Shown: piece by piece, positions 1-64,000 of the stretch | Position numbering within the stretch: position 1 is the stretch's first letter | How the letters are laid out: every line of letters begins with the position of its first letter | Assembly: GCF_017916325.1 (NCBI RefSeq) | Contig: NC_090164.1 | Location: 1,035,501 to 1,099,500, forward strand | Direction of reading: 5' to 3' | DNA: 64,000 bases | DNA from: Leishmania martiniquensis | Lineage: Eukaryota; Euglenozoa; Kinetoplastea; Trypanosomatida; Trypanosomatidae | Position numbers and translations under genes: made by a program | Notes under the pieces: generated by a model | Told to the model about the DNA's origin: nothing | The model's database searches: none | The model's input: the letters and a program-made list of their open reading frames with translations, nothing else

Positions 1-1971
1 GCGGCGCGTCCGGCGCCGACAGAGCAGATGACCGCAGATTCCTCCGGCGACGCCCCGAAGATGCTGGGCAAGAGCAAGTACATTAAGGAGTACGGGGCCC
101 TGGCCATGAACGACCGCGCCAAGGCCGTCCTACTGGGTACGCTGTTTCTCTTTTGCGAGGCTGAGACGGAAAGAACGGTGGTGTCGTACCACGAAAAGAG
201 CACTGGCTCGGTGTACGCGCGCAGCTACACGGATGCGGAGCTGGGGCAGGCAAAGCAGACCGCTGGCGTCGGCTTCTCATGGGCTCCCTTCTTCAAGTCC
301 ATGGCCACAGCCATGATCAAGTCCAAGGCGACCGTGTCCTCTCTCAGCCCCACCCGCAAGGACGCCAGCTTCACCATCTTCAATAACAAAGACCCCTCCT
401 GCACATACCCGTTTGTGGTACCCATGGAGATGGTGTCGAATGGCTGCTCGCCAAACTCGAAGGCGGTGTTTCAGTTCGTAATGTACCCGTTGACGTGTGC
501 GCTGCAGTACAATCGCATGCGCAGTGCGTCGAGCGAGAGGGAGGCGCTCGCGGAGAAAATGGAGTGTCAGTGGACGCAGCTCACTGCAACGACGAGGCAG
601 CACATCGCCTACGTTGACGAGCTGCTCCCGACAGCGCTCCCGCTGCGAGAGGAGTCGGCGCTGCACTCTCACCGCGCCATGGTGCTGGGCCGCGAGGTGC
701 GCAACCTCGAGCGGCGGCTGAAGGCTCGCGAGGAGCACATCATCACGAAGCATCCTCTCGACCAGCTCTACGATGAGGGAGGTGCGCAGTGTTTTCAGCA
801 CACGCTGTGGTCTCCTGAGCATATCCCGCAAGAGGAGGACCCGGACGAGGCGCTCTCGCTCTGCATCCGCAGCGCATTCCCGCTAGGCCCTAGCATGAAG
901 CTGGACGGTATCTCGGCGGTGCTGCAGCGGCCTGAAATTCAGAAGCAGATAATGGCGAGTGGCAACGGACAGGTTATCGCGGAGGCGTTCGAGATCTTCA
1001 AAGGAATCGACCGCTGGGACTATGACACAATTCAGCTGGAGATCATCACCAACGGCAACGCCCTCTTCTATACGACGTACCTCCTGATCTACAAGCTGGA
1101 CTTGGTTCGCCATTTCAACCTAGACGACGCTGTCCTGCGCCGCTTCCTCATCGCTGTACAGAGCGCCTACCACCCCAATCCGTATCACAACGCCATGCAC
1201 GGTGCGGATGTCACGCAGATCAACTACTATATAATGATGGTGGCCGGGCTCAGCGAAAAGTGCCGCCTAAGTAAAGAAGAAATCTTCGCCGGCATCATCG
1301 CTGGCGCCGTGCACGACTTCGATCACCCCGGCCTCAACAACAACTTCCACTCCCGCACGGGCGCCTACCTCGCCACTCTCTACAACGACAGGTCCATCTT
1401 GGAAAATCACCACCTTGCCTGCACCTTTGAGCTGCTGCGCAACCCGCACTACAACATCTTCGCGACGTTGTCGGACGAGCAGCGACTGGTTGTGCGGGAG
1501 ACCATACTGGAGATGGTGCTGGCGACTGACATGGGGAACCACGCGCGCATCTTCAAGAACTTCCAAGTCCGCATGTCGGAGACGAGTGATTGGCATGCAA
1601 AGGAAGACGTGCGGCTGGCTCTCTCCATGTCGATAAAGATGGCCGATATTTCAAACTGCGCGAGGCCCAACCACATCTACGCTGAATGGGCAAAGAACAT
1701 CTCAAAGGAGTTTTACCTGCAAGGCGACGCAGAACGGAAGTTGCATCTCTCCATTTCGCCATTCATGGATCGGACGAAGGAGATGGAGGAGTTCCCGAAG
1801 GGTCAAGTGTCCTTTATAATGTACATTGTGCAGCCTATGATAGAGGCGCTATCGGCGCTTCTGCCCTCCATGGCCTTTGCCGTCAACCTGTGTATTGACA
1901 ACAAGGAGTACTGGCGGCGTAAGACGGAGGAGGCGCAGCAAGCCGAGCTCATCGAGTCGTCTGTGAAGTAG
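1..1971 (+). CDS. Class I 3',5'-cyclic nucleotide phosphodiesterase, 5' end possibly cut by the window
   Basis: Hydrolyses cAMP and/or cGMP to the 5' nucleotide. Residues are counted from the ATG at 28 (647 aa). The C-terminal half carries the full class I PDE signature: HNAMHGADV from about residue 387, the metal site HDFDHPG from about 428, KMADISN near 540 and the invariant nucleotide-binding glutamine in KGQVSF near 592. The first ~250 residues show no FYVE zinc finger and no recognisable GAF domain. They contain an unassigned N-terminal region followed by a probable coiled coil (about 175-250). A family without FYVE or GAF points to a PDED-like member rather than PDEB or PDEC; that subtype is inference. 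The 27 bases before the ATG are in frame, G/C-rich and without a stop, so the true start may lie left of the window. The next 4.7 kb is a spacer. Confidence 0.9.
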   Translation, partial: AARPAPTEQMTADSSGDAPKMLGKSKYIKEYGALAMNDRAKAVLLGTLFLFCEAETERTVVSYHEKSTGSVYARSYTDAELGQAKQTAGVGFSWAPFFKSMATAMIKSKATVSSLSPTRKDASFTIFNNKDPSCTYPFVVPMEMVSNGCSPNSKAVFQFVMYPLTCALQYNRMRSASSEREALAEKMECQWTQLTATTRQHIAYVDELLPTALPLREESALHSHRAMVLGREVRNLERRLKAREEHIITKHPLDQLYDEGGAQCFQHTLWSPEHIPQEEDPDEALSLCIRSAFPLGPSMKLDGISAVLQRPEIQKQIMASGNGQVIAEAFEIFKGIDRWDYDTIQLEIITNGNALFYTTYLLIYKLDLVRHFNLDDAVLRRFLIAVQSAYHPNPYHNAMHGADVTQINYYIMMVAGLSEKCRLSKEEIFAGIIAGAVHDFDHPGLNNNFHSRTGAYLATLYNDRSILENHHLACTFELLRNPHYNIFATLSDEQRLVVRETILEMVLATDMGNHARIFKNFQVRMSETSDWHAKEDVRLALSMSIKMADISNCARPNHIYAEWAKNISKEFYLQGDAERKLHLSISPFMDRTKEMEEFPKGQVSFIMYIVQPMIEALSALLPSMAFAVNLCIDNKEYWRRKTEEAQQAELIESSVK

Positions 1972-4956
1972 ACGAAAGGGGCCAGCCCCTCCTCCACGGT
2001 TGAGAGACACCGAAACCTAACAAACAGAAGAGGTTGAAAGGGGGGGAGGGGACAGAGCGGAGGAGGAGGAGCAGGTGCGACAGCAGCAGCGGTGCTTTCG
2101 ATACAGGAACAGGAAGAGCGTGGCGCGCTCGCATGCCGAGAGGCGGAAGTGGCTGAGGATAGGGTCAGGGGAAGAGGACGTTTGCGTGGGCGCGACTTTT
2201 TTCGCTTCTCTGACTCGTTGTGTGCTCCTTTGGCCCCCCCTCCCTTCCGCTTCTTTGATTTGCGGGCTGTCTGGGAGGAGGAAGGGAAGGGGGCGTGCCG
2301 CACACCCACCGATGGGTGGCCCCTCTTCTGTCTACGACGTTCTCCCGGATTCACTGAGCTCTCGTCCCATTGCATTGCTCGCGCACCGCATTGCCGTTTC
2401 TATCCCCTCTTCTTGCCCCCTTTTTCTAAAATTCTTTTGTGCTCTCTCCCTCACGTTGTCTTTGTATTTCGTTCTCTTCCTCAATGCGTGTGTTTGCTTC
2501 TTCAGCCTCATGGGCCACCGGTGTAGCTCTTCTTTTCCGTGCCTCTTGCGCAAGTGCTTCTCTGTCCTTACTACAGCTGATGTGTTACTCGATGCCTCCT
2601 CTTCCCCTCCTCCCCTTACCATCCCGCCTCTTGGTTCTCGGCCTTGACAGAGGACGGCTCCGCAATCGTGACATGGGCGTGGTTGCCTGCCTGTTTCTGT
2701 CTCTCTCTCTCTTCCTTCGAGGGCCTGCGCCCTGGCAGCCCTAAGACCCCTCATGACCGGCCACCTCTTTCTAACGACCCCCAACCCCGCATTCCATCTA
2801 CGATATGTGATTGGCGCACCCCACCTTGTATTCTCCGCGCCGCTCTCTTATGGCGCTACGCTCTCTTTCTCGTTTGCATTGAAGCTGTTCGTCTCAACTC
2901 CTCATGGAGATTCTCCCTCCCTCTCTCCCTCTCTATCGCTCAGACGAAGGCTGCGAGAGAGGAGAGGACACAATGGCGTCAGCGGGCACCCTGCACGGAA
3001 CACGGAGTACTGTACACGGCGTGTCAAGCGCCTTTGCGAGGCATATACAAGACCGGGAAAGGGGCGAACAAAAGATGGGGGAGAGGCGCGTGAGAGGTGG
3101 TGGCACTGGGGCAAAGGCTGAACACAAGGAGGGGGGGGTAGTACTGAGGAGAGCGCGCATACGCACGCGAGGCATCGCAAGACGTGGCCACTGTCGCCAA
3201 AGCGAAGAGGCGGCCTCCCGGATTTCGGCTCAGATATCCATATCTATGTTTGTAACTTTCTTTTTGTTCGCTGATGTGAATGAACACGTGCATTTTTCTT
3301 ACCATCTCTCCCCTCCATCCCCTAAAGCAGGGGTCGCTGTCGCAAGTGCCTCGTGCGTCTCTTTACCCTGGTCTCTTCTTTCTCCTGGCGGCTGTTGGCC
3401 CCCCTCCCCCTCACTCCCCTTCACTGCTTCCTCTCTCCTCTCCTCTGCTGCCCGCTTCATAATTTAAGCCTTCACCTTGTCTTTGCCACTCAATGCATGG
3501 ACCTTTATGCTCGTACTCTTTTCCTGACGTCCTGGGTGCGCTATTCGGTCATTGGGCCTTTTCGAGGCGGAAACCTATGGTGCACTATGCAAGGCTTTCT
3601 CCAGGGCTTCTCGTGGCTGAGCGAGATATATCAAGTGGTGCCAAGCACACGCGAGCCCAAAGGGCATTCGCCACCATGGCAGAGGGCCGTTGCTTCAGCG
3701 AAAAAAAAGGGAGGGGAGGGGTGAGGTGGGGTGGGGCATTCCCCCAACTGGAGAAAAGAGGCCCCCTTTTGCCCCTCCTTTCTTCTTACACGTTACTTCG
3801 CAGCTGCTCATGTACGTGGCTCCGGCTCATGGAAAGTTCGTGGACTCGCCTTTCCATCAGTTGGCGGTTCTTGTGGCCTCTCCTGACCAGCAGGAAGAGA
3901 AACAAAATGCCCTTTTCTCTGCGCGCGCGAGTCACGACCACTCCTACGCGTGGATTTTGTGTTCTTCGTTTGCTCACCGGTGCTTCTCTTTCCTTCATCC
4001 CCCTTTTTTCCTCTTCTCACCGTTTCAGCTCAATCTTCCCTCTGCCCTCTTCGTGCGCTGCTTTTCTGTGAAGCCTCCGGTGGTCGCCTCATCGCACCCT
4101 CTTCCCGGCGCGTTTTTTTCATGGATATAGGGCAAGGGCTCCCGTGTGCATTACGGCCTCTCTTCGCCAGCCCGCGATGACTATCGCCTTCCCCCCACCC
4201 CCCTCCCCCTGGTGCCTCCCTGTCACCCTTTTCTGTTTCGCTTCCTTCAGGTGGAATGTATGGACATGTGCGTTGCTTTCCCTTTTCTATTGATTTCGAG
4301 GATGCTGTGGGAGGGAGGGCTGCCGCGATCTCCTTGGACAGCCGAAGGTGAATGAAAGCGCAAAAAAAAAGGTTGCTTCACAGCTGTGCAAAAGGGAGGG
4401 GAAGGGGAGGCGATATCCTTTACGACACCCATGCAAGAGAGGCACATGAAGGGCTCTCGGGCACAGTCGCTGCACAGCTCCCCTCCTTTACGAGCACATG
4501 CGTGGAGAGCATGTTTAGCCACCCTCCTCCTAGCCGTTGCGCACCGCTACGCGAGCAAGACTAAAAATGTACAGACTTCGCACTTTTCTTTTTCGCCTTC
4601 TTTTTTCCTTTTGGTGCACACTTTGAACGTTTCATTCCCCTTTTCTTTTTCTTTGCTGTGGTTGCGTAGGCGCTCTTCCTGCCCTGTGCATGCGTTGTAC
4701 GTTGTTGTACCTCAAGTGTGCTGAGGTTTTCGACGATGTCCTCCTCACTCCCCTCTCTGCCTCGCCTTCGTATCTCATTCGATGCGTGCCTTTGGCCTAG
4801 TGTGGGGCTCCCTTCTGCTTGCCAGCTAATCATTCCAGCAATCACCTGTGTGCGTGCCTCTTCCTTCTGTGTTGTGTACTGCAGTGAAAGACGTCTCTTC
4901 TCTGGCCAATGCGCTTATCCCATTACTACGTGGCTTCTTTCTTCGCTGTGAAAGAG

Positions 4957-5372
4957 TCTTTTTTCTGTTTATGCCTCTGGGCATGTGCCCATTTGCGCGC
5001 CAATACGTCACCGATGGCGCACGCATGCACAGCCTTAGTCCGCCCTGCCTCTGCGGCACCGCGACCACATCCGTGCCCCCGAGCGTGAACGGGCCGGCTG
5101 CCGAGCAGCCTCCCCCCAGCTCTCTCTCCACCCCCCTCCCCCGCCTGCGTGCGGCGCGATCGGCCGGCACCAGGCCGATGCCCTCGCACACCCTGGACTC
5201 TGCGCTCGCGCCGAGGCGCCTCAAGCCGCGGCATTCCACCGTGCGGGGTGGTGACCCCTCACATGGCCGTGCGGCGGCGCTCGCTGGCGCCATCCAGGGT
5301 GAGGAGGGGGGAGGGGGCCCTCGTCACGCTTTGGGCACCGCCGGTATCTGTACCCCATTTCATCGGATGGGG
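4957..5372 (-). mobile_element. SIDER1-like degenerate retroposon, internally deleted copy
   Basis: This is the reverse-complement counterpart of the element at about 7437-8184. The two match strongly over 4985-5305 here against about 7690-8170 there. The A-rich 3' tail appears as a T run at 4958-4963, so the element reads on the minus strand. It lacks 158 nt present in the other copy, and the join falls on one copy of a 10-bp repeat (5162-5171). Non-coding, A-tailed, degenerate retroposons of this kind are the SIDER families of Leishmania. The SIDER1 label rests on the ~750-bp length of the fuller copy and is tentative. The outer end near 5372 is uncertain. Confidence 0.6.
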
Positions 5373-6397
5373 GAGACGCCGCGTTGCTTGTACACGCGTA
5401 TCTTTGGGTTGCGTATTGTTCGCTAGAGCCTTTTCCCTGGACGCTGCTTTCCTGAGTAAGCGTCTTGTGTCTATGCTGTGCCCTCCTCCCATTGCCTTAC
5501 TCTCTCGCTTGTGTATGGGTGTGCTGCGCAGTGATTCGGTCGTCCAGCCTCTTCTGAGTTGTGCTTTTTTTTCGTGCTTGAGTGCCGTTGGTGTACGTGT
5601 GTGAGTGTGAGTGCCGGTCTCTCACGTGCTTTGCCGGCTATTTGTGTGCGCGTGGACCTCTTTGTCGATGTGTCTGTTTTCTTTTTGAACTCTTTTTTTT
5701 CCCTTGATGCCGAAATGCCATGTGTGCCTGGGCTTGTTTGTGTTAGTGCCCGCCTAAACGGAGGATCGGTGGGAAGTCGGAGGTAAATGCCCTGATGCGA
5801 CTTGCTCGTCTCTTCCCCAGTCCCCGCACACGCATGAGCGCAGCAGCGCACTGACACACCACATGACCGCTGATGTTCATTTGTGCCCCCCTTCCCCCCC
5901 ATCTCTCTCTCTGGTCCACTGTGTGTGTATTTTTGTGTGCACGCGTATAGCTGTGGATGTAGTAGGGGCCAATTCGTCTGCCTCTTTTTTTTGTCCGTCC
6001 TCTTTCACGTTCGCTATTCATTCCAAGTGTTCCCTTTCCGTTGTTGACAGCAAGGCACACGGGAAAGATGTTCCGCTCCAGCACTGTTACTTTACGGTCT
6101 TTCTCTCGCACGCTGAACCCCCCTCCTCCCGTGCCTGATCTCTACGTGCCGCGCAGGCAGCTGGGCGTGGCATGAGACGAAGACCGAACGGGGCGGTGAG
6201 GGCGTCACCTAAGCGAAGCTGACGGGAAAACGGCGCCCTCAACTCCTCCTCATCTTCGCATGCGCACGTAACGGAAACGGGCAACTCTTTGTGCGTGAGG
6301 GCCCTTTATTGGGTCAGGCACGACTTCGCCGACGAGGGCTCCGCCACCCTTTACCCCCTCCGTCAGGCACTCTGCTCACCTCTGCACGCCGCCGTTC

Positions 6398-6451
6398 ACC
6401 CCTCTTTACTCCTCTCTTTCCCTCTCTCGCATTCACGTGACTGCTTCCGAG
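6398..6451 (+). promoter_or_regulatory. Probable trans-splice acceptor for HSP20
   Basis: A long CT-rich tract (6398-6430) is followed by an AG at 6450-6451. No ATG occurs between this AG and 6718, so 6718 would be the first start codon of an mRNA trans-spliced here. Later AGs, such as the one near 6650, would give the same start. Confidence 0.45.
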
Positions 6452-6717
6452 ACCCGTCACTGCCGCCACCTCGACGCAGCTCTTTCAGCGCTCCAGGAGA
6501 CCACCTTGAAACACCTCCAGAGAACCCCCCTCCTCATTACGACACGAACATCCTCTTCGAAACAAGTTCTCCACTCCGCCCCCTCACCCTCTCCACACGA
6601 CCTTTTCGCAGCTCCACCACCACCAATACGCGCCTTCATCGTCTCACTCTGACAGCTCTTCGTCGACCTCCTCGTCACCCTCAGTGGTCCGCTTCTCGCC
6701 ACGCGACTCAGGTGCCG

Positions 6718-7182
6718 ATGTGGGGCCCGAGCAGCAAGAAAGACTCGCTCGGCAACGACGACGCCCTCCTCCCCCTTTTCTTCCCTTTTGCTGGTCTACA
6801 CCCGCGTCAAATGTTCAGCTCTTTTTTTTCCTCGCGCTCGCGCGGGTCGTGGATTCCGGCGGTCGACATCTCAGAGCAAGAGGACAGCTACACCCTCGTT
6901 GCCGACTTGCCAGAGGTGAAGAAAGAGGACCTGCGCGTGTACACAGAGAGTGCGAGCATCATCTGCATTTCTGGAAACCGCAAGCATATCCTCAAGCAGG
7001 ACGAGCACCAGCTCCTCGTTGCAGAGCGCGGCGCCGGCCGCTTTGAGCGCTGTTTCGAGCTTCCCTCCTCTGTAGACAGTGGCAAAATAAAGGCCAGCTT
7101 CAGCGATCACCAGCTCAATGTGTCGATTCCAAAGCTGCGCCGCTCCAAGTCTGGTGCATCCAACTCTGTCACCATTGACTGA
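6718..7182 (+). CDS. HSP20: Small heat-shock protein HSP20 (alpha-crystallin family)
   Basis: 154-residue ATP-independent chaperone expected to bind unfolding proteins as oligomers in the cytosol. An alpha-crystallin domain spans about residues 44-140, beginning with the W-I-P-A-V-D-I-S-E strand. It continues through the hydrophobic ADLPEVKKEDL stretch and the typical F-E-R-C-F-E-L-P segment after AERGAGRF. The frame stays open upstream to 6289, but that part is biased pyrimidine-rich sequence. The ATG at 6718 is the first after the CT tract and gives a product of usual sHSP size, so it is chosen. A SIDER-like element starts about 255 nt after the stop, probably inside the 3'UTR, where such elements are known to influence mRNA stability or translation. 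An effect here is inference. Confidence 0.9.
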   Translation: MWGPSSKKDSLGNDDALLPLFFPFAGLHPRQMFSSFFSSRSRGSWIPAVDISEQEDSYTLVADLPEVKKEDLRVYTESASIICISGNRKHILKQDEHQLLVAERGAGRFERCFELPSSVDSGKIKASFSDHQLNVSIPKLRRSKSGASNSVTID

Positions 7183-9658
7183 GGCTCCGCAATGATGTGA
7201 GGCGACAAGAACCATGAAGGGGGATAATGCGGAAAGGGCCATGCCAATGAGCGTGCTGAAATCACCAGACGTGAGGCCTCGCGTACGCCCTGTGGCGAGC
7301 ATGCAACTCTCTATGATCTCCATTACTACCGGTGTGACTGCCGCTCTTCGACAAGAGTTTGATTCTTGGCCGAAGCTGCAACGCGCAACACAGAACACTC
7401 AGACCACAGTGAGTCGGCGGCATTTCTCTCACATTGGGGTACCGATGCTGGCCTGGCGGTGTGGAGCGGGGGTGGTGCGCGGCCTGCTACTGCGCTGGCG
7501 CTGTTGCACCGCCGCCGCCCCGCCTGCGTCTGCTATGGTGGGTGCCCGAAGCGCGCCTGGTGCGACGCCAGGATCTTGCACGCGGTGATGCGACTGCGCA
7601 GACGCGGGCGAGCCGTCCCGCCACCCGTCTTGTCTGCTGCCATGGGCGGAGAAGGAGGGCGAGGACAGCGAGCCCCCTCCCCTCCCCTCCCCACCCTGGA
7701 TGGCACCAGCGAGCGCCGCCGCACGGCCATGTGAGGGGCCACCACCCCGCACGGTGGAATGCCGCGGCTTGAGGCGCCTCGGCGCGAGCGCAGAGCCCAG
7801 GGTGTGCGAGGGCATCGGCCTGGTGCCGGCCCACCGCCCACCCTTTCCTTGCGAGCGCCCGGCATGCCTCCGGCCCACCTCCTGCTAGCGGCACGGCAGG
7901 CGCCACCGCCTTGGCCCTCGATGGCGACCCCGGTGTCGGCGCGCAAGGACCCGGGCGTGGGGCCTGCTCAGGTCGGTGCGGTGCCGGCCGATCGCGCCGC
8001 ACGCAGGCGGGGGAGGGGGGGTGGAGAGAGAGCTGGGGGGAGGCTGCTCGGCGGCCGGCCCGTTCACGCTCGGGGGCATGGATGTGGTCGCGGTGCCGCA
8101 GAGGCAGGGCGGACTAAGGCTGTGCATGCGTGCGCCATCGGTGACGTATTGGCGCGGAGACGGGCACATATTGAAGTAAAAAAATGCTTCTTTGTGTTGG
8201 CGGCTCTTTACAGGCAGTGTTGTCCACTTTATTGAATATATATATATACATGGCGTCGTCTCTGGCCGTTTTTTTTTTCCAATGCCTACTGCGATGGTTT
8301 CCGCGTTGCAGTTCGAGGGCGGGCATGGGGCTTGATATGCATGGGACCTTTTCGTTTCCTCCAGCACGCTTAGTGCCCTCTGAACCTTTGCTTACGCGCT
8401 CTTCCTCAAAGTTCTGTACTGTGCTTCTCGACTACTATGACTTCCCGGGCAGTGCGAACGCCATGGCCCCCTTTCACAGCGTTGCCGTAACCTTTGTTGT
8501 GTTGCAACGTTTTTCACAAATGCTGCGTAGTGCCTTTCTGATGGTTGCCTTTTTGTCTTCTATGGCACACATACACACACACACACACAAAATGCGTCTC
8601 AACTCTCTGTTGCTTCCTTCATCGCACAGGGTGAACATCGTTCTCTCCCCGCCTCGCCTGACCTTGCCTCTCTCTCTCCTGCTGCCGCTGCCGCAGCCCG
8701 CTTCACGCATTCCGCTCTGCGTTGCATCCGCACGCGTGCCGAGTTTGTGGCGAGACACCATCTCGGCTCGTGCTCGTCTCTTTTTCTGTGGACTTGTGCT
8801 CATTGCCGCGACCCCTCTTTTCCTCTGAGGCGCGGCACATTTTCTTTCCGCTATTGCCTGACTGCATGCCCCTATGGGCTTGGGAAACATGCGCGGGCAT
8901 ACACTTAGAGACGGAGTGAGCGGAAGGATCTCTTCGCCATTCTCTGCAGCATCCGCGCAGCGCCACGCGTTTCTTCTTTTTTATTTTCAGTCTCATCTCG
9001 CCGACACTGCCAAGGTGCTTCCTGTGCATTCTGCACAAGAGCGAGCGAGAGAGCATGCCGGGCGGCGAGAAGGAGGTGCGGAGTAAAGAGAAAAGGAGCC
9101 ATACACACACGAAGAGAAGGATTACTGCATTGCTTCTTCAGTGGAGTGCTGAAGAAGTCGGCGAGTCGTCTGTAATGCGGTGCTAGGTCACGTCGTTACA
9201 CGATGCTACGCACATGTCGGGGTGTGCCTCTTCTCAAACACGCGAGGTTTCGAAGGGTCTGCCGCCACCTTCCCTTGTCGGACTGCTTTCGGCGACGTCG
9301 TTTGGGTCGCACGACTGCGGGAGGACGGGCGTGATGTACGTGGCACGCCCTTCCCTCCCTTACCCCGATTTCCGTTGGGCCCTTTTTTTCTCTTGTGCAA
9401 CGGTGCTCTTCTCATTCTCTGTACGTCCCCTGCTTCCCTTCACCGGTAATGGGATGCCGGTAACCCCCCTATTCCCATCCCTCCCTCTATTGCCCCCTCC
9501 TTTCTACCCTTACGCTCTCCTGATGCGTGCCTCCACTCGCTTCACCATACCTGTTTTGTATCTGTGCACCTCTGTGCCCTCACACTGTCGTCACTTACGC
9601 TGCTCACTTCCTCACTGCTGCGCATTCGCTGTGATGCACAGGTGTGCCATTAGCGAAG
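7183..9658. other. Spacer between HSP20 and the first RPL13
   Basis: Contains the SIDER-like element at about 7437-8184, a short AT dinucleotide run near 8236-8249, a CA run near 8571-8588 and CT-rich tracts. The last tract, before 9640, probably supports trans-splicing of RPL13 at the AG at 9640-9641. No gene recognised. Confidence 0.55.
7437..8184 (+). mobile_element. SIDER1-like degenerate retroposon, fuller copy
   Basis: About 750 bp, G/C-rich, non-coding, ending in an A run at 8178-8184. Its core (about 7690-8170) is repeated in inverse orientation at 4957-5372. This copy keeps 158 nt missing from the other, bounded by a 10-bp direct repeat (ggtgccggcc at 7822-7831 and 7980-7989). The length fits SIDER1 (roughly 0.8 kb) better than SIDER2 (roughly 0.55 kb), from general knowledge of these families. 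The left edge is placed where weak similarity to the other copy begins and could be off by tens of bases. It lies just downstream of HSP20 and may be part of its 3'UTR. Confidence 0.6.
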
Positions 9659-10321
9659 ATGCCGAAGGGTAACAACGCGATCCCCCATGTTCACCAGAAG
9701 AAGCACTGGAACCCGTGCTCTTCGCAGAAGGGTAACGTGAAGGTGTTTTTGAACCAGCCGGCTCAGAAGCACCGCCGTCGCCGTCTGCGTCTGGTGAAGG
9801 CCAAGAAGGTGTTCCCCCGCCCGCTGAAGGCGCTGCGCCCGCAGGTGAACTGCCCCACAGTGCGCCACAACATGAAGCGCCGCCTAGGCCGCGGCTTCTC
9901 GCCGGCCGAGCTGAAGGCTGCTGGCCTGAACCCCCACTACGCCGCCACGATCGGTATCCGTGTGGATAGCCGCCGCAAGAACAAGTCGGAGGAGGGCATG
10001 AACGTGAACGTGCAACGCCTGAAGACGTACATGAGCAAGCTTGTGCTGTTCCCGATGAGCCACACGAAGGTGCAGAAGGGCGAGGCGTCGGAGGAGGAGG
10101 TGAAGGCCGCGACCCAGGACCGCTCTCGCTTTGGCGACGCCGCCGTCGGCCCCGTGGTGTACCCGCCCGCCGAGGCTCCGCGCGCGGTGTCTGCCGAGGA
10201 GAGGTCGAAGAACGTGTACGCCTTCCTGAAGAAGAACCACTCGGCCGTGCGCTTCTTCGGTGCCCGAAAGGCCCGTGCCGAGCGCAAGGAGGCCGCGAAG
10301 GAGGAGAAGGGCGGCAAGTAG
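9659..10321 (+). CDS. RPL13: 60S ribosomal protein L13 (eL13), copy 1
   Basis: 220-residue protein of the large cytosolic ribosomal subunit. Family hallmarks are the N-terminal basic region with FLNQPAQKHRRRR, the block CPTVRHNMKRRLGRGFS, the TIGIRVDSRRKNKSEEG segment and VQRLKTYMSKLVLFP, as in eukaryotic L13. The C-terminus is lysine-rich. The AG at 9640-9641 lies 18 nt upstream and the ATG at 9659 is the first after it. The frame is open five codons further upstream, but that ATG precedes or overlaps the acceptor. The coding sequence appears identical to copy 2 at 11770-12432. The stop here is TAG, whereas copy 2 uses TGA. Confidence 0.96.
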   Translation: MPKGNNAIPHVHQKKHWNPCSSQKGNVKVFLNQPAQKHRRRRLRLVKAKKVFPRPLKALRPQVNCPTVRHNMKRRLGRGFSPAELKAAGLNPHYAATIGIRVDSRRKNKSEEGMNVNVQRLKTYMSKLVLFPMSHTKVQKGEASEEEVKAATQDRSRFGDAAVGPVVYPPAEAPRAVSAEERSKNVYAFLKKNHSAVRFFGARKARAERKEAAKEEKGGK

Positions 10322-11769
10322 ACTTTACTGAGGAACATGTGCAGCTGTTACGGCAACGCTGTGGTTCACAGTTGAGACTGTGCGCACATCTGCGGGGCAG
10401 AAGCGCCTTCGTGCTGCTCCGATACGCGCAACTGCCGCATCGTGGGAGTGTTATTGGCAAGCAAAGTTTGAAGACGTCTTCACCTATGCGGGCGTGCGGA
10501 CGTGTCATTCGCCTGGACTTGTGTGGTATATCGCGGCCCCTTGCTTGTTATGCATCAATGACCGGACGCGGCACTGCGTTTAGACCCGTGTTCGTGCGCG
10601 TGCGTGTGTGTGCAGGTAAGCTCTCGCCGATGGCGCGTCGCTTCTCTTTTTTTCGTTTCTCATTTGCACTTTCCCCTTTTCGTTTTCTGTTCGCACTTCT
10701 CATTGGGGGGGACCCCTCTGAACCAAAGGAATGCCGCGCACGTCCCCCTGAAAGATGGACAGCGCCACTAACGACAGCGGACGGAGGGAGCGTCAGGACG
10801 GTCTTTTGCAAGCGCACGCCTGCCACGGGTGTGCCGCGGCTGCGAGCGGCTCGGAGAAAGGGAGCCCTTGTGACTGCGCGAGAAGAGAGATGGGAAAACG
10901 TTCCTCCATCAGTGCTGTCAGCTGCTGTGCGCTGCTGCTTGCCAGCGTCCGTTTCTCCCGCTTTGCACCTCTTTCCGTCTCAGTGGCTGCTGTGCCCTCT
11001 TAGTGAGACCGCGCCGAGGCCGCCACGTCTGCCTCTCCTAGGGCAAAGGTGGCAGGCCAAAGGTGCTCGTGCGACCCTGAGGAACCAGTGCTTGGGCTAG
11101 GAAGTGCCTCCTAGTTGCAGAGGAGGAGGAGGAGGGAAGCTGCGAATCCTTTGCTCTCAGCGGCCCCTCCAGCAAGGGAATGACGAAAGGGACGGAAGCG
11201 GCGATGAGGGGGAGAGGAGGCGTCCGCTGGGCGACTCGATTCTTTCACAGCTTCCCTTCGCGAAGGAGCAGTGAGCGGCATGACAGGTAACGGCAAGTCA
11301 TGCACCCGCCGGATGCAATAGGCCTCTTTGCTGAAGCGGTGTGCTGCAGCCAGACGCTTGCTTCGCTGCTACGTCGACATTCATCTTTTTTTCTTCGTTT
11401 CCCACCTTCTCTCAACACATGGCATTACGCGCCTGCGTCTTCATCTACCGCGCTCGGTGAACTTGCATTGCCTCTTATCCTCTGTTGCGCACCCCCTTCA
11501 CCGCGACTCTTTCCGCACCTCAACACACCCACATACATGCACGTTCACACGCTTCCCGCACTGCCGGCAACGACTGCCTGTCGCTGGGGCTGTTGCTCTT
11601 GCACTCTCTCTCTCCCTCTCATCGCGCACGCACGTCCTCATGAACGACTTGTGCGACCGACGTGCTGACCATATTCGCTTGATATCGATTTGTTTGTGTC
11701 GGCTTCCCCGTGTTTTTCCCCCTCTCTTTCGCCTCTCCCGGTTCCGTGCAGCACGTAAAAGCCGACGAG
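10322..11769. other. Spacer between the two RPL13 genes
   Basis: About 1.4 kb unrelated to the sequence upstream of copy 1 or downstream of copy 2, so the duplication does not extend into flanks. One 253-codon frame here is low in complexity and has no family features. The last ~60 nt is a strong CT tract serving RPL13 copy 2. Confidence 0.6.
11702..11751 (+). promoter_or_regulatory. Trans-splice acceptor of RPL13 copy 2
   Basis: A T/C-rich run leads to cag ending at 11751, only 18 nt before the ATG at 11770, with no ATG between. Confidence 0.6.
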
Positions 11770-12432
11770 ATGCCGAAGGGTAACAACGCGATCCCCCATG
11801 TTCACCAGAAGAAGCACTGGAACCCGTGCTCTTCGCAGAAGGGTAACGTGAAGGTGTTTTTGAACCAGCCGGCTCAGAAGCACCGCCGTCGCCGTCTGCG
11901 TCTGGTGAAGGCCAAGAAGGTGTTCCCCCGCCCGCTGAAGGCGCTGCGCCCGCAGGTGAACTGCCCCACAGTGCGCCACAACATGAAGCGCCGCCTAGGC
12001 CGCGGCTTCTCGCCGGCCGAGCTGAAGGCTGCTGGCCTGAACCCCCACTACGCCGCCACGATCGGTATCCGTGTGGATAGCCGCCGCAAGAACAAGTCGG
12101 AGGAGGGCATGAACGTGAACGTGCAACGCCTGAAGACGTACATGAGCAAGCTTGTGCTGTTCCCGATGAGCCACACGAAGGTGCAGAAGGGCGAGGCGTC
12201 GGAGGAGGAGGTGAAGGCCGCGACCCAGGACCGCTCTCGCTTTGGCGACGCCGCCGTCGGCCCCGTGGTGTACCCGCCCGCCGAGGCTCCGCGCGCGGTG
12301 TCTGCCGAGGAGAGGTCGAAGAACGTGTACGCCTTCCTGAAGAAGAACCACTCGGCCGTGCGCTTCTTCGGTGCCCGAAAGGCCCGTGCCGAGCGCAAGG
12401 AGGCCGCGAAGGAGGAGAAGGGCGGCAAGTGA
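11770..12432 (+). CDS. RPL13: 60S ribosomal protein L13 (eL13), copy 2
   Basis: Second 220-residue L13, identical in protein and, by eye, in every codon to copy 1 about 2.1 kb upstream. The identity stops at the coding boundaries. The bases before the ATG differ, and the stop codons differ (TGA here, TAG in copy 1). Tandem copies of highly expressed ribosomal protein genes are common in trypanosomatids, where output scales with gene dose. Different UTRs could allow the two copies to be expressed differently. An acceptor AG lies at 11750-11751. Confidence 0.96.
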   Translation: MPKGNNAIPHVHQKKHWNPCSSQKGNVKVFLNQPAQKHRRRRLRLVKAKKVFPRPLKALRPQVNCPTVRHNMKRRLGRGFSPAELKAAGLNPHYAATIGIRVDSRRKNKSEEGMNVNVQRLKTYMSKLVLFPMSHTKVQKGEASEEEVKAATQDRSRFGDAAVGPVVYPPAEAPRAVSAEERSKNVYAFLKKNHSAVRFFGARKARAERKEAAKEEKGGK

Positions 12433-13943
12433 TGTGCTGCTGCGCGTACAAGCCGGCCCATATCTGTCTCCAGTTCGATTCTTTTTTCCGTGCGGGGCAT
12501 CTCACGTCATGTTCGCGCACCTCAGGGCTGTTCCTCGTTGGGCCTCCGCCTGTGTGCTGGTGCGGTATGCGTTACGTGCGTCACTGTCCCTCGATGGATG
12601 ATCTCTTCTTTCCCCTTTTTTCTGTGTTTCATTATTTCCCCCCTCGAAAAGCAACAGCAGACGCAGGGGGTGACCAACGAGGAGGCCGCCGCGATAGTTG
12701 CAGCTGGACCAGGTGGAGATCACTCTCCTCCTTGCTGTCTAGCTTGCTTATCCTCTCGCGCTTCCCGGCTGATATCCTCAGCCAACTATGCGCGCGTGCG
12801 TCGCGGCCGTGTGGACTGGCAATCAGAATGAGGGGCCTGCATCCTCTCACTGGCACGAACCTCTGATGAGTATGTAATGCAGAGAAAGCGACGCGCAAGT
12901 AGGGTGGCACCCGCATCCTCCGTGCTGCGCGCGTCTCTCTTGCTTGCATCTTTGCGCTTGTCTCTGTCTGGAGGCGCCCGTATCCTCATGCCTTTTTTTT
13001 CACAGCCTCCGTCTCTCTCTCTCTCTCTCGACCTCCTCCTTGTCTCTCTTCTCATTTTATGGGTGTATATATGTATCTTGTGCGTCCTCTTCACCTCTTC
13101 ACGCTTACTACCATCGTCTACTTTCTCCATGCGCATCTGGTCCACTCTCGCTTGCGGCCGCTGTGGATGTGCCGTCCTTGGTAGCATTGGCGCCACAGTT
13201 CTCTTCCCCTCTTCATTGTGCGGCTGCAGCCGGGCGTATAGCTGCCTCTTTTTGTTTCATCGTCATCTCCCACGCCTTGCGTCCGATGCGTGTGCGCTCG
13301 CGTGTTTGGCTGTTTTTTTGATTCTTCATCCATCTGCTCGGCTGTGCATACATACATGTGTATGGATGCATGTATCGGTGCTTCCCTTCTGCTCTTTTGG
13401 AACTTCTCTTTCCCCCGCTCCGTTCCCCACTCACAGCAAGCGCCCCTTCACAACCTTTCTCTCCTCATCGGCACTCGCCCCTCCTTTTTTTGTCGTGTCG
13501 CTTCTGTTGGCGTGGGTCGCTTTGCGACAGCTTATCGCCCCCCTCCCCCTCTTCGCGCGCGCGCTCTCTTCTCCCCTTCCGCTGCTCCCCAAAAGGAGAA
13601 GACGCCCTTTGCCACCACCAACCCCCCTTGCCTATTTTCTGCATTTCAGGCGCACAACTCTCTACATGCCGTAGACCTCTCACACCCTCCTCTGCAGGCA
13701 CCGTCTTCATACACACACTCACACACGAGCACAAGCACAGAGTCTCCTATACGGACACACTGACACCAGCGGCTCGTAGCCGTCTCTTCCTCCTTTTTAC
13801 CGTTTGTGGTGCGTTTTTTTTCCCTGCCGAGTGCTGAGGCCTGCCCTCTCCCCTCCTGCTCTTGCCGCCTTCGCTGGCCCTCGGTCGCTCTCGCCTCTCT
13901 CGCCTTCCGCTTTAGTATCTTGTCGAGCCTACGGAGGGCTGTA
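12433..13943. other. Spacer after RPL13 copy 2
   Basis: About 1.5 kb of pyrimidine-rich sequence with T and CT runs (for example 13013-13030) and no recognisable gene. Several overlapping frames are open but show tract-like composition. The AG near 13848 or 13915 probably serves the next gene. Confidence 0.55.
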
Positions 13944-16931
13944 ATGCAGCGCTTTAGTCACTTTCTTATCGAGGACAGCGACTCGGAGAAGTCCCTAGGG
14001 ACGACGCTGCCTGCACACCAGTCTGCTAATGCACCCAATGCCGCCCCTCACAGATCCGAGGGACATGAAAACGCATGGAAAGGCACCATTCTTTCTTTAC
14101 AGCGTAATGCCGAGAATGCGGCACCAACCGCGGAGCAGCCGGCAGCACCGCCAGCGCAGCAGAGCAGAATCGGAGACGCGCTACCCACCTCCTTGCCTCA
14201 CTCGTCGTTGCCCACCTCGCCTAGTGCCCACAAGCTTGCCGAGACAGCGGGGCCGCCACCTAACTCTCAGGAGAGCGGGAGCAGCGCCATAGCGCAGCTT
14301 GCCTTGCCCGCGCCCGAGCTCGCCGTACCCATCGATTCGGCTGGTGCTGACGCGGCGCCTCCGCATGCGGAAGGGGCCTTCTCTGACCTGCTTTCCGCTC
14401 ACAAGGATGGGATAGCGCCCCCGGCTGCAGGTGCGAGTGACCCAACGCTGGCGAATTCATCGGACAAGCGTATCTCGAGTGGTTCCCCTGGCGCTCGCGT
14501 TGCAGCCGCGCAGGAGGAGGAGCAAGGTCATTCGATCAAGGAGACGCGCCGCTCCGCACGAACGGCTGCTGGCCCAGTCGCAACTGCCAACTCTGCTTCC
14601 ACACATCGCAAGGGCTCCAACGGTGAAGAGGGCAAGGGTGTCTTTGCCACCTCCTCCCCAGCGGCGGCGTTGACTGCAGAGAAGGCTGCGGCAGGTCGTG
14701 TGAGTGCGGCCGCCGACGCAAGACGTGGCTCAACAACCGCACTGCGTTCTTCCTCTGATGCCGGTCAGCAAAGGGTCACTGCGGGCGCCGAGGCACACCC
14801 TTCAGCAGCGCTGCCCGGTGCGACCGATGCCGCTGCACCCGCCCGGGAGGTGGCGGGCCCACCGAGGCAAAAAAAGGCGTCCGCTGGCTGTGGGCTCTTC
14901 GGCTTGTGCAAGCGGAAAGGGAACGAGTTGACGGCAGCCCCGGCGAGGGACAGTGCAGAGCGAATGAGGCAGAGTGCGGAGGTCCAAACCGCGGCGCAGG
15001 CTTCCCCTCCAGTCTTTGCAGCCGCAGGGTCGTCTAAGAGTCCCTCGGGGACATCGCTGAGCATTCCTGTCGCCCCAGATGCCGCGGTCTCCAAGGGCTC
15101 GCTGACGCATTCGAGAGAGGCGAACTTTGCAGAGTCAAAGGGGGAGGGCGAAGGAAAAGAGGTTGCACCGCCTCAGCCTGCGCACGAGTCCCCTGCACAA
15201 GCGCCCGCTGGAGTCGAAGCTCCCGAGCCTGCCCCTACGTCCAAGGAAGCGCACAACGAGATACTGCCCACCGCCGACGCCAATGTAGAGGAAGGCAGGC
15301 GTGGCTCGGCGCACGGCACGCCGCCAGCATCCTCAGTCTCTGAAGGACCCGATGCAGCTCCAAGAGAGGCAGGCGAGCTGGCGACAGTGGCAGCAGGGTC
15401 GGGAGAGGCTCAGAGGCCGGCCTCCAAGGAGCACAAGGGGAAGCGAGCCAAGGTGGTGGTGCGGCGTCGAAGGCAGGAACCCATGGAGGGGAGGGGTGGC
15501 AGAGCGGGGTCGGCTGACGGGCACGAGACATCTGAAAGTGGCGGAGACGCGCAGTCGGCCGCTTACAGTGGAGAGGCGAAGACGTCCGCGATTCCGTCCG
15601 ATCGAGGCTCTCTCAGGAAAGGAACGGCGAGAGCGGCGGCAGTGGCGGTCTCTGGCCCGCTCATCGATGCCGCGCAGCCGCTACCGCGCTCGCGCGCAGC
15701 TGCTGTCGGGTCGCGGTCTTCTGCGTCGCACAGCCGCCCACGCAGCCACAATGGGAGTACGAGCGGCTCCCGTTCTTACTCGTACTCGTACTCGTATTCA
15801 AACAGTGACAGTGCGTCGAAGAGCCCCGCTGAATCGAGCGCGGCACCCTTGAACGTTGGCGCAGCGCGGAGGTCGATGGCTTCAGATGCTTCGCTGCAGC
15901 GATCGGTGCAGGAGTCTGCTGCGCTGTTTGGAGTGCGCAGTGCCCGTAGTCCCTCCTCCGCCTCTCAACAAAGCCACAAACCCATCGGCATGTTTCTGGA
16001 GGAGGAAGAGCCCCTCCTGTCCATGCCAGCGTACTGGCGGCGCGTTTTGCTCGACCTGCGCGCGCGAGAGCGGCGGGATGCTGAGGAGGCGGCGAGGGAG
16101 TGGCGGGAGCTTACCTTTCGGCCTCAAATACACACCAGTCCGTTCCGTAACCACGGCGCCCCGGAGCCGACTGTGATGACGGACCGCAGCCACACGCCCC
16201 TCAGTGGGGTGCGTGAGCCACCGGCGTACTCCCCTGCATCCGGGTTCTCAGAGTCCTGCCCAGGCCGCTACCAGATTCGCCGCATATCCCCTAGGCTGCT
16301 GGGGCCGCGCTGCTCTCCGAAGCAGCCCGCGCCGCCTCCGTTCAAGCCCCTCATCTCTGAGTACGCCAAGAGCATCGCGAGGCCGCGGAACCGCGTCTTC
16401 GAGCTCCTGTACAAAGCCCGTAGCTCCTCGCCTCCAGCATTGAATGGGGTCTACATGCATCGGCCGCAAATAACGAAGCTCGCGTCTCAGCTTTATCCAA
16501 ACCGCCGCTCCAAGGATGGAAACGTCACACCGTATCGTAAGTCCGTGTTCGACCGTCTCTACCGCCTGCGCCGGTCCCCCGACTCCGGCCCCACCACTTC
16601 TCTCTCTCGCGACGCCGCCTTCACACCGTCATTCCAGCCCCAGATAACTGACATGGCACACCGCCAGTCCGAGATGCAACCGAGGGAGTCGTTTGGCGAC
16701 CGTCTTTACCGCCACAGTCGCCCACCAGGGGGGGAAGACCATGCCCCATTTCACGAGCACGAGGACTTCCGTGACGACTCCGGTCCCGAGCATGCAATCT
16801 CCGAAATCGAAGACAGCGGCAGCTCCTCCTGTTCGTCGCGATCATCCTTTGCTATGAGGAGCGCGAGAGCTGTGCCGTCGGATCTTGACCGCCGCTTCTC
16901 CCAAACCCAAGCCGCGGTGGAAGCTCTGTAG
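13944..16931 (+). CDS. Large disordered protein with four C-terminal FxPxI/RLY-type repeats
   Basis: 995 residues, function unknown. Residues 30-620 are an Ala/Ser/Pro/Glu-rich, probably unstructured stretch, and a Ser-Tyr alternating run lies near residue 615. The C-terminal quarter is ordered in pattern. Four related segments begin with TFRPQIHTS (about 723), FKPLISEYAK (about 799), HRPQITKLAS (about 839) and FQPQITDMAH (about 896). The last three run on to a basic VFELLY, VFDRLY or FGDRLY motif about 20-35 residues later. The segment before them (about 695-720) is rich in Arg and Glu and probably helical. The ATG at 13944 is preferred: upstream frame sequence is pyrimidine-biased, and no ATG lies between the probable acceptor and 13944. 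Similar repeats recall cytoskeletal proteins of kinetoplastids, but this is not firm. Confidence 0.8.
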   Translation: MQRFSHFLIEDSDSEKSLGTTLPAHQSANAPNAAPHRSEGHENAWKGTILSLQRNAENAAPTAEQPAAPPAQQSRIGDALPTSLPHSSLPTSPSAHKLAETAGPPPNSQESGSSAIAQLALPAPELAVPIDSAGADAAPPHAEGAFSDLLSAHKDGIAPPAAGASDPTLANSSDKRISSGSPGARVAAAQEEEQGHSIKETRRSARTAAGPVATANSASTHRKGSNGEEGKGVFATSSPAAALTAEKAAAGRVSAAADARRGSTTALRSSSDAGQQRVTAGAEAHPSAALPGATDAAAPAREVAGPPRQKKASAGCGLFGLCKRKGNELTAAPARDSAERMRQSAEVQTAAQASPPVFAAAGSSKSPSGTSLSIPVAPDAAVSKGSLTHSREANFAESKGEGEGKEVAPPQPAHESPAQAPAGVEAPEPAPTSKEAHNEILPTADANVEEGRRGSAHGTPPASSVSEGPDAAPREAGELATVAAGSGEAQRPASKEHKGKRAKVVVRRRRQEPMEGRGGRAGSADGHETSESGGDAQSAAYSGEAKTSAIPSDRGSLRKGTARAAAVAVSGPLIDAAQPLPRSRAAAVGSRSSASHSRPRSHNGSTSGSRSYSYSYSYSNSDSASKSPAESSAAPLNVGAARRSMASDASLQRSVQESAALFGVRSARSPSSASQQSHKPIGMFLEEEEPLLSMPAYWRRVLLDLRARERRDAEEAAREWRELTFRPQIHTSPFRNHGAPEPTVMTDRSHTPLSGVREPPAYSPASGFSESCPGRYQIRRISPRLLGPRCSPKQPAPPPFKPLISEYAKSIARPRNRVFELLYKARSSSPPALNGVYMHRPQITKLASQLYPNRRSKDGNVTPYRKSVFDRLYRLRRSPDSGPTTSLSRDAAFTPSFQPQITDMAHRQSEMQPRESFGDRLYRHSRPPGGEDHAPFHEHEDFRDDSGPEHAISEIEDSGSSSCSSRSSFAMRSARAVPSDLDRRFSQTQAAVEAL

Positions 16932-18617
16932 TCCTCACCTGTGGAAAGTCTCGTTCGTGGTGGTGGTGGCGGGAGACACCGATGATGGGCATCGGCGATG
17001 CCTAACGCAAAAATGTTTTTTTTTGAGATAAGTACACGACGGGGCCCGTGAAGGCTTTGTCAGTACTCTGGGCTGGAGGGCCTTCCCGTCTTCAGCGCTC
17101 CTCCTCCCCCTCTGCATCTGTATCATGTGCGAGGGGGCCCCTCTTTCGCTCTTCTCAGGTCCACCGCTGAGGAAGTGGACTCACTTCATCCCGTCTCGAT
17201 TTATTTTTGCTTCTTTTCTCTGTGGCGCTCTGCCTTGCCACCTCTCCGCTCCTCCTTACACGCACCTCCCCCCCTTCCTCCTCCCCCCTCCTCCCGCCCT
17301 ACCCCCTGTGGAAGGAAAATGTATTGGCGGCTCAGCTTTGGGGAAACGTAGGCGCCGTGGCGGAGCTCGAAATGACATCGCCTCGTGTTGTGTCTCTGCT
17401 CAATCAGCGGCAGACGAAGAAAAGGGGCAGTGACTCTCTCGCTACCTATGCTTCACCATTTCATCGCACTCATCAGCTGACGTTCGCTTCTCCCGCCCTA
17501 CCACGGGCTTACAGGCGTACAGATGTCTGTGCGCGCGTATAAATAAATAAACAATATATATATATATGTACTGTTGTACCGCGCGCGGGTGTTGGCAGAT
17601 GTTGCCCGTTTTCTTTCTTCAGTAGTGCGGAAGGCTATCCTTCATCTGACCGCCGCTCTTTCTTTGTCTCTCTGTACCTACTCTGCAATGTACGTTCTAT
17701 CGCTGTATGGTCCTTCTCTGCTCGTCACACAAGGCGCCTTTCCACATTGTTGTGAAGCACAAAGGCACAGTGCATGACTCTCCATGGGGGGTGGACAGCC
17801 TTTTTCCTCGCACGAAGTTGAGGAATGCAAAGCGGGCTCCAGTGGGAAAGGACCCTTTCGCCTATCTAACTACAATCCAAGAGCGCATGAGGCTCTTGCT
17901 CGGCTCTCGTTCACGCCCTGTTCTCTCCATCTGCGCGATGCTCAGCGCACCGCTCATCACGCGGCTGCCCCTTTCTCTTATACCGGCTCAACGGACGCAA
18001 TGCGCCTCTGCCGCTGGCGTTCTTGCATTTCTTTCTTTCCTCTCTGAGTCGGCTGCATCGCCTCCCGCGGGCGCGGGTCTTCTTTCGTACACCCCCTTCT
18101 CCATCTCTTCTCCGCCTCGGCCATTTCTCCTTTCGCTTCTCTGAATAGAAAGCAGATGTGCACAGGTACAGCAGCTTTAGCTTTCTTTAATTGCGCTTCC
18201 CCAATTTACGGCAGCGTGCAGCCGTGGCCTCCCACGCCACCCTCGACTGTGACTGGCGTGTACGCGCCCTCCGCTGTAGGGAAGGGGTGTGCATGATAGA
18301 AGTAGGCAGCCGACCTTCTAGCCGCGCTCGCATACACCCGCGCACACACGCCCAACACATATCATTCCAACTTCGTTGCGTGTGCCCACTGCAGAGTACC
18401 CCAGCACGCGCTCATAGGTGCAAGCGCCTTATCTATGCGTGGTGTCTCGTTGCCTATTTCGCACCCTTCCCCCAAATCCTGAGCGCTGTCCAGGTCAGCG
18501 CATCACGGGCCCAAGATTCAGCCGCGCAGCTCCTTGGAACGCGAGCGTCCAAACGGTGGCACATTCGTGCCGGAGAAAGGCGCACCAACCAATTGCGTTC
18601 GATGCGTAAGGGTGACG
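16932..18617. other. Spacer upstream of the zinc-finger kinase
   Basis: About 1.7 kb, CT-rich, with an AT run at 17554-17567. No gene, RNA or repeat recognised. Confidence 0.5.
17554..17567. repeat. AT dinucleotide run
   Basis: Short (AT)7 tract in a spacer. Comparable AT runs occur at 28090-28105 and 56771-56787. Confidence 0.7.
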
Positions 18618-19961
18618 ATGTCGAGGTATCAGTGCTCCCTGTGTAAGTCGGAGGTGCTGGAGAGTGAGCTGAACTTCTGCGTCTGCTGCCGCGCTGCCGT
18701 ATGTGAGAATTGCACTCAGGACCGCTACCCGAACCGCATAAACATTGGCCTCTGCTGGCGATGCATGCCGCCCGACTACGGCTTCGCTTGTGGGCGGTGC
18801 CACCAGCACATTTCATATAGATACCTCGAGTTCTTTTGCGACATGTGTGCTATCCCCATCTGTTTCGAGTGCGTAGCGAGCGGCAATAGCTTCGAGTGTG
18901 GCCAGCTAAAATGTAGTCTATGCTGTGAGTGCCCGACGTCACAGGCACCGCGAAACTTAGTGATCCGCCACGAGGTGGATGACGCCCTGCTGCTCCAGCT
19001 CCCGATACCTCTCGTGTCACGTGCAGCACCGGTGACTCAGCCACCTCCGCAAACGCGCACGGCGGCCGCGGCATGGCCTTCGACGATGAGCACCAAGTAC
19101 CGAAAGCTGTTTGGGCAAGAGAAGCTTGGCGAGGGCGCACAGGGCGTCGTGTACAAGTGCCACACAGAGGAGAACGAGGTGGTCGTCGTGAAGGAGATGG
19201 TCTTCAACGACACAGATCTCGCCGCCTTCGAGGCACAGGCGCGGCAAGTGGAGCGCATGCGCCAACTTAGCCATCCCCATCTCATTCGCTACCTCGACGT
19301 GTCGGTGAAGCAGGACCCACTACGTATCTGCGTGGTGATGCCTTTCTACTATGAGGGCGACTTGAAAAAGTTCATCGAACGACAACGGAAGCCGGTGACG
19401 GAGGTGAAGCTGTGCTCCATCGTTCTGCAGATTGCTGGCGCTCTCAACTATCTGCATCGTCAAGAGCCGCCACTAGTGCACCGTGACATCAAGCCCGAGA
19501 ACATCCTTCTGCTTAATAACGAAGAGCAGGTGCTGCTAATGGACCTCGATCTCTGTCGAACCGTAGACGTGACAGCTAGCGTCATCAAACGGCGCGAGGT
19601 ATCACCGACGTATGAGTACCGCGCACCAGAGCTGGAAAAGACCCACGGCGACACCAAGGCGGACGTCTTCAGCCTCGGTGTGGTGATGTTTGTGCTTGCC
19701 ACGCTGCCAGACTTTCCGTGCGTGCGCACAGACACCGGTGAGATGCTGGTGCTCTCTTCCTCTGAGTGGTCGCCGTTGTCTCTGCAGCGCGCCATTCAAC
19801 GTGAAATTAGGCGTGTAAAGCTCTATACTTACTCGCAAGAGTTTATTAGCTTAGTTGTGTCGATGCTTGTCCACGAGCCCGCCGCGCGCCCCACGTCGGA
19901 GGTGGTCATTCAACGTTTACAGAAGATCATGGAGCAACGTCTGATGGAAGGGAAGGAGTGA
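18618..19961 (+). CDS. Protein kinase with N-terminal cysteine-rich zinc-binding region and DLD instead of DFG
   Basis: 447 residues. Residues 5-105 hold a dense series of CxxC pairs (CSLC, CVCC, CENC, CWRC, CGRC, CDMC, CSLCCEC), suggesting several zinc-binding modules. A kinase domain follows: glycine loop GEGAQGVVYK, Lys192 in VVVVKEM, HRDIKPEN with Asp290, and APE in YEYRAPE. The metal-binding DFG motif reads DLD (Asp309-Leu-Asp311), so the metal Asp is kept but the glycine is lost. Activity is likely but atypical. The ATG at 18618 starts just before the first Cys pair; an upstream in-frame extension to 18534 looks non-coding. Subfamily is not clear, with some NEK-like features in the lobe layout. 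No neighbour suggests a pathway. Confidence 0.88.
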   Translation: MSRYQCSLCKSEVLESELNFCVCCRAAVCENCTQDRYPNRINIGLCWRCMPPDYGFACGRCHQHISYRYLEFFCDMCAIPICFECVASGNSFECGQLKCSLCCECPTSQAPRNLVIRHEVDDALLLQLPIPLVSRAAPVTQPPPQTRTAAAAWPSTMSTKYRKLFGQEKLGEGAQGVVYKCHTEENEVVVVKEMVFNDTDLAAFEAQARQVERMRQLSHPHLIRYLDVSVKQDPLRICVVMPFYYEGDLKKFIERQRKPVTEVKLCSIVLQIAGALNYLHRQEPPLVHRDIKPENILLLNNEEQVLLMDLDLCRTVDVTASVIKRREVSPTYEYRAPELEKTHGDTKADVFSLGVVMFVLATLPDFPCVRTDTGEMLVLSSSEWSPLSLQRAIQREIRRVKLYTYSQEFISLVVSMLVHEPAARPTSEVVIQRLQKIMEQRLMEGKE

Positions 19962-21589
19962 CATCTGCGAAGGTAAGGAGAAGGGCATCATGGAGGGCTT
20001 GGGGTGGGGGTGGGGAAAGCTGGCGGTGCGCGGTTGGCAAGACCACGATGCGCATGCGTTTGTGTTTGCTGACGTGCGGGTGCAGAGGTGCACGAGGGGA
20101 GGAAGGGTGAAGCGTGGAAAATGGGGCATAGCGTACCCGGGCCCGTTACGGATGGCACCCTCCCCCCTGCCCCCTCTCTCTCCGTTGTCGCACGCTGCTG
20201 TGTGGTGCCTACGTTTGCTCTTTGCTGTTTTGGCCTCCTTTCCGTCTGGTGTCTCCAAATCTCGTGTCGTTGCACGCGTCGCTCTCTCGGCGGTGGAGGC
20301 GGTCATGCCGCTGTAGCTGACGCACATCTGAGGCCGGGCGCTCACTTCTCGCTCCCCCTCCCTCTTCCGCAACAAGCTGTAGTGTGACAGGTGGAGAGAG
20401 CAAAACTGAAGATGTTCACATGCATCTGCGCGCGCGCCCATGTAAATGGACGTGCTTTTCAGCGACTCTGTGACGTTGACGTCGGATCCGTCGGTGCTCT
20501 CTCCTCTTGTTCGCCCGGGCTGGGATCACCTTTTGTGCTTCTGTTGGGGCTGCGTCCATCTCGCCCACCTCGTCGAAGTGACTTTGCCCCTTGACTCCTT
20601 CCCGCCGTCCCTCTAAAAAGGCTTCATCAACTATGGACCCGCATCATCCTTCCATTTTACCCTTTCCCGTTGACTCTCTCTTCTTTTTTCTGCGCCCGCT
20701 GCCCACTGCCCACTGGTGTGCAAACCGCCGTCTTCCTTGGATCGGCGCATTTCGCGCTTCGCGGCATGCCGCTCAAACATGTCACATAGGAGACGTAAAA
20801 TAAGACGATGCAGTCTTTACAGCATCGACGGTTAAAATGCGTGATGAGTGGTGTACGCCTTTGCCTCACCGAACGCAGGAGAGCTGGCCTCCTTACTTGA
20901 CATCCACGTGGCACACCATCGATGCGCGAGGCGTCTACTAGCTAGATTTCCACCTCGTTAAGGGGAGCACGGAGGCCGCCACGACACGGTCTAGTGGGTG
21001 ACCGCCCGAGTGGTGCTTCCCGCTTTCCACAGCTTCGCGAGATGTCCCTTCCCCGTTTTACCTTCGGCTCTGGCGGAGGATGGGAGGGTGGGGGTACGAA
21101 GGGGGTGTGGGGTGCGGAGAAGGGCCTTTCCTCCATCTTCCTCCATGAAAGCCCCCCCAGTCGAGGCTCCTGACTAACCCATGCATCTTACTGCTACTCC
21201 CTCCCCTTTCGGCACACCTACGCTCTCGCTCTCTCTGTCTCTCTCTCTCTGTGTCCTCTTCCCGATCTGTGCTCCTTCCTCCAATCCTTACACGCCCATG
21301 CGGTACCGGCACATACAATGGTGTGCGCGTTGAGCTAAGCGACATACACGTGCCAAAAGGAAAGAGCGGCATTTCCTCGCCTCTTTTTGTTCTGCTTCTC
21401 CCGCTCCCTCCCTCCCTTTCTCTTGCTTTCAAATTTATTTTTACAGCCTTCGCTTTCCTCTGTGTCGTGCTGCTCTCCATACCCACCCCACTATCTCGCG
21501 TCCACGCCACCGTTCACGCCCCTCTCCCTCCCCGCTGCCCTCTCCTCATTCGCCCACGCCAAGTCCCTTTCGTGTTTTCGCGTGCCATC
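19962..21589. other. Spacer upstream of VPS4
   Basis: About 1.6 kb with no recognised gene. A CT-rich tract from about 21391 to 21442 precedes the VPS4 acceptor. Confidence 0.5.
21391..21446 (+). promoter_or_regulatory. Trans-splice acceptor of VPS4
   Basis: A long pyrimidine tract ends in ttttacag, with AG at 21445-21446. No ATG occurs in the following 143 nt before 21590, which fixes the start. Confidence 0.55.
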
Positions 21590-22927
21590 ATGTCCGTTGA
21601 CTTCACGGCGAAGGCCGTTGAACTCTTCAAGAAGGCGGCGACGCTCGATGAGAACAAGGAGTACGAGCAGGCGTACCGGTGGTATATGGAGACGATCGAT
21701 GTGTTCCTGACGGCCATCAAGTATGAGAATAAGAACCTGACAAAGCGGGAGTACATGCGAAGTAAGGTGTCCGACATCATTGCCCGCGCCGAGAAGATCA
21801 AAGAGTTCCTCGACCGCTCCAAGGACGGAGACGCTGGCGCCCAGGGCGGCTCCGGCGCCACAGCACAGAAGACCGCATCTGCAAGTAAGAAGGCCAAGGA
21901 GGATGACGAGGACAAGCAGCGCATGCGCAACAGCCTCGGTAGCGCCATTGTCAAGGTGAAGCCCAACGTGCACTGGAACCAGATCGCCGGCCTCGAGGCG
22001 GCTAAGCAAGCCCTGAAAGAGTCCGTCATCTTGCCAATGAAGTTCCCGCAGCTCTTCACCGGAAAGCGCAAACCGTGGCGCGGCATCCTGCTCTACGGCC
22101 CTCCGGGTACGGGTAAGTCTTATCTTGCAAAGGCTGTGGCTACCGAGGCAGACGGCACCTTTCTCAGCGTCAGTAGCTCCGACCTGCTCTCCCGCTGGCT
22201 CGGCGACTCGGAGAAGCTCGTGCGCAGTCTCTTCGAGATGGCCCGAGAGGCGTACAAGACAGATGGAAAACCGTCCATCATTTTCGTGGATGAGATCGAC
22301 TCTCTCGTGTCGGCGCGCTCTGACAGCGAGAACGACGCGTCGCGGCGTGTCAAGACGGAGTTCCTTGTCCAAATGCAAGGCGTTGGCTACGACGACGAAG
22401 GTGTGCTGGTGCTGGCCGCCACGAACATTCCGTGGTCGCTGGATAGTGCGATTCGACGTCGCTTCGAGCGGCGCATATACATCCCGCTGCCGGAGCTCCA
22501 GGCACGCGTGCAGATGTTCAAGATCCACATTGGTGACACCCCCAACACGCTCAAAGACGCGGACTGGCTCGATCTGGGTAAGCGGACGGAGATGTACTCG
22601 GGCAGCGACATCGAAAACGTTGTGCGCAACGCGCTGATGGAGTGCATCCGCACGCTGCAGGTGGCGACGCACTTCAAGCGCGTCGTCGGTCCTGACCCCC
22701 GCGACCCCACACACACGGTGAACAACCGTTTGGTGCCGTGCTCGCCTGGAGACCCGGACGCGTTTCCGATGTCGGCGGCGGAGATAACGGAGCCGGAGCT
22801 GCTCATGCCCATGCCGGTAACAAAGGAGGACTTCATCAAGGCCCTTCGCACCAGCAAACCCTCCGTCAACAACGAGGATATAGAGCGCCACGTCAAGTTC
22901 ACCGCTGACTTTGGGCAGGAGGGCTAA
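21590..22927 (+). CDS. VPS4: VPS4 AAA ATPase (ESCRT-III disassembly)
   Basis: 445 residues, the usual VPS4 length. It removes ESCRT-III from endosomal and other membranes using ATP. An N-terminal MIT three-helix domain (about 1-75) binds ESCRT-III tails and includes the AYRWYMETIDVF helix. A charged linker with KKAKEDDEDKQ follows, then the AAA cassette: Walker A GPPGTGKS at 170-177, Walker B IIFVDEID with Glu235, sensor AATN, and paired arginines in AIRRRFERR. The C-terminal part has the SGSDIENVVRNALM helix and a beta-domain-like insertion, ending with the VPS4 C-terminal helix around VNNEDIERHVKFTADFGQEG. An in-frame upstream extension is pyrimidine-rich and lies before the acceptor. A SIDER2-like element is about 2 kb downstream. 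Confidence 0.95.
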   Translation: MSVDFTAKAVELFKKAATLDENKEYEQAYRWYMETIDVFLTAIKYENKNLTKREYMRSKVSDIIARAEKIKEFLDRSKDGDAGAQGGSGATAQKTASASKKAKEDDEDKQRMRNSLGSAIVKVKPNVHWNQIAGLEAAKQALKESVILPMKFPQLFTGKRKPWRGILLYGPPGTGKSYLAKAVATEADGTFLSVSSSDLLSRWLGDSEKLVRSLFEMAREAYKTDGKPSIIFVDEIDSLVSARSDSENDASRRVKTEFLVQMQGVGYDDEGVLVLAATNIPWSLDSAIRRRFERRIYIPLPELQARVQMFKIHIGDTPNTLKDADWLDLGKRTEMYSGSDIENVVRNALMECIRTLQVATHFKRVVGPDPRDPTHTVNNRLVPCSPGDPDAFPMSAAEITEPELLMPMPVTKEDFIKALRTSKPSVNNEDIERHVKFTADFGQEG

Positions 22928-25900
22928 GCCGGCGCCGCGGTGTAATCAATCATGCCTGCACCGGTGGGGTGTGATGCATAGCAGAGGGGTGAGAGTAAGC
23001 GGGAGGAGGGAGGTAGGCAGACGAGAGCGAGCCCGAGAGGGGTGCGGCAAGGCGGTGAATTGGGGATGGTGGGGTAGGAGAGCGTCTTGTTGCTCCCTTC
23101 TCTCGACTACCACTTCCCATGAGCGTCTCCGCTCTCGCGGCTCCGCTGTCGTCGTCGCGTTGCTCTCCTCTCTGCCCACACAATCCGCGTCATCCCCGTT
23201 TTTTTTGTGTTGTATTAGAGACGGCACGGGCTAGTGGAGTGGGTGCGGGGCTCACGGCGGATGACTTCCAAATCCTCAAAAAAAGTTTGCATCGGCCTCC
23301 AGACAACGGTTCCTGGAGTTAGCATCCATTGGTTAGTGCGCCAGATACTGTCGTGGTCCGCAAACGCCGCTGTCGAAAGTGTGCTGCGAACACTGAGCCT
23401 TTGCGGAGCAGCGTTCTGGCGACTACCGCTGGTGGCGCGCTCTGCCCTCCCTGCCGTGCCGCTGCCTGATCTGCTCCTACTCCCCCCCTTTTTTCATCTT
23501 CTTCCCGTATTGGACTTTGCCACCCTACGCGCGCCTCTCTTTCACCGTTCGCACGTTTCTTCTCTCCCCCTTTTCCCTTCGTCGTCATCGTCGTCCTCCT
23601 TTTGGCTCTCCTGCGCACGTGGGCGCCCTCACTGCCCCTCTGCCATTCTTATCCGCTCTTTTCGGTGCCATCCTGCTCGTTCTCCGCCGTGCATCTCCTC
23701 ACCCTTTTTCCTCGCGCCACTGTGGCAGACGGCTGCCGACTCCGCCGCCGATGCACGGGCTGGTATCTTCTATGCTGCCCTTGCCCAAATGAAAGACCGA
23801 GGAGGAAGACAGACGTTGTACACACACGCACACACATACACGCACTCTTAAAAAAGGGGTGGGTTATGCTCTTCGCAGAGCTCCCGAAGACCATATGTGC
23901 TGTTGCGCATCACTGTGTACCGATGCGCGTGCGCGTGTGCGCCATCTCCTTGGCCTCACCGCTGTCTGTGCATCTGGGTTGGATCCGCGACTTCTTTCCT
24001 GTGGCTGGCTCAATGCTTTCTTGAGCGGCGCACGCTCGTCGTTCTCCTTTCTCTTTCCCCCTCCCCGTGTGCGTGTGTGTGGGGGGGGTCGGCTGCTTGG
24101 TTCCTGTAAGAATCCTGCGGCGTGCAGGCATGCCCGTGCTTTGGAGCACTGTGCTGATGGAAGGAAAGCTCGAGAGAGAGGAACTGAAAGGGGTGACTTA
24201 GGCCATGCGCAAAGGGCTGTACGAGGAGACGGGGGCAAGCGAGGGGAGAGAGACGGGATACTCGTGGTGCACTGCGCTGCGTTGTTGCGCCTGTGAGCAC
24301 TGTAACGTATGTTATATATGTACACATATATATATGAGTGTGTGTGCGTTAGGTGCCTTCGTCGCTGTACTCTCATCGTTTTTTTGGCCCTTCTCGTTGC
24401 CCTTGTCTTGGCCCCTCACCCATTCGCTTTTTAATTGCCTACGCTTGATGTTTCTCTTTCCCTTCTCCTCTCTGCGCATGGGTGTGTGTGCGTGCGTGTG
24501 CGTGTGGCCGAGTTTTTTTTTGCCTCTTTACACCTGCGCTTGTCTCTCCTCCGCGCTCCCCCTCCCCCTCCCCTCACGCTGCTCTCGTCCATCCGCAGCC
24601 GTCTCTGTCTCTTCGATTCCTTTCCTTCTCAGCCTTCGCCGACCGTGAGGGAGCTCACGAACAATACAGCAGTCTTGCGCTCTCTCTCGCCGCTTTTCCC
24701 TTCTCGTTTTCCCTCACGCGCTGTTATGAATTAGAAAGACAGTTAACCAAACGCTGCCACCGAAGAAAAAGGTGAAGCGTGTCGAGGAACGATTTTTTTA
24801 TGTGTGTCGTGCTTACTCGCGCCTGTCTGTTGTTCCCCCTTGACGTCGGGTGGATAGGGTGGGTGCGTTGACATAAACAGCATCCCGAGGAGGCCCGTGC
24901 GCCCTACTATCTCTCTCTCTGTTTGTGTGTGGGGAAGCCGAGCAGCCCCCCTCCCTACCTCCCCCTGTCATCTTCCCTGCCCAGTGCGGAGCCACTGCTA
25001 CTGGTGGTGAGAGGGGCCCGACCCCCACGATGTGGGGGCGCAAGCGCGGCTCATCTCGGCTGGTGCCGGGGGTCAGGTGCTGAGTGGCATGAGGTCGGAG
25101 CGGCTCGCGGCCGTGAGGGCGCTTGGTTCACTTACATGATGCGCCAGGAGCTGGCGTGACGCAAGGACGCATCGCACCCGGCGCTCGCACTGCCGACGGA
25201 TGTGGGGGGATGCCGCGCGGCGGGCGGCGCGTGGAGCTGGAGGCGGAGGCCGTGCCGAAGCGACTGAGTGGACGACACCGCTGCAGCGCGTGTCCCTACG
25301 GCTGCTTGCCGGCACGGGGCGCGGTGGGCCGGGGGCGGTGCGAGGTGGAGGTTTGGTGGCCTGCAGGGTGGCGTAGAGCGGAGCCGTTGCGAGAAGAAAA
25401 TTGTATCAGAGCGCATCTTCATGTTGGCGTTTTGTCGTCGGCCGCGTCCTCTCATCGTTTTTGTTTTCCGCTCAGTGCATGCCGTCGTCGTCGACGCGCT
25501 CACTGTCGCTTTCTCTCATACCCAAGCGAATGCGCGACTGTGTGTGTCTGGTGAGGACGATGCACTCGTGTGAGGACGCGCATTCAGTGATGCGAGGTTC
25601 GCCTCTTACCCTTTACCCTCTGCATCCATCTTTCATCGTGTCCGTCCTCTTTACTGAATCGTTTCCCGGTGTGCGTCAGCAATACCTCCGTTGCCTCTAA
25701 CGCGTGCATCCTTATATTATTCTTGCCCGTTCTCTTATTCACGTCTTGGCGGCACCCCCTAAGCACACACACACACACATACACACACGCTCTAGCCCTC
25801 TCTGACACCCTCAGCACCACCACTAGTGTCGTCACTGCATCCGTTTGTGCTTAAGAAGCCAACGCAGGCCTCGCTTCCAACTTCTTTCCCGCTCGATTTT

Positions 25901-26014
25901 GCAACGTCGTATACGCACCACCGCACTCCCCTGCAGCGTGCGTGTGTCACACTATTCGCTTCAAACGAGAGGCGTTTCGCATAACAGGACAGCACCGCGT
26001 TGCACCATTGAAAA
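22928..26014. other. Spacer between VPS4 and phosphofructokinase
   Basis: About 3.1 kb holding one SIDER2-like element (24882-25400), CA/TG runs near 23819-23846 and 24068-24086, and CT tracts. AG at 25935-25936, after a pyrimidine stretch, is the likely acceptor for phosphofructokinase; no ATG follows it before 26015. Confidence 0.55.
24882..25400 (+). mobile_element. SIDER2-like degenerate retroposon, copy 1
   Basis: About 520 bp, starting near atccc at 24882 and ending in an A-rich tail (25393-25400). Apart from a few substitutions (for example around 25169 and 25203) and length changes in the CT and G runs, it matches the copy at 55430-55965 throughout. It has no coding capacity. Length, A tail, orientation with transcription and intergenic position fit SIDER2 elements of Leishmania, which lie in 3'UTRs and can promote mRNA decay. 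No clear target-site duplication is seen. Family assignment is by recollection of SIDER features. Confidence 0.65.
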
Positions 26015-27475
26015 ATGGAGACGCGCCACCACATCAACACCAAAATGGTGCCGTCGTACCAGGCGCCGCTGTCCCAGGTGACCGCTGCGGACCTTACTGT
26101 GGAGCGGCTGCCTGGCTGCAAGTACATGAATCCTTCCAAGAAGCACATTCTCCGTAAGGAGTACCGAGACAAGGTGGAGCACATCATGTATGACCCTCGC
26201 CCGCAGGAGGACCTGGACGCCGAGTACCCGGTTTCGTGCAACAAACTGGTGTGCGAGCTGGCTGCTGCCCGTAAGCACCTCCACTTCAACCCGTCGGAGA
26301 CCTCCATTGGTATTGTGACCTGCGGCGGCATCTGCCCTGGTCTGAACGACGTCATCCGCTCCATCACGCTGACCGGCATCATATCATATCATGTCAAGCG
26401 GGTTGTCGGCTTTCGCTACGGCTACTGGGGCCTCTCAAAGGAGGGCAGCAAGACCGCCATAGAGCTGTCCCGCACGGATGTGCGTCAGATTCACCGCTTT
26501 GGCGGCACCATCCTGGGCAGCTCTCGCGGCCCGCAGAACCCGAAGGAGATGGTCGATACGCTTGTGCGCATGAAGATCAACATCCTCTTCACTGTTGGTG
26601 GAGATGGCACCCAGCGCGGCGCTCTGACAATCTACGAGGAGGCGAAGCGGCGTGGCGAGAACATCGCTGTCTTTGGCGTGCCCAAGACGATCGACAACGA
26701 CCTCGCTTTCTCCCATCGCACCTTTGGCTTCCAGACTGCCGTCGAGCAGGCCGTGAACGCTGTACGCGCTGCCTATGCCGAGGCCGTGTCTCTCAACTAC
26801 GGAGTCGGCATTGTAAAGCTCATGGGCCGCGAGAGCGGCTTCATTGCGGCCCAGACAACGTTGGCCAGCGCGCAGGCGAACATCTGCCTCATTCCCGAGA
26901 ACCCGCTGCCAAAGGAGACGGTGATGCGCCTGATTGAGCGCCGCTTTCAGCAGTCCCGCAACTGCGTCATCGTCGTTGCGGAGGGCTTTGGCCAGGACTG
27001 GGAGACCGGCACAGGGGGTCATGACGCATCTGGTAACAAGAAGCTCATTGATATCGGCTTCATTCTCAAGAAGGAGGTGGAGAGCTGGCTACGCGCGAAC
27101 AAGGAGAAGTTCCCGCAGGGCACTGTGAAGTACATTGACCCCTCTTACATGATTCGCGCCTGCCCGCCGTCCTCCAACGACGCGCTCTTTTGCGCCTCTT
27201 TGGCCACTCTTGCCGTGCATGAGGCCATGGCCGGTGCCACTGGCTGCATTATCTCGCTTCGCTATAACAACTACATTCTGGTACCAATCAAGGCAGCCAC
27301 GTCCGTGCGCCGCGTCGTCAATCTCCGTGGTGCCCTCTGGCGTCAGGTTCGTGAGATAACTGTGGGCCTCAGTGACGACGTGCACCAGTGGAATGAGCAG
27401 GACCTGCGCCGCCACTTGGATTCCCTCAATGTTGAGCGCGAGCGCATCATTGCGCGCTTGGCGGCTAAGGTTTAA
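26015..27475 (+). CDS. PFK: ATP-dependent 6-phosphofructokinase, glycosomal
   Basis: 486 residues, the length known for Leishmania PFK. It phosphorylates fructose 6-phosphate to fructose 1,6-bisphosphate, a committed glycolytic step that kinetoplastids carry out in glycosomes. A kinetoplastid-type N-terminal extension (about 1-90) precedes the catalytic core. The core shows GIVTCGGICPGLNDVIR near 98, GGDGTQRG with GGDGT at 195-199, PKTIDNDL from Pro223 and MGRESGFIAAQ near 270. Overall the sequence belongs to the PPi-PFK-like branch, but the Gly in GGDGT, rather than Asp, is expected of the ATP-using trypanosomatid enzymes. The C-terminus is A-K-V, which may act as a weak PTS1-like signal; that is inference. 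The start is the first ATG after the acceptor at 25935-25936. Confidence 0.97.
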   Translation: METRHHINTKMVPSYQAPLSQVTAADLTVERLPGCKYMNPSKKHILRKEYRDKVEHIMYDPRPQEDLDAEYPVSCNKLVCELAAARKHLHFNPSETSIGIVTCGGICPGLNDVIRSITLTGIISYHVKRVVGFRYGYWGLSKEGSKTAIELSRTDVRQIHRFGGTILGSSRGPQNPKEMVDTLVRMKINILFTVGGDGTQRGALTIYEEAKRRGENIAVFGVPKTIDNDLAFSHRTFGFQTAVEQAVNAVRAAYAEAVSLNYGVGIVKLMGRESGFIAAQTTLASAQANICLIPENPLPKETVMRLIERRFQQSRNCVIVVAEGFGQDWETGTGGHDASGNKKLIDIGFILKKEVESWLRANKEKFPQGTVKYIDPSYMIRACPPSSNDALFCASLATLAVHEAMAGATGCIISLRYNNYILVPIKAATSVRRVVNLRGALWRQVREITVGLSDDVHQWNEQDLRRHLDSLNVERERIIARLAAKV

Positions 27476-30400
27476 TAAGCGTACGCAACGAAAAGGTGAG
27501 CACAAAAGAAAACAAGCGGCGGCGTCTCTGCCAAAAGGAATGTCAGAGGGCGGCGCGGCGACCACTTCCCGCTGCTGCGCCGCGGCCGTCTCCAACATGG
27601 GCGCGCCTCTCATGGTGGCGAGAGAGGTAGGGAGTGATGAGGAGGCGAGAGCGCGGTAAGCGATGAGTGAGAAAGAGACGCCCGCCGCTGAGGGCTGTGG
27701 ATGTGAAATACGGTCGGCCATGTGTGCTTCATGCCGGATATGGCAGTCGAAACTGCGATGTCGAAGAAGAGTACGTGCGGTGGATTTTTAGGGGGGCGTG
27801 AGCATCAGTGGTACCGTCGTACCAGCGCCGCCACAGAATGGCACGCACACTCGCCTGCCCAGGCACGCTCGCCTGGCTGGGACGTCCCCGCTCCGGTCCC
27901 AGTTGTACCGAAGGTGTGACGGGACATATTGGAGCGACTCTGCCAGCTGCGCGTGCACGTGTGGAAGTGACTGTGCTAATGTTCGCGACGCCACATCGAC
28001 ACGTATTCCTATTCTGTCCGTGTCGGATCTCATTTATGCTCGTTGTGCCTTCGCGAGTGGGTGTTTTTTTTCTTTGTTTGCTGAATCGCATATATATATA
28101 TATATCTTCAATGCTTCTACGTTCACTCACGGGGCGCCTCTTTTCGTTTTTTTTCTCTCTCTATATATTTTTTGTTTGGCTTCGCCGCGTTTGGCGGATG
28201 GGCAATGTGCGTGTGTGAGCCTATGCATCTCGGCGTTACGAGTCCTCGACGCTCGCATGAGCCCTCTGCACTCGTGCTTCTCCTCTTTTTCCCACATTCG
28301 CTGCCCACGACCTCCGATTCTTGCGCTAGTTTTCTTCTGCAGGTGTCTGTGCTTTCTCTCATGCTGAGTTGCATGCGTGTATTTGTGTGTGTGTGTGTGT
28401 CGTCTCCGCGCAATGCGGTGGCGGCTATGAGGGTGAGATAGGGAACAGAAGCTTCTGCCAGGTGCTTCCCTTTCGCTCCCCCATCGTTGTACACTCATTC
28501 TCATCTCTCTCGGTGCCCTTTGCGCACGCTGGTGCCCGAGGCCTGCGGTGCGTGTGACGCGGCTCATACCGACGTGCTCAAGGCATGCACACTTTTCTTA
28601 TAAAGGGAAGGATGTACAATGTGCCGGAGGGACAGCGACTGCCGCTGCTCGATGACCAGCAAACCATCACGGCCTTCTTGACGTCGAGGCTCGGAACAGT
28701 GCCACACGGCCCCTCTTTTATTCGATGAGTGGGTTCTTCAAAAGAGTTGTATTCCATTTTTTCTTTTTCATTTCTCGCTTTCTCTGCCGGCTCTCTGTTT
28801 CGCTCTTTCGCACACGCGCTTCGTTCCCTTCGGCCTCCCCTCCCTCGGGCCCCTTTCCTTTCCTCCCTCTCCTCCCCCAATGCTGCTTCGTAAGTTTTCG
28901 CCTGTTGAAAGAGCAAAGGAGCATTGAGAGTCGCTGCTTACGCGTGAGGCGGGGGCCCCATGTGCTCCCTCGTCCTCGCCTTCCCCTACACCAACTGCTG
29001 CGGAGGCGCGAAAAAAGAGGCTCGTGATGCATCGCTGTGGATCACTAACGACAAGCAAAGGACACAGGAAGGCAGGTGTACACAGACACAAGTGAAGGCC
29101 TGCCGACTGGCCGCCGTGCCCCTATCGGCGAACTCACCGATTCACGTCTTTTCTGTTTCTTTTTTCGTTTGCCTTTGGAGAGTCAGGCGGGTGAGAATGC
29201 TCCCCAATGAAGAGGGAGTAAAGGGCAATCTCCGTCTCTGTCTCTCCGACACACACACATATATATATATATGTGTGGCCGTGCACATATGATGGATACA
29301 ATCTTTACCGTATCCGTGCGCACACGCCCTCCCCGCTTTGTCGCTCTCTCTCTTTGTGTGTCTGCGCGTTTTTTTTTCGGTTCTCCCGCAGCCTTTTTTG
29401 CTGTTGTCTTCGTGGATCCTCTCCTGTTGAAGAGTCGACACATCCGCTGCCGTATCGGTGGGTCTTGCATGCTTCGTGCGTGTGCGTCACTGGCGAGTGT
29501 GGATGCGCTGACGTGGGCTGGGGCGCGGTCCTGTGTCTCTTTCCTCGTCACATCCTCGCCAGACATGTCACGTCTTCATTTACATAGAGGCTGGATGCGG
29601 CATACAGACGCGGCGAAGTAACCCTCCCACTCCTCACCCACCCACACCTACCCCTGCACAAGCGGATATCTGTGGACGTGGAAAATGGGAGACTCTTACG
29701 CAGGGGCCAACGGTCACGGTGCAGGCGCCACCGCATTGCCTGCCGAAACAGCAGCGGGATAAAGTTGTCGAGCAAAAGCACGCCGAACCAAGAGCGAGAA
29801 GGAAGTGCAAGTTAGGCCCCCTTTTTTGTACACCGCTGAATCACCACCCCATCGTCCTCCTCCACGGCTCATCGTTATCTACGTTCGCCAAAGGATCGCA
29901 GCGCACCTGTCGGCGTTCCGCCTTTTCTTGTTCGCGGTGATTTCATTTTTTTCTTTTTTTTCGACGCATTTCTCTTTGCCCTTTTTTGTGGTGTCTCCCC
30001 GATTCTGTTCACACGACGTTAATGTGTCTCGTTAGTTTCAGTCTATGTCTGTAGTGGCTCACCCTTTTTTTTTTGCGAAACTCTGTACCTCCTCTGCCTT
30101 CTCTTCAGTTGACGACGATGGCGCCTTCCGAGGAACGTGAGCTACGAGAAGAGGAAAGAGAAAAAAATGTATAAGCAAAAACACACGTGCGTACGCACGC
30201 TCGGACACGCATGTACGCACGCACTGGCCGACTTATGAACTTACGAGTCTTTCCCCTTCGCTGGCATGTGCTTCTTTTTCCTGTCGCACCCCATCTGAAG
30301 CCCGCCCTCTTTACGTGTGGTGCTTTTTTTTCTTTAGCCGATATCTCCCTCTGTTACTTTTGGTCGATGTGTTCGATGCCTCTTCCCTATTTTTCGTGCA

Positions 30401-31503
30401 TGGGTGGTCGACGGGATCGACCCAGAATTCGTGCACACGAGCACCAGCACCCATGTACGCACTTCCCTCGCAGGAGAAGGGTTGGAAACGCTGCCCGAGC
30501 ACGCCCTCCGCAACGTGAAAGGACGAGCTTTACAGCAATGCAGACAGCTTAAGATAAATGCGGGCGGGAGACAAGACAGAGGAAGACGAGAGTACCCGAT
30601 AAAGCATTGAAGGTGAAACGAACATACACCTGCAGTAGCGGATATAGAAAAAAGGAAACATCGATGCTTGCCAAGGGATACGTAAAGGCACGTCACCCCT
30701 CCCTTCCCCCTCCACCCACGTACACACACAAACACACACAGGTCTGCGCACACGCTAACAGCAACTGCCCCCATCTCTATCGGTGATGGGCGGGTGGCGT
30801 GCACTCTTAGTGGAAGGGAGGCGCGTCTGCGCTCATGACTTATTTGGAAGCGCTCTTCTCCCAGTGCGTACATGCCACAAGGACGGCTGTGAGGAGCACC
30901 GTCTCTCCTTCCTCTTTTTCCTTCCCCCATAAACAGAACAGCAGGGGATACAGCTACGTCTTGCGCTTCCCTGTCCTGCGCGGGACCGAGTATTTGTCTA
31001 ATCCTCGTCGTGCAGGTGCAGGCATGCGTGCAAGCGCATTACACTGCTTGTCGTGCCTGCATGAAGCGATCTGTCTGTTACCATGTGCCTCCTGTCTCTC
31101 TTGTACCCCCTTCTTCGTGCTATCTTTGCCTGCTTCACTGTGCTTGTGCGCATGTGCTGGACTGCAACGACGCGTGTGCTCGTGTGCGTGGCGTCTTGAA
31201 TTTTCCCTTCGATAACACGGCGCTGTTCTTTCACCACCGACGCCACCATCTCCTCTACCTCATTTTCTCACCGAGGCGCCCATCGAGAGGGCTCGACGTT
31301 TCTGCCTTCTGCCGCGTTCATATATAGATCGCCTTGCCAAGCGCAGGACGGTTCCGCGCTACGCAAACACAAAAGCGTGCGGAAACGGCAATCGAAAACG
31401 TTACACCGGTCGACAATCATCGGCGGCAGGGCAAAGACTGCCTCCTATTCTTTTTTTCCGTGTGTGTGTGTGTCTTTGTGAGTGGCCGGTTTCTTTTGAT
31501 TAC
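27476..31503. other. Long spacer between PFK and the SP-RING gene
   Basis: About 4 kb without a convincing gene. It has alternating TG/CA and AT runs (28090-28105, 28383-28400, 29250-29275), T runs and CT tracts. A G/C-rich patch at about 27795-27990 stands out in composition but matches no other part of the window by eye. No RNA gene recognised. Confidence 0.5.
28090..28105. repeat. TA dinucleotide run
   Basis: (TA)8 tract in the spacer after PFK. Confidence 0.7.
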
Positions 31504-32730
31504 ATGCCCTACATGCTCGCCGACGCAAGGCGCGACATGCGCCACGCCCACGACGTCCTATGCTGTATTCGCCATGTCAGGACGATGGCGCAGCTAGAGG
31601 AGGCCTACGATGGGCTGCTGATGTTTCTGAGGGCCGCTTGCCAACAAGTGGCGGCCCAGGCGGCAAAAAGTGCCGCGCCCGGTACCAACGGCAGCAGCGG
31701 CAGCTCCAACACATATGTACAAGCGCCGTCAGACCCCTCGACCGAGGCTCAGGCCGCCATGTCACAGCTGAAGCAGGTCTCTCTCTTGTGCGGGGCCTTC
31801 TGCCGCCGGGTAGAGCACGTGCTGCGGACTACCTACACCTACGCGGACGTTGACGAAGCGACGCATTGCGGTCTCGCTTCGGCGCATCTAAGTGCGTACA
31901 TGACGCAGCTCACCAAGGAGCTACAGCTCTTCAACACTCCAGCTGTTAATCGGCTTTTGGGGGAAGCGACCAAGGCGAGCGCGCTCTCGACGTCGACATT
32001 GTCTGCCTCGCCCGTGGACTGTGTCCTGTCCTACGGTATTGGCGATCTTTGCGACTACCGCTTGTGCCGTCGACAGCGTGCGCAAGCATATCTGCAGCAA
32101 CTGGTCGCGCAGCCCCAGTGGAACGCCGCTGCCATCACGCAAGTAATCGTCTCTTTAAACGAAACGCTTTCGACGCCGGTGGACGTGTTTGCGCTGTGCT
32201 CAGGCGACGAGGGGGTTGTGGCAACTTGCGTCGTGACTCCCCTGCGCGACCCCATTTCGCAGACGGTCATTCGAATCCCAGCGCGAGGGGACAAGTGCGT
32301 GCATCTGGAATTGTTCGACCTGGAGAGCTTCGTGCAGGCCACCCAACAGCACTCCTTCAACACGGTCGACGTTGGCGCCCCATGCCCGATTTGCTCACGG
32401 GCGACGCACCTGTCTCATATACGCGTAGATATGCAAGCGTTGGAGGCAATGAGCAACTACGAAAGAGCCTCTGCGGCTTCTGTGCCTTCCTCCTCGTCCT
32501 CTGCCAAGCCTTCACCCCTCACTGCTGACTGCGCCCTGGAGTGGAACACAGAAAATCGAACCGTCACGGTGGTGCGTGGCAGACGCGGCGCACCGGCTGG
32601 GGAAAGCTCGGTAGGCGAAGATCAGGAGGAGTCAGCGACGTCGTCGAGGGGGCCGCGCAACGATGTGCTTGAAGTGGTGGCGAAAAAGCGACGGATCGAG
32701 ATTGGCGGCCATGTGCTGTACGCAGACTAG
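31504..32730 (+). CDS. SP-RING (MIZ-type) zinc-finger protein, probable SUMO E3 ligase
   Basis: 408 residues. Residues about 240-310 form an SP-RING: a start strand CVVTPLRDPIS, then PARGDKCVH with Cys265 and His267, LFDLESF, and CPIC with Cys294 and Cys297. The C-x-H plus C-x2-C zinc set and the H-x3-FD spacing are those of PIAS/Siz and Nse2 SUMO ligases. The protein would bring SUMO-charged Ubc9 to nuclear targets. The N-terminal half (about 25-190) is helical, and no SAP or PINIT domain is evident, so it could be Siz-like or the Nse2/Mms21 subunit of Smc5/6. The tail is Ser-rich and ends with a basic KKRR that may be an NLS. The ATG at 31504 is preferred because G/C-rich third positions begin there; 31585 is an alternative start. 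Confidence 0.78.
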   Translation: MPYMLADARRDMRHAHDVLCCIRHVRTMAQLEEAYDGLLMFLRAACQQVAAQAAKSAAPGTNGSSGSSNTYVQAPSDPSTEAQAAMSQLKQVSLLCGAFCRRVEHVLRTTYTYADVDEATHCGLASAHLSAYMTQLTKELQLFNTPAVNRLLGEATKASALSTSTLSASPVDCVLSYGIGDLCDYRLCRRQRAQAYLQQLVAQPQWNAAAITQVIVSLNETLSTPVDVFALCSGDEGVVATCVVTPLRDPISQTVIRIPARGDKCVHLELFDLESFVQATQQHSFNTVDVGAPCPICSRATHLSHIRVDMQALEAMSNYERASAASVPSSSSSAKPSPLTADCALEWNTENRTVTVVRGRRGAPAGESSVGEDQEESATSSRGPRNDVLEVVAKKRRIEIGGHVLYAD

Positions 32731-33886
32731 GGCGAGGGAGATGCGAGCCAGCGTTGGTTCCTGCGGGGCCTGTCACAAAGGGGGTTCCTGTACCTGCCCC
32801 ACGCGCGATTTTTTTTTTCGCCCGGCCCTCTTCTCCTCAGCACCATGTGCGTGTGTGCGCGCAGGCATGCTTGCTGCACGAAAGAAGACGGTTGCTAACG
32901 CGCTTGCGCTAACTTGCACAGCGCACTACGTGACTTACATCCTAATGCTGTGTTCTCGCTCGCCAACTGCCCCCTCTCTCCCCCCTCCCCCCTCCCCCCA
33001 CATACCAACGTATCCACATCGGGAATACAATGGGCACCTTCGACTGCATTGGAAGGCAGGAGGAAGGAACTGAAGTCAGGGGGCACAGACCAGCAAAGAT
33101 GCCGTCTTTTGGAAGAGGCCGGAGAAGCCGGCACACGTGAAACACCCAAGGCTTCGAGCGCACGTGGCCTACCGGGCAGTAGAGCCATGGCGAGGCTGTC
33201 GCCCGCCCCTGCTTTCACCAAACTGGCCAAGCTGCCTGACGCGAAGCTGAGGTTTCTTCTGGCCATCATTCCTCTCCCCCTACTTCTCCTTCCCCAATTT
33301 CTTCTGATCTCTCTTCCTGCATCTCCTTCTGATGCCGCACGCCACACCTGTGCAGATTTGCGCCTGCCTCTCCTCTGCAGCTACCTCTTTCTTTCTGTGC
33401 GTGAACCACTTAGTTGAGCTCATATCCACTATAGCTACAGTTACCCTCCCCCCAGTGCGCACCTGCGTGGGTGCCTGCTGCTCGCGTTGCCTCCTTCCCC
33501 TCCCTCTCTCCGTGCTGTCTTCCTTTCTCTTCAACATCTCTACCGCTCTCCTCCTCGTTTAACGGCGTGGTTTACTCTGCTGTGTGGCTGGTCGCTCTAT
33601 CTCGAAGCCCTTTCCTTCGAGGACCTCTGTGTGTGCGTACACGCTCAATACACTCTTGCACACACTCCTGTTACCTCCACGACTACTGCGGTGGCTAAGG
33701 AGGTGCGCACGCGTTTTCTGACACCTTTTCTTTCTCTGGAGTGCCGCTGCTTCCTCGATTGCCCTGTCATCTTTTTCATTAGTCTGTATACTCCCGTCTG
33801 CCGATTCCCCCCTCCCCCTCGCCTCCTCGTCGTCATCTTGCCCTTTCCCTTTCGAGGTGTGCCGAGCACGCCTCATAAGCCAGCGA
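32731..33886. other. Spacer upstream of the 68-residue gene
   Basis: About 1.15 kb. One ATG-initiated frame at 33187 encodes a short hydrophobic run but has no other support. A CT-rich tract runs from 33785 to the AG at 33855-33856. Confidence 0.5.
33785..33856 (+). promoter_or_regulatory. Trans-splice acceptor of the 68-residue gene
   Basis: A nearly continuous pyrimidine tract ends in tttcgag (AG at 33855-33856). The first ATG after it is 33887, which supports a real small gene there. Confidence 0.6.
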
Positions 33887-34093
33887 ATGAAGAAGAGCAT
33901 CTCTCTCAAAGAGTTCTCGACAACGCCGACCGTGTCGTACATGCTTAGCAAAGACGGCCACAATGTCGCGGCTGCTGCGGATGCGCAGAACCGGCCCATC
34001 AACCCGCCACCGCAGCCCCTTCGCGTGGAGCGCACAAGGCAGCCGCAGCAGCCCGCGCCGGACAGCGATGATGCCATGTACGAGATGGAGTAG
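33887..34093 (+). CDS. Small hydrophilic protein of 68 residues, function unknown
   Basis: Starts MKKSISLKEFSTTP and ends in an acidic tail, DSDDAMYEME. It has no signal peptide or membrane segment. The first third is the likely folded or conserved part; the rest is Pro/Gln/Ala-rich. Third codon positions are mostly G or C, like the proven genes and unlike the spacers. A strong pyrimidine tract and AG lie about 30 nt upstream with no other ATG between. The family is not recognised. A GTG-initiated extension of 10 codons begins before the acceptor region is cleared and is not favoured. It lies just upstream of the retroelement remnant, but its composition gives no reason to link the two. Confidence 0.6.
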   Translation: MKKSISLKEFSTTPTVSYMLSKDGHNVAAAADAQNRPINPPPQPLRVERTRQPQQPAPDSDDAMYEME

Positions 34094-34490
34094 TGGCAGT
34101 CTCAATGATGAAAGCGGGATGGCGGTGACGCACCATACGAATGCGCACAGCGTACCGCCGACATGAAGGCTCGTGCTGCTGGTTTTGAGGGTGTGGGAAG
34201 CATATATATATGTGTGTGTGTGCGTGTGTCTGAAAGAGCCGCAGCGCATAGGGTGCGAGGTGCAGGCGCGTTCCGACAGCTGTAGATGAAATTGGAGTGA
34301 GGATAGGATGAGGCGGGTCACAAGGGATGACGCTCACATGAGAAGAGGCGACGCCGGACCGAGGGAGACACTGAGCTGAGAAGAGGGGTAGAAGGGGGAG
34401 GGACGAGGTGCATGTGCCTGAAAATGAATAGGGCGTGTGCGTGTGCGTGTGTGCGGATGGGAGGCGTTCATGTCTCTTGTGGTGCTGTGC

Positions 34491-34927
34491 ACCGTTTGTG
34501 CAAGCCCATAAATGCCGCACTGCGGGTGGAGGAGATGCAGAGGGCCTACAGGGAGCTCTGCCGCACCCACCCGCGCGCCGCGCTCTTCCTGAAGCTGGCG
34601 TGGCACTGCGCCGCACGAGCGGGCGACCTGGGGACACTCCTGACAAGGGACGTGCACATCTCCGCACTCTCGGAGAGCTCGCCGACGGCCTCAGTGAGTA
34701 TCACGATCCGCTATGGAAAGGGTGCGAGGTTCCGCGGGCCCTATGCGATAGGGACGCGATTGCAGCGAGAGGACGCGGCCCTGCTGCTGAAGCTGGTGAG
34801 GAGCCGAGGCCCAACGCAGCGCCTGCTTGCGGACGTGACGAGCCTCCGCGATCAGGCGCGAGCAGCGCTGCGCCGCGTGAACCCTGCGGCGGCCCTCCCC
34901 TCCATCCTTAAGGGGTGCTGCATGTGA
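34491..34927 (+). pseudogene. Tyrosine recombinase fragment
   Basis: About 145 residues in one frame. A helical segment with LRVEEMQRAYRELCRTHP leads to LKLAWHCAARAGDLGTL, which matches the first catalytic-arginine motif of tyrosine recombinases (codon at 34616). It is followed by SVSITIRYGKGARF, the beta-strand turn with the usual Lys/Gly. The frame ends at the TGA at 34925, before the HxxR box and the active-site Tyr, so the enzyme is truncated. An in-frame stretch from 34412 to about 34490 is probably not part of it. Confidence 0.6.
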
Positions 34928-34968
34928 ACCGACGGCGAGTGCTTGAAGGAAGGAACTCCTGTTTGGCC

Positions 34969-35160
34969 GTTTCGGAGACGACGGTAGCTACCGATGAGGA
35001 TGACACGTACGACGCCATCTGCTTCACGGACGCGTCGGCCGACGGGTGGGGGTGGGGGGAGGCGGTGGTGCCGTTCGCATACTGCACCACCGAAGCCCTG
35101 CAGCAGAGGTGGGCCACAGGGGTGCACCCGAAAGGCCGCGTCGGCGAAGCCCCCCTCCCA
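34969..35160 (+). pseudogene. RNase H-like fragment of the same retroelement
   Basis: In the frame of 34915-35619, DAICFTDASADGWGWGEA resembles the first catalytic-Asp strand (TDAS.xGWG) of DIRS-type RNase H. The candidate Asp codon is at 35029. After about 35160 similarity is lost, and another frame seems to carry on for a few codons, which implies a frameshift. The match is short, so RNase H identity is suggestive, not certain. Confidence 0.45.
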
Positions 35161-35690
35161 CGAGGATGCCTTGACCCCCTGCCGAAAAAAGGAGTAGTTG
35201 CCCACAAAGCACTCGGTGTCGGACGAATCCCGTGCGGTCGGCTGCATCCTACGCAAGTTTCAGGGCAAAGGTACCCCCCCACCGGCAGCGAGAAGGACTA
35301 TGCGAACCGGCTTCCGCACTACTGTGCACCCCCTCCTAAAGGAGGCCCAACGGTATCGAAGGCAACGGTGGTAGTGGCCATGTCTCTGCAGCAAACTACG
35401 CAGGATGACGAGCGGATCCCTCCCGTAATGGGGGGGCAGCCCTTCTGCATACGCTGCATCGCTGGCGTTTTGTGCTCCATCGACGTTTTCTCCAGGGGCT
35501 GTAGGCGCAGAAGTGGAGAGCGAGAGTGGTCGCTATCAACGTCCGTGTCAGAAAAAGCCACAGCGATGCCAAGATGCCGGCATGGTGGTGGTGCAGCAGT
35601 AGGCATCAGTGCTACATGAGAGAAAAACTGAGTTGAAGAACCAGTGAATCGGCTGGTTGGGCGAGTCGCCAGACGACGCACGACCAAAAT

Positions 35691-36468
35691 AAAACGCACT
35701 TTTCTGGATTTTGGCAGCACTCGACGCGCTGCTGAGGGGAGCCGAAGGGAAGTAGGCGCCTGCACTGCACGTGGGTATTACATGGCCAATATTGGACGCA
35801 CTACTGCACCTTCTTCTTTCCACTTGCTTCTCTGGGCGCGCTGCATTCTTGCTCGAGTGTGTATGCCTCTGCGCTAGTGCGTGTGCGAGCGTTTCGTCTG
35901 CTGTTGCGTAAAGAATCGAAACGCGTTTCCATTGCGTATGGGGTGTCGGTGCCTGCTTGAGTGGTGCAGGGAGGGGGCTGGCCTGGGGTGACAACAACTC
36001 TGACCCCTGTCGTTCTCTCACCTCTCATCTTCTCGCCGCTATGACCGACGAACCAGTGCGGCGGCGGCGCCGTTCGACAGGAGGATGAGGGTGGGTGGGC
36101 AGGCGTAGCGCTGCTTGTCTTCCCACCTGCTGCGTACGCCGTGCGGGCGGCTGTCATCTCACCTTCCTTTTTCACGGTCCCGCTCTCTTGTAGATGCCGC
36201 TTTCTCCCTGCACACCATTCCTGCCTGCCGCCCACCCGCTCTCCCTCTCTTTCTTCACACTTCTGGAGCTGCGGGGCGTGCCGGATCTGCTTCCCCCCTA
36301 CCTCTTGCTACGCCCACCACCGCCCCTGCTCTTGGCCGCCACGCCTTCCCGTAAACGGGTGTGCACGGGCACCTCTGTACCGCGTCGACCATTCGCAAGC
36401 GAAGGGAAAGTTACACGCGACGTTACTGTCCGTGTCACTCCTCCTCTTTCTCTGAGCGTCTCGCTACC
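35691..36468. other. Spacer upstream of the NSUN2-like gene
   Basis: About 0.8 kb with CT-rich tracts (36160-36300 and 36440-36455). Nothing else recognised. Confidence 0.5.
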
Positions 36469-38346
36469 ATGAGTCGCAATCAGAAGCGCAAGTGTGGCGG
36501 GAAGCGCAGCCGCGAAGATGAATGGATGACCGACGCGCGCGACCCGGCGGCGCTGAAGAACGGGGCTTTCGAGGCGTATTACAAGGACAACGTCATCCCT
36601 GCCTCTGAATGGGAGGCGTTTTTGTCGTGCCTGCAGACGGGGTTGCCCATGTCAATCCGGTTCAACCGTGCAGTGCCACAAGTTGCCGCGGTAGATGCGT
36701 TCGTCACGCAGCACCTCTCTGAGGTCTTCGAGAGCAAGCGCATCCCATTCTTCCCGGCGCAGCGAGCGATTCAGTGTAGCGTCAGCCGCGGTGACCTGAA
36801 GCGCAAGAAGGCGAATCAGGCGCTGAAGAAGATAGTCTCTGCGATGAACGAAGGTGGGTACTTGACTCGGCAGGAGACCGTCAGCATGGTGCCCCCTCTT
36901 CTGCTGCAGGTGGAGCCAGGCATGCGGGTGCTAGATATGTGTGCGGCACCGGGGAGCAAAACGTCTCAGATACTCGAGTGCCTCCTTGCCGGCGGCGGCG
37001 GCGACCGAGGCGTCGTCGTTGCGAACGACGTGAAAGCATCGCGCCTGGACATACTGCACCGACAAACAAACCGTGCCGCTGGCGCGCATCTTCATGTCAT
37101 CATCACGAATACCGATGCCGCGCGGTTCCCTTTACTGCCGCCGGAGGAGCGCTTCGATCGCGTCTTGTGCGACGTGATGTGCTCCGGAGATGGCACGCTA
37201 CGGAAGTCCATCGACATGTGGCCTCGCTGGGATTCGCTCCTGGGGGCCAACCTGCACCACTCCCAGGTGCGCGTGTTGTTGCGTGGCATGGCGTCCTGCA
37301 AGTCGGGTGGAATCGTGGTGTACTCGACCTGCAGCCTCAACCCAATCGAGGACGAAGCCGTTGTGTCTGCATGCCTGGCGCAGACGAAGGGGTCCTTCGA
37401 GTTGATAGACCCAACACCGCTGCTACCAGGGCTGTGCGCTTCGCCTGGCATGACCTCATGGACCGTCACCACACGCGACCTAATCACAGTGTTGTGCACT
37501 TATGAAGACGCGAAGCGGTTCATGGAGGCCCAAACGGACCGCCGCACCTTCCAGTACGCACCGAGCATGTTTGCCAGCACCAAGCTACTCGTGGAACAGC
37601 ACATCGAGCGCACCCGTCGCATCCTGCCACACGCTCAGGACACTGGCGGCTTCTTTTTCGCGGCGTTGCGCTGCATCGCGGCGGTGCCGGACGATGCGCA
37701 GACGAGGGCCAAGCCTGCCCGAGATGCGTGGGAGGCCGAGGCGCCCATGAAGTTCCTCTCGGATGGCCTGCGGGCGACTGTGCAGAAGGCGCTGGGGCTG
37801 CCTGACACCTTCCCATACGACCGCCTCGTCGTGCGCAACGAGGAGGCGCGCGACCAGAAGGTGTACCTGGCCAACTCAGACGCCATTCGGCTAAGCCAAC
37901 AGCTGGGCTGCCGCGTTGTGCAGGTCGGCTCGAAGGTGTTCGAGTCTGTGATCAAATACAGTAACGACAAGCTGCGCATCTGCGCAGACGGCGTGGCTGG
38001 CCTTGTGCCCTTTCTGCCTTCAAACTTCATTGTCTCGGTGACGCCGCTGCTGTTGCTCGAGCTGGCAGCGGAGACGCCGATGCAGTATGACGACTTTACC
38101 GCCAGGACGGGACACCTCACTGAGGAGTTGCCCCCTTGCTTTGTCCTCACCACCTCCTGGTCGGTTGGGGGACCGATTTATGTAGCTGCAGAAAAGTCCG
38201 CCAAGCTAGGCAAGCTGGTCGCCCACGTGGCCAGCTGGCAAGCTACAGTGTGCAAGCTGGCTCTCAACCTACCTCTCGTGGAATCGGTGGGGGAGGGCAG
38301 GGAGCCGCAGCAGAGAATGGTGGCGTGCCCGCAGCAGACGCTGTGA
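36469..38346 (+). CDS. NSUN2-like RNA (cytosine-5) methyltransferase
   Basis: 625 residues of the NOL1/NOP2/Sun family, closest in layout to NSUN2/Trm4, which makes m5C in tRNAs with S-adenosylmethionine. A basic N-terminus is followed by an N1 domain (about 20-130). The Rossmann core has LDMCAAPGSKTSQ with Asp156, then motif IV DVMCSGDGTLRKSIDMW with Cys238, and motif VI YSTCSLNPIEDEA with Cys288. In this family the motif VI Cys attacks the base and the motif IV Cys helps release the product. Motif IV reads M-C where P-C is usual. The C-terminal third (about 450-600) fits the NSUN2 RNA-binding extension. The ATG at 36469 begins a lysine-rich start typical of the family; upstream frame sequence is not coding-like. 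Confidence 0.93.
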   Translation: MSRNQKRKCGGKRSREDEWMTDARDPAALKNGAFEAYYKDNVIPASEWEAFLSCLQTGLPMSIRFNRAVPQVAAVDAFVTQHLSEVFESKRIPFFPAQRAIQCSVSRGDLKRKKANQALKKIVSAMNEGGYLTRQETVSMVPPLLLQVEPGMRVLDMCAAPGSKTSQILECLLAGGGGDRGVVVANDVKASRLDILHRQTNRAAGAHLHVIITNTDAARFPLLPPEERFDRVLCDVMCSGDGTLRKSIDMWPRWDSLLGANLHHSQVRVLLRGMASCKSGGIVVYSTCSLNPIEDEAVVSACLAQTKGSFELIDPTPLLPGLCASPGMTSWTVTTRDLITVLCTYEDAKRFMEAQTDRRTFQYAPSMFASTKLLVEQHIERTRRILPHAQDTGGFFFAALRCIAAVPDDAQTRAKPARDAWEAEAPMKFLSDGLRATVQKALGLPDTFPYDRLVVRNEEARDQKVYLANSDAIRLSQQLGCRVVQVGSKVFESVIKYSNDKLRICADGVAGLVPFLPSNFIVSVTPLLLLELAAETPMQYDDFTARTGHLTEELPPCFVLTTSWSVGGPIYVAAEKSAKLGKLVAHVASWQATVCKLALNLPLVESVGEGREPQQRMVACPQQTL

Positions 38347-39668
38347 TGCGAGAAAGGGACACGTAGCGATGCCATGGCGCAGCGCATCTTCTGTTGCCTC
38401 TTGTGTATCTCCCCTTTCATCCTCTTGTCGCGCACTGAGGTGTATGTGCGCGGAAGTGCGCGCAACTGAGCTTTTCGTTGCGGCAGCCAGGGGTGAGGCC
38501 AAGGCTCTATACAGGAGGGCACCAGCAGCGCCCTAGAGTGCCGTAAAGCAATAGTTGCAAAGGAAGTCGGTGGCGTGTGCAGAGCGCCGATGCGACGGAA
38601 CAAGCGGACGCTGGGGGAAGGCACTGTGCGGAAAGGCCTTCGCGCCGGCGAGAAGCGGCGCAGGGGACGTCTCGGCGTAACGGAGAAGCTCACGTCATAC
38701 AGAGTAAGGGGGATAAGCTGCGTGCCCGCACGTGCATTTCTATTCATGGAGAAGTGGACGCCGAGCAATGGCGGCGGTACGAGGCGAAGGCACCGAGGGA
38801 GCGCATCAGATGGGCGTAAGAGGCGAAAGAGTGGGCAGCGGCACAAAAGGACAGGCGCCTTCGCGTCTTACAAGTGTGGGCGTGCACATGCCGTCTACAC
38901 GGTCGATCTAGATTCATTGAGATGAGCGGCGGGAGTGTATTCCACTCTGCGCCTCGTCTCCAGCCTCACTTTCCTTGCACACATCACCCGATCATGGCGC
39001 GCTCCGTAGACCAGCTGCCCTCTGCCTTCTTGCGTGCGCGCGCGCACCCACGCACAGGCGCACAGCGACTCCGTCCATAGGTTCCAGAGGTGCCTTAGCT
39101 CGGGGTGGGAGCGCTCTGTCGGCTGTTCCTTCTTTCCTTTCAGGGCGTGACGGGTGTCGCCAGAGTGCGTTTTGAGGCTTTGGGGATTTTCTCTTCCTCA
39201 GGGCTGCGAGTGAGGCGGAAGTGCCGCGAGCCGGCCAGCGCGTGCAGGTGCTCTCCCCCTCCTCCCGGTCTAGCGACACGTTTAACAAGAGCGGAAGAAA
39301 TACCAAACGTAAGACATAACACTTTCCCAGGGTGGCTTGTTCAAAAGATGCGCGCGCCCACACGCGTGTGCACACACACACAACTTCTTGAACGAAGGTT
39401 GCATTGAATGGACTACGGACAATGGAAGTAGCGCGTGCACACATGACGAGGGCGGGGGAGACCTGTTCTTGCTTGCGCTTGCGTGGTGCCCTGTCTTTTC
39501 CACTATCAACGCGTGTGCGCCATCGTGCGTAGGAACAGAGAAGCCACTGATGCACACCGTAGGCCCACCAAAAAACAATTCCTCTGCACTCAGGTTTTCT
39601 AGAGGTGACACAGAAAACTAAAAAAAGAGCAGCCCCAAGAGACGAATGCCAGCGCTGTCCTCATACAC

Positions 39669-39721
<53 letters not shown>

Positions 39722-41013
39722 TTAGGACTGGGGAGAACTGCTGCCCTCTCTTCTGTTTTCTTTCCCCTTCCGTTGTGACAGGAGAAGAAATCGGAAGCAC
39801 CACTCTCCGTCTCTGTGCAGTGTGTGTGCGTGCACCTGAACAGAGCTCATGTTGCACGCCCTCTCTCGTACACACTATTCTTTCTCACCTCTCGCCCTTT
39901 TACTTTCGCCCTCCCCTCCTCTTCCCCTCTCTTTCCTCCGTCACTCACGGTCGAGGTCGCATCAATCCGGTGGATACTCGAGCGGATTCGCGATACCTCC
40001 TGAAGAGCCCCGCTACTGCGCGCGCATCTGTGCGTGTCTGTGCGCGTGCCTTGTACCTATTCATACACGCCGCCATCGTGACATCTCTCACGATTAGTCC
40101 CGACTATCTTTGCTCGCGTGCTCTACTCTCTCTGCACCTCTTGTAGAGCTCTCTGAGCGCTGTCTATTCGACTCGCAGGGATTCGAGGTACTGCACAGTT
40201 GGTGGCTCGCGCAGGCCTCAGCATACACCCACGCTCCCCTCCCCCCTCCACACACACACACACACACACCGATCTGCAACCTCGATCAGTCAGCTTTTTT
40301 ATTCCACGAAGCCGCGTTAGGGGTGATACCGTCCGTTTGTTCACTCCTGAATAGAGGGTGAGTATAGAGGACGTTCGCCCCGCTTCTGGAAGGAACAGAG
40401 TGTGTACAGAGCCCGGCGCACTTTGCTGCGGCTCTCTCTCTCTGCCACTCCGTGTGTGTGTCTGTGTGCGCCCCCGGTAGGAAAATTGCTGTTCACTTGG
40501 TGTGGTGTCGCCACGCTCTGCACCTTTTTGTGTTGCCGCTTCCCGTGCTGGGCCATCTAGCACCTTTGCCGCTGCGTGAGGGGAGTAAGGAAGGCTGAGG
40601 AGAGGAAGTGGGCGCACCGCGACAGTGTGGGCAGCTCAGCGATAGGTTTGAGAGACGACAGCCCGTTGCACTTCCTCTCCTGTTGCGGCGCGCGTGCCGT
40701 TGTGGCCATTCTCCGCTGTACTGCCGCGCTCTCGACGACCTCACATTTTTTTGCCCTTTTTTCTCATTAATATTTTCCTCTTCGCCCCCTTCCCCCTCTT
40801 TTTCCCTCTTATTCGTCTACGGCGTCTGCGTCTGCGTGTGTGTGTGTTGGCGGTCTTTTCTTTGCTGGATTTGTACGAGAGGGACCGTTTGTTTGCGCGT
40901 GCGTGCGGCATTTTCTCTCCACTCCGCTCGTTATCCCTTGCGGCGCCGGCCCTCGCGCTGTGTGCGGGTGCTCCATCCGTCCTACTTACGCACACTCTGG
41001 TGATCTCTCTGCT
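38347..41013. other. Spacer between NSUN2-like and CTR9-like genes
   Basis: About 2.7 kb with no recognised gene. It includes a CA microsatellite (39672-39718), a shorter CA run (40252-40269) and CT/T-rich tracts near 40740-40810 upstream of the next gene. A basic 116-codon frame at 38575 lacks support. Confidence 0.55.
39672..39718. repeat. CA dinucleotide microsatellite
   Basis: About 23 uninterrupted CA units, the longest simple repeat in the window, and a likely length-variable marker. Confidence 0.9.
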
Positions 41014-43632
41014 ATGTCGGCAGCAGCAGCAACGACGAGTATCATCACAACGCGGGCGTTGGAGGAATTTCGCAGCGGTAATGTTGACGCAGCAGAGCTC
41101 ATATTAGAAGAAGCGGCCAAGTCAGAGGATAATGTAAATGAACTTTTGTCCATTCAATGCCTGCGCGCCACCCTGGCGGCGATGAAGGGCAGCATGGACG
41201 TCACAGCCATCACCGCGCAGCTCGCCCCTGGAGAGCCGGCAAGGGTGCCTGTACAGAGCTATCTAGAAGGCATTGCGGCGATGGCGCGTGGCGATTTGGC
41301 CACTGCACGAAGGCGACTGGAGACGGCGGTGGAGCGGTGCGACGGCTTTGGTGCCGCCATGGTGTGCCTTGCCGCTGTCTACTACCTCACTAAGCAATAC
41401 GAGAAGAGCTACGCACAGTACTGCGATACGCTAAAGCTGCTCGGCACCGACAAGACACCGCCGGTGGTGCGGGTAGGGATGGGTCTTTGCGCCTTTCGGT
41501 TGCAGCGCCTCGTGGATGCCCGGCGCATCCTCGAGCGCGCCATCGAGGTGCATCCCGACGATGAGCTCGCGTGGTTAGGCCTGCTGGCGGTCTATATTGA
41601 CCTTCGCATGCTGCCACAGATTAATACGGCTGTGATGCGACTGAAGCAGTTGATGCCACAGAACACGACGGTGCTGCTGAAGGTGTGCGACTTAGCCTAC
41701 TTCCGCTCTGTGGAGGCCGGCCGGCTGAAGAGCTCCGTCGGGCGCCTGCGTGGACTTCTGCGGTACGTTCGGCAGACGGCCTCCTCGGAGGAAATGGCGC
41801 TGGTCGACTTCCACGAGGGCCGACTTCTGCTCGCCTGTGGTGACGTGGCAGCGGCGCAGCCACTCCTGGAGTCCGCCGTGCGCGCCAACCCGAACCTCTT
41901 AGCTGCCCGTATCCACTACGCCCGTCTGCTGATGTACACTAACCGCCACGCCGACGCGCAGACGCTGCTGATGGAGGTGAACAGGACGTGGCCGAACGAG
42001 AAGGAGGTGCTGCAGATGCTCGCTATTCTTGCCACGCGGGCGGGCAGGCACAGCGAGGCCCTTCACTACACTCACACCTTGACCACGACGGTGGCACAGG
42101 GTGACGTGAACTCGTGGGCGCTGGCGGTCGTATGTTCCCGTCTAGACACGGAGCACTGCAAGCGGATTTGCGCGCACGTGCGTGCTGTCCAGCGAGAGCT
42201 GAAGCTCCCGTCGAGCTGGAAGCTAAGCGCTAACCTCGCCATTCTGTCAGAGGACGTGGAGGCGGCGCAGGGCATCGTGGACACGGAGCTCGGAGCAGCC
42301 TTTCTTCTCTCTAACACAGCAGTAGACGTCTCCTACGTGCCGTTGCTGTATAATCTGGCCTTGCTGCTTGAGAAACGGGAGCCGGCGCGCGCGCAGCAGC
42401 TCTATGTGTACCTGGTGAAGCATTACAGCACCTTCACTGCACCGTACTACCGGTTGCATTTCCTGGCGAAGGAGGCAGGTCTGCTGCAGCAGGCCGTGGC
42501 GTGGCTGCAGTGGCTGCTGAAGGTGCACCCGATGGAAGCCACGGCCCAGACATGCATGGCGCAGCTGTACATGGAGAAGGTGAACGTGAAGGAGGCGCTT
42601 TCTATCTTCACCAAGGTGAACGCCTCCGAGTTGCAGCTGCCTGTCGCTTTGGCTGTCGGCGCCACCTCTCTGCAGGCATGCCAGCAATCCTCCTCACAGT
42701 GGCCGAGGCTGCTCGCCTCGGCGCGGTCCTTTTACCGGAAGGCCCTCGCGAAGGACCCCCGCAATATTCTCGCGGCCCACGGCTACGCGTGCTGCGACGG
42801 GCTCGAGCGGCGCGGCGACGCTGCCGAGGCGATGCTGAACAGCGTAAGCGAGGTGACCCCACTTTCCACCGTTCCTACGAGCAACGTCGACGCGCACCGC
42901 GCTAATGTGAAGATGCTTAGCCACGGCTACAAGCAGGCCGCAGACTACTTCGCGCGCATGCCGTCGCGCACATCCGAGCAGGACTCCATGTACTCGTACT
43001 GCTTGGCGATCGAGGGTCGGTACTCGGAGGCTCTAGAGCTGATGCACACCGCTTCTGTCAAGGCATCCGGTGAGGACCCGATGCTTGCGTACAATACAGC
43101 CCTGCTACACTTTATGGCCTTCGTTGACGGGCTTAGAGGCACCCGCGCCGTTACAGCGGCACAGGGTGAGTCGCTACTCGCCCACTTGGAGGATGGGCAG
43201 CAGGGCACCACTCTTCTGGAGAGCATCAAGGGGAGGTCCGAGGTGATGAGCCGCGCCAAGCGCTACCTGCGGTCTATCAGGGCCTACTGTGAGCGCCATC
43301 GTGCCACTGTGCACACGCTTGTAGAGGCTGGCCAGCAGCGGGCGAAAGAGCTGGCGCAGTCGCAGGAGGGATGGCGGCGTGCGCTTGTATTGCACAAAGC
43401 CGAGCAGCTGCGCCGACAGGAGGAGGAGGAGTTGGAGGAGCATCAGAAGGCGGAGGAGCTCAAGCTGGCGGAGGCAGACGTGTATGCTCGCTTTCGCCTA
43501 AGTCGTATTCAGCAACCGGCGGTGCTTATGAACGCGGAGTTGCTTGCGGCGACGATGGCGGATGCCTTGCAGGGCACAATGCAGGAAGAGGGCTCACCAG
43601 TGGCGCTGGGGGAGGAAGATGAGATGCCGTGA
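41014..43632 (+). CDS. CTR9: CTR9-like TPR protein of the Paf1 transcription-elongation complex
   Basis: 872 residues built almost entirely of tetratricopeptide repeats from about residue 10 to 740, for example blocks at 80-190, 270-330, 425-500 and 560-640. A Glu/Arg/Lys-rich helix follows (about 800-860, with RRQEEEELEEHQKAEEL). Long TPR superhelix plus charged C-terminal coil is the CTR9 layout, and segments such as FYRKALAKDPRNILAAHGYACC and the repeat running into SRAKRYLRSIRAYCERH fit CTR9. The Paf1 complex couples RNA polymerase II elongation to chromatin marks. Kinetoplastids are known to keep a reduced form with CTR9. Other large TPR proteins cannot be excluded. The ATG at 41014 opens MSAAAATTS; the upstream frame to 40840 is low in complexity. 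Confidence 0.78.
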   Translation: MSAAAATTSIITTRALEEFRSGNVDAAELILEEAAKSEDNVNELLSIQCLRATLAAMKGSMDVTAITAQLAPGEPARVPVQSYLEGIAAMARGDLATARRRLETAVERCDGFGAAMVCLAAVYYLTKQYEKSYAQYCDTLKLLGTDKTPPVVRVGMGLCAFRLQRLVDARRILERAIEVHPDDELAWLGLLAVYIDLRMLPQINTAVMRLKQLMPQNTTVLLKVCDLAYFRSVEAGRLKSSVGRLRGLLRYVRQTASSEEMALVDFHEGRLLLACGDVAAAQPLLESAVRANPNLLAARIHYARLLMYTNRHADAQTLLMEVNRTWPNEKEVLQMLAILATRAGRHSEALHYTHTLTTTVAQGDVNSWALAVVCSRLDTEHCKRICAHVRAVQRELKLPSSWKLSANLAILSEDVEAAQGIVDTELGAAFLLSNTAVDVSYVPLLYNLALLLEKREPARAQQLYVYLVKHYSTFTAPYYRLHFLAKEAGLLQQAVAWLQWLLKVHPMEATAQTCMAQLYMEKVNVKEALSIFTKVNASELQLPVALAVGATSLQACQQSSSQWPRLLASARSFYRKALAKDPRNILAAHGYACCDGLERRGDAAEAMLNSVSEVTPLSTVPTSNVDAHRANVKMLSHGYKQAADYFARMPSRTSEQDSMYSYCLAIEGRYSEALELMHTASVKASGEDPMLAYNTALLHFMAFVDGLRGTRAVTAAQGESLLAHLEDGQQGTTLLESIKGRSEVMSRAKRYLRSIRAYCERHRATVHTLVEAGQQRAKELAQSQEGWRRALVLHKAEQLRRQEEEELEEHQKAEELKLAEADVYARFRLSRIQQPAVLMNAELLAATMADALQGTMQEEGSPVALGEEDEMP

Positions 43633-44820
43633 TCTACTCCCGCCTGTATGCCTGCTGCGAAGTGTTTTCTCTTGCGCAATGCATCGCAGCGCTGTCGAGG
43701 GTAGGCTGATTTGTGGCATGGCGCGTGCTTACGCGTGTATGTGCACTGCCTACTCGGCTGCTGATGCTGTTGTCGGTGACAGTGGAGAGGGCGTTGTGGC
43801 TTTGACGCCATAAACGATTTGCGGGTCAGCAGCGGGGCAGGGGCTGACGAAGGGCCTTTGCTTTTTGCGCGGGCAGCTTGGCGGAGGTGTCCTGCTGCGG
43901 CGCAGGTGGAGCGCCAACGTCCCTGAGCGATAAGGTGCGAGGATGGACAGGAAGAAGGAGGTCATGCGAGCGGCAGCTGCAGAGCAGTCGGGCAACGGGG
44001 GAGGGGGTGGCCCTACACAGGAGAGCCGGCAGGGAGGGCGGCGGCACACCGTGCCCTGTGGCGCACGCTTATCTTTGCCGTTGCCGCTCACTGCGTGTGT
44101 GTCGAGTCTGTCCTCTCTCCCCCTTCTGCAGTCTAGTGGGGAGCTTTTGTTTTGTTTTCTCTTTCTCCGTTCTGTTAACTGCCATCAGGGACGGACACCC
44201 TATCGAGGCGTGGCCGCCCGCTAGTCGCCCTTGCATGAATGGGCGTGGGTGCGTGCCTGCGTTGGCATTTAAATACGCCGTACCCCCTCCCCTTCCCCCA
44301 AGGAGGTACTTTACTCACAAGAGGTGTACACATCTGTTTTACTCTGCGCTAACTCTCCCTCCGTATCTTCCCCGCCACCCGTCATTCGGGAGCAGCTCGC
44401 CACCGTTGGCAGAGAAGCCTGTAATGCGTGGTTTCAGCGGCGATGCAGCTCGTCGGAAGCACGAAAGCTCCCTGCCATGGGCGGCCGTCTCGGCTCCTCG
44501 CCAGCACGCGATGGGCAGTGAATTTTCGGAGCGGCATGGAAGGCTGCTTTCTTCGTCCCCCTCTCTCGGGCTGCTATCTATGAGACGCGCGGACACGCGC
44601 ACCAAGGCCAACACCAAACGGCTTCTGTGGGTGACACTCACAGCTTAGTAAGCTATCTCTCCGTCTCCATCTCCCTCCCCGATTCTTTTTTTTTCTCACA
44701 CGTGCGCCCTTCTCTGCGAACTTCCCGTTTGCTCTTCAGGTCTCTCTGCCCCCCCTCCCCTCTCTCCCCCCAACCCCTGCGTCGTCAGGCTCCACTCGAC
44801 AGGTACCTGCAGCGACCGAC
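43633..44820. other. Spacer upstream of the CFAP96-like gene
   Basis: About 1.2 kb. A dense CT tract at 44735-44785 leads to AG residues just before 44821. No other feature recognised. Confidence 0.5.
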
Positions 44821-45843
44821 ATGACGGACACCGCCTATGGTGGTCTCTTTCAAGACCCGCCGTACCTCTCCTCCGACCCGGACCCTCGAAAGACGGACCC
44901 CTACGAAAAGTATGACGCGATTCCGTCAAGATATTTGGGCAAGAACATGACCGTCGGGGGCCGCGTGCCACCCGGCCAGCATCCTGACGCCTTCTTCGAA
45001 AAGAAGTTCCTCACCCTCGCCTCCTCGGAGCAGAACGGGGGTAAGCCGGTGGACTACGACGAGAAGAAGTGGTCAGCCGCCGCGGCCCCAAAGAAGGATT
45101 CGAAGCCCATCTCCGACAAAGAGTTCCGCTACTCATCGTATCCGGAGAAGAGCACCGGCCCGGGCAGCTACTACGGCTGCTTTCAGAATCGACCGTACGA
45201 GTATATGACGGAGCCGTGGGATGATGGGAAGTCGAAGAAGAAGAGGGCAGCAAAGCCCAAGGAGGAGGAAACACCGACGCACCTGCCCAACATCAAGACG
45301 AACCCCGCCAAGAAGGGCACCTACGGCTACCCGGGACTGCTGCTGAGCAACCCGACGTACAACGACAACTGGAAAAACGACTACGCCGCTGCGGAGGCAG
45401 AGAGGGCACGCAAGGAGCGTAAGCAGGGCCCCGCACCAAAAGCGTTAGGGCCACCGTTTCACATTCCCGGCGTGAGCCACTCCTACATTGACGAATTGCC
45501 CAATACGGGCGTGTCTGGGGTCTATGCGGCCTACGAGGCCCCGGCGGATAGTGCTGCCGAGAAGCGTAAGGCCAAGAAAGAAGCCGCAGCTGCCCCTACG
45601 CTCGTTCATGCGCGCGCCTTCTGCGGTTCTGCCAACCGGTCCGGCGAGCAGGGGTGTCTGAACCCGTTCCCCAACGTGTGGGCGCATCCGGATGAGATGC
45701 AACCATCCAAGAACGCCTTGCGCAAGCAGGCACAAAAAGAGAAGGAAGAGGCTGCTCGGAAGCCCAAGAGGGTGGATGTGTGGAAACCGAACTCCTTCGG
45801 GAAGACGTCTGTAGTGTCTTCGTGCCTTCGTCGGTTCTACTGA
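44821..45843 (+). CDS. CFAP96: CFAP96/C4orf47-like (DUF4586) flagellar protein
   Basis: 340 residues. Matching the human C4orf47 family pattern are GPGSYYGCF near 116, the TNPAKKGTYGY block near 160, the following NDYAAAEAERARKERK helix and a PF-x-I-PG segment, then a C-terminal C-x-NPFPNVWAHPDE piece. The family is a conserved, mostly ciliary/centrosomal protein of eukaryotes with motile cilia, rich in short Gly/Pro/Tyr motifs like microtubule-inner or axonemal proteins. No membrane segment or enzyme motif is seen. The ATG at 44821 is the first after the CT tract. A flagellar role is inferred from the family. Confidence 0.75.
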   Translation: MTDTAYGGLFQDPPYLSSDPDPRKTDPYEKYDAIPSRYLGKNMTVGGRVPPGQHPDAFFEKKFLTLASSEQNGGKPVDYDEKKWSAAAAPKKDSKPISDKEFRYSSYPEKSTGPGSYYGCFQNRPYEYMTEPWDDGKSKKKRAAKPKEEETPTHLPNIKTNPAKKGTYGYPGLLLSNPTYNDNWKNDYAAAEAERARKERKQGPAPKALGPPFHIPGVSHSYIDELPNTGVSGVYAAYEAPADSAAEKRKAKKEAAAAPTLVHARAFCGSANRSGEQGCLNPFPNVWAHPDEMQPSKNALRKQAQKEKEEAARKPKRVDVWKPNSFGKTSVVSSCLRRFY

Positions 45844-47729
45844 GCGTCTCGGTTGGTGCCGTTGCTGGAGCCTACTAAAATTGTCCTACTCAGACCTGCT
45901 TCGGGCGCGCGAGTAGACACGCTCTGTTGCTTGCGGCGCTGCGTCTCCTCCGCTCGCCTTCGCCAGGGGGCAGGGGGAGGTGCGCAGGGCCCTTCTGTTC
46001 TTTCCAATCCTGTGGTCAGCCCTGTGATTGGAAGATAGGGCAGATTGGACGGCGGGGTGACGGGCCGCAACGACAGCGTACCATCTCACACTGCCGAATC
46101 AGCCAGGCCTCCCGCGCTCGTCCTCTCTCTCTTCCTGTCTTCTCTGTTTGTTGGATGAAGGAGAAGGCAGCATGGCTGGTGGTGGGCCATGCCCGGCCCT
46201 GATGACTCCGAACTCTTTTGCTGCTGTATTCATGTTGAGAACGCTGCTCTTTGCTCTTGAGAGTCATCACTCTCGTCGCGCGAATGTACACGACCTCCCC
46301 TTCCCTTCCCCTCCCTTCCCACTCCACCACTCTTATCACCGGTAGGAAAGGGGCGCTCGCCCTTGCCCGCTTCGAGCAGCGTCCTACCCCCACCCTTTCT
46401 CCTGTTTTTTTTTTGCCAGGTCCTTTCGCATGTACAGAAGAGACTTCGCGTAAAAAGAGGTCAAACGGGGAGAGGAAGGGGTTAAGGGGGGAGTTTAACT
46501 GAGTCGTTTTTTTTTGTCGTGTCCTCGCTCCCTCTCTGTCGCTTGCGCTTTGACGGGTCGCTTCGGCTGCACCCCCAACCTCAACTTTACTCCCCTCCGC
46601 ACCGCTTACGCCTCCACTTCTCTTGTTCTTCCCTCCTTTGGCTTTTCTTTGTACTGCAGATGGTGCGGACGGCCCTTTCTTTCCTTCAGGCTTCTGTGCT
46701 CTCGACATACCCCCCTCCTCTCCACCAGGCATCGCCTTCCATTGAGGCCTCATCTGCTGTGGCGTGCCGTTTTGTACCCGATGTCTCCTCGTCGACGGCA
46801 CTCGCCAATGCACGAACAATCGGATCAACGCACGGGACGGGAAAGCAGTTCTTCATCGAGTCACTCGTCTTGAATTCTTTTTTCCGTCTACTTCCATGTT
46901 GGGCTTTCACTGCTGGCCCGGTCAGAGGCTTTCCCATCGCCTACGGACGCATGTCAAAGTGGGCCATGAAAGAAACGCGGTATGGACCTACGAGCAAACT
47001 TTGAGCGTGCTGCTGGCGATCGCGCGGCCATGCGCTTAGCATTGCGGCTCGTTAGCCACGCCTCGACTGCAATCTCCCCACTCGCATTGCCTTTCTTTAT
47101 CCATCTCTTTCTGTCCTCTCTCCCCTGCCTTGTCTCCACGAATATCTTGTCGCCTTTACATGCCATGCTTGTGTGTCTCTGTGCACACACTCACACGTGG
47201 CTATGCGCGCGCACTCTCTTTTTTTTTCACGTGGCCCTGCACCTTTTTACGTGTCTCACGTTTGCTTCTGTTGCTGTGGCGACGACTCACTGTCTGCACT
47301 TCTGGGCGCATTTTTTCCCCACACGCACACCCATACGTTAAGGGCTTTCTGTTTCGAGCCACTCTTTTTTTTACGTTTCCCCGACGTTCTCTTGTGGTTT
47401 AGCGTTGTCGCACTCAAGCTCCTCTCGCTGCGCGTCCAGGCACATCCTCGGCAATACCCTCCCCCCTTCCTCCCTCCCCTTCCTCTCTGCACCTCCGCGC
47501 GTGCTGAACGCACATACACGCCTGCCCATACACAAAAGCAAATCCGCACCCGAATCAGAGGTGTCCTTTCATACACGTCCGCCCCCCTTCCCCCTCCTCC
47601 TCCTCTCCTCCTTCCCCTCGCACCCGCACGCCGGCCCCCTTCTCTGCGACGAAATACACAACAGGCTCTGCTAGGAGCAGCTTCAGAACACATTGGAGAG
47701 CTCCTTTATTCACTCGCACAGAAAAAAAA
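45844..47729. other. Spacer upstream of the NEK kinase
   Basis: About 1.9 kb, pyrimidine-rich. One candidate small frame at 46660-47004 (114 codons) begins immediately after an AG and is discussed as a finding. Nothing else recognised. Confidence 0.5.
47701..47721 (+). promoter_or_regulatory. Possible trans-splice acceptor of the NEK kinase with an all-A leader
   Basis: A short pyrimidine-rich stretch ends in cacag, with AG at 47720-47721. Only eight A residues separate this AG from the ATG at 47730. Another AG near 47695 would give a longer 5'UTR. Confidence 0.35.
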
Positions 47730-49253
47730 ATGGCGCAAGCAGCCGACGAGACGCGAGCGCTTGAGAGCGAGGTGTTTTGCAGCAAGTATCGCCGCATCAA
47801 GTCGATCGGCAAAGGCAGCTTCGGTGAAGCTGTGCTCGTCCGCTCCAAGTCGGATGGCAAGCGCTACGTGGCCAAAGCGATCGACTCTGTCTCAATGACG
47901 TCAAAGGAGCGGCGTGACGTGCAGAACGAGATCCGCATTTTAGCCGCTGTCGACCACCCGAACATCATTCGCTACCACGAGCACTTCGAAGATGGCACCC
48001 TCATTTTTATCATCATGGAATACGCCGACGGCGGCGACCTGAGCTCCCGCATCAAGGAGGCGAAGAAGCAGGAGAAGCCGCAGCCGTTCGACCCGAACTT
48101 GGCAATGTTCTGGTTTCTCCAGATCTGCATGGCACTCAAGTACCTGCACGACAACCACATCCTTCATCGAGACCTCAAGACGGCTAACATCTTCCTTACC
48201 TCCAAGAACGTGGTGAAACTCGGTGACTTTGGTATTTCGACTGTCCTGCAGAACACAATGGCGTGCGCCAAGACGGTGTGCGGCACCCCCTACTACTTCT
48301 CACCGGAGCTCTGCCAAAGCAAGCCATACAACAACAAGAGCGATGTGTGGGCCCTCGGCGTCGTCTTCTATGAGACCCTCACCCTGCACCGCCCCTTCAA
48401 CGCCAAGACGCTGAAGGACCTCCTCAGGAAGATCTTAGCGGGTAGCTACGACCCGATCCCTTCCACAATTCCGGTGGAGATGCGCTCCTTGTGTGCTAGC
48501 CTTCTGCAGGTGAACTACATGCAGCGCCCCAGCATCAACCGCATCCTAGAGAGCTCTTACGTGCAAAGCACCTTGCGCAGCTTCAGTGAGGACCTGGCTC
48601 GCCAGGTGGAGAAGGACCGCAACGATTTCGAGGAAAAGCAGCTTAGGGAACGCGAAAAGCAAGAGAAGTCGCCGGCGTCGAAGTCAGCGGCAGCGACACA
48701 GCTGCCGCACGAGCCGGTGAAGCCTCAGCTCAGCGAGCGCGAGCAGATGGCTATGCTGCGCGGCATGGACCGCGACAAGATGAAGGCGATGCTGGCAAAG
48801 CAGGCGGCAGAGGAAAAAAGTGTCTCAACAAGTGCAGCGGCGTCTGAACCGGCGGCCCATCCCGACGTGGATGATGACGGCGACTACATTGCACAGAAAA
48901 AGGCCATGGTCCGGCAAAGTAAGGATATTGTTGGCAAGTCAAACCTTGGCGGTCACCCGGAGGAGTTTGGTGATGGCCCCACCGACAGCGTTTCACAAGT
49001 GGAGACGATTACACTGGCAAGCGGGCAGACGGTGCTGGCCTCCGATGTGCGTAGTCACTTGGAGAAGGAGATGGGCACCGAGCTGCTGGATCGCGCTGTC
49101 GAGATGTACAACTCTTGCATGATGAGCGGCCTCTCCAACGCGGAGATGCTGCACGAGCTGATCGAGCTTGTCGGATCGCAGTTTGCGCACAACTCGAACG
49201 CCATCACAAAGCTGGCGGTCTGGGAGGGGAAGCAGAAGGTCATGAGCGCTTAG
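47730..49253 (+). CDS. NEK-family serine/threonine protein kinase
   Basis: 507 residues. The kinase domain (about 20-275) is complete: IGKGSFGEAVLV loop, Lys49, MEYADGGDLSSRI hinge, HRDLKTANI with Asp148, LGDFGIS with Asp166, activation loop TVCGTPYYFSPE and SDVWALGVV. The GDLSSRI hinge, LKTANIFL and CGTPYYFSPE patterns are typical of NEKs, which act in flagellum, basal body and cell-cycle control. Kinetoplastids have an enlarged NEK set. The tail holds a basic-acidic coiled coil (about 285-325), a short helix EREQMAMLRGMDRDKMKAML and a C-terminal helical segment ending at 507. The exact orthologue is not identified. Confidence 0.95.
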   Translation: MAQAADETRALESEVFCSKYRRIKSIGKGSFGEAVLVRSKSDGKRYVAKAIDSVSMTSKERRDVQNEIRILAAVDHPNIIRYHEHFEDGTLIFIIMEYADGGDLSSRIKEAKKQEKPQPFDPNLAMFWFLQICMALKYLHDNHILHRDLKTANIFLTSKNVVKLGDFGISTVLQNTMACAKTVCGTPYYFSPELCQSKPYNNKSDVWALGVVFYETLTLHRPFNAKTLKDLLRKILAGSYDPIPSTIPVEMRSLCASLLQVNYMQRPSINRILESSYVQSTLRSFSEDLARQVEKDRNDFEEKQLREREKQEKSPASKSAAATQLPHEPVKPQLSEREQMAMLRGMDRDKMKAMLAKQAAEEKSVSTSAAASEPAAHPDVDDDGDYIAQKKAMVRQSKDIVGKSNLGGHPEEFGDGPTDSVSQVETITLASGQTVLASDVRSHLEKEMGTELLDRAVEMYNSCMMSGLSNAEMLHELIELVGSQFAHNSNAITKLAVWEGKQKVMSA

Positions 49254-52200
49254 GTGAAAATAGCCACGCACGAGCTTTGCACGTGGCGCGGTGGTTTCGC
49301 TCTAAAGCTGTAGGGCACAAAGAACAGGAGAGGAAGGAGGGCCGCGATATGGCGCGTCTTCCACTTGCTTTTTTTTTAGCTGTGCGTCTCGACTCTTGTC
49401 ACCTGTGGAGATGCGCGGCTCTGGGCGACGCGATTCCGGCTCCACGCGCTCTCCGGGTGTAAGCGAGATGCATAGTGCTCCCATGCACCTCCTTTCTGCT
49501 TACACCATCAAACGCAGCTGGTGGGGCAGAGTTGTGTCGTTATGTAGGCGCTGATGTGGATGGCTTCTTGTGGGCGACAGTATGCTGTGCGGATACTGTT
49601 ACTGTTTGTTTTCGCTGTGGTGCCTTTTTTGCTTCTCTTTTCGTGTCGTTTTTCTTTTTCGCATTGTTTACCGCAGTGCCTTCGTCGCTGTTGCTGCCAG
49701 CCCCTCCCCCCTCCCCCTCATTTCTGTGGGTGCGGGTGCACCCTGGTATACAGTAACTCTCTCGGGTCTTTTAGCCCCCCTCCCTTCCTCCACCCACCTG
49801 CCCGCTTCGTTGCTGTGCGTTCCTCCCTCCCCCCTTCCCCTCAGGTGACTGTCGTTCTCCCTTTCTGCTCTGCTCTGTGTTCAGTTGCCCCTCCCTTCCC
49901 ACTGTCTCCATGTGTGTGACTGCATGTGCTTAATCGCTCTTCAAAGGTTTCCTCCGTTTTCGCGGCTGCTTGCCACCAGTCACCAAGCTGCGTCTGAGGG
50001 CTCTAGTGTGCGCTGGGGGGAAGGCGGTGAGAGAATTTCGCGAGGTGCAAAGGGAAGGGAAGAGGGCAAGCGGGCTCATGGGGCAGGGGGGTATACGCAA
50101 GGGACGGGGGGAGGAGAGGAGGAGCGAGACAAGCGAACAGACGCCACACATCGCCGGAGATTTCAACGAAGCAGCAAAAAAAAGCCCAAGCGACTTTCTT
50201 GCGATACACTTTGGCCCATTTCGCACACCGCACACCTCAGCGCTCTTTCGTATGCACAAAAACGGAACCGAAAAAAGGGACGTCGAAAACGGTACTGTGC
50301 TGATGCGTCTTTTTTTTCTTCGCTGTCATCTCTGTTTGAGGACACCGCAGCAGCGGCAACGAGTAGCCGCCGTCACTCCGTACGAAAAGAGGACGAGTTC
50401 TCTCTTTTTGTTTTTAGTTTTTCCTTTTTAGCACGCTGTAGCGCACTTGAAGGGACTGCCTCTCTCTCTGTATCGGATGCGTATACTACCGCGACGAGAT
50501 ATACTAGCTGCCGCGGCGAAAGCGATGTATAAAGGGGCTGTGAAGCTTCAAGTGACCCCTTCCCTTCCTCCCTCCACGCCCCCACCCCCCACACACACTC
50601 TCACCAACACACATACCTTTGCCCTGTGCCATCTCCCCCCCTGAGTGATGTTGTGGGTACGGTGGTGAAGACGGCAACGGCTGAGCGCGGCATCGCACGG
50701 TCTCTCTTTTCGTGCGTTATCGCTTCCGTACTGTTCGACCCCTTTTTCCGTTCCTTTACTCCCTCCATTTCTCGGGTGTTTTCTTTTCACAGTTGACGTG
50801 ATTTTTTTCATGCGATGGATCGGTGGTCAGACGGCAGTCCAGCGTGCACGTAACCCGTCAATTTGCTTTTTTCGTGACGTTGGACTCTTTGGGGATGTTG
50901 GCGGCTCGACTGGGGAGATCTCGGCAGGGCTAAGAGATACGTGAAAGAAGGAGAGAGAGGCAATGGCGAATCGCGGTATGGCATCTTTTTCTTCGAAAAG
51001 AGAAGAAGCGGAGATTTCGTCATAGTGGAGTGCCGCTCGTTCTATTGCCCAACCCTTCTTCACCTCCCACCCATCCCCAGTGCATCTTTTTTTTTGTTCT
51101 GGTCCTCTCCTCTCGACCTGTTTGTCCCTTGTGGGCGACGCTTGTACACAAGCATGCATACGTACGCAAACATACGTACATACTTTATGTATGCTCGCGT
51201 GTCTCTTACCCTGTTTTGCTTTCTTTGTGTGTGCGCCTTTGCGTGTAGAAACGATTGCGTGTATAAACGCATGCGCGTGTGTCTGAGCGTCTCTATCTAT
51301 CTGTTTGTGTGTCTGTGTGTGTGCCCGTTGTACACGTGCCCCCTTTTTTCCTTGATTTCTCTCTTTTTTTTGTGTATCTGACAGATGTCGCCGCTTGCGT
51401 GAATGAAACCGCCACTGCAACATCAGCGACAAGAAAAAAAAACTTGCCAAAACCAAACGGGGCGTCGCATCATCCCAAAAACTGAAGGAAAGGAAAAAAC
51501 GTGGAGAAGGAGCTGCGTGAACAGGAAGAGACAGAGGGGGAGAGGGGCTGCGCTGCGGCAGGCATGGCCGAAGAAAAAAAGCGAAGAGTGAGAGGTTCTC
51601 AGGATAAGCGGCACGACCTGAGGCCGCTTCATCACTTTCTCCCTCAGCGACGCCGTTTATCACCTCTCCCAGACAAGCACGCATCGCCCAAAGATTTGAT
51701 CGGCCCTTTTCTCGCTGCTTTCCCCTAATGACGCAGATGGGTTTACTGCCGTGACTATTAAGCGTTTGGTGGTCATTCAACGCTGTGGATCCTCTGGCCC
51801 CTCCCCCTTCCCCCTACTCGCATGGCTCGCCGCACTCGACGCTCCCAGCGGCCCACGGTGGCCCTGCATCTTTACGTTCTCGCCAAGGGCGAAAGGGGCA
51901 CAAGTGGCCCACCTTCACTGGTGCATGTGCGTCTTACATCTCTCCCTCTCCGCGCGACTATCTCTTGCTCTTTGCTTTTTGGCCTGCTGTGCGCCTCCGG
52001 GTTCCCTTCCCTTCCTCGCTGTCGGCCTCTAATCACCTTGGCCCTGCCTGTCGCGCCGCTTTCCTCACACCACTGCTGCCACAACTCTCCTCCACAGGGA
52101 TAGGAAACTTATAGCATCGAAGACAACGTTGGCAATACTGTGCTTTTTTTTCCCCATAGGGCTGCACGCGCGATCTCCCTGTGATGGTAACTTTTCGCAC

Positions 52201-52454
52201 CATCCATTTCCTTCCTTTCTTGCGTCTTCACCTTGTCTCTCCAGCGCAGCTGCTGCAGGTGGTGAGCTCTCCTTCCCGTGGCCGTGGTGCTCTCTCAAAA
52301 GCTTTGCGAGCTTGTCAGCGCCCGCTGAGGACAAAAGAGGCAGTCCTTCTTCATCTATACGTACGCACATACGTTTTCAAGCAGGGAGGCGCGCTGTCTG
52401 CCTCATTTCCTGCCCAACCCAATCTGCCGCTCACCCGATCTTGATCTCTGCCGC
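49254..52454. other. Long spacer upstream of the FG protein
   Basis: About 3.2 kb with CT tracts, a purine-rich patch at about 49990-50180 and TG/CA alternating stretches near 51225-51345. No gene, RNA or duplicated block recognised. Confidence 0.5.
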
Positions 52455-54794
52455 ATGCACCGTAATCGCATTCGCGTGCGGCCGGCTGGCAACAGTAACG
52501 GCTCAAGTGGCACTCGTTCGATGCCTCACATAGACTTTAACGGCGCCGACGAGTCTTTTCGTGACCTTCGTGCAGCTGCACCCCGCTCAGCCGAGAGCGC
52601 ATTGGCGACTCCCTCCAGTCACTCGTGGGATGCGCAGTCGTCTTCCGCGCTATATGACGCCAACGCCTCGGGTGAAGGCTGGCGCTACGTACGCCGCATT
52701 GCCAGCCTCGCCTACGACACCGTCAGTGGGGTGCTCGACGTGCTGCGTGCGAGGACAGACGGGGAGGCTAGCGCGTCAAAGGACAACTACCCTCCTGTGA
52801 AGGCGCTTTCCTCCCCGATGGCACCTCCTAATACACCCCAGCTCCCTTCCGCGACGCTTGCCCAAAGCTGCGCTGTCGCCCGGCAGCGGTGTAGCGAGGC
52901 GCACGTAGCCGACACCGTCGAGCTTCGCCAGTCGCGACGCAGCGCGTTCTCACATCAGCTGCCACCGCCGCACGTTACGGTCTCGGAACGGGCACCACAG
53001 GCGCGCGACCCGCCACCCATGCCCCCTCCAGTGCGAGAGGCGCCGCAGTGCCAGATCACGGTGAACCAGTACTTTGCAGCGCCCGAGCGCAGCATCTATC
53101 CACTGGTGTTCGCTAATTTGGACCAGGCCACGACATGCCGCGTCTCCCCCGCTTCCCAACCCCGGGTGAGTCTCCTTGCTGCCCCTTCTAGCGTGACGGA
53201 TCATGCCAAGCGCCCGCGTCTAGCAGCTCCGGCAGCTCCCACGGAATCTCGTGAGCGTAAGGCACAAAAAAGAACTGCCTACACCGACGCACCGCAGGCC
53301 TGCTTGGGCGGTGCTCCGTCGGCCATCCAAGCTGGCTCGCAGGAGAACCCCTCGACGGTGCCCATCATGCCGCGTGCTCCAGCGAGACTTTCAGGAAAAG
53401 CCGACGCACCTAACGGCGATGTGGGCACTGCACCTGCCAAGTCGGCCGTCTCACTTGCCGATACGCCCGCCCCGAGGGCGCCTCTCTTTGGTGGCGCTAC
53501 CACCACCCCCGCTGCCACTGCAGCTCCCAACGCATTCGTCTTTGGCTCAAAGCCCGCAGCCGCGGCTCCTAAGCATTCTGGTCGTGCGGCTACAGCCCCC
53601 GCCTTTGGTGCCGCTAAGGCAAGCTCATTTGTGAAACCGGGCCCGCCGGCCGTCATTTCAGACGACAGCGGGTTCGCGCCCAACGCGGACAGCGACGACG
53701 AGAGAGGCACAAAGACTTCTTCGGAAAGCGCGGCGCCAGCAAAGGCCCCCTTTAGCTTCAGCCCTATCGGCGCGAAGCCCACATTCGGCGCGACGTCGTC
53801 GCTGTCTACTGGTGCTCCTGCCAACCCCTTCTCTTTCTCAGCCAAGACTGCCGAGGCATCACCTGCGTCTACAGCCCCCGCCTTTGGTGCCGCTAAGGCA
53901 AGCTCATTTGTGAAACCGGGCCCGCCGGCCGTCATTTCAGACGACAGCGGGTTCGCGCCCAACGCGGACAGCGACGACGAGAGAGGCACAAAGACTTCTT
54001 CGGAAAGCGCGGCGCCAGCAAAGGCCCCCTTTAGCTTCAGCCCTATCGGCGCGAAGCCCACATTCGGCGCGACGTCGTCGCTGTCTACTGGTGCTCCTGC
54101 CAACCCCTTCTCTTTCTCAGCCAAGACTGCCGAGGCATCACCTGCGTCTACAGCCCCCGCCTTTGGTGCCGCTAAGGCAAGCTCATTTGTGAAACCGGGC
54201 CCGCCGGCCGTCATTTCAGACGACAGCGGGTTCGCGCCCAACGCGGACAGCGACGACGAGAGAGGCACAAAGACTTCTTCGGAAAGCGCGGCGCCAGCAA
54301 AGGCCCCCTTTAGCTTCAGCCCTATCGGCGCGAAGCCCACATTCGGCGCGACGTCGTCGCTGTCTACTGGTGCTCCTGCCAACCCCTTCTCTTTCTCAGC
54401 CAAGACTGCCGAGGCATCACCTGCGTCTACAGCCCCCGCCTTTGGTGCCGCTAAGGCAAGCTCGTTTGTGAAACTGGGCCCGCCGGCCGTCATTTCAGAC
54501 GACAGCGGGTTCGCACCCAACGCGGACAGCGACGACAAGGGTCATGACAGAGAAGCTAAGGCCGATAGCTCCGCAACGGGTGGTGGCAGCGGTGCGTTTT
54601 CATTCCGTCTGAACGCCGCCGGCGCAAAACCGCCGTTAGGACGCCAGTTCGCATTTGGGGGGGCGTCGCCGTTCGGGGCAACTGCATCCGCATCCGAGAC
54701 CGCGGCCAAGCCGTTTCCCACCAATCCCAGGTCGACAGGGCCGTTGGGTACTCCATCGAATCTTAGCTTCACCTTTCCGTCGCTCAAGCAGTAA
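52455..54794 (+). CDS. FG-repeat nucleoporin-like protein with 93-residue tandem repeats
   Basis: 779 residues, Ala/Pro/Ser-rich and mostly disordered. Scattered FG motifs (APLFGG, FVFGS, AFGAAK, TFGATS, FAFGG, SPFGAT) and F-x-F pairs (FSFSP, PFSFSA) are those of nuclear pore FG proteins that bind transport receptors. Residues about 74-101 (GWRYVRRIASLAYDTVSGVL...) form a possible amphipathic helix that could anchor the protein to membrane or pore scaffold. KRPR near 255 may be an NLS. Residues 380-658 are three 93-residue repeats identical in DNA, with a diverged partial fourth to about 695. The gene ends with a Phe-containing FTFPSLKQ tail. Which kinetoplastid Nup this is cannot be told here. 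The start at 52455 follows an in-frame stop; 52521 is an alternative. Confidence 0.72.
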   Translation: MHRNRIRVRPAGNSNGSSGTRSMPHIDFNGADESFRDLRAAAPRSAESALATPSSHSWDAQSSSALYDANASGEGWRYVRRIASLAYDTVSGVLDVLRARTDGEASASKDNYPPVKALSSPMAPPNTPQLPSATLAQSCAVARQRCSEAHVADTVELRQSRRSAFSHQLPPPHVTVSERAPQARDPPPMPPPVREAPQCQITVNQYFAAPERSIYPLVFANLDQATTCRVSPASQPRVSLLAAPSSVTDHAKRPRLAAPAAPTESRERKAQKRTAYTDAPQACLGGAPSAIQAGSQENPSTVPIMPRAPARLSGKADAPNGDVGTAPAKSAVSLADTPAPRAPLFGGATTTPAATAAPNAFVFGSKPAAAAPKHSGRAATAPAFGAAKASSFVKPGPPAVISDDSGFAPNADSDDERGTKTSSESAAPAKAPFSFSPIGAKPTFGATSSLSTGAPANPFSFSAKTAEASPASTAPAFGAAKASSFVKPGPPAVISDDSGFAPNADSDDERGTKTSSESAAPAKAPFSFSPIGAKPTFGATSSLSTGAPANPFSFSAKTAEASPASTAPAFGAAKASSFVKPGPPAVISDDSGFAPNADSDDERGTKTSSESAAPAKAPFSFSPIGAKPTFGATSSLSTGAPANPFSFSAKTAEASPASTAPAFGAAKASSFVKLGPPAVISDDSGFAPNADSDDKGHDREAKADSSATGGGSGAFSFRLNAAGAKPPLGRQFAFGGASPFGATASASETAAKPFPTNPRSTGPLGTPSNLSFTFPSLKQ
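53592..54538 (+). repeat. 279-nt in-frame tandem repeat, 3.4 units
   Basis: Unit starts are at 53592, 53871, 54150 and 54429. The first three units look identical base for base. The fourth is partial (to about 54538) and has several changes (for example near 54462, 54474 and 54513). The period is a multiple of three, so the frame is kept. Confidence 0.93.
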
Positions 54795-55429
54795 AGCTCC
54801 TTCCCTCGTACGAGTGCAGCCGATTCATTCAGTCATCACTGCGTGCGCAGTTGACCGGCTCGCTGCCGCTCTTTGAACCCAACCTTCTCTTCACCCTTGT
54901 TCCCTTCCCTCTGCCATTCTGAGCTCCCGCTGAGGGCTTGTGAGCAGCACCCTCGGTAAGCGACATTAATGGTAGAAAGAGCGTCAGGTGGTGGACAGAA
55001 AAGACGTCCTTGAGCCGTTGCCTCTGCGAGAATGGCGCGTGGCTCCTTTGTGGAATTACCTCCCCTCTTTTTCCCGGTGTCTTATCGCGGCGCCCGCGCG
55101 CCCATCTGCCGCCTCCTACCGAAAGGTCAGCTTCGCTCTTCCATCGCATCGCCTCTCCGCCCCCGCATTCGTCGATTTCGATGAACCCTTCAGCAGCCCT
55201 TCCCCGCAGCGTTACAGACAAAACAAACAACGCTCTCTCTCGTCTTCTGCGAGGTGTGAGGCGAGGGAGCACATCGCTTTCCCTCTGGTGTGGCTTATCC
55301 TTTTTCTTTCCGGCGGTGCAGGGGCTTTGCGCTCGGAGTTGCGTATCCTTTCGCTCTCGTCCTCTGGTGCCGTGTGAGCACCCGTCATGTGTCCTGGCAC
55401 GGGGGAACACACCGGTCGCCGCCTGTTGT

Positions 55430-55965
55430 ATCCCAAGGGGGGCCCGTGCGCCCTACTATCTCTCTCTCTCTGTTTGTGTGTGGGGAAGCCGAGCAGCCCC
55501 CCTCCCTACCTCCCCCTGTCATCTTCCCTGCCCAGTGCGGAGCCACTGCTACTGGTGGTGAGAGGGGCCCGACCCCCACGATGTGGGGGCGCAAGCGCGG
55601 CTCATCTCGGCTGGTGCCGGGGGTCAGGTGCTGAGTGGCATGAGGTCGGAGCGGCTCGCGGCCGTGAGGGCGCTTGGTTCACTTACATGATGCGCCAGGA
55701 GCTGGCGTGACGCAAGGGCGCATCGCACCCGGCGCTCGCACTGCCGACGGATGTGAGGGGATGCCGCGCGGCGGGCGGCGCGTGGAGCTGGAGGCGGAGG
55801 CCGTGCCGAAGCGACTGAGTGGACGACACCGCTGCAGCGCGTGTCCCTACGGCTGCTTGCCGGCACGGGGCGCGGTGGGCCGGGGGCGGTGCGAGGTGGA
55901 GGTTTGGTGGCCTGCAGGGTGGCGTAGAGCGGAGCCGTTGCGAAAAGAAAAAGGGGCAAAAAAGG
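55430..55965 (+). mobile_element. SIDER2-like degenerate retroposon, copy 2
   Basis: Starts near atccc at 55430 and ends in an A-rich tail (about 55943-55965) longer than that of copy 1. It differs from copy 1 (24882-25400) at only a few positions, for example near 55718 and 55757. It lies about 635 nt after the FG gene stop, so probably in its 3'UTR, and in the sense orientation. Flanks of the two copies are unrelated, so this is dispersal and not a block duplication. Confidence 0.65.
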
Positions 55966-56770
55966 AAGGAATGATGCTGCTGAGCGAAAAGCGTTGTGAG
56001 TGCGACAGAGGCCACAGTGCGCCGTGTGTGTGCGTATGTGCCTTGTTAACGTGTGTATGTGTGTGTGTATCGGTGCCTGTGCCGATGGGCCTCTTCCCCA
56101 AGCGCTGCGCGTGTTGAGATGGGGATGCGACATGTTTTCAGAGACGTCTCGCGGTGTAATACGAACTAAGCGCAAGAGCGTGCTGTGCCTTGCGTAGAGG
56201 GGCCGATGTCGTGAGGGCGCCTGAAATGGGGTGCTCCTCCGCACCTCTTTCGCAGGTGGGCCTCTGAATTTTTCCTGTGACGCTGCGAGTGGTGCGTCGG
56301 ATGCCGGCCGCTGCGGCTGCTCTCTTTTGGTCGTGCAGCTCACTTTGCATCGCGGCGCGAAAGGCAGCACGGCGAAGTTGCTCTCTCGCTCCTCCCATGC
56401 GGGCCCTGCACATGGCCCTTCTAGCCAGTGTGACGCGCGCCCACTAGCTTTTTCTGCGCGCGCTGCGCTGCCCTCCCTACGGCATGCGCACGCATGGAGA
56501 CCCGCTTGAGCGTGCGCCGCTCTCACTTTCCCTCTCTTCCATCGCCTTTTCCTCCTCCGTGACGCTGCGCGCTCACGTCTTTGCTCTCTTCCTCGCCCGC
56601 CGGCTTCTTGATCGCACTGCACGCGCACACACATACACTTCCGCGCACCGGAAGACGAGTCGCCACCCGCCGCTGACGACGTCACTGCAAAGTCGAGTAG
56701 CTTATGCTAAGGCAGCTGTCTGAACACACACACGCATATATATGTATATTCATTGTTGTATACATACATA

Positions 56771-56787
56771 CATATATATATATATAT
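56771..56787. repeat. AT-rich simple repeat patch
   Basis: AT dinucleotide run preceded by TACA-type repeats (56758-56770). Confidence 0.7.
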
Positions 56788-57024
56788 TCGCTTATGTAAT
56801 TCGTCTTTGTCTTCGAGTTGAATACGAGTCATAGGCGCAACGGTGTTTCTCTCCTCTCTCCGCTTTTAGGTTTGCTGTTTCGCTGTCACTCCTCGCCGAA
56901 TCGTATTTATTTACCCTCCGTACGCCTGTCGGTGTCAGACTCTTTTTTACCGCTTGCTGTTGTTCATCATCTGCTTCCTCCGTTTCTCCTCTCTAAGCGG
57001 TAGTCAGGGGATCTGTCATCGACC

Positions 57025-59121
57025 ATGTGGGGCACGGCACGACAGTTAGAGATCGCAGTGCGATTACAACAGCTACGCGAAACTCGTGCGCGCGAGCTGG
57101 CCGCTTTCGACGTGTTGGCCGACGATCACCCGGAGCTGTCAGCGGCGGAGATTGCCGCTTTGGCACAGCAGAAGGCCGAGGCGGAGAAAGAACAGAGTTT
57201 GACGGTGAATGGCGTGACCGTCTCTGTAGGAGCAACGGTTCGTGTCAAGGATGACATCGACGCGCTGCACCGCGCAGACCGCGGCTACATCCCCGCTGAT
57301 CCCCTGAAGCCAGTGTACCTCGGTGAGAAAGGGTGTGTGGTGGATGTGATGCGATCCTATGGGGGAAAGCCGGCCGTGGCGCTGCGCTTCGCGGACGGCG
57401 TCACAAAGGTGTTCTATGTTGAATGCCTCGATCTTGGGCAGAAAAGCGATGACGCAGGCTCAGGGGTCACGGGACGTGCCGCTGCTCGGCACTCCGACCC
57501 GCGGGAGGAAGTGACGGGGTCATTGAGTGAGGTGGTAGTGCCCTCGACACCACCCCCACCGAAGGCAGAAGCACTGCCGGGGTGGGCCCAACTATCCATG
57601 CCGCATCGTCGGCCCTCTGCTTCATCAAGCGGGGGTGCGATACCGGTGGCGGTTTCGTCAGTACCACCCCCACCACCCGTTTTTCCAGAGGTGCGCGGCG
57701 CCTCTGCAAAGCGCGTGGCGCCTACACCGACGCGAGGGTCCTCGTCTATCTCCGCCTCCGCCGCGTCGGCCTCATCACCTGCGGCCGAGCTGCCGGTGAA
57801 GAAGTCAACTAGTGAGGCGCGGAAGAGGCCGACTGCGGTTGTTCCAGCGGCTCGGGCGGTGGTGAAAAAAGAGCCTCCTCGCGGGTCGTGCCGGCCTTTG
57901 CACCTTGTGCATGCTGGGTCGGTCCTAGCGACGGCAGTAGCGGACCAAGCGCAGCCGAGTATTCTGTCGGCAGCGACCGTGGGCAGTGGTGCTGAAGACG
58001 GCTTGGGGTCGCCCATGTCGTTTGCGGAGAACGGCTTACCACGCCGCGCCAGTGCCGCTGCGGACTCGGAGGGCATACCGGACCTTCGTCCGACTCCAGA
58101 CTCCTCTTTGTTCGACATGGGTGAGTCGGAGGAGGCGACCGCGGCGACGGATGGAGTCGAGGTGGAGTTTGGCAATGCGGCCGAAGCCACAGCGGTGCCC
58201 GGGCATGAGACCCCTGTGACTCGAAAGCAGAGGTTGTCTGACACCGGTGATGAGGTCGCAATCCTCGAGCAGGGCCAGCTTGCCGGCGCAAAAATTTCAG
58301 GCACAAGGTTGTGCTGGATTGTCGGTCTCTCCGCGCCCGGCGGTAAGCTGTCCGAGCCGCTCCGCATCTTCCTGCAGGCGCAGTGCACCACCATGTTCGC
58401 AGTCTTCGCTGCCATCAATCGCAAGCTGCGTTGGGACAAGCAGCGCCTGACAGCGACCCGCCTCTTTACAGAAAAGGGCGTGGAGATCAAGTCGGCTGGT
58501 GCTGTGCACAGTGGCATGAGACTGGTGGCTACCGCGGGGTGTGCCTACAAGCCGGAGGGCGTCACATCGCCCTTCGCCGCTGTGGGCGATGCGCGTCACA
58601 CCTCAGGCCGCGCGACCAAGGCTGCAAGCAACAACCCCACCTCAGCCGCTACAAGGACAGCGGCCGCTTCTGCTGCATCCTCCAGTAGCGCTAATACCGG
58701 AGGTCTGCCCTTTTCTGCCCCTGCCTCTCCTGTAAAGAAAGCAACTCCTCTTTCGAAGCAGCCGAATGCCGTGACAGGACGCAAACGCATCGCACCTCCG
58801 CCAGTGGCGTCAGCGAAGCCGATCCACATTCGTGTCTACGAGAACGGCCTCTACGACGACAACATCTACCGCACCATCACGGTGCGCCCGACATACAAGA
58901 CGCTTGGGGCTCTCAAGACGGTCATCACCCGTGAACTTCAGTGGCGGGATGGCAAAAAGGTGAGCCTCCTTTTTGACGCCTCGGGTGCGGAGGTGGTTGA
59001 GCTTCACGATCTTCTCGACGGCGACGCCGTTGTCGCCTCGGCAGGGGACCGCTTTGTCATTCCGTACCCGAACACTGCGATACATAAAGAGGCTGTGAAG
59101 CTGTCGGAGCGGCTGCGCTGA
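57025..59121 (+). CDS. Doublecortin-like protein with two DCX domains
   Basis: 698 residues. The N-terminus has a short helix (1-60) and then a small beta-rich module (about 65-140: VTVSVGATVRVKDD..., EKGCVVDVMRSYGGKPAVALRF, FYVECL) that resembles SH3-like or CAP-Gly-like folds; this is inferred by pattern. A long disordered Ser/Ala/Pro linker follows (about 145-415). Two ubiquitin-like doublecortin domains end the protein, at about 423-512 and about 598-684. The second matches the consensus well: HIRVYENG, then YKTLGALKTVITRELQW, VSLLFDASGAEV and LLDGDAVVASAGDRFVIP. DCX domains bind and stabilise microtubules, so a subpellicular, flagellar or conoid-like structural role is possible. The ATG at 57025 is the first after the AG near 56997. 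Confidence 0.82.
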   Translation: MWGTARQLEIAVRLQQLRETRARELAAFDVLADDHPELSAAEIAALAQQKAEAEKEQSLTVNGVTVSVGATVRVKDDIDALHRADRGYIPADPLKPVYLGEKGCVVDVMRSYGGKPAVALRFADGVTKVFYVECLDLGQKSDDAGSGVTGRAAARHSDPREEVTGSLSEVVVPSTPPPPKAEALPGWAQLSMPHRRPSASSSGGAIPVAVSSVPPPPPVFPEVRGASAKRVAPTPTRGSSSISASAASASSPAAELPVKKSTSEARKRPTAVVPAARAVVKKEPPRGSCRPLHLVHAGSVLATAVADQAQPSILSAATVGSGAEDGLGSPMSFAENGLPRRASAAADSEGIPDLRPTPDSSLFDMGESEEATAATDGVEVEFGNAAEATAVPGHETPVTRKQRLSDTGDEVAILEQGQLAGAKISGTRLCWIVGLSAPGGKLSEPLRIFLQAQCTTMFAVFAAINRKLRWDKQRLTATRLFTEKGVEIKSAGAVHSGMRLVATAGCAYKPEGVTSPFAAVGDARHTSGRATKAASNNPTSAATRTAAASAASSSSANTGGLPFSAPASPVKKATPLSKQPNAVTGRKRIAPPPVASAKPIHIRVYENGLYDDNIYRTITVRPTYKTLGALKTVITRELQWRDGKKVSLLFDASGAEVVELHDLLDGDAVVASAGDRFVIPYPNTAIHKEAVKLSERLR

Positions 59122-60056
59122 GTCAGACAGTGCCTTCTGAGGTGTGTGTGTCTGTGTGCGTGGGGGCAGAGGAGAGGATAGAAGCGCGAGTCGTTACTTC
59201 TTTGCGACTATTTGCATTGAAGAGGAGCAGAAGCTCCCCCTCTTTTTTTTCGCTGCGTGACCCCTGCGCATGTGCTGGTATGTTCCTTTCGGCTTCGTCT
59301 TGTCACCGGTCGCGGAGGGGACGCCCGCTGTTGACAGCTGCCACCGCGTTGTAGGTGGCGAATGCGCTAGCGCTTGTTGAACCTTCGCAACACTGTTGCG
59401 CCGCGTTCGTATAGGTGTGCATTCGCAGGTGTGATGCTCTATTGCTGCCTCAACGAGGGGATGGGCGACTGGCGCGCAGCGCAGCGAGCGAACACAAATA
59501 ATATGCACGAAAGGTGTGGGGAGGGGTGGCTTAGTGAAGGAGAGGCCTGTCGACGACATTGTAGACTTCGCTACGGAGGACACCTCTCTCTTTTTTCGCG
59601 GCTCAGTTCTCGCAGTCACAGACTCGAGCCGACGCGCATGCTCATACCAAGAGTGGGTGCCGGAAGCGCCGTGGCTCGCGTGGCGTGCGGCTCAGTCCCT
59701 GAGGATCCCACCCGCCTCTTTGCTCAGCAACAGCGGACATCGACAGACTCCTTGACGGCCTGTCTTCCCCTGTACGATACCGCTGTTTCTCTCTATTCCT
59801 ACCCAGCGCCGCCCACATCATTTTTATTTTTCTTCCTCCGCTTTTCTCGCTGATCATTTTTTTCCTCACCGCGTCGACCCAGCGCGCGCAGACACATACA
59901 CACGCACACACAGGCGCATACATCATTCTTGACAAAGCAACACAGTTGGCTGCAGCAGGCATTTCCTCCCTTCCCTTCCTCTTTGCTCCTCTCGGATACT
60001 TCGAAAAGGACCTCTGCCTCGCCGCGTGGGACAGAGGGGGTCGTCCGCGCCACAAA
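59122..60056. other. Spacer upstream of poly(A) polymerase
   Basis: About 0.93 kb with CT tracts near 59820-59870 and 59960-59995. No ATG occurs between about 59940 and 60057. Confidence 0.5.
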
Positions 60057-62380
60057 ATGGCGATGGAGCGCGCGGCGGAGGCAGCGCTCATCGATAAAGC
60101 GTTTCCAAACTTCAACTTCTCCGCCGATGCCACGGCGTCTGCGGCACTGCGGAAGGCTACAGATGCGTTTTCGATGGATAACGCAGATGATGTAGTGAAG
60201 CTTGTCCACCAGCTGCTGGAGAAGCTTCTGCAGACAGAGCCGTCGGCGGCTGCGGCGTGGATTCAAGTTTACGTGTTTGGTTCTAGCGGTCTCGGTGCCG
60301 CAATCACGGGCAGCGACATCGATTTGTATGGTGAGCCATTTCCTTCTTTCTCTTTAGTTTCGTCTTTCACGTAGTGACGCGCCTCCCCCCTCCCCCCTCT
60401 CTCCCCAACTCGCTCAGTCCTCTCTTTCCTTTCTTTCCTCTCTCTCTGCAGCCCTCGCTTGCTTCACGTTTCGGCAACTGTCGTGGAACGCGGATAGGTG
60501 TCAGCGCAGCAGGAGAGGCGTGCCAGAGAAGGCAAGAGAGGGACAGAGTGGGCGTGGAATGCTTTGGCGACTGTGCCGCCTTCATGCTTAGACTACCCGT
60601 CTCCATCATTTCACTCTGTCGTTCGTCCCTCTCCTCCCTCTTCCCTCTCTCGGCTTCTCCCCATGCTCGGGGACACACAGCGTGCCTGATGGTGGCGATT
60701 GCGTGAGCTATCTCGTTTCTTCGAATCATGTGCCCGCGTCTCACCACTATGGATGACTCCCTTGCACGCCCACATGGCACACGACGATGACATCCTCCGA
60801 CTGCCCTCCGCTGCACGCGTCTACAATGCCCTGACACTGCTGCTGTGGCCCGTGCGAGCGTTGTGCCGTCGCTCTCGGGTCTTCTCTCCCCTTTCGTTCT
60901 CCTTCCTTCCCACACCCCACAAATCCTTTCACTCGAGGCGCAAACGAGGGCGGCTCGCTGTATTCTGCGTACGTCAATGTACCCGTCTTCATGGCGTATG
61001 GTAAGCGATAATATGCGACGAGGATGCACACATGCGGGCACACACCGCCCCGTTGTTGCTCGTTGCTCTCTCTCTGTCTCTCTTTCTCCCCTCTCTCTTC
61101 ACTCACTGTGCACCTGTCGTTGCTGAATCGCACTGCAAAGAATCGCGTTATGCTCTGCTTCTGTGAACACCTCCTTGTTCTTCCAAAAGTTTCCGAGCTT
61201 GGCAGAGGGGCGCTTGCAAGACGTCGTCGTTGTCACGTCAGCCCGCGTCCCCTTGATCAAGTTTTCGTACGATGGCGTTCATGTTGATCTCTTGTTTGCC
61301 TCGGTGGATATGCAGACCGCGCCCGGCACGAATGAGCTGCTGCGCGACGACTTTCTTTTCCGGGTGTCGCTGCCCTGTCGAGCAACCGTGAACGGGATCC
61401 GCACGATACTCGAGATTCGTCGCCGTCTTCCCCTTCCACTGAACGCCTACGCATGCGTGCTGCGCGCTGTCAAGTACTGGGCGGCTCAGCGTCAGGTCTA
61501 CGGGAACCTCTACACGTTCCCCAACGGCGTCTGCCTTGCCATCATGGTGGCCCGCGCCTGCCAGCTGTGCCCCGTCGCGGACAGCAGTGTCATTTTGCGC
61601 TTCTTCTTCTCTCTATACGTGTGGTGGTTCCTGCGTGACACGCGCATTGATCCTGTCTCTATTGTGCCCATGGATGAGAACGCGGCCGTGGCACGCGTTC
61701 CGGGGATGCCACCGCCGTGGGATGCCGTCTGGGACGCGACCGACCTGTTGCCGGTGCTGAACCCTGCGCGGCCCACGGTGAACGCCGCCCATGCGGTGGG
61801 CCGCAGCGGGCTGCAGCTCTTTTTTAAGGAGCTTCTCCGCGCTGAGCAGCTGTGTACCTCAGCCCCGTTGTCCTACGCGACCCTCTGGGAGCCGTACAAC
61901 ATACTCGATGAGCACCGCTTCTTTGTTGGTGTGCACATCTCGAGCGAGCACCGGTCACCTGCAGCGTGCGAGGACAATCTGAATGCATGGAAGGGGTACG
62001 TGGAGAGCAAATTGCGTATGCTTGTGTACGCGCTGGAGTGCGTGGCAGAGGTGCGACCATTTCCGCATCCGGTCACCGATGAGCCACCCCGGCAGGTGAC
62101 TCGGAGTGGGGTGACGCTGCACCGTCGGTCTCGGGGATTTTTTTTGGGGGTGTGTAACGGCAACAAAGGTGTGGCACGCAGCGATGTGGAAGCCGCGTTC
62201 AGCGAGTTTGAGTTTGCAGTGGCGGAGGGTACAATGGGGACTAATCCGTTTGAGTGGGACAGAACAGTCATGCTGGGGCCACGACTGTCCTTTTTCTCCA
62301 TCTACGACCCGTTGACACCAGACTCGCCATGCCAGGCGCTATACAGCGCCTGTGCCGAGATGATGAGGCCTGCGGTGTGA
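60057..62380 (+). CDS. PAP1: Poly(A) polymerase, two exons joined by cis-splicing
   Basis: Coding parts are 60057-60325 and 61141-62380 (502 residues). It adds A residues to RNA 3' ends using ATP. Exon 1 ends inside the nucleotidyltransferase signature: VFGSSGLGAAITGSDID, with Asp87 and Asp89. Joining at the proposed sites gives DIDLIALCSAS and then LFFQKF, as expected from canonical PAPs (DID-x-LC-x-A plus FF-x-x-F). Exon 2 holds the third catalytic Asp139 in VHVDLLFA, the central domain (LRAVKYWAAQRQVYGN, GVCLAIMVARACQL) and an RNA-binding-like C-terminal domain. In T. brucei and T. cruzi the PAP gene was the first shown to contain a cis-spliced intron, and a matching interruption here is strong support. 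Another family member (PAP2) usually exists elsewhere. Both exons are needed for a complete active site. Confidence 0.93.
60326..61140 (+). other. Cis-spliced intron in the poly(A) polymerase gene
   Basis: 815 nt, starting gtatgg at 60326 and ending gcaaag at 61140. The phase works: two exon-1 bases (tt) plus one exon-2 base (a) make a Leu codon. A competing gtgagc at 60331 leaves the wrong phase for this acceptor. Exon 2 cannot start before the in-frame TGA at 61124. A pyrimidine tract (about 61063-61110) and a branch-like tgctgaat near 61121-61128 precede the acceptor. The intron has stops in all frames and no coding-like content. Confidence 0.88.
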
Positions 62381-63019
62381 AGCGACGACGGTGGCGCGTG
62401 TGCACGAAGGGCCCTTCTTTTTGGGTGCCGCGAACGCCTCCTGCGCTACGCAGAGGAACCTCAGCGGTAGCGGAGGCTCGACGTTAGGCAAACACTCCCG
62501 GTGGCCGCACCGCGCTTGCTCGCTTGCTGTTCCAGGTTCCCTTCCCCTCTCCTGATCTGCACCACTTCGGGTGGTGACACACTCACATGCCCCTGCCCAC
62601 GCCTGGGAGAGGCGGAGCGCTAAGAGCAAAGAAAGACGGCAAAACACAAGGCCTCCGGAGGGAAAGGAGAAACAGAAAGGGCCGGCGCGACTCGGACACG
62701 TGGCAGCCGCTGCCTCTGCCTGCTGTGAACTGTGTGTGGCGCTGAGGAGTGGCATAGCGTGTGCCACCTGGCGGGGACCCTCGACAACGTGAAAGAGAGG
62801 AAAGGCCGCGCCTGCGCACTTCGCGCTATTGAAGTTCTCACAACCTCACTGTGTGGGGACGCTTGCATCCCTGACGTGCGCACTCTCCTGCTACTCTCTC
62901 TGTCTCACTTGTATCCGCTCCCGCGCCGTCACACGGGCGCTGCCTTTCGCGCGCGCAGGTCTGCTGAAGCCGCTGCCGGACGAGCGAAGCAAGAAGAAAA
63001 AAGAGCGCCCTCGCGGCAT
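62381..63019. other. Spacer after poly(A) polymerase
   Basis: About 0.64 kb. A pyrimidine-rich stretch at 62880-62915 and an AG near 62959 probably serve the following gene. Confidence 0.5.
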
Positions 63020-64000
63020 ATGAGTTTCTTTGCGAACCCCCTCGCAGAGGAGGAGGAGGTGGTAGTGCCCCCCGACTACCCTCTGGAGCAGTACGATGAG
63101 CTCAAGCGCGAGGATGACTTCAACGAGCTCCTGGTGCGATCCACGAAGCTCGAAGCCCGGCAAAGCGGCGGCGAGGATGGCGTACCGGCCGACCCCGAGC
63201 TTGAGGCATGCCTGTGCCAAACGCGGAAGCTGCGCGCCTCACTGGAGAGCTCATGGCAACGCATGAGTGAGTTGCACAGAGACATGGCCCGTAAGGGGAA
63301 CTCCTCGTATACCGTTGGGACACCTGGTTTGTCTGCCTCAGCCTCCTCCTCTATCGCGGCTCTCGAGAGCGCCGTTGCTCAGATGCAACATCATGTCACT
63401 CAGCGCGAACGACTGGGCCTACAGTTGCGCGCTCTGGTCGAGCGAGAGGCTGCTCGGATTTCTTCCACGGCGCCCCGCGCAGTCGCAACGGCGAACGCGC
63501 CTGTGGCGTGTGACCACGACTCTTCGAGCATCACGCGGGGGCCGGAGGCGATTTCTTCGCTTCCATCGCCGGATGTGATCGCCGGGCGTGCAGCGGGAGC
63601 TGCACGTGCTTTAGAGGCGCTCCTCCCTTCCATGTCGATGGAGGAAGCTGCTTTGGCAAGTGCTGCAGTGCAGCAACTCGCGTATGGACTGCAGTCCTGG
63701 AGCACCTTGGCGCGCCGCTACGACGCTCTTCGCGTCACCGTAGAAGCCAATTCACAAGAGCAGGCCGAAGCTCACCGGGCTGCGGAGGCGTTTGCTCGAT
63801 GGGTCGCAGAAAAACAGCTTGCTTGTGGTGAGGCGGCTGCATCTCCGGCGCCATCTGCAGTCACCGTTGCGCCCTTCGACGTTGCCACGGCAGAGCTCCT
63901 CAACAAGGAGCTGACCGAGGAGAACGGGCGACTGGAGGCGGCGCTTGCGCGCCTTTTTTCCCTTCAGCAGCTCAACAAGGCGCCGCCTGACGTCTTTGCT
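63020..64000 (+). CDS. Coiled-coil-containing protein, cut by the right edge of the window
   Basis: The first 327 codons are open from the ATG at 63020 to the last base, with no stop, so the gene continues past 64000. The start MSFFANPLAEEEE is acidic, followed by helical segments with heptad-like spacing (about 22-45, 65-95, 115-145, 200-260). The last visible part, LLNKELTEENGRLEAALARLF, looks like the start of a long coiled coil. No enzyme or membrane motif is seen. The ATG follows the AG near 62959 and a CT tract. Function unknown; a cytoskeletal role is only a guess from the coil pattern. Confidence 0.82.
   Translation, partial: MSFFANPLAEEEEVVVPPDYPLEQYDELKREDDFNELLVRSTKLEARQSGGEDGVPADPELEACLCQTRKLRASLESSWQRMSELHRDMARKGNSSYTVGTPGLSASASSSIAALESAVAQMQHHVTQRERLGLQLRALVEREAARISSTAPRAVATANAPVACDHDSSSITRGPEAISSLPSPDVIAGRAAGAARALEALLPSMSMEEAALASAAVQQLAYGLQSWSTLARRYDALRVTVEANSQEQAEAHRAAEAFARWVAEKQLACGEAAASPAPSAVTVAPFDVATAELLNKELTEENGRLEAALARLFSLQQLNKAPPDVFA

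What the first reader, a model, noticed from the sequence alone, without database searches (positions are those of the whole stretch)
60326..61140. Cis-spliced intron inside the poly(A) polymerase gene
Cis introns are extremely rare in trypanosomatids. The two coding blocks only give a proper PAP active site when joined by removing 60326-61140. The joint codon and the resulting DIDLIALC segment match canonical PAPs, and the 5' site reads gtatgg. Seen: frames, phase, GT...AG ends. Known: PAP is the classic cis-spliced gene of trypanosomes. Inferred: the exact splice sites.
Basis: partly seen in the sequence, partly recalled or inferred. Interest (0 to 1): 0.85.

Follow-up and report, generated by a model that had tools for sequence, protein, structure and literature searches.

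The report
Known intron in Leishmania poly(A) polymerase
The gap in this Leishmania gene for a poly(A) tail-adding enzyme is almost certainly a real intron, one of the very few that trypanosome relatives still cut out by ordinary splicing, and it is already described in sister species.

Summary
Two coding blocks of a canonical-type poly(A) polymerase (60057-60325, 61141-62380) flank 815 nt with stops in all three forward frames, starting GTATGGTGAG and ending GCAAAG. Of 15 open GT/AG pairs in the stretch scanned, only 60326/61140 restores GSDID|LIALC, the junction in database proteins of L. mexicana, Leishmania sp. Namibia and Porcisia hertigi. In 9 of 9 homologs that read through the acceptor, the residue before the junction is R, as a kept AG would give. 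The genome is a Leishmania (spliced-leader array); the one other PAP_central match in it is uninterrupted at this place. This is the PAP1 intron of trypanosomatids, shown by RT-PCR in L. donovani (841 nt, PMC6467909). New here are only details: probable DBP2B and RBP20 introns in this genome share a GTATG donor, and the PAP1 intron holds a second donor-like site at 60996 next to an ATG. No RNA data were available.

The parts
60057..60325 (+). Exon 1 of PAP1 (first ATG to donor; the relatives P0001-P0003 start where the second ATG, 60063, lies); carries FGSSGLGAAITGSDID with the D-x-D of the active site
60326..61140 (+). 815-nt cis-intron
60326..60335 (+). Donor GTATGGTGAG, the 10-nt 5' element; place of the proposed U1 snRNA pairing
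   Evidence: PMC6467909 reports that the first ten intron bases are identical in L. donovani, T. brucei and T. cruzi, letters not printed in its text
60418..60451 (+). 30/30 pyrimidine tract (60418-60447) followed by GCAG: a possible cryptic acceptor inside the intron (inferred)
60996..61005 (+). Second donor-like site GTATGGTAAG, 9 of 10 bases like the true donor; ATG at 60991 would be in frame with exon 2 if it were spliced to 61141. Function unknown, may be chance
61067..61100 (+). Pyrimidine tract (29 of 30) of the true acceptor; no AG from 61023 to 61138
61123..61129 (+). CTGAATC, the one CTRA in 61070-61136, a branch-site candidate (inferred); YTNAY also fits at 61098 and 61102
61141..62380 (+). 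Exon 2 of PAP1: third catalytic Asp region (VDLLFA), PAP_central and RNA-binding domain

Best explanation
60326-61140 is the conserved spliceosomal cis-intron of trypanosomatid PAP1 (inferred ortholog of L. donovani LDHU3_29.3990, L. major LmjF.29.2600 and T. brucei Tb927.3.3160). Shown here: exon structure, phase, junction, GT/AG ends, the pyrimidine tract before the acceptor, and agreement of both junction sides with relatives at protein level. Inferred from relatives: U1 snRNP pairs with the extended GTATGGTGAG donor, U6 replaces it, the spliceosome joins the donor to the first AG after the pyrimidine tract, and SL trans-splicing adds the leader upstream of exon 1. Trans-splicing at intronic or exon 2 acceptors competes with cis-splicing. 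In T. brucei the RNA-binding protein DRBD3 (a PTB relative, recalled) supports cis-splicing, so the intron probably lets the cell tune PAP1, the enzyme reported there to tail non-coding RNAs.
For: Joined ORF, and 1 of 15 open GT/AG pairs gives the homologous junction. DIDL|IALC in 3 of 3 Leishmania/Porcisia database proteins that span it. Of 21 aligned homologs, 9 cross the acceptor as read-through models and all 9 have R there, 5 cross it with DL, 7 start downstream; P0018 and P0019 have only 3 residues upstream and look like close kin, so the 9 are not fully independent. The one exon 1 read-through ORF found, from L. utingensis, keeps DLYGE, in the window GAT TTG TAT GGT GAG. Yeast PAP 2hhp aligns through the junction. 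PAP2 in the same genome has contiguous GSDIDMVLIAPS. The exon 2 primer of the L. donovani RT-PCR matches at 61742-61761 with 2 mismatches, 0 expected. The intron is single-copy. Two other predicted cis-introns in this genome start GTATGTTGACG (DBP2B, 4596 nt) and GTATGTGTGAG (probable RBP20, 1944 nt).
Against: No RNA reads could be examined. U1 and U6 snRNA were not found in this genome (for U6 the tool said the empty answer does not show absence). The L. donovani forward primer found no match with up to 3 mismatches. A Crithidia mellificae paper reports the orthologs as contiguous coding sequence, and Phytomonas is said to lack the intron (passages), so the intron can be lost. The donor 10-mer is common genome-wide (52 places, reversed control 38). 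P0001-P0003 are database proteins, probably predictions, not cDNAs.
Confidence: 0.97

Rival explanations
1. Broken gene or assembly artefact: PAP1 interrupted by an unrelated 815-nt insertion, with the GT/AG ends by chance.
For: L. donovani PAP was first annotated as a pseudogene because of premature stops.
Against: The interruption lies at the same codon in relatives: 9 of 9 read-through models have R before the junction. The exons are conserved: 71/88 and 357/412 identical residues to L. mexicana. The intron has no copy elsewhere in the genome. RT-PCR in L. donovani.
Confidence: 0.02
2. The intron exists, but exon 2 is mainly used on its own, SL trans-spliced at or near 61140, and makes a short protein; cis-splicing is a minor path. 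(Not exclusive of the best explanation.)
For: Two SL sites lie in the L. donovani intron just upstream of exon 2, and RNA-seq coverage showed no clear decline along the intron. SL-to-exon 2 trans-splicing became more frequent on U1C loss in T. brucei (passage).
Against: After trans-splicing at 61140 the first ATG (61150) is out of frame and the first in-frame ATG is 61310; the listing, cut at 300 codons, shows no stop there. Such a protein lacks the exon 1 catalytic motif. Exon 1 is conserved as protein.
Confidence: 0.08
3. The interruption is an unconventional euglenozoan intron held together by RNA structure rather than a spliceosomal one.
For: Euglenids and diplonemids, also Euglenozoa, have such introns (abstract of PMC6221363 in the search listing).
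Against: GT/AG ends and the donor element are present, and the RNA fold is not unusual: z -0.78, 4 of 20 shuffles fold as well.
Confidence: 0.01

Closest known systems
PAP1 (LDHU3_29.3990) intron of Leishmania donovani, PMC6467909
   Same: Same gene by homology and a matching exon 2 primer site, similar length (841 vs 815 nt), contig 29 here and gene number 29.3990 there, extended 5' element reported
   Different: Other species; RNA evidence exists there, not here
PAP intron of T. brucei (653 nt) and T. cruzi (302 nt), Mair et al. 2000 (as described in PMC6467909; paper itself not held)
   Same: Same gene, GT/AG, 10 donor bases reported as shared with L. donovani
   Different: Length; internal sequence not compared here
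DBP2B and RBP20 cis-introns of kinetoplastids
   Same: Same rare class; a DBP2B and a probable RBP20 intron were found in this genome, both with donor GTATG
   Different: Other genes, longer introns (4596 and 1944 nt)

Membership tests
Trypanosomatid PAP1 cis-intron | Located in the intron-bearing PAP of the genome, at the codon after GSDID | tested here: met
Trypanosomatid PAP1 cis-intron | GT/AG ends with frame restored on removal | tested here: met
Trypanosomatid PAP1 cis-intron | Conserved ~10-nt donor element | tested here: inconclusive
   GTATGGTGAG present; agrees at protein level with the one L. utingensis ORF; the T. brucei letters were not readable in the held texts
Trypanosomatid PAP1 cis-intron | Conserved acceptor AG at the same codon across relatives | tested here: met
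   R in 9 of 9 read-through models, protein level only
Trypanosomatid PAP1 cis-intron | Removed from the mRNA in vivo | not testable with these tools
   No RNA data; shown in L. donovani
Trypanosomatid PAP1 cis-intron | Donor pairs with U1 snRNA of the species | tested here: inconclusive
   U1 gene not found
Canonical eukaryotic poly(A) polymerase | PAP_NTPase, PAP_central and RNA-binding domains in order | tested here: met
   71.0, 103.4 and 24.5 bits against cut-offs 27, 27.1 and 24, the last only just
Canonical eukaryotic poly(A) polymerase | GS...D-x-D plus third Asp (motif recalled) | tested here: met
   FGSSGLGAAITGSDID and VDLLFA, aligned to yeast PAP 2hhp
Unconventional euglenozoan intron | No GT/AG borders; stable structure bringing the junctions together | tested here: not met
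   GT/AG present; fold z -0.78

The most novel reading that the evidence does not exclude
The intron hides an alternative first exon. An SL leader trans-spliced at the intronic acceptor candidate (AG 60451) would start a transcript that is cis-spliced from the second donor GTATGGTAAG (60996) to 61141. That fuses ATG-GC to exon 2 and gives a 414-aa PAP1 (MAIALCSASVNT...) without the exon 1 active-site motif, a possible dominant-negative or RNA-binding form. For it: the 9-of-10 second donor has a chance of about 0.006 in simulated intron-like sequence, tested after the fact; the joined frame is open with one terminal stop; and the read-through models of Leptomonas pyrrhocoris (P0006) and one unnamed relative (P0007) have Ala-Tyr, compatible with GC|GTATG, at a usable phase upstream of the acceptor (my reading of protein letters). 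Against it: P0005 and P0012, the other two models with 20 or more residues upstream, lack Ala-Tyr (they may be too short to reach); near-matches to the donor are more common than expected in the whole window (7 against 2.5); and the SL sites reported in the L. donovani intron lie just upstream of exon 2, not near its start. The L. donovani RT-PCR does not bear on it, since its two primers were placed one in each exon.
Probability: 0.06. Interest if true: 0.5.

Novelty: already known. Interest (0 to 1): 0.17.

Why it matters
Cis-splicing is reported for only three genes in T. [quoted passage not shown] This copy is a further species for comparative work, and it shows why gene calls miss exon 1: of 21 aligned homologs, 9 read into the region before the acceptor and 7 start downstream of the junction.

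Tried and rejected
Alternative donors and acceptors: 15 open combinations, one matches the homologs. Nested genes: three intron ORFs (110 and 101 aa sense, 224 aa antisense) have no Pfam match at E<=0.01; the 93-aa sense and 128-aa antisense ORFs were not scanned. Known ncRNA: no Rfam family at gathering level in the window or in L030, L031 and L036, which hold the DBP2B and RBP20 loci; two sub-threshold matches on the other strand at E 0.08 and 0.43 are taken as chance. Cassette exon ending at 60995: all 9 acceptors that keep the phase leave 2 or 3 stops. U1 snRNA: Rfam model no match at E<=10; a guessed pattern gave 4 hits against 4 in the reversed control, with no tRNA found in any of the 4 fetched loci. 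U6: none, not informative. My first guess for DBP2B exon 1 (an upstream ORF) was wrong; the split lies after HRIG near the 3' end. Related DNA in viral contigs: none. A paper search for the donor letters: 491 papers hold a term, the 10 listed are unrelated by title. An AG-free stretch as long as the one before the acceptor is not rare (34 of 3582 gaps between AGs in the window), so I give it little weight.

Full report
What is there. The window lies on contig 29 of a 32.3 Mb, 41-contig genome. That genome carries a tandem array of the Leishmania 39-base spliced leader (letters recalled): 102 places, all on one strand; those listed are on contig 2 without mismatch. The nearest named PAP1 relatives are Leishmania sp. 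Namibia (69/88 exon 1 and 365/412 exon 2 residues identical), L. mexicana (71/88 and 357/412) and Porcisia hertigi (60/88 and 345/412). I call it a Leishmania and do not name the species.

The gene. Exon 1 (60057-60325) and exon 2 (61141-62380) join to 502 aa. The joined protein meets the Pfam cut-offs for PAP_NTPase (71.0 bits), PAP_central (103.4) and, only just, PAP_RNA-bind (24.5 against 24); the NTPase domain is split by the interruption. Yeast PAP (2hhp) aligns through the junction, E 4.7e-44. The only other PAP_central match found in the genome lies in a 755-aa open frame on contig 14 with uninterrupted GSDIDMVLIAPS, taken as PAP2.

The intron. 815 nt, 4, 5 and 5 stops in the forward frames and pyrimidine fraction 0.627 against 0.480 and 0.528 in the exons and 0.543 upstream; single-copy; ordinary fold (z -0.78). 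Donor GTATGGTGAG; acceptor CTGCAAAG|A after a 29/30 pyrimidine tract. One of 15 open GT/AG pairs restores the homologous junction.

Comparative test of both ends. Two protein searches returned 15 of 7997 and 20 of 7998 scored candidates (14 shared, 21 distinct). Of these 21, 9 read through the acceptor and all have R just before I, V or L, 5 have DL there, and 7 start downstream. R is what AG plus one exon base gives if that base is A or G. The upstream stretch is as short as 3 residues in two of the 9, and those two resemble each other. A further search with exon 1 read into the intron found 1 of 45 candidates, from L. utingensis; it shares DLYGE, which covers the donor element, and then differs more. 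No relative's DNA could be read: the one DNA search for relatives, in viral contigs, found nothing.

Same class elsewhere in the genome. A DEAD-box gene on contig 7 (minus, 156093-151498, 4596 nt) joins YVHRIG to RTGRAG; donor GTATGTTGACG, acceptor GTGCAG. I take it as DBP2B, since L. donovani has a 4470-nt intron in its RNA helicase gene LDHU3_07.0430. An RRM gene on contig 24 (minus, 673366-671423, 1944 nt) joins GSTII to VTHKRS; donor GTATGTGTGAG, acceptor CTACAG. I take it as the RBP20 ortholog because it is an RRM gene split in this way and the third reported intron gene encodes an RNA-binding protein; I did not compare it with T. brucei RBP20. Both are predictions without RNA data. All three donors begin GTATG.

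Literature. PMC6467909 (section 19 read whole; passages): L. donovani LDHU3_29.3990 has an 841-nt intron, shown by RT-PCR and three sequenced clones; the first ten intron bases match T. brucei and T. cruzi; two SL sites lie in the intron; coverage showed no clear decline along it. PMC4041458 (passages; part 1 of 2 of the discussion): U1C and U1-70K crosslink at the T. brucei PAP donor, and loss of U1C reduces cis-splicing and makes trans-splicing to exon 2 more frequent. PMC12592628 (passages): DRBD3 associates with the PAP1 intron and supports cis-splicing of PAP1, DBP2B and RBP20; PAP1 is reported to polyadenylate non-coding RNAs. PMC4552786 (passages): L. seymouri has both introns. PMC3990616 (passages) lists LmjF.29.2600 among intron-containing genes and reports the C. 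mellificae orthologs as contiguous. PMC3916237 (passages): Phytomonas lacks them. PMC2936537 (passages): only the two validated introns were detected in T. brucei. PMC10137940 (passages): only two cases reported to date. Kostygov et al. 2024, a survey of kinetoplastid introns, was seen only as a reference and is not held. Mair et al. 2000 is not held.

Open detail. At 60996 the intron has GTATGGTAAG, one of two GTATG in it, 9 of 10 bases like the donor; chance about 0.006 in first-order simulations of this intron, judged after the fact, while the whole window has 7 near-matches against 2.5 expected. ATG at 60991 would be in frame with exon 2 if that site were spliced to 61141 (414 aa). I rate real use at about 6%.

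Verdict. Observation confirmed, interpretation supported, already known in sister species; interest low.

Noticed in passing
window 60991-61005: Second donor-like GTATGGTAAG inside the intron, two bases after an ATG that would be in frame with exon 2 if spliced to 61141.
   Followed up: partly
window 60418-60451: 30-base pyrimidine tract followed by GCAG within the intron, a possible cryptic acceptor close to the donor.
   Followed up: partly
window 60367-61041, minus strand: 224-aa antisense ORF within the intron, no Pfam match at E<=0.01; probably chance in GC-rich DNA.
   Followed up: partly
L030/L031 (G000:C7:156093-151498, minus): Predicted 4596-nt cis-intron in a DEAD-box helicase taken as DBP2B, donor GTATGTTGACG.
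   Followed up: partly
L036 (G000:C24:673366-671423, minus): Predicted 1944-nt cis-intron in an RRM protein, probable RBP20 ortholog, donor GTATGTGTGAG.
   Followed up: partly
database proteins P0004-P0007, P0012, P0014, P0017-P0019: PAP1 homologs whose models begin just before the acceptor and miss exon 1 with its catalytic motif; likely annotation artefacts.
   Followed up: partly
window 57025-59121: Neighbouring 698-aa ORF with a C-terminal doublecortin domain (Pfam DCX, 23.4 bits, cut-off 22).
   Followed up: no
window 26015-27475 and 44821-45843: Phosphofructokinase and a CFAP96-like flagellar protein among other genes of the window.
   Followed up: no
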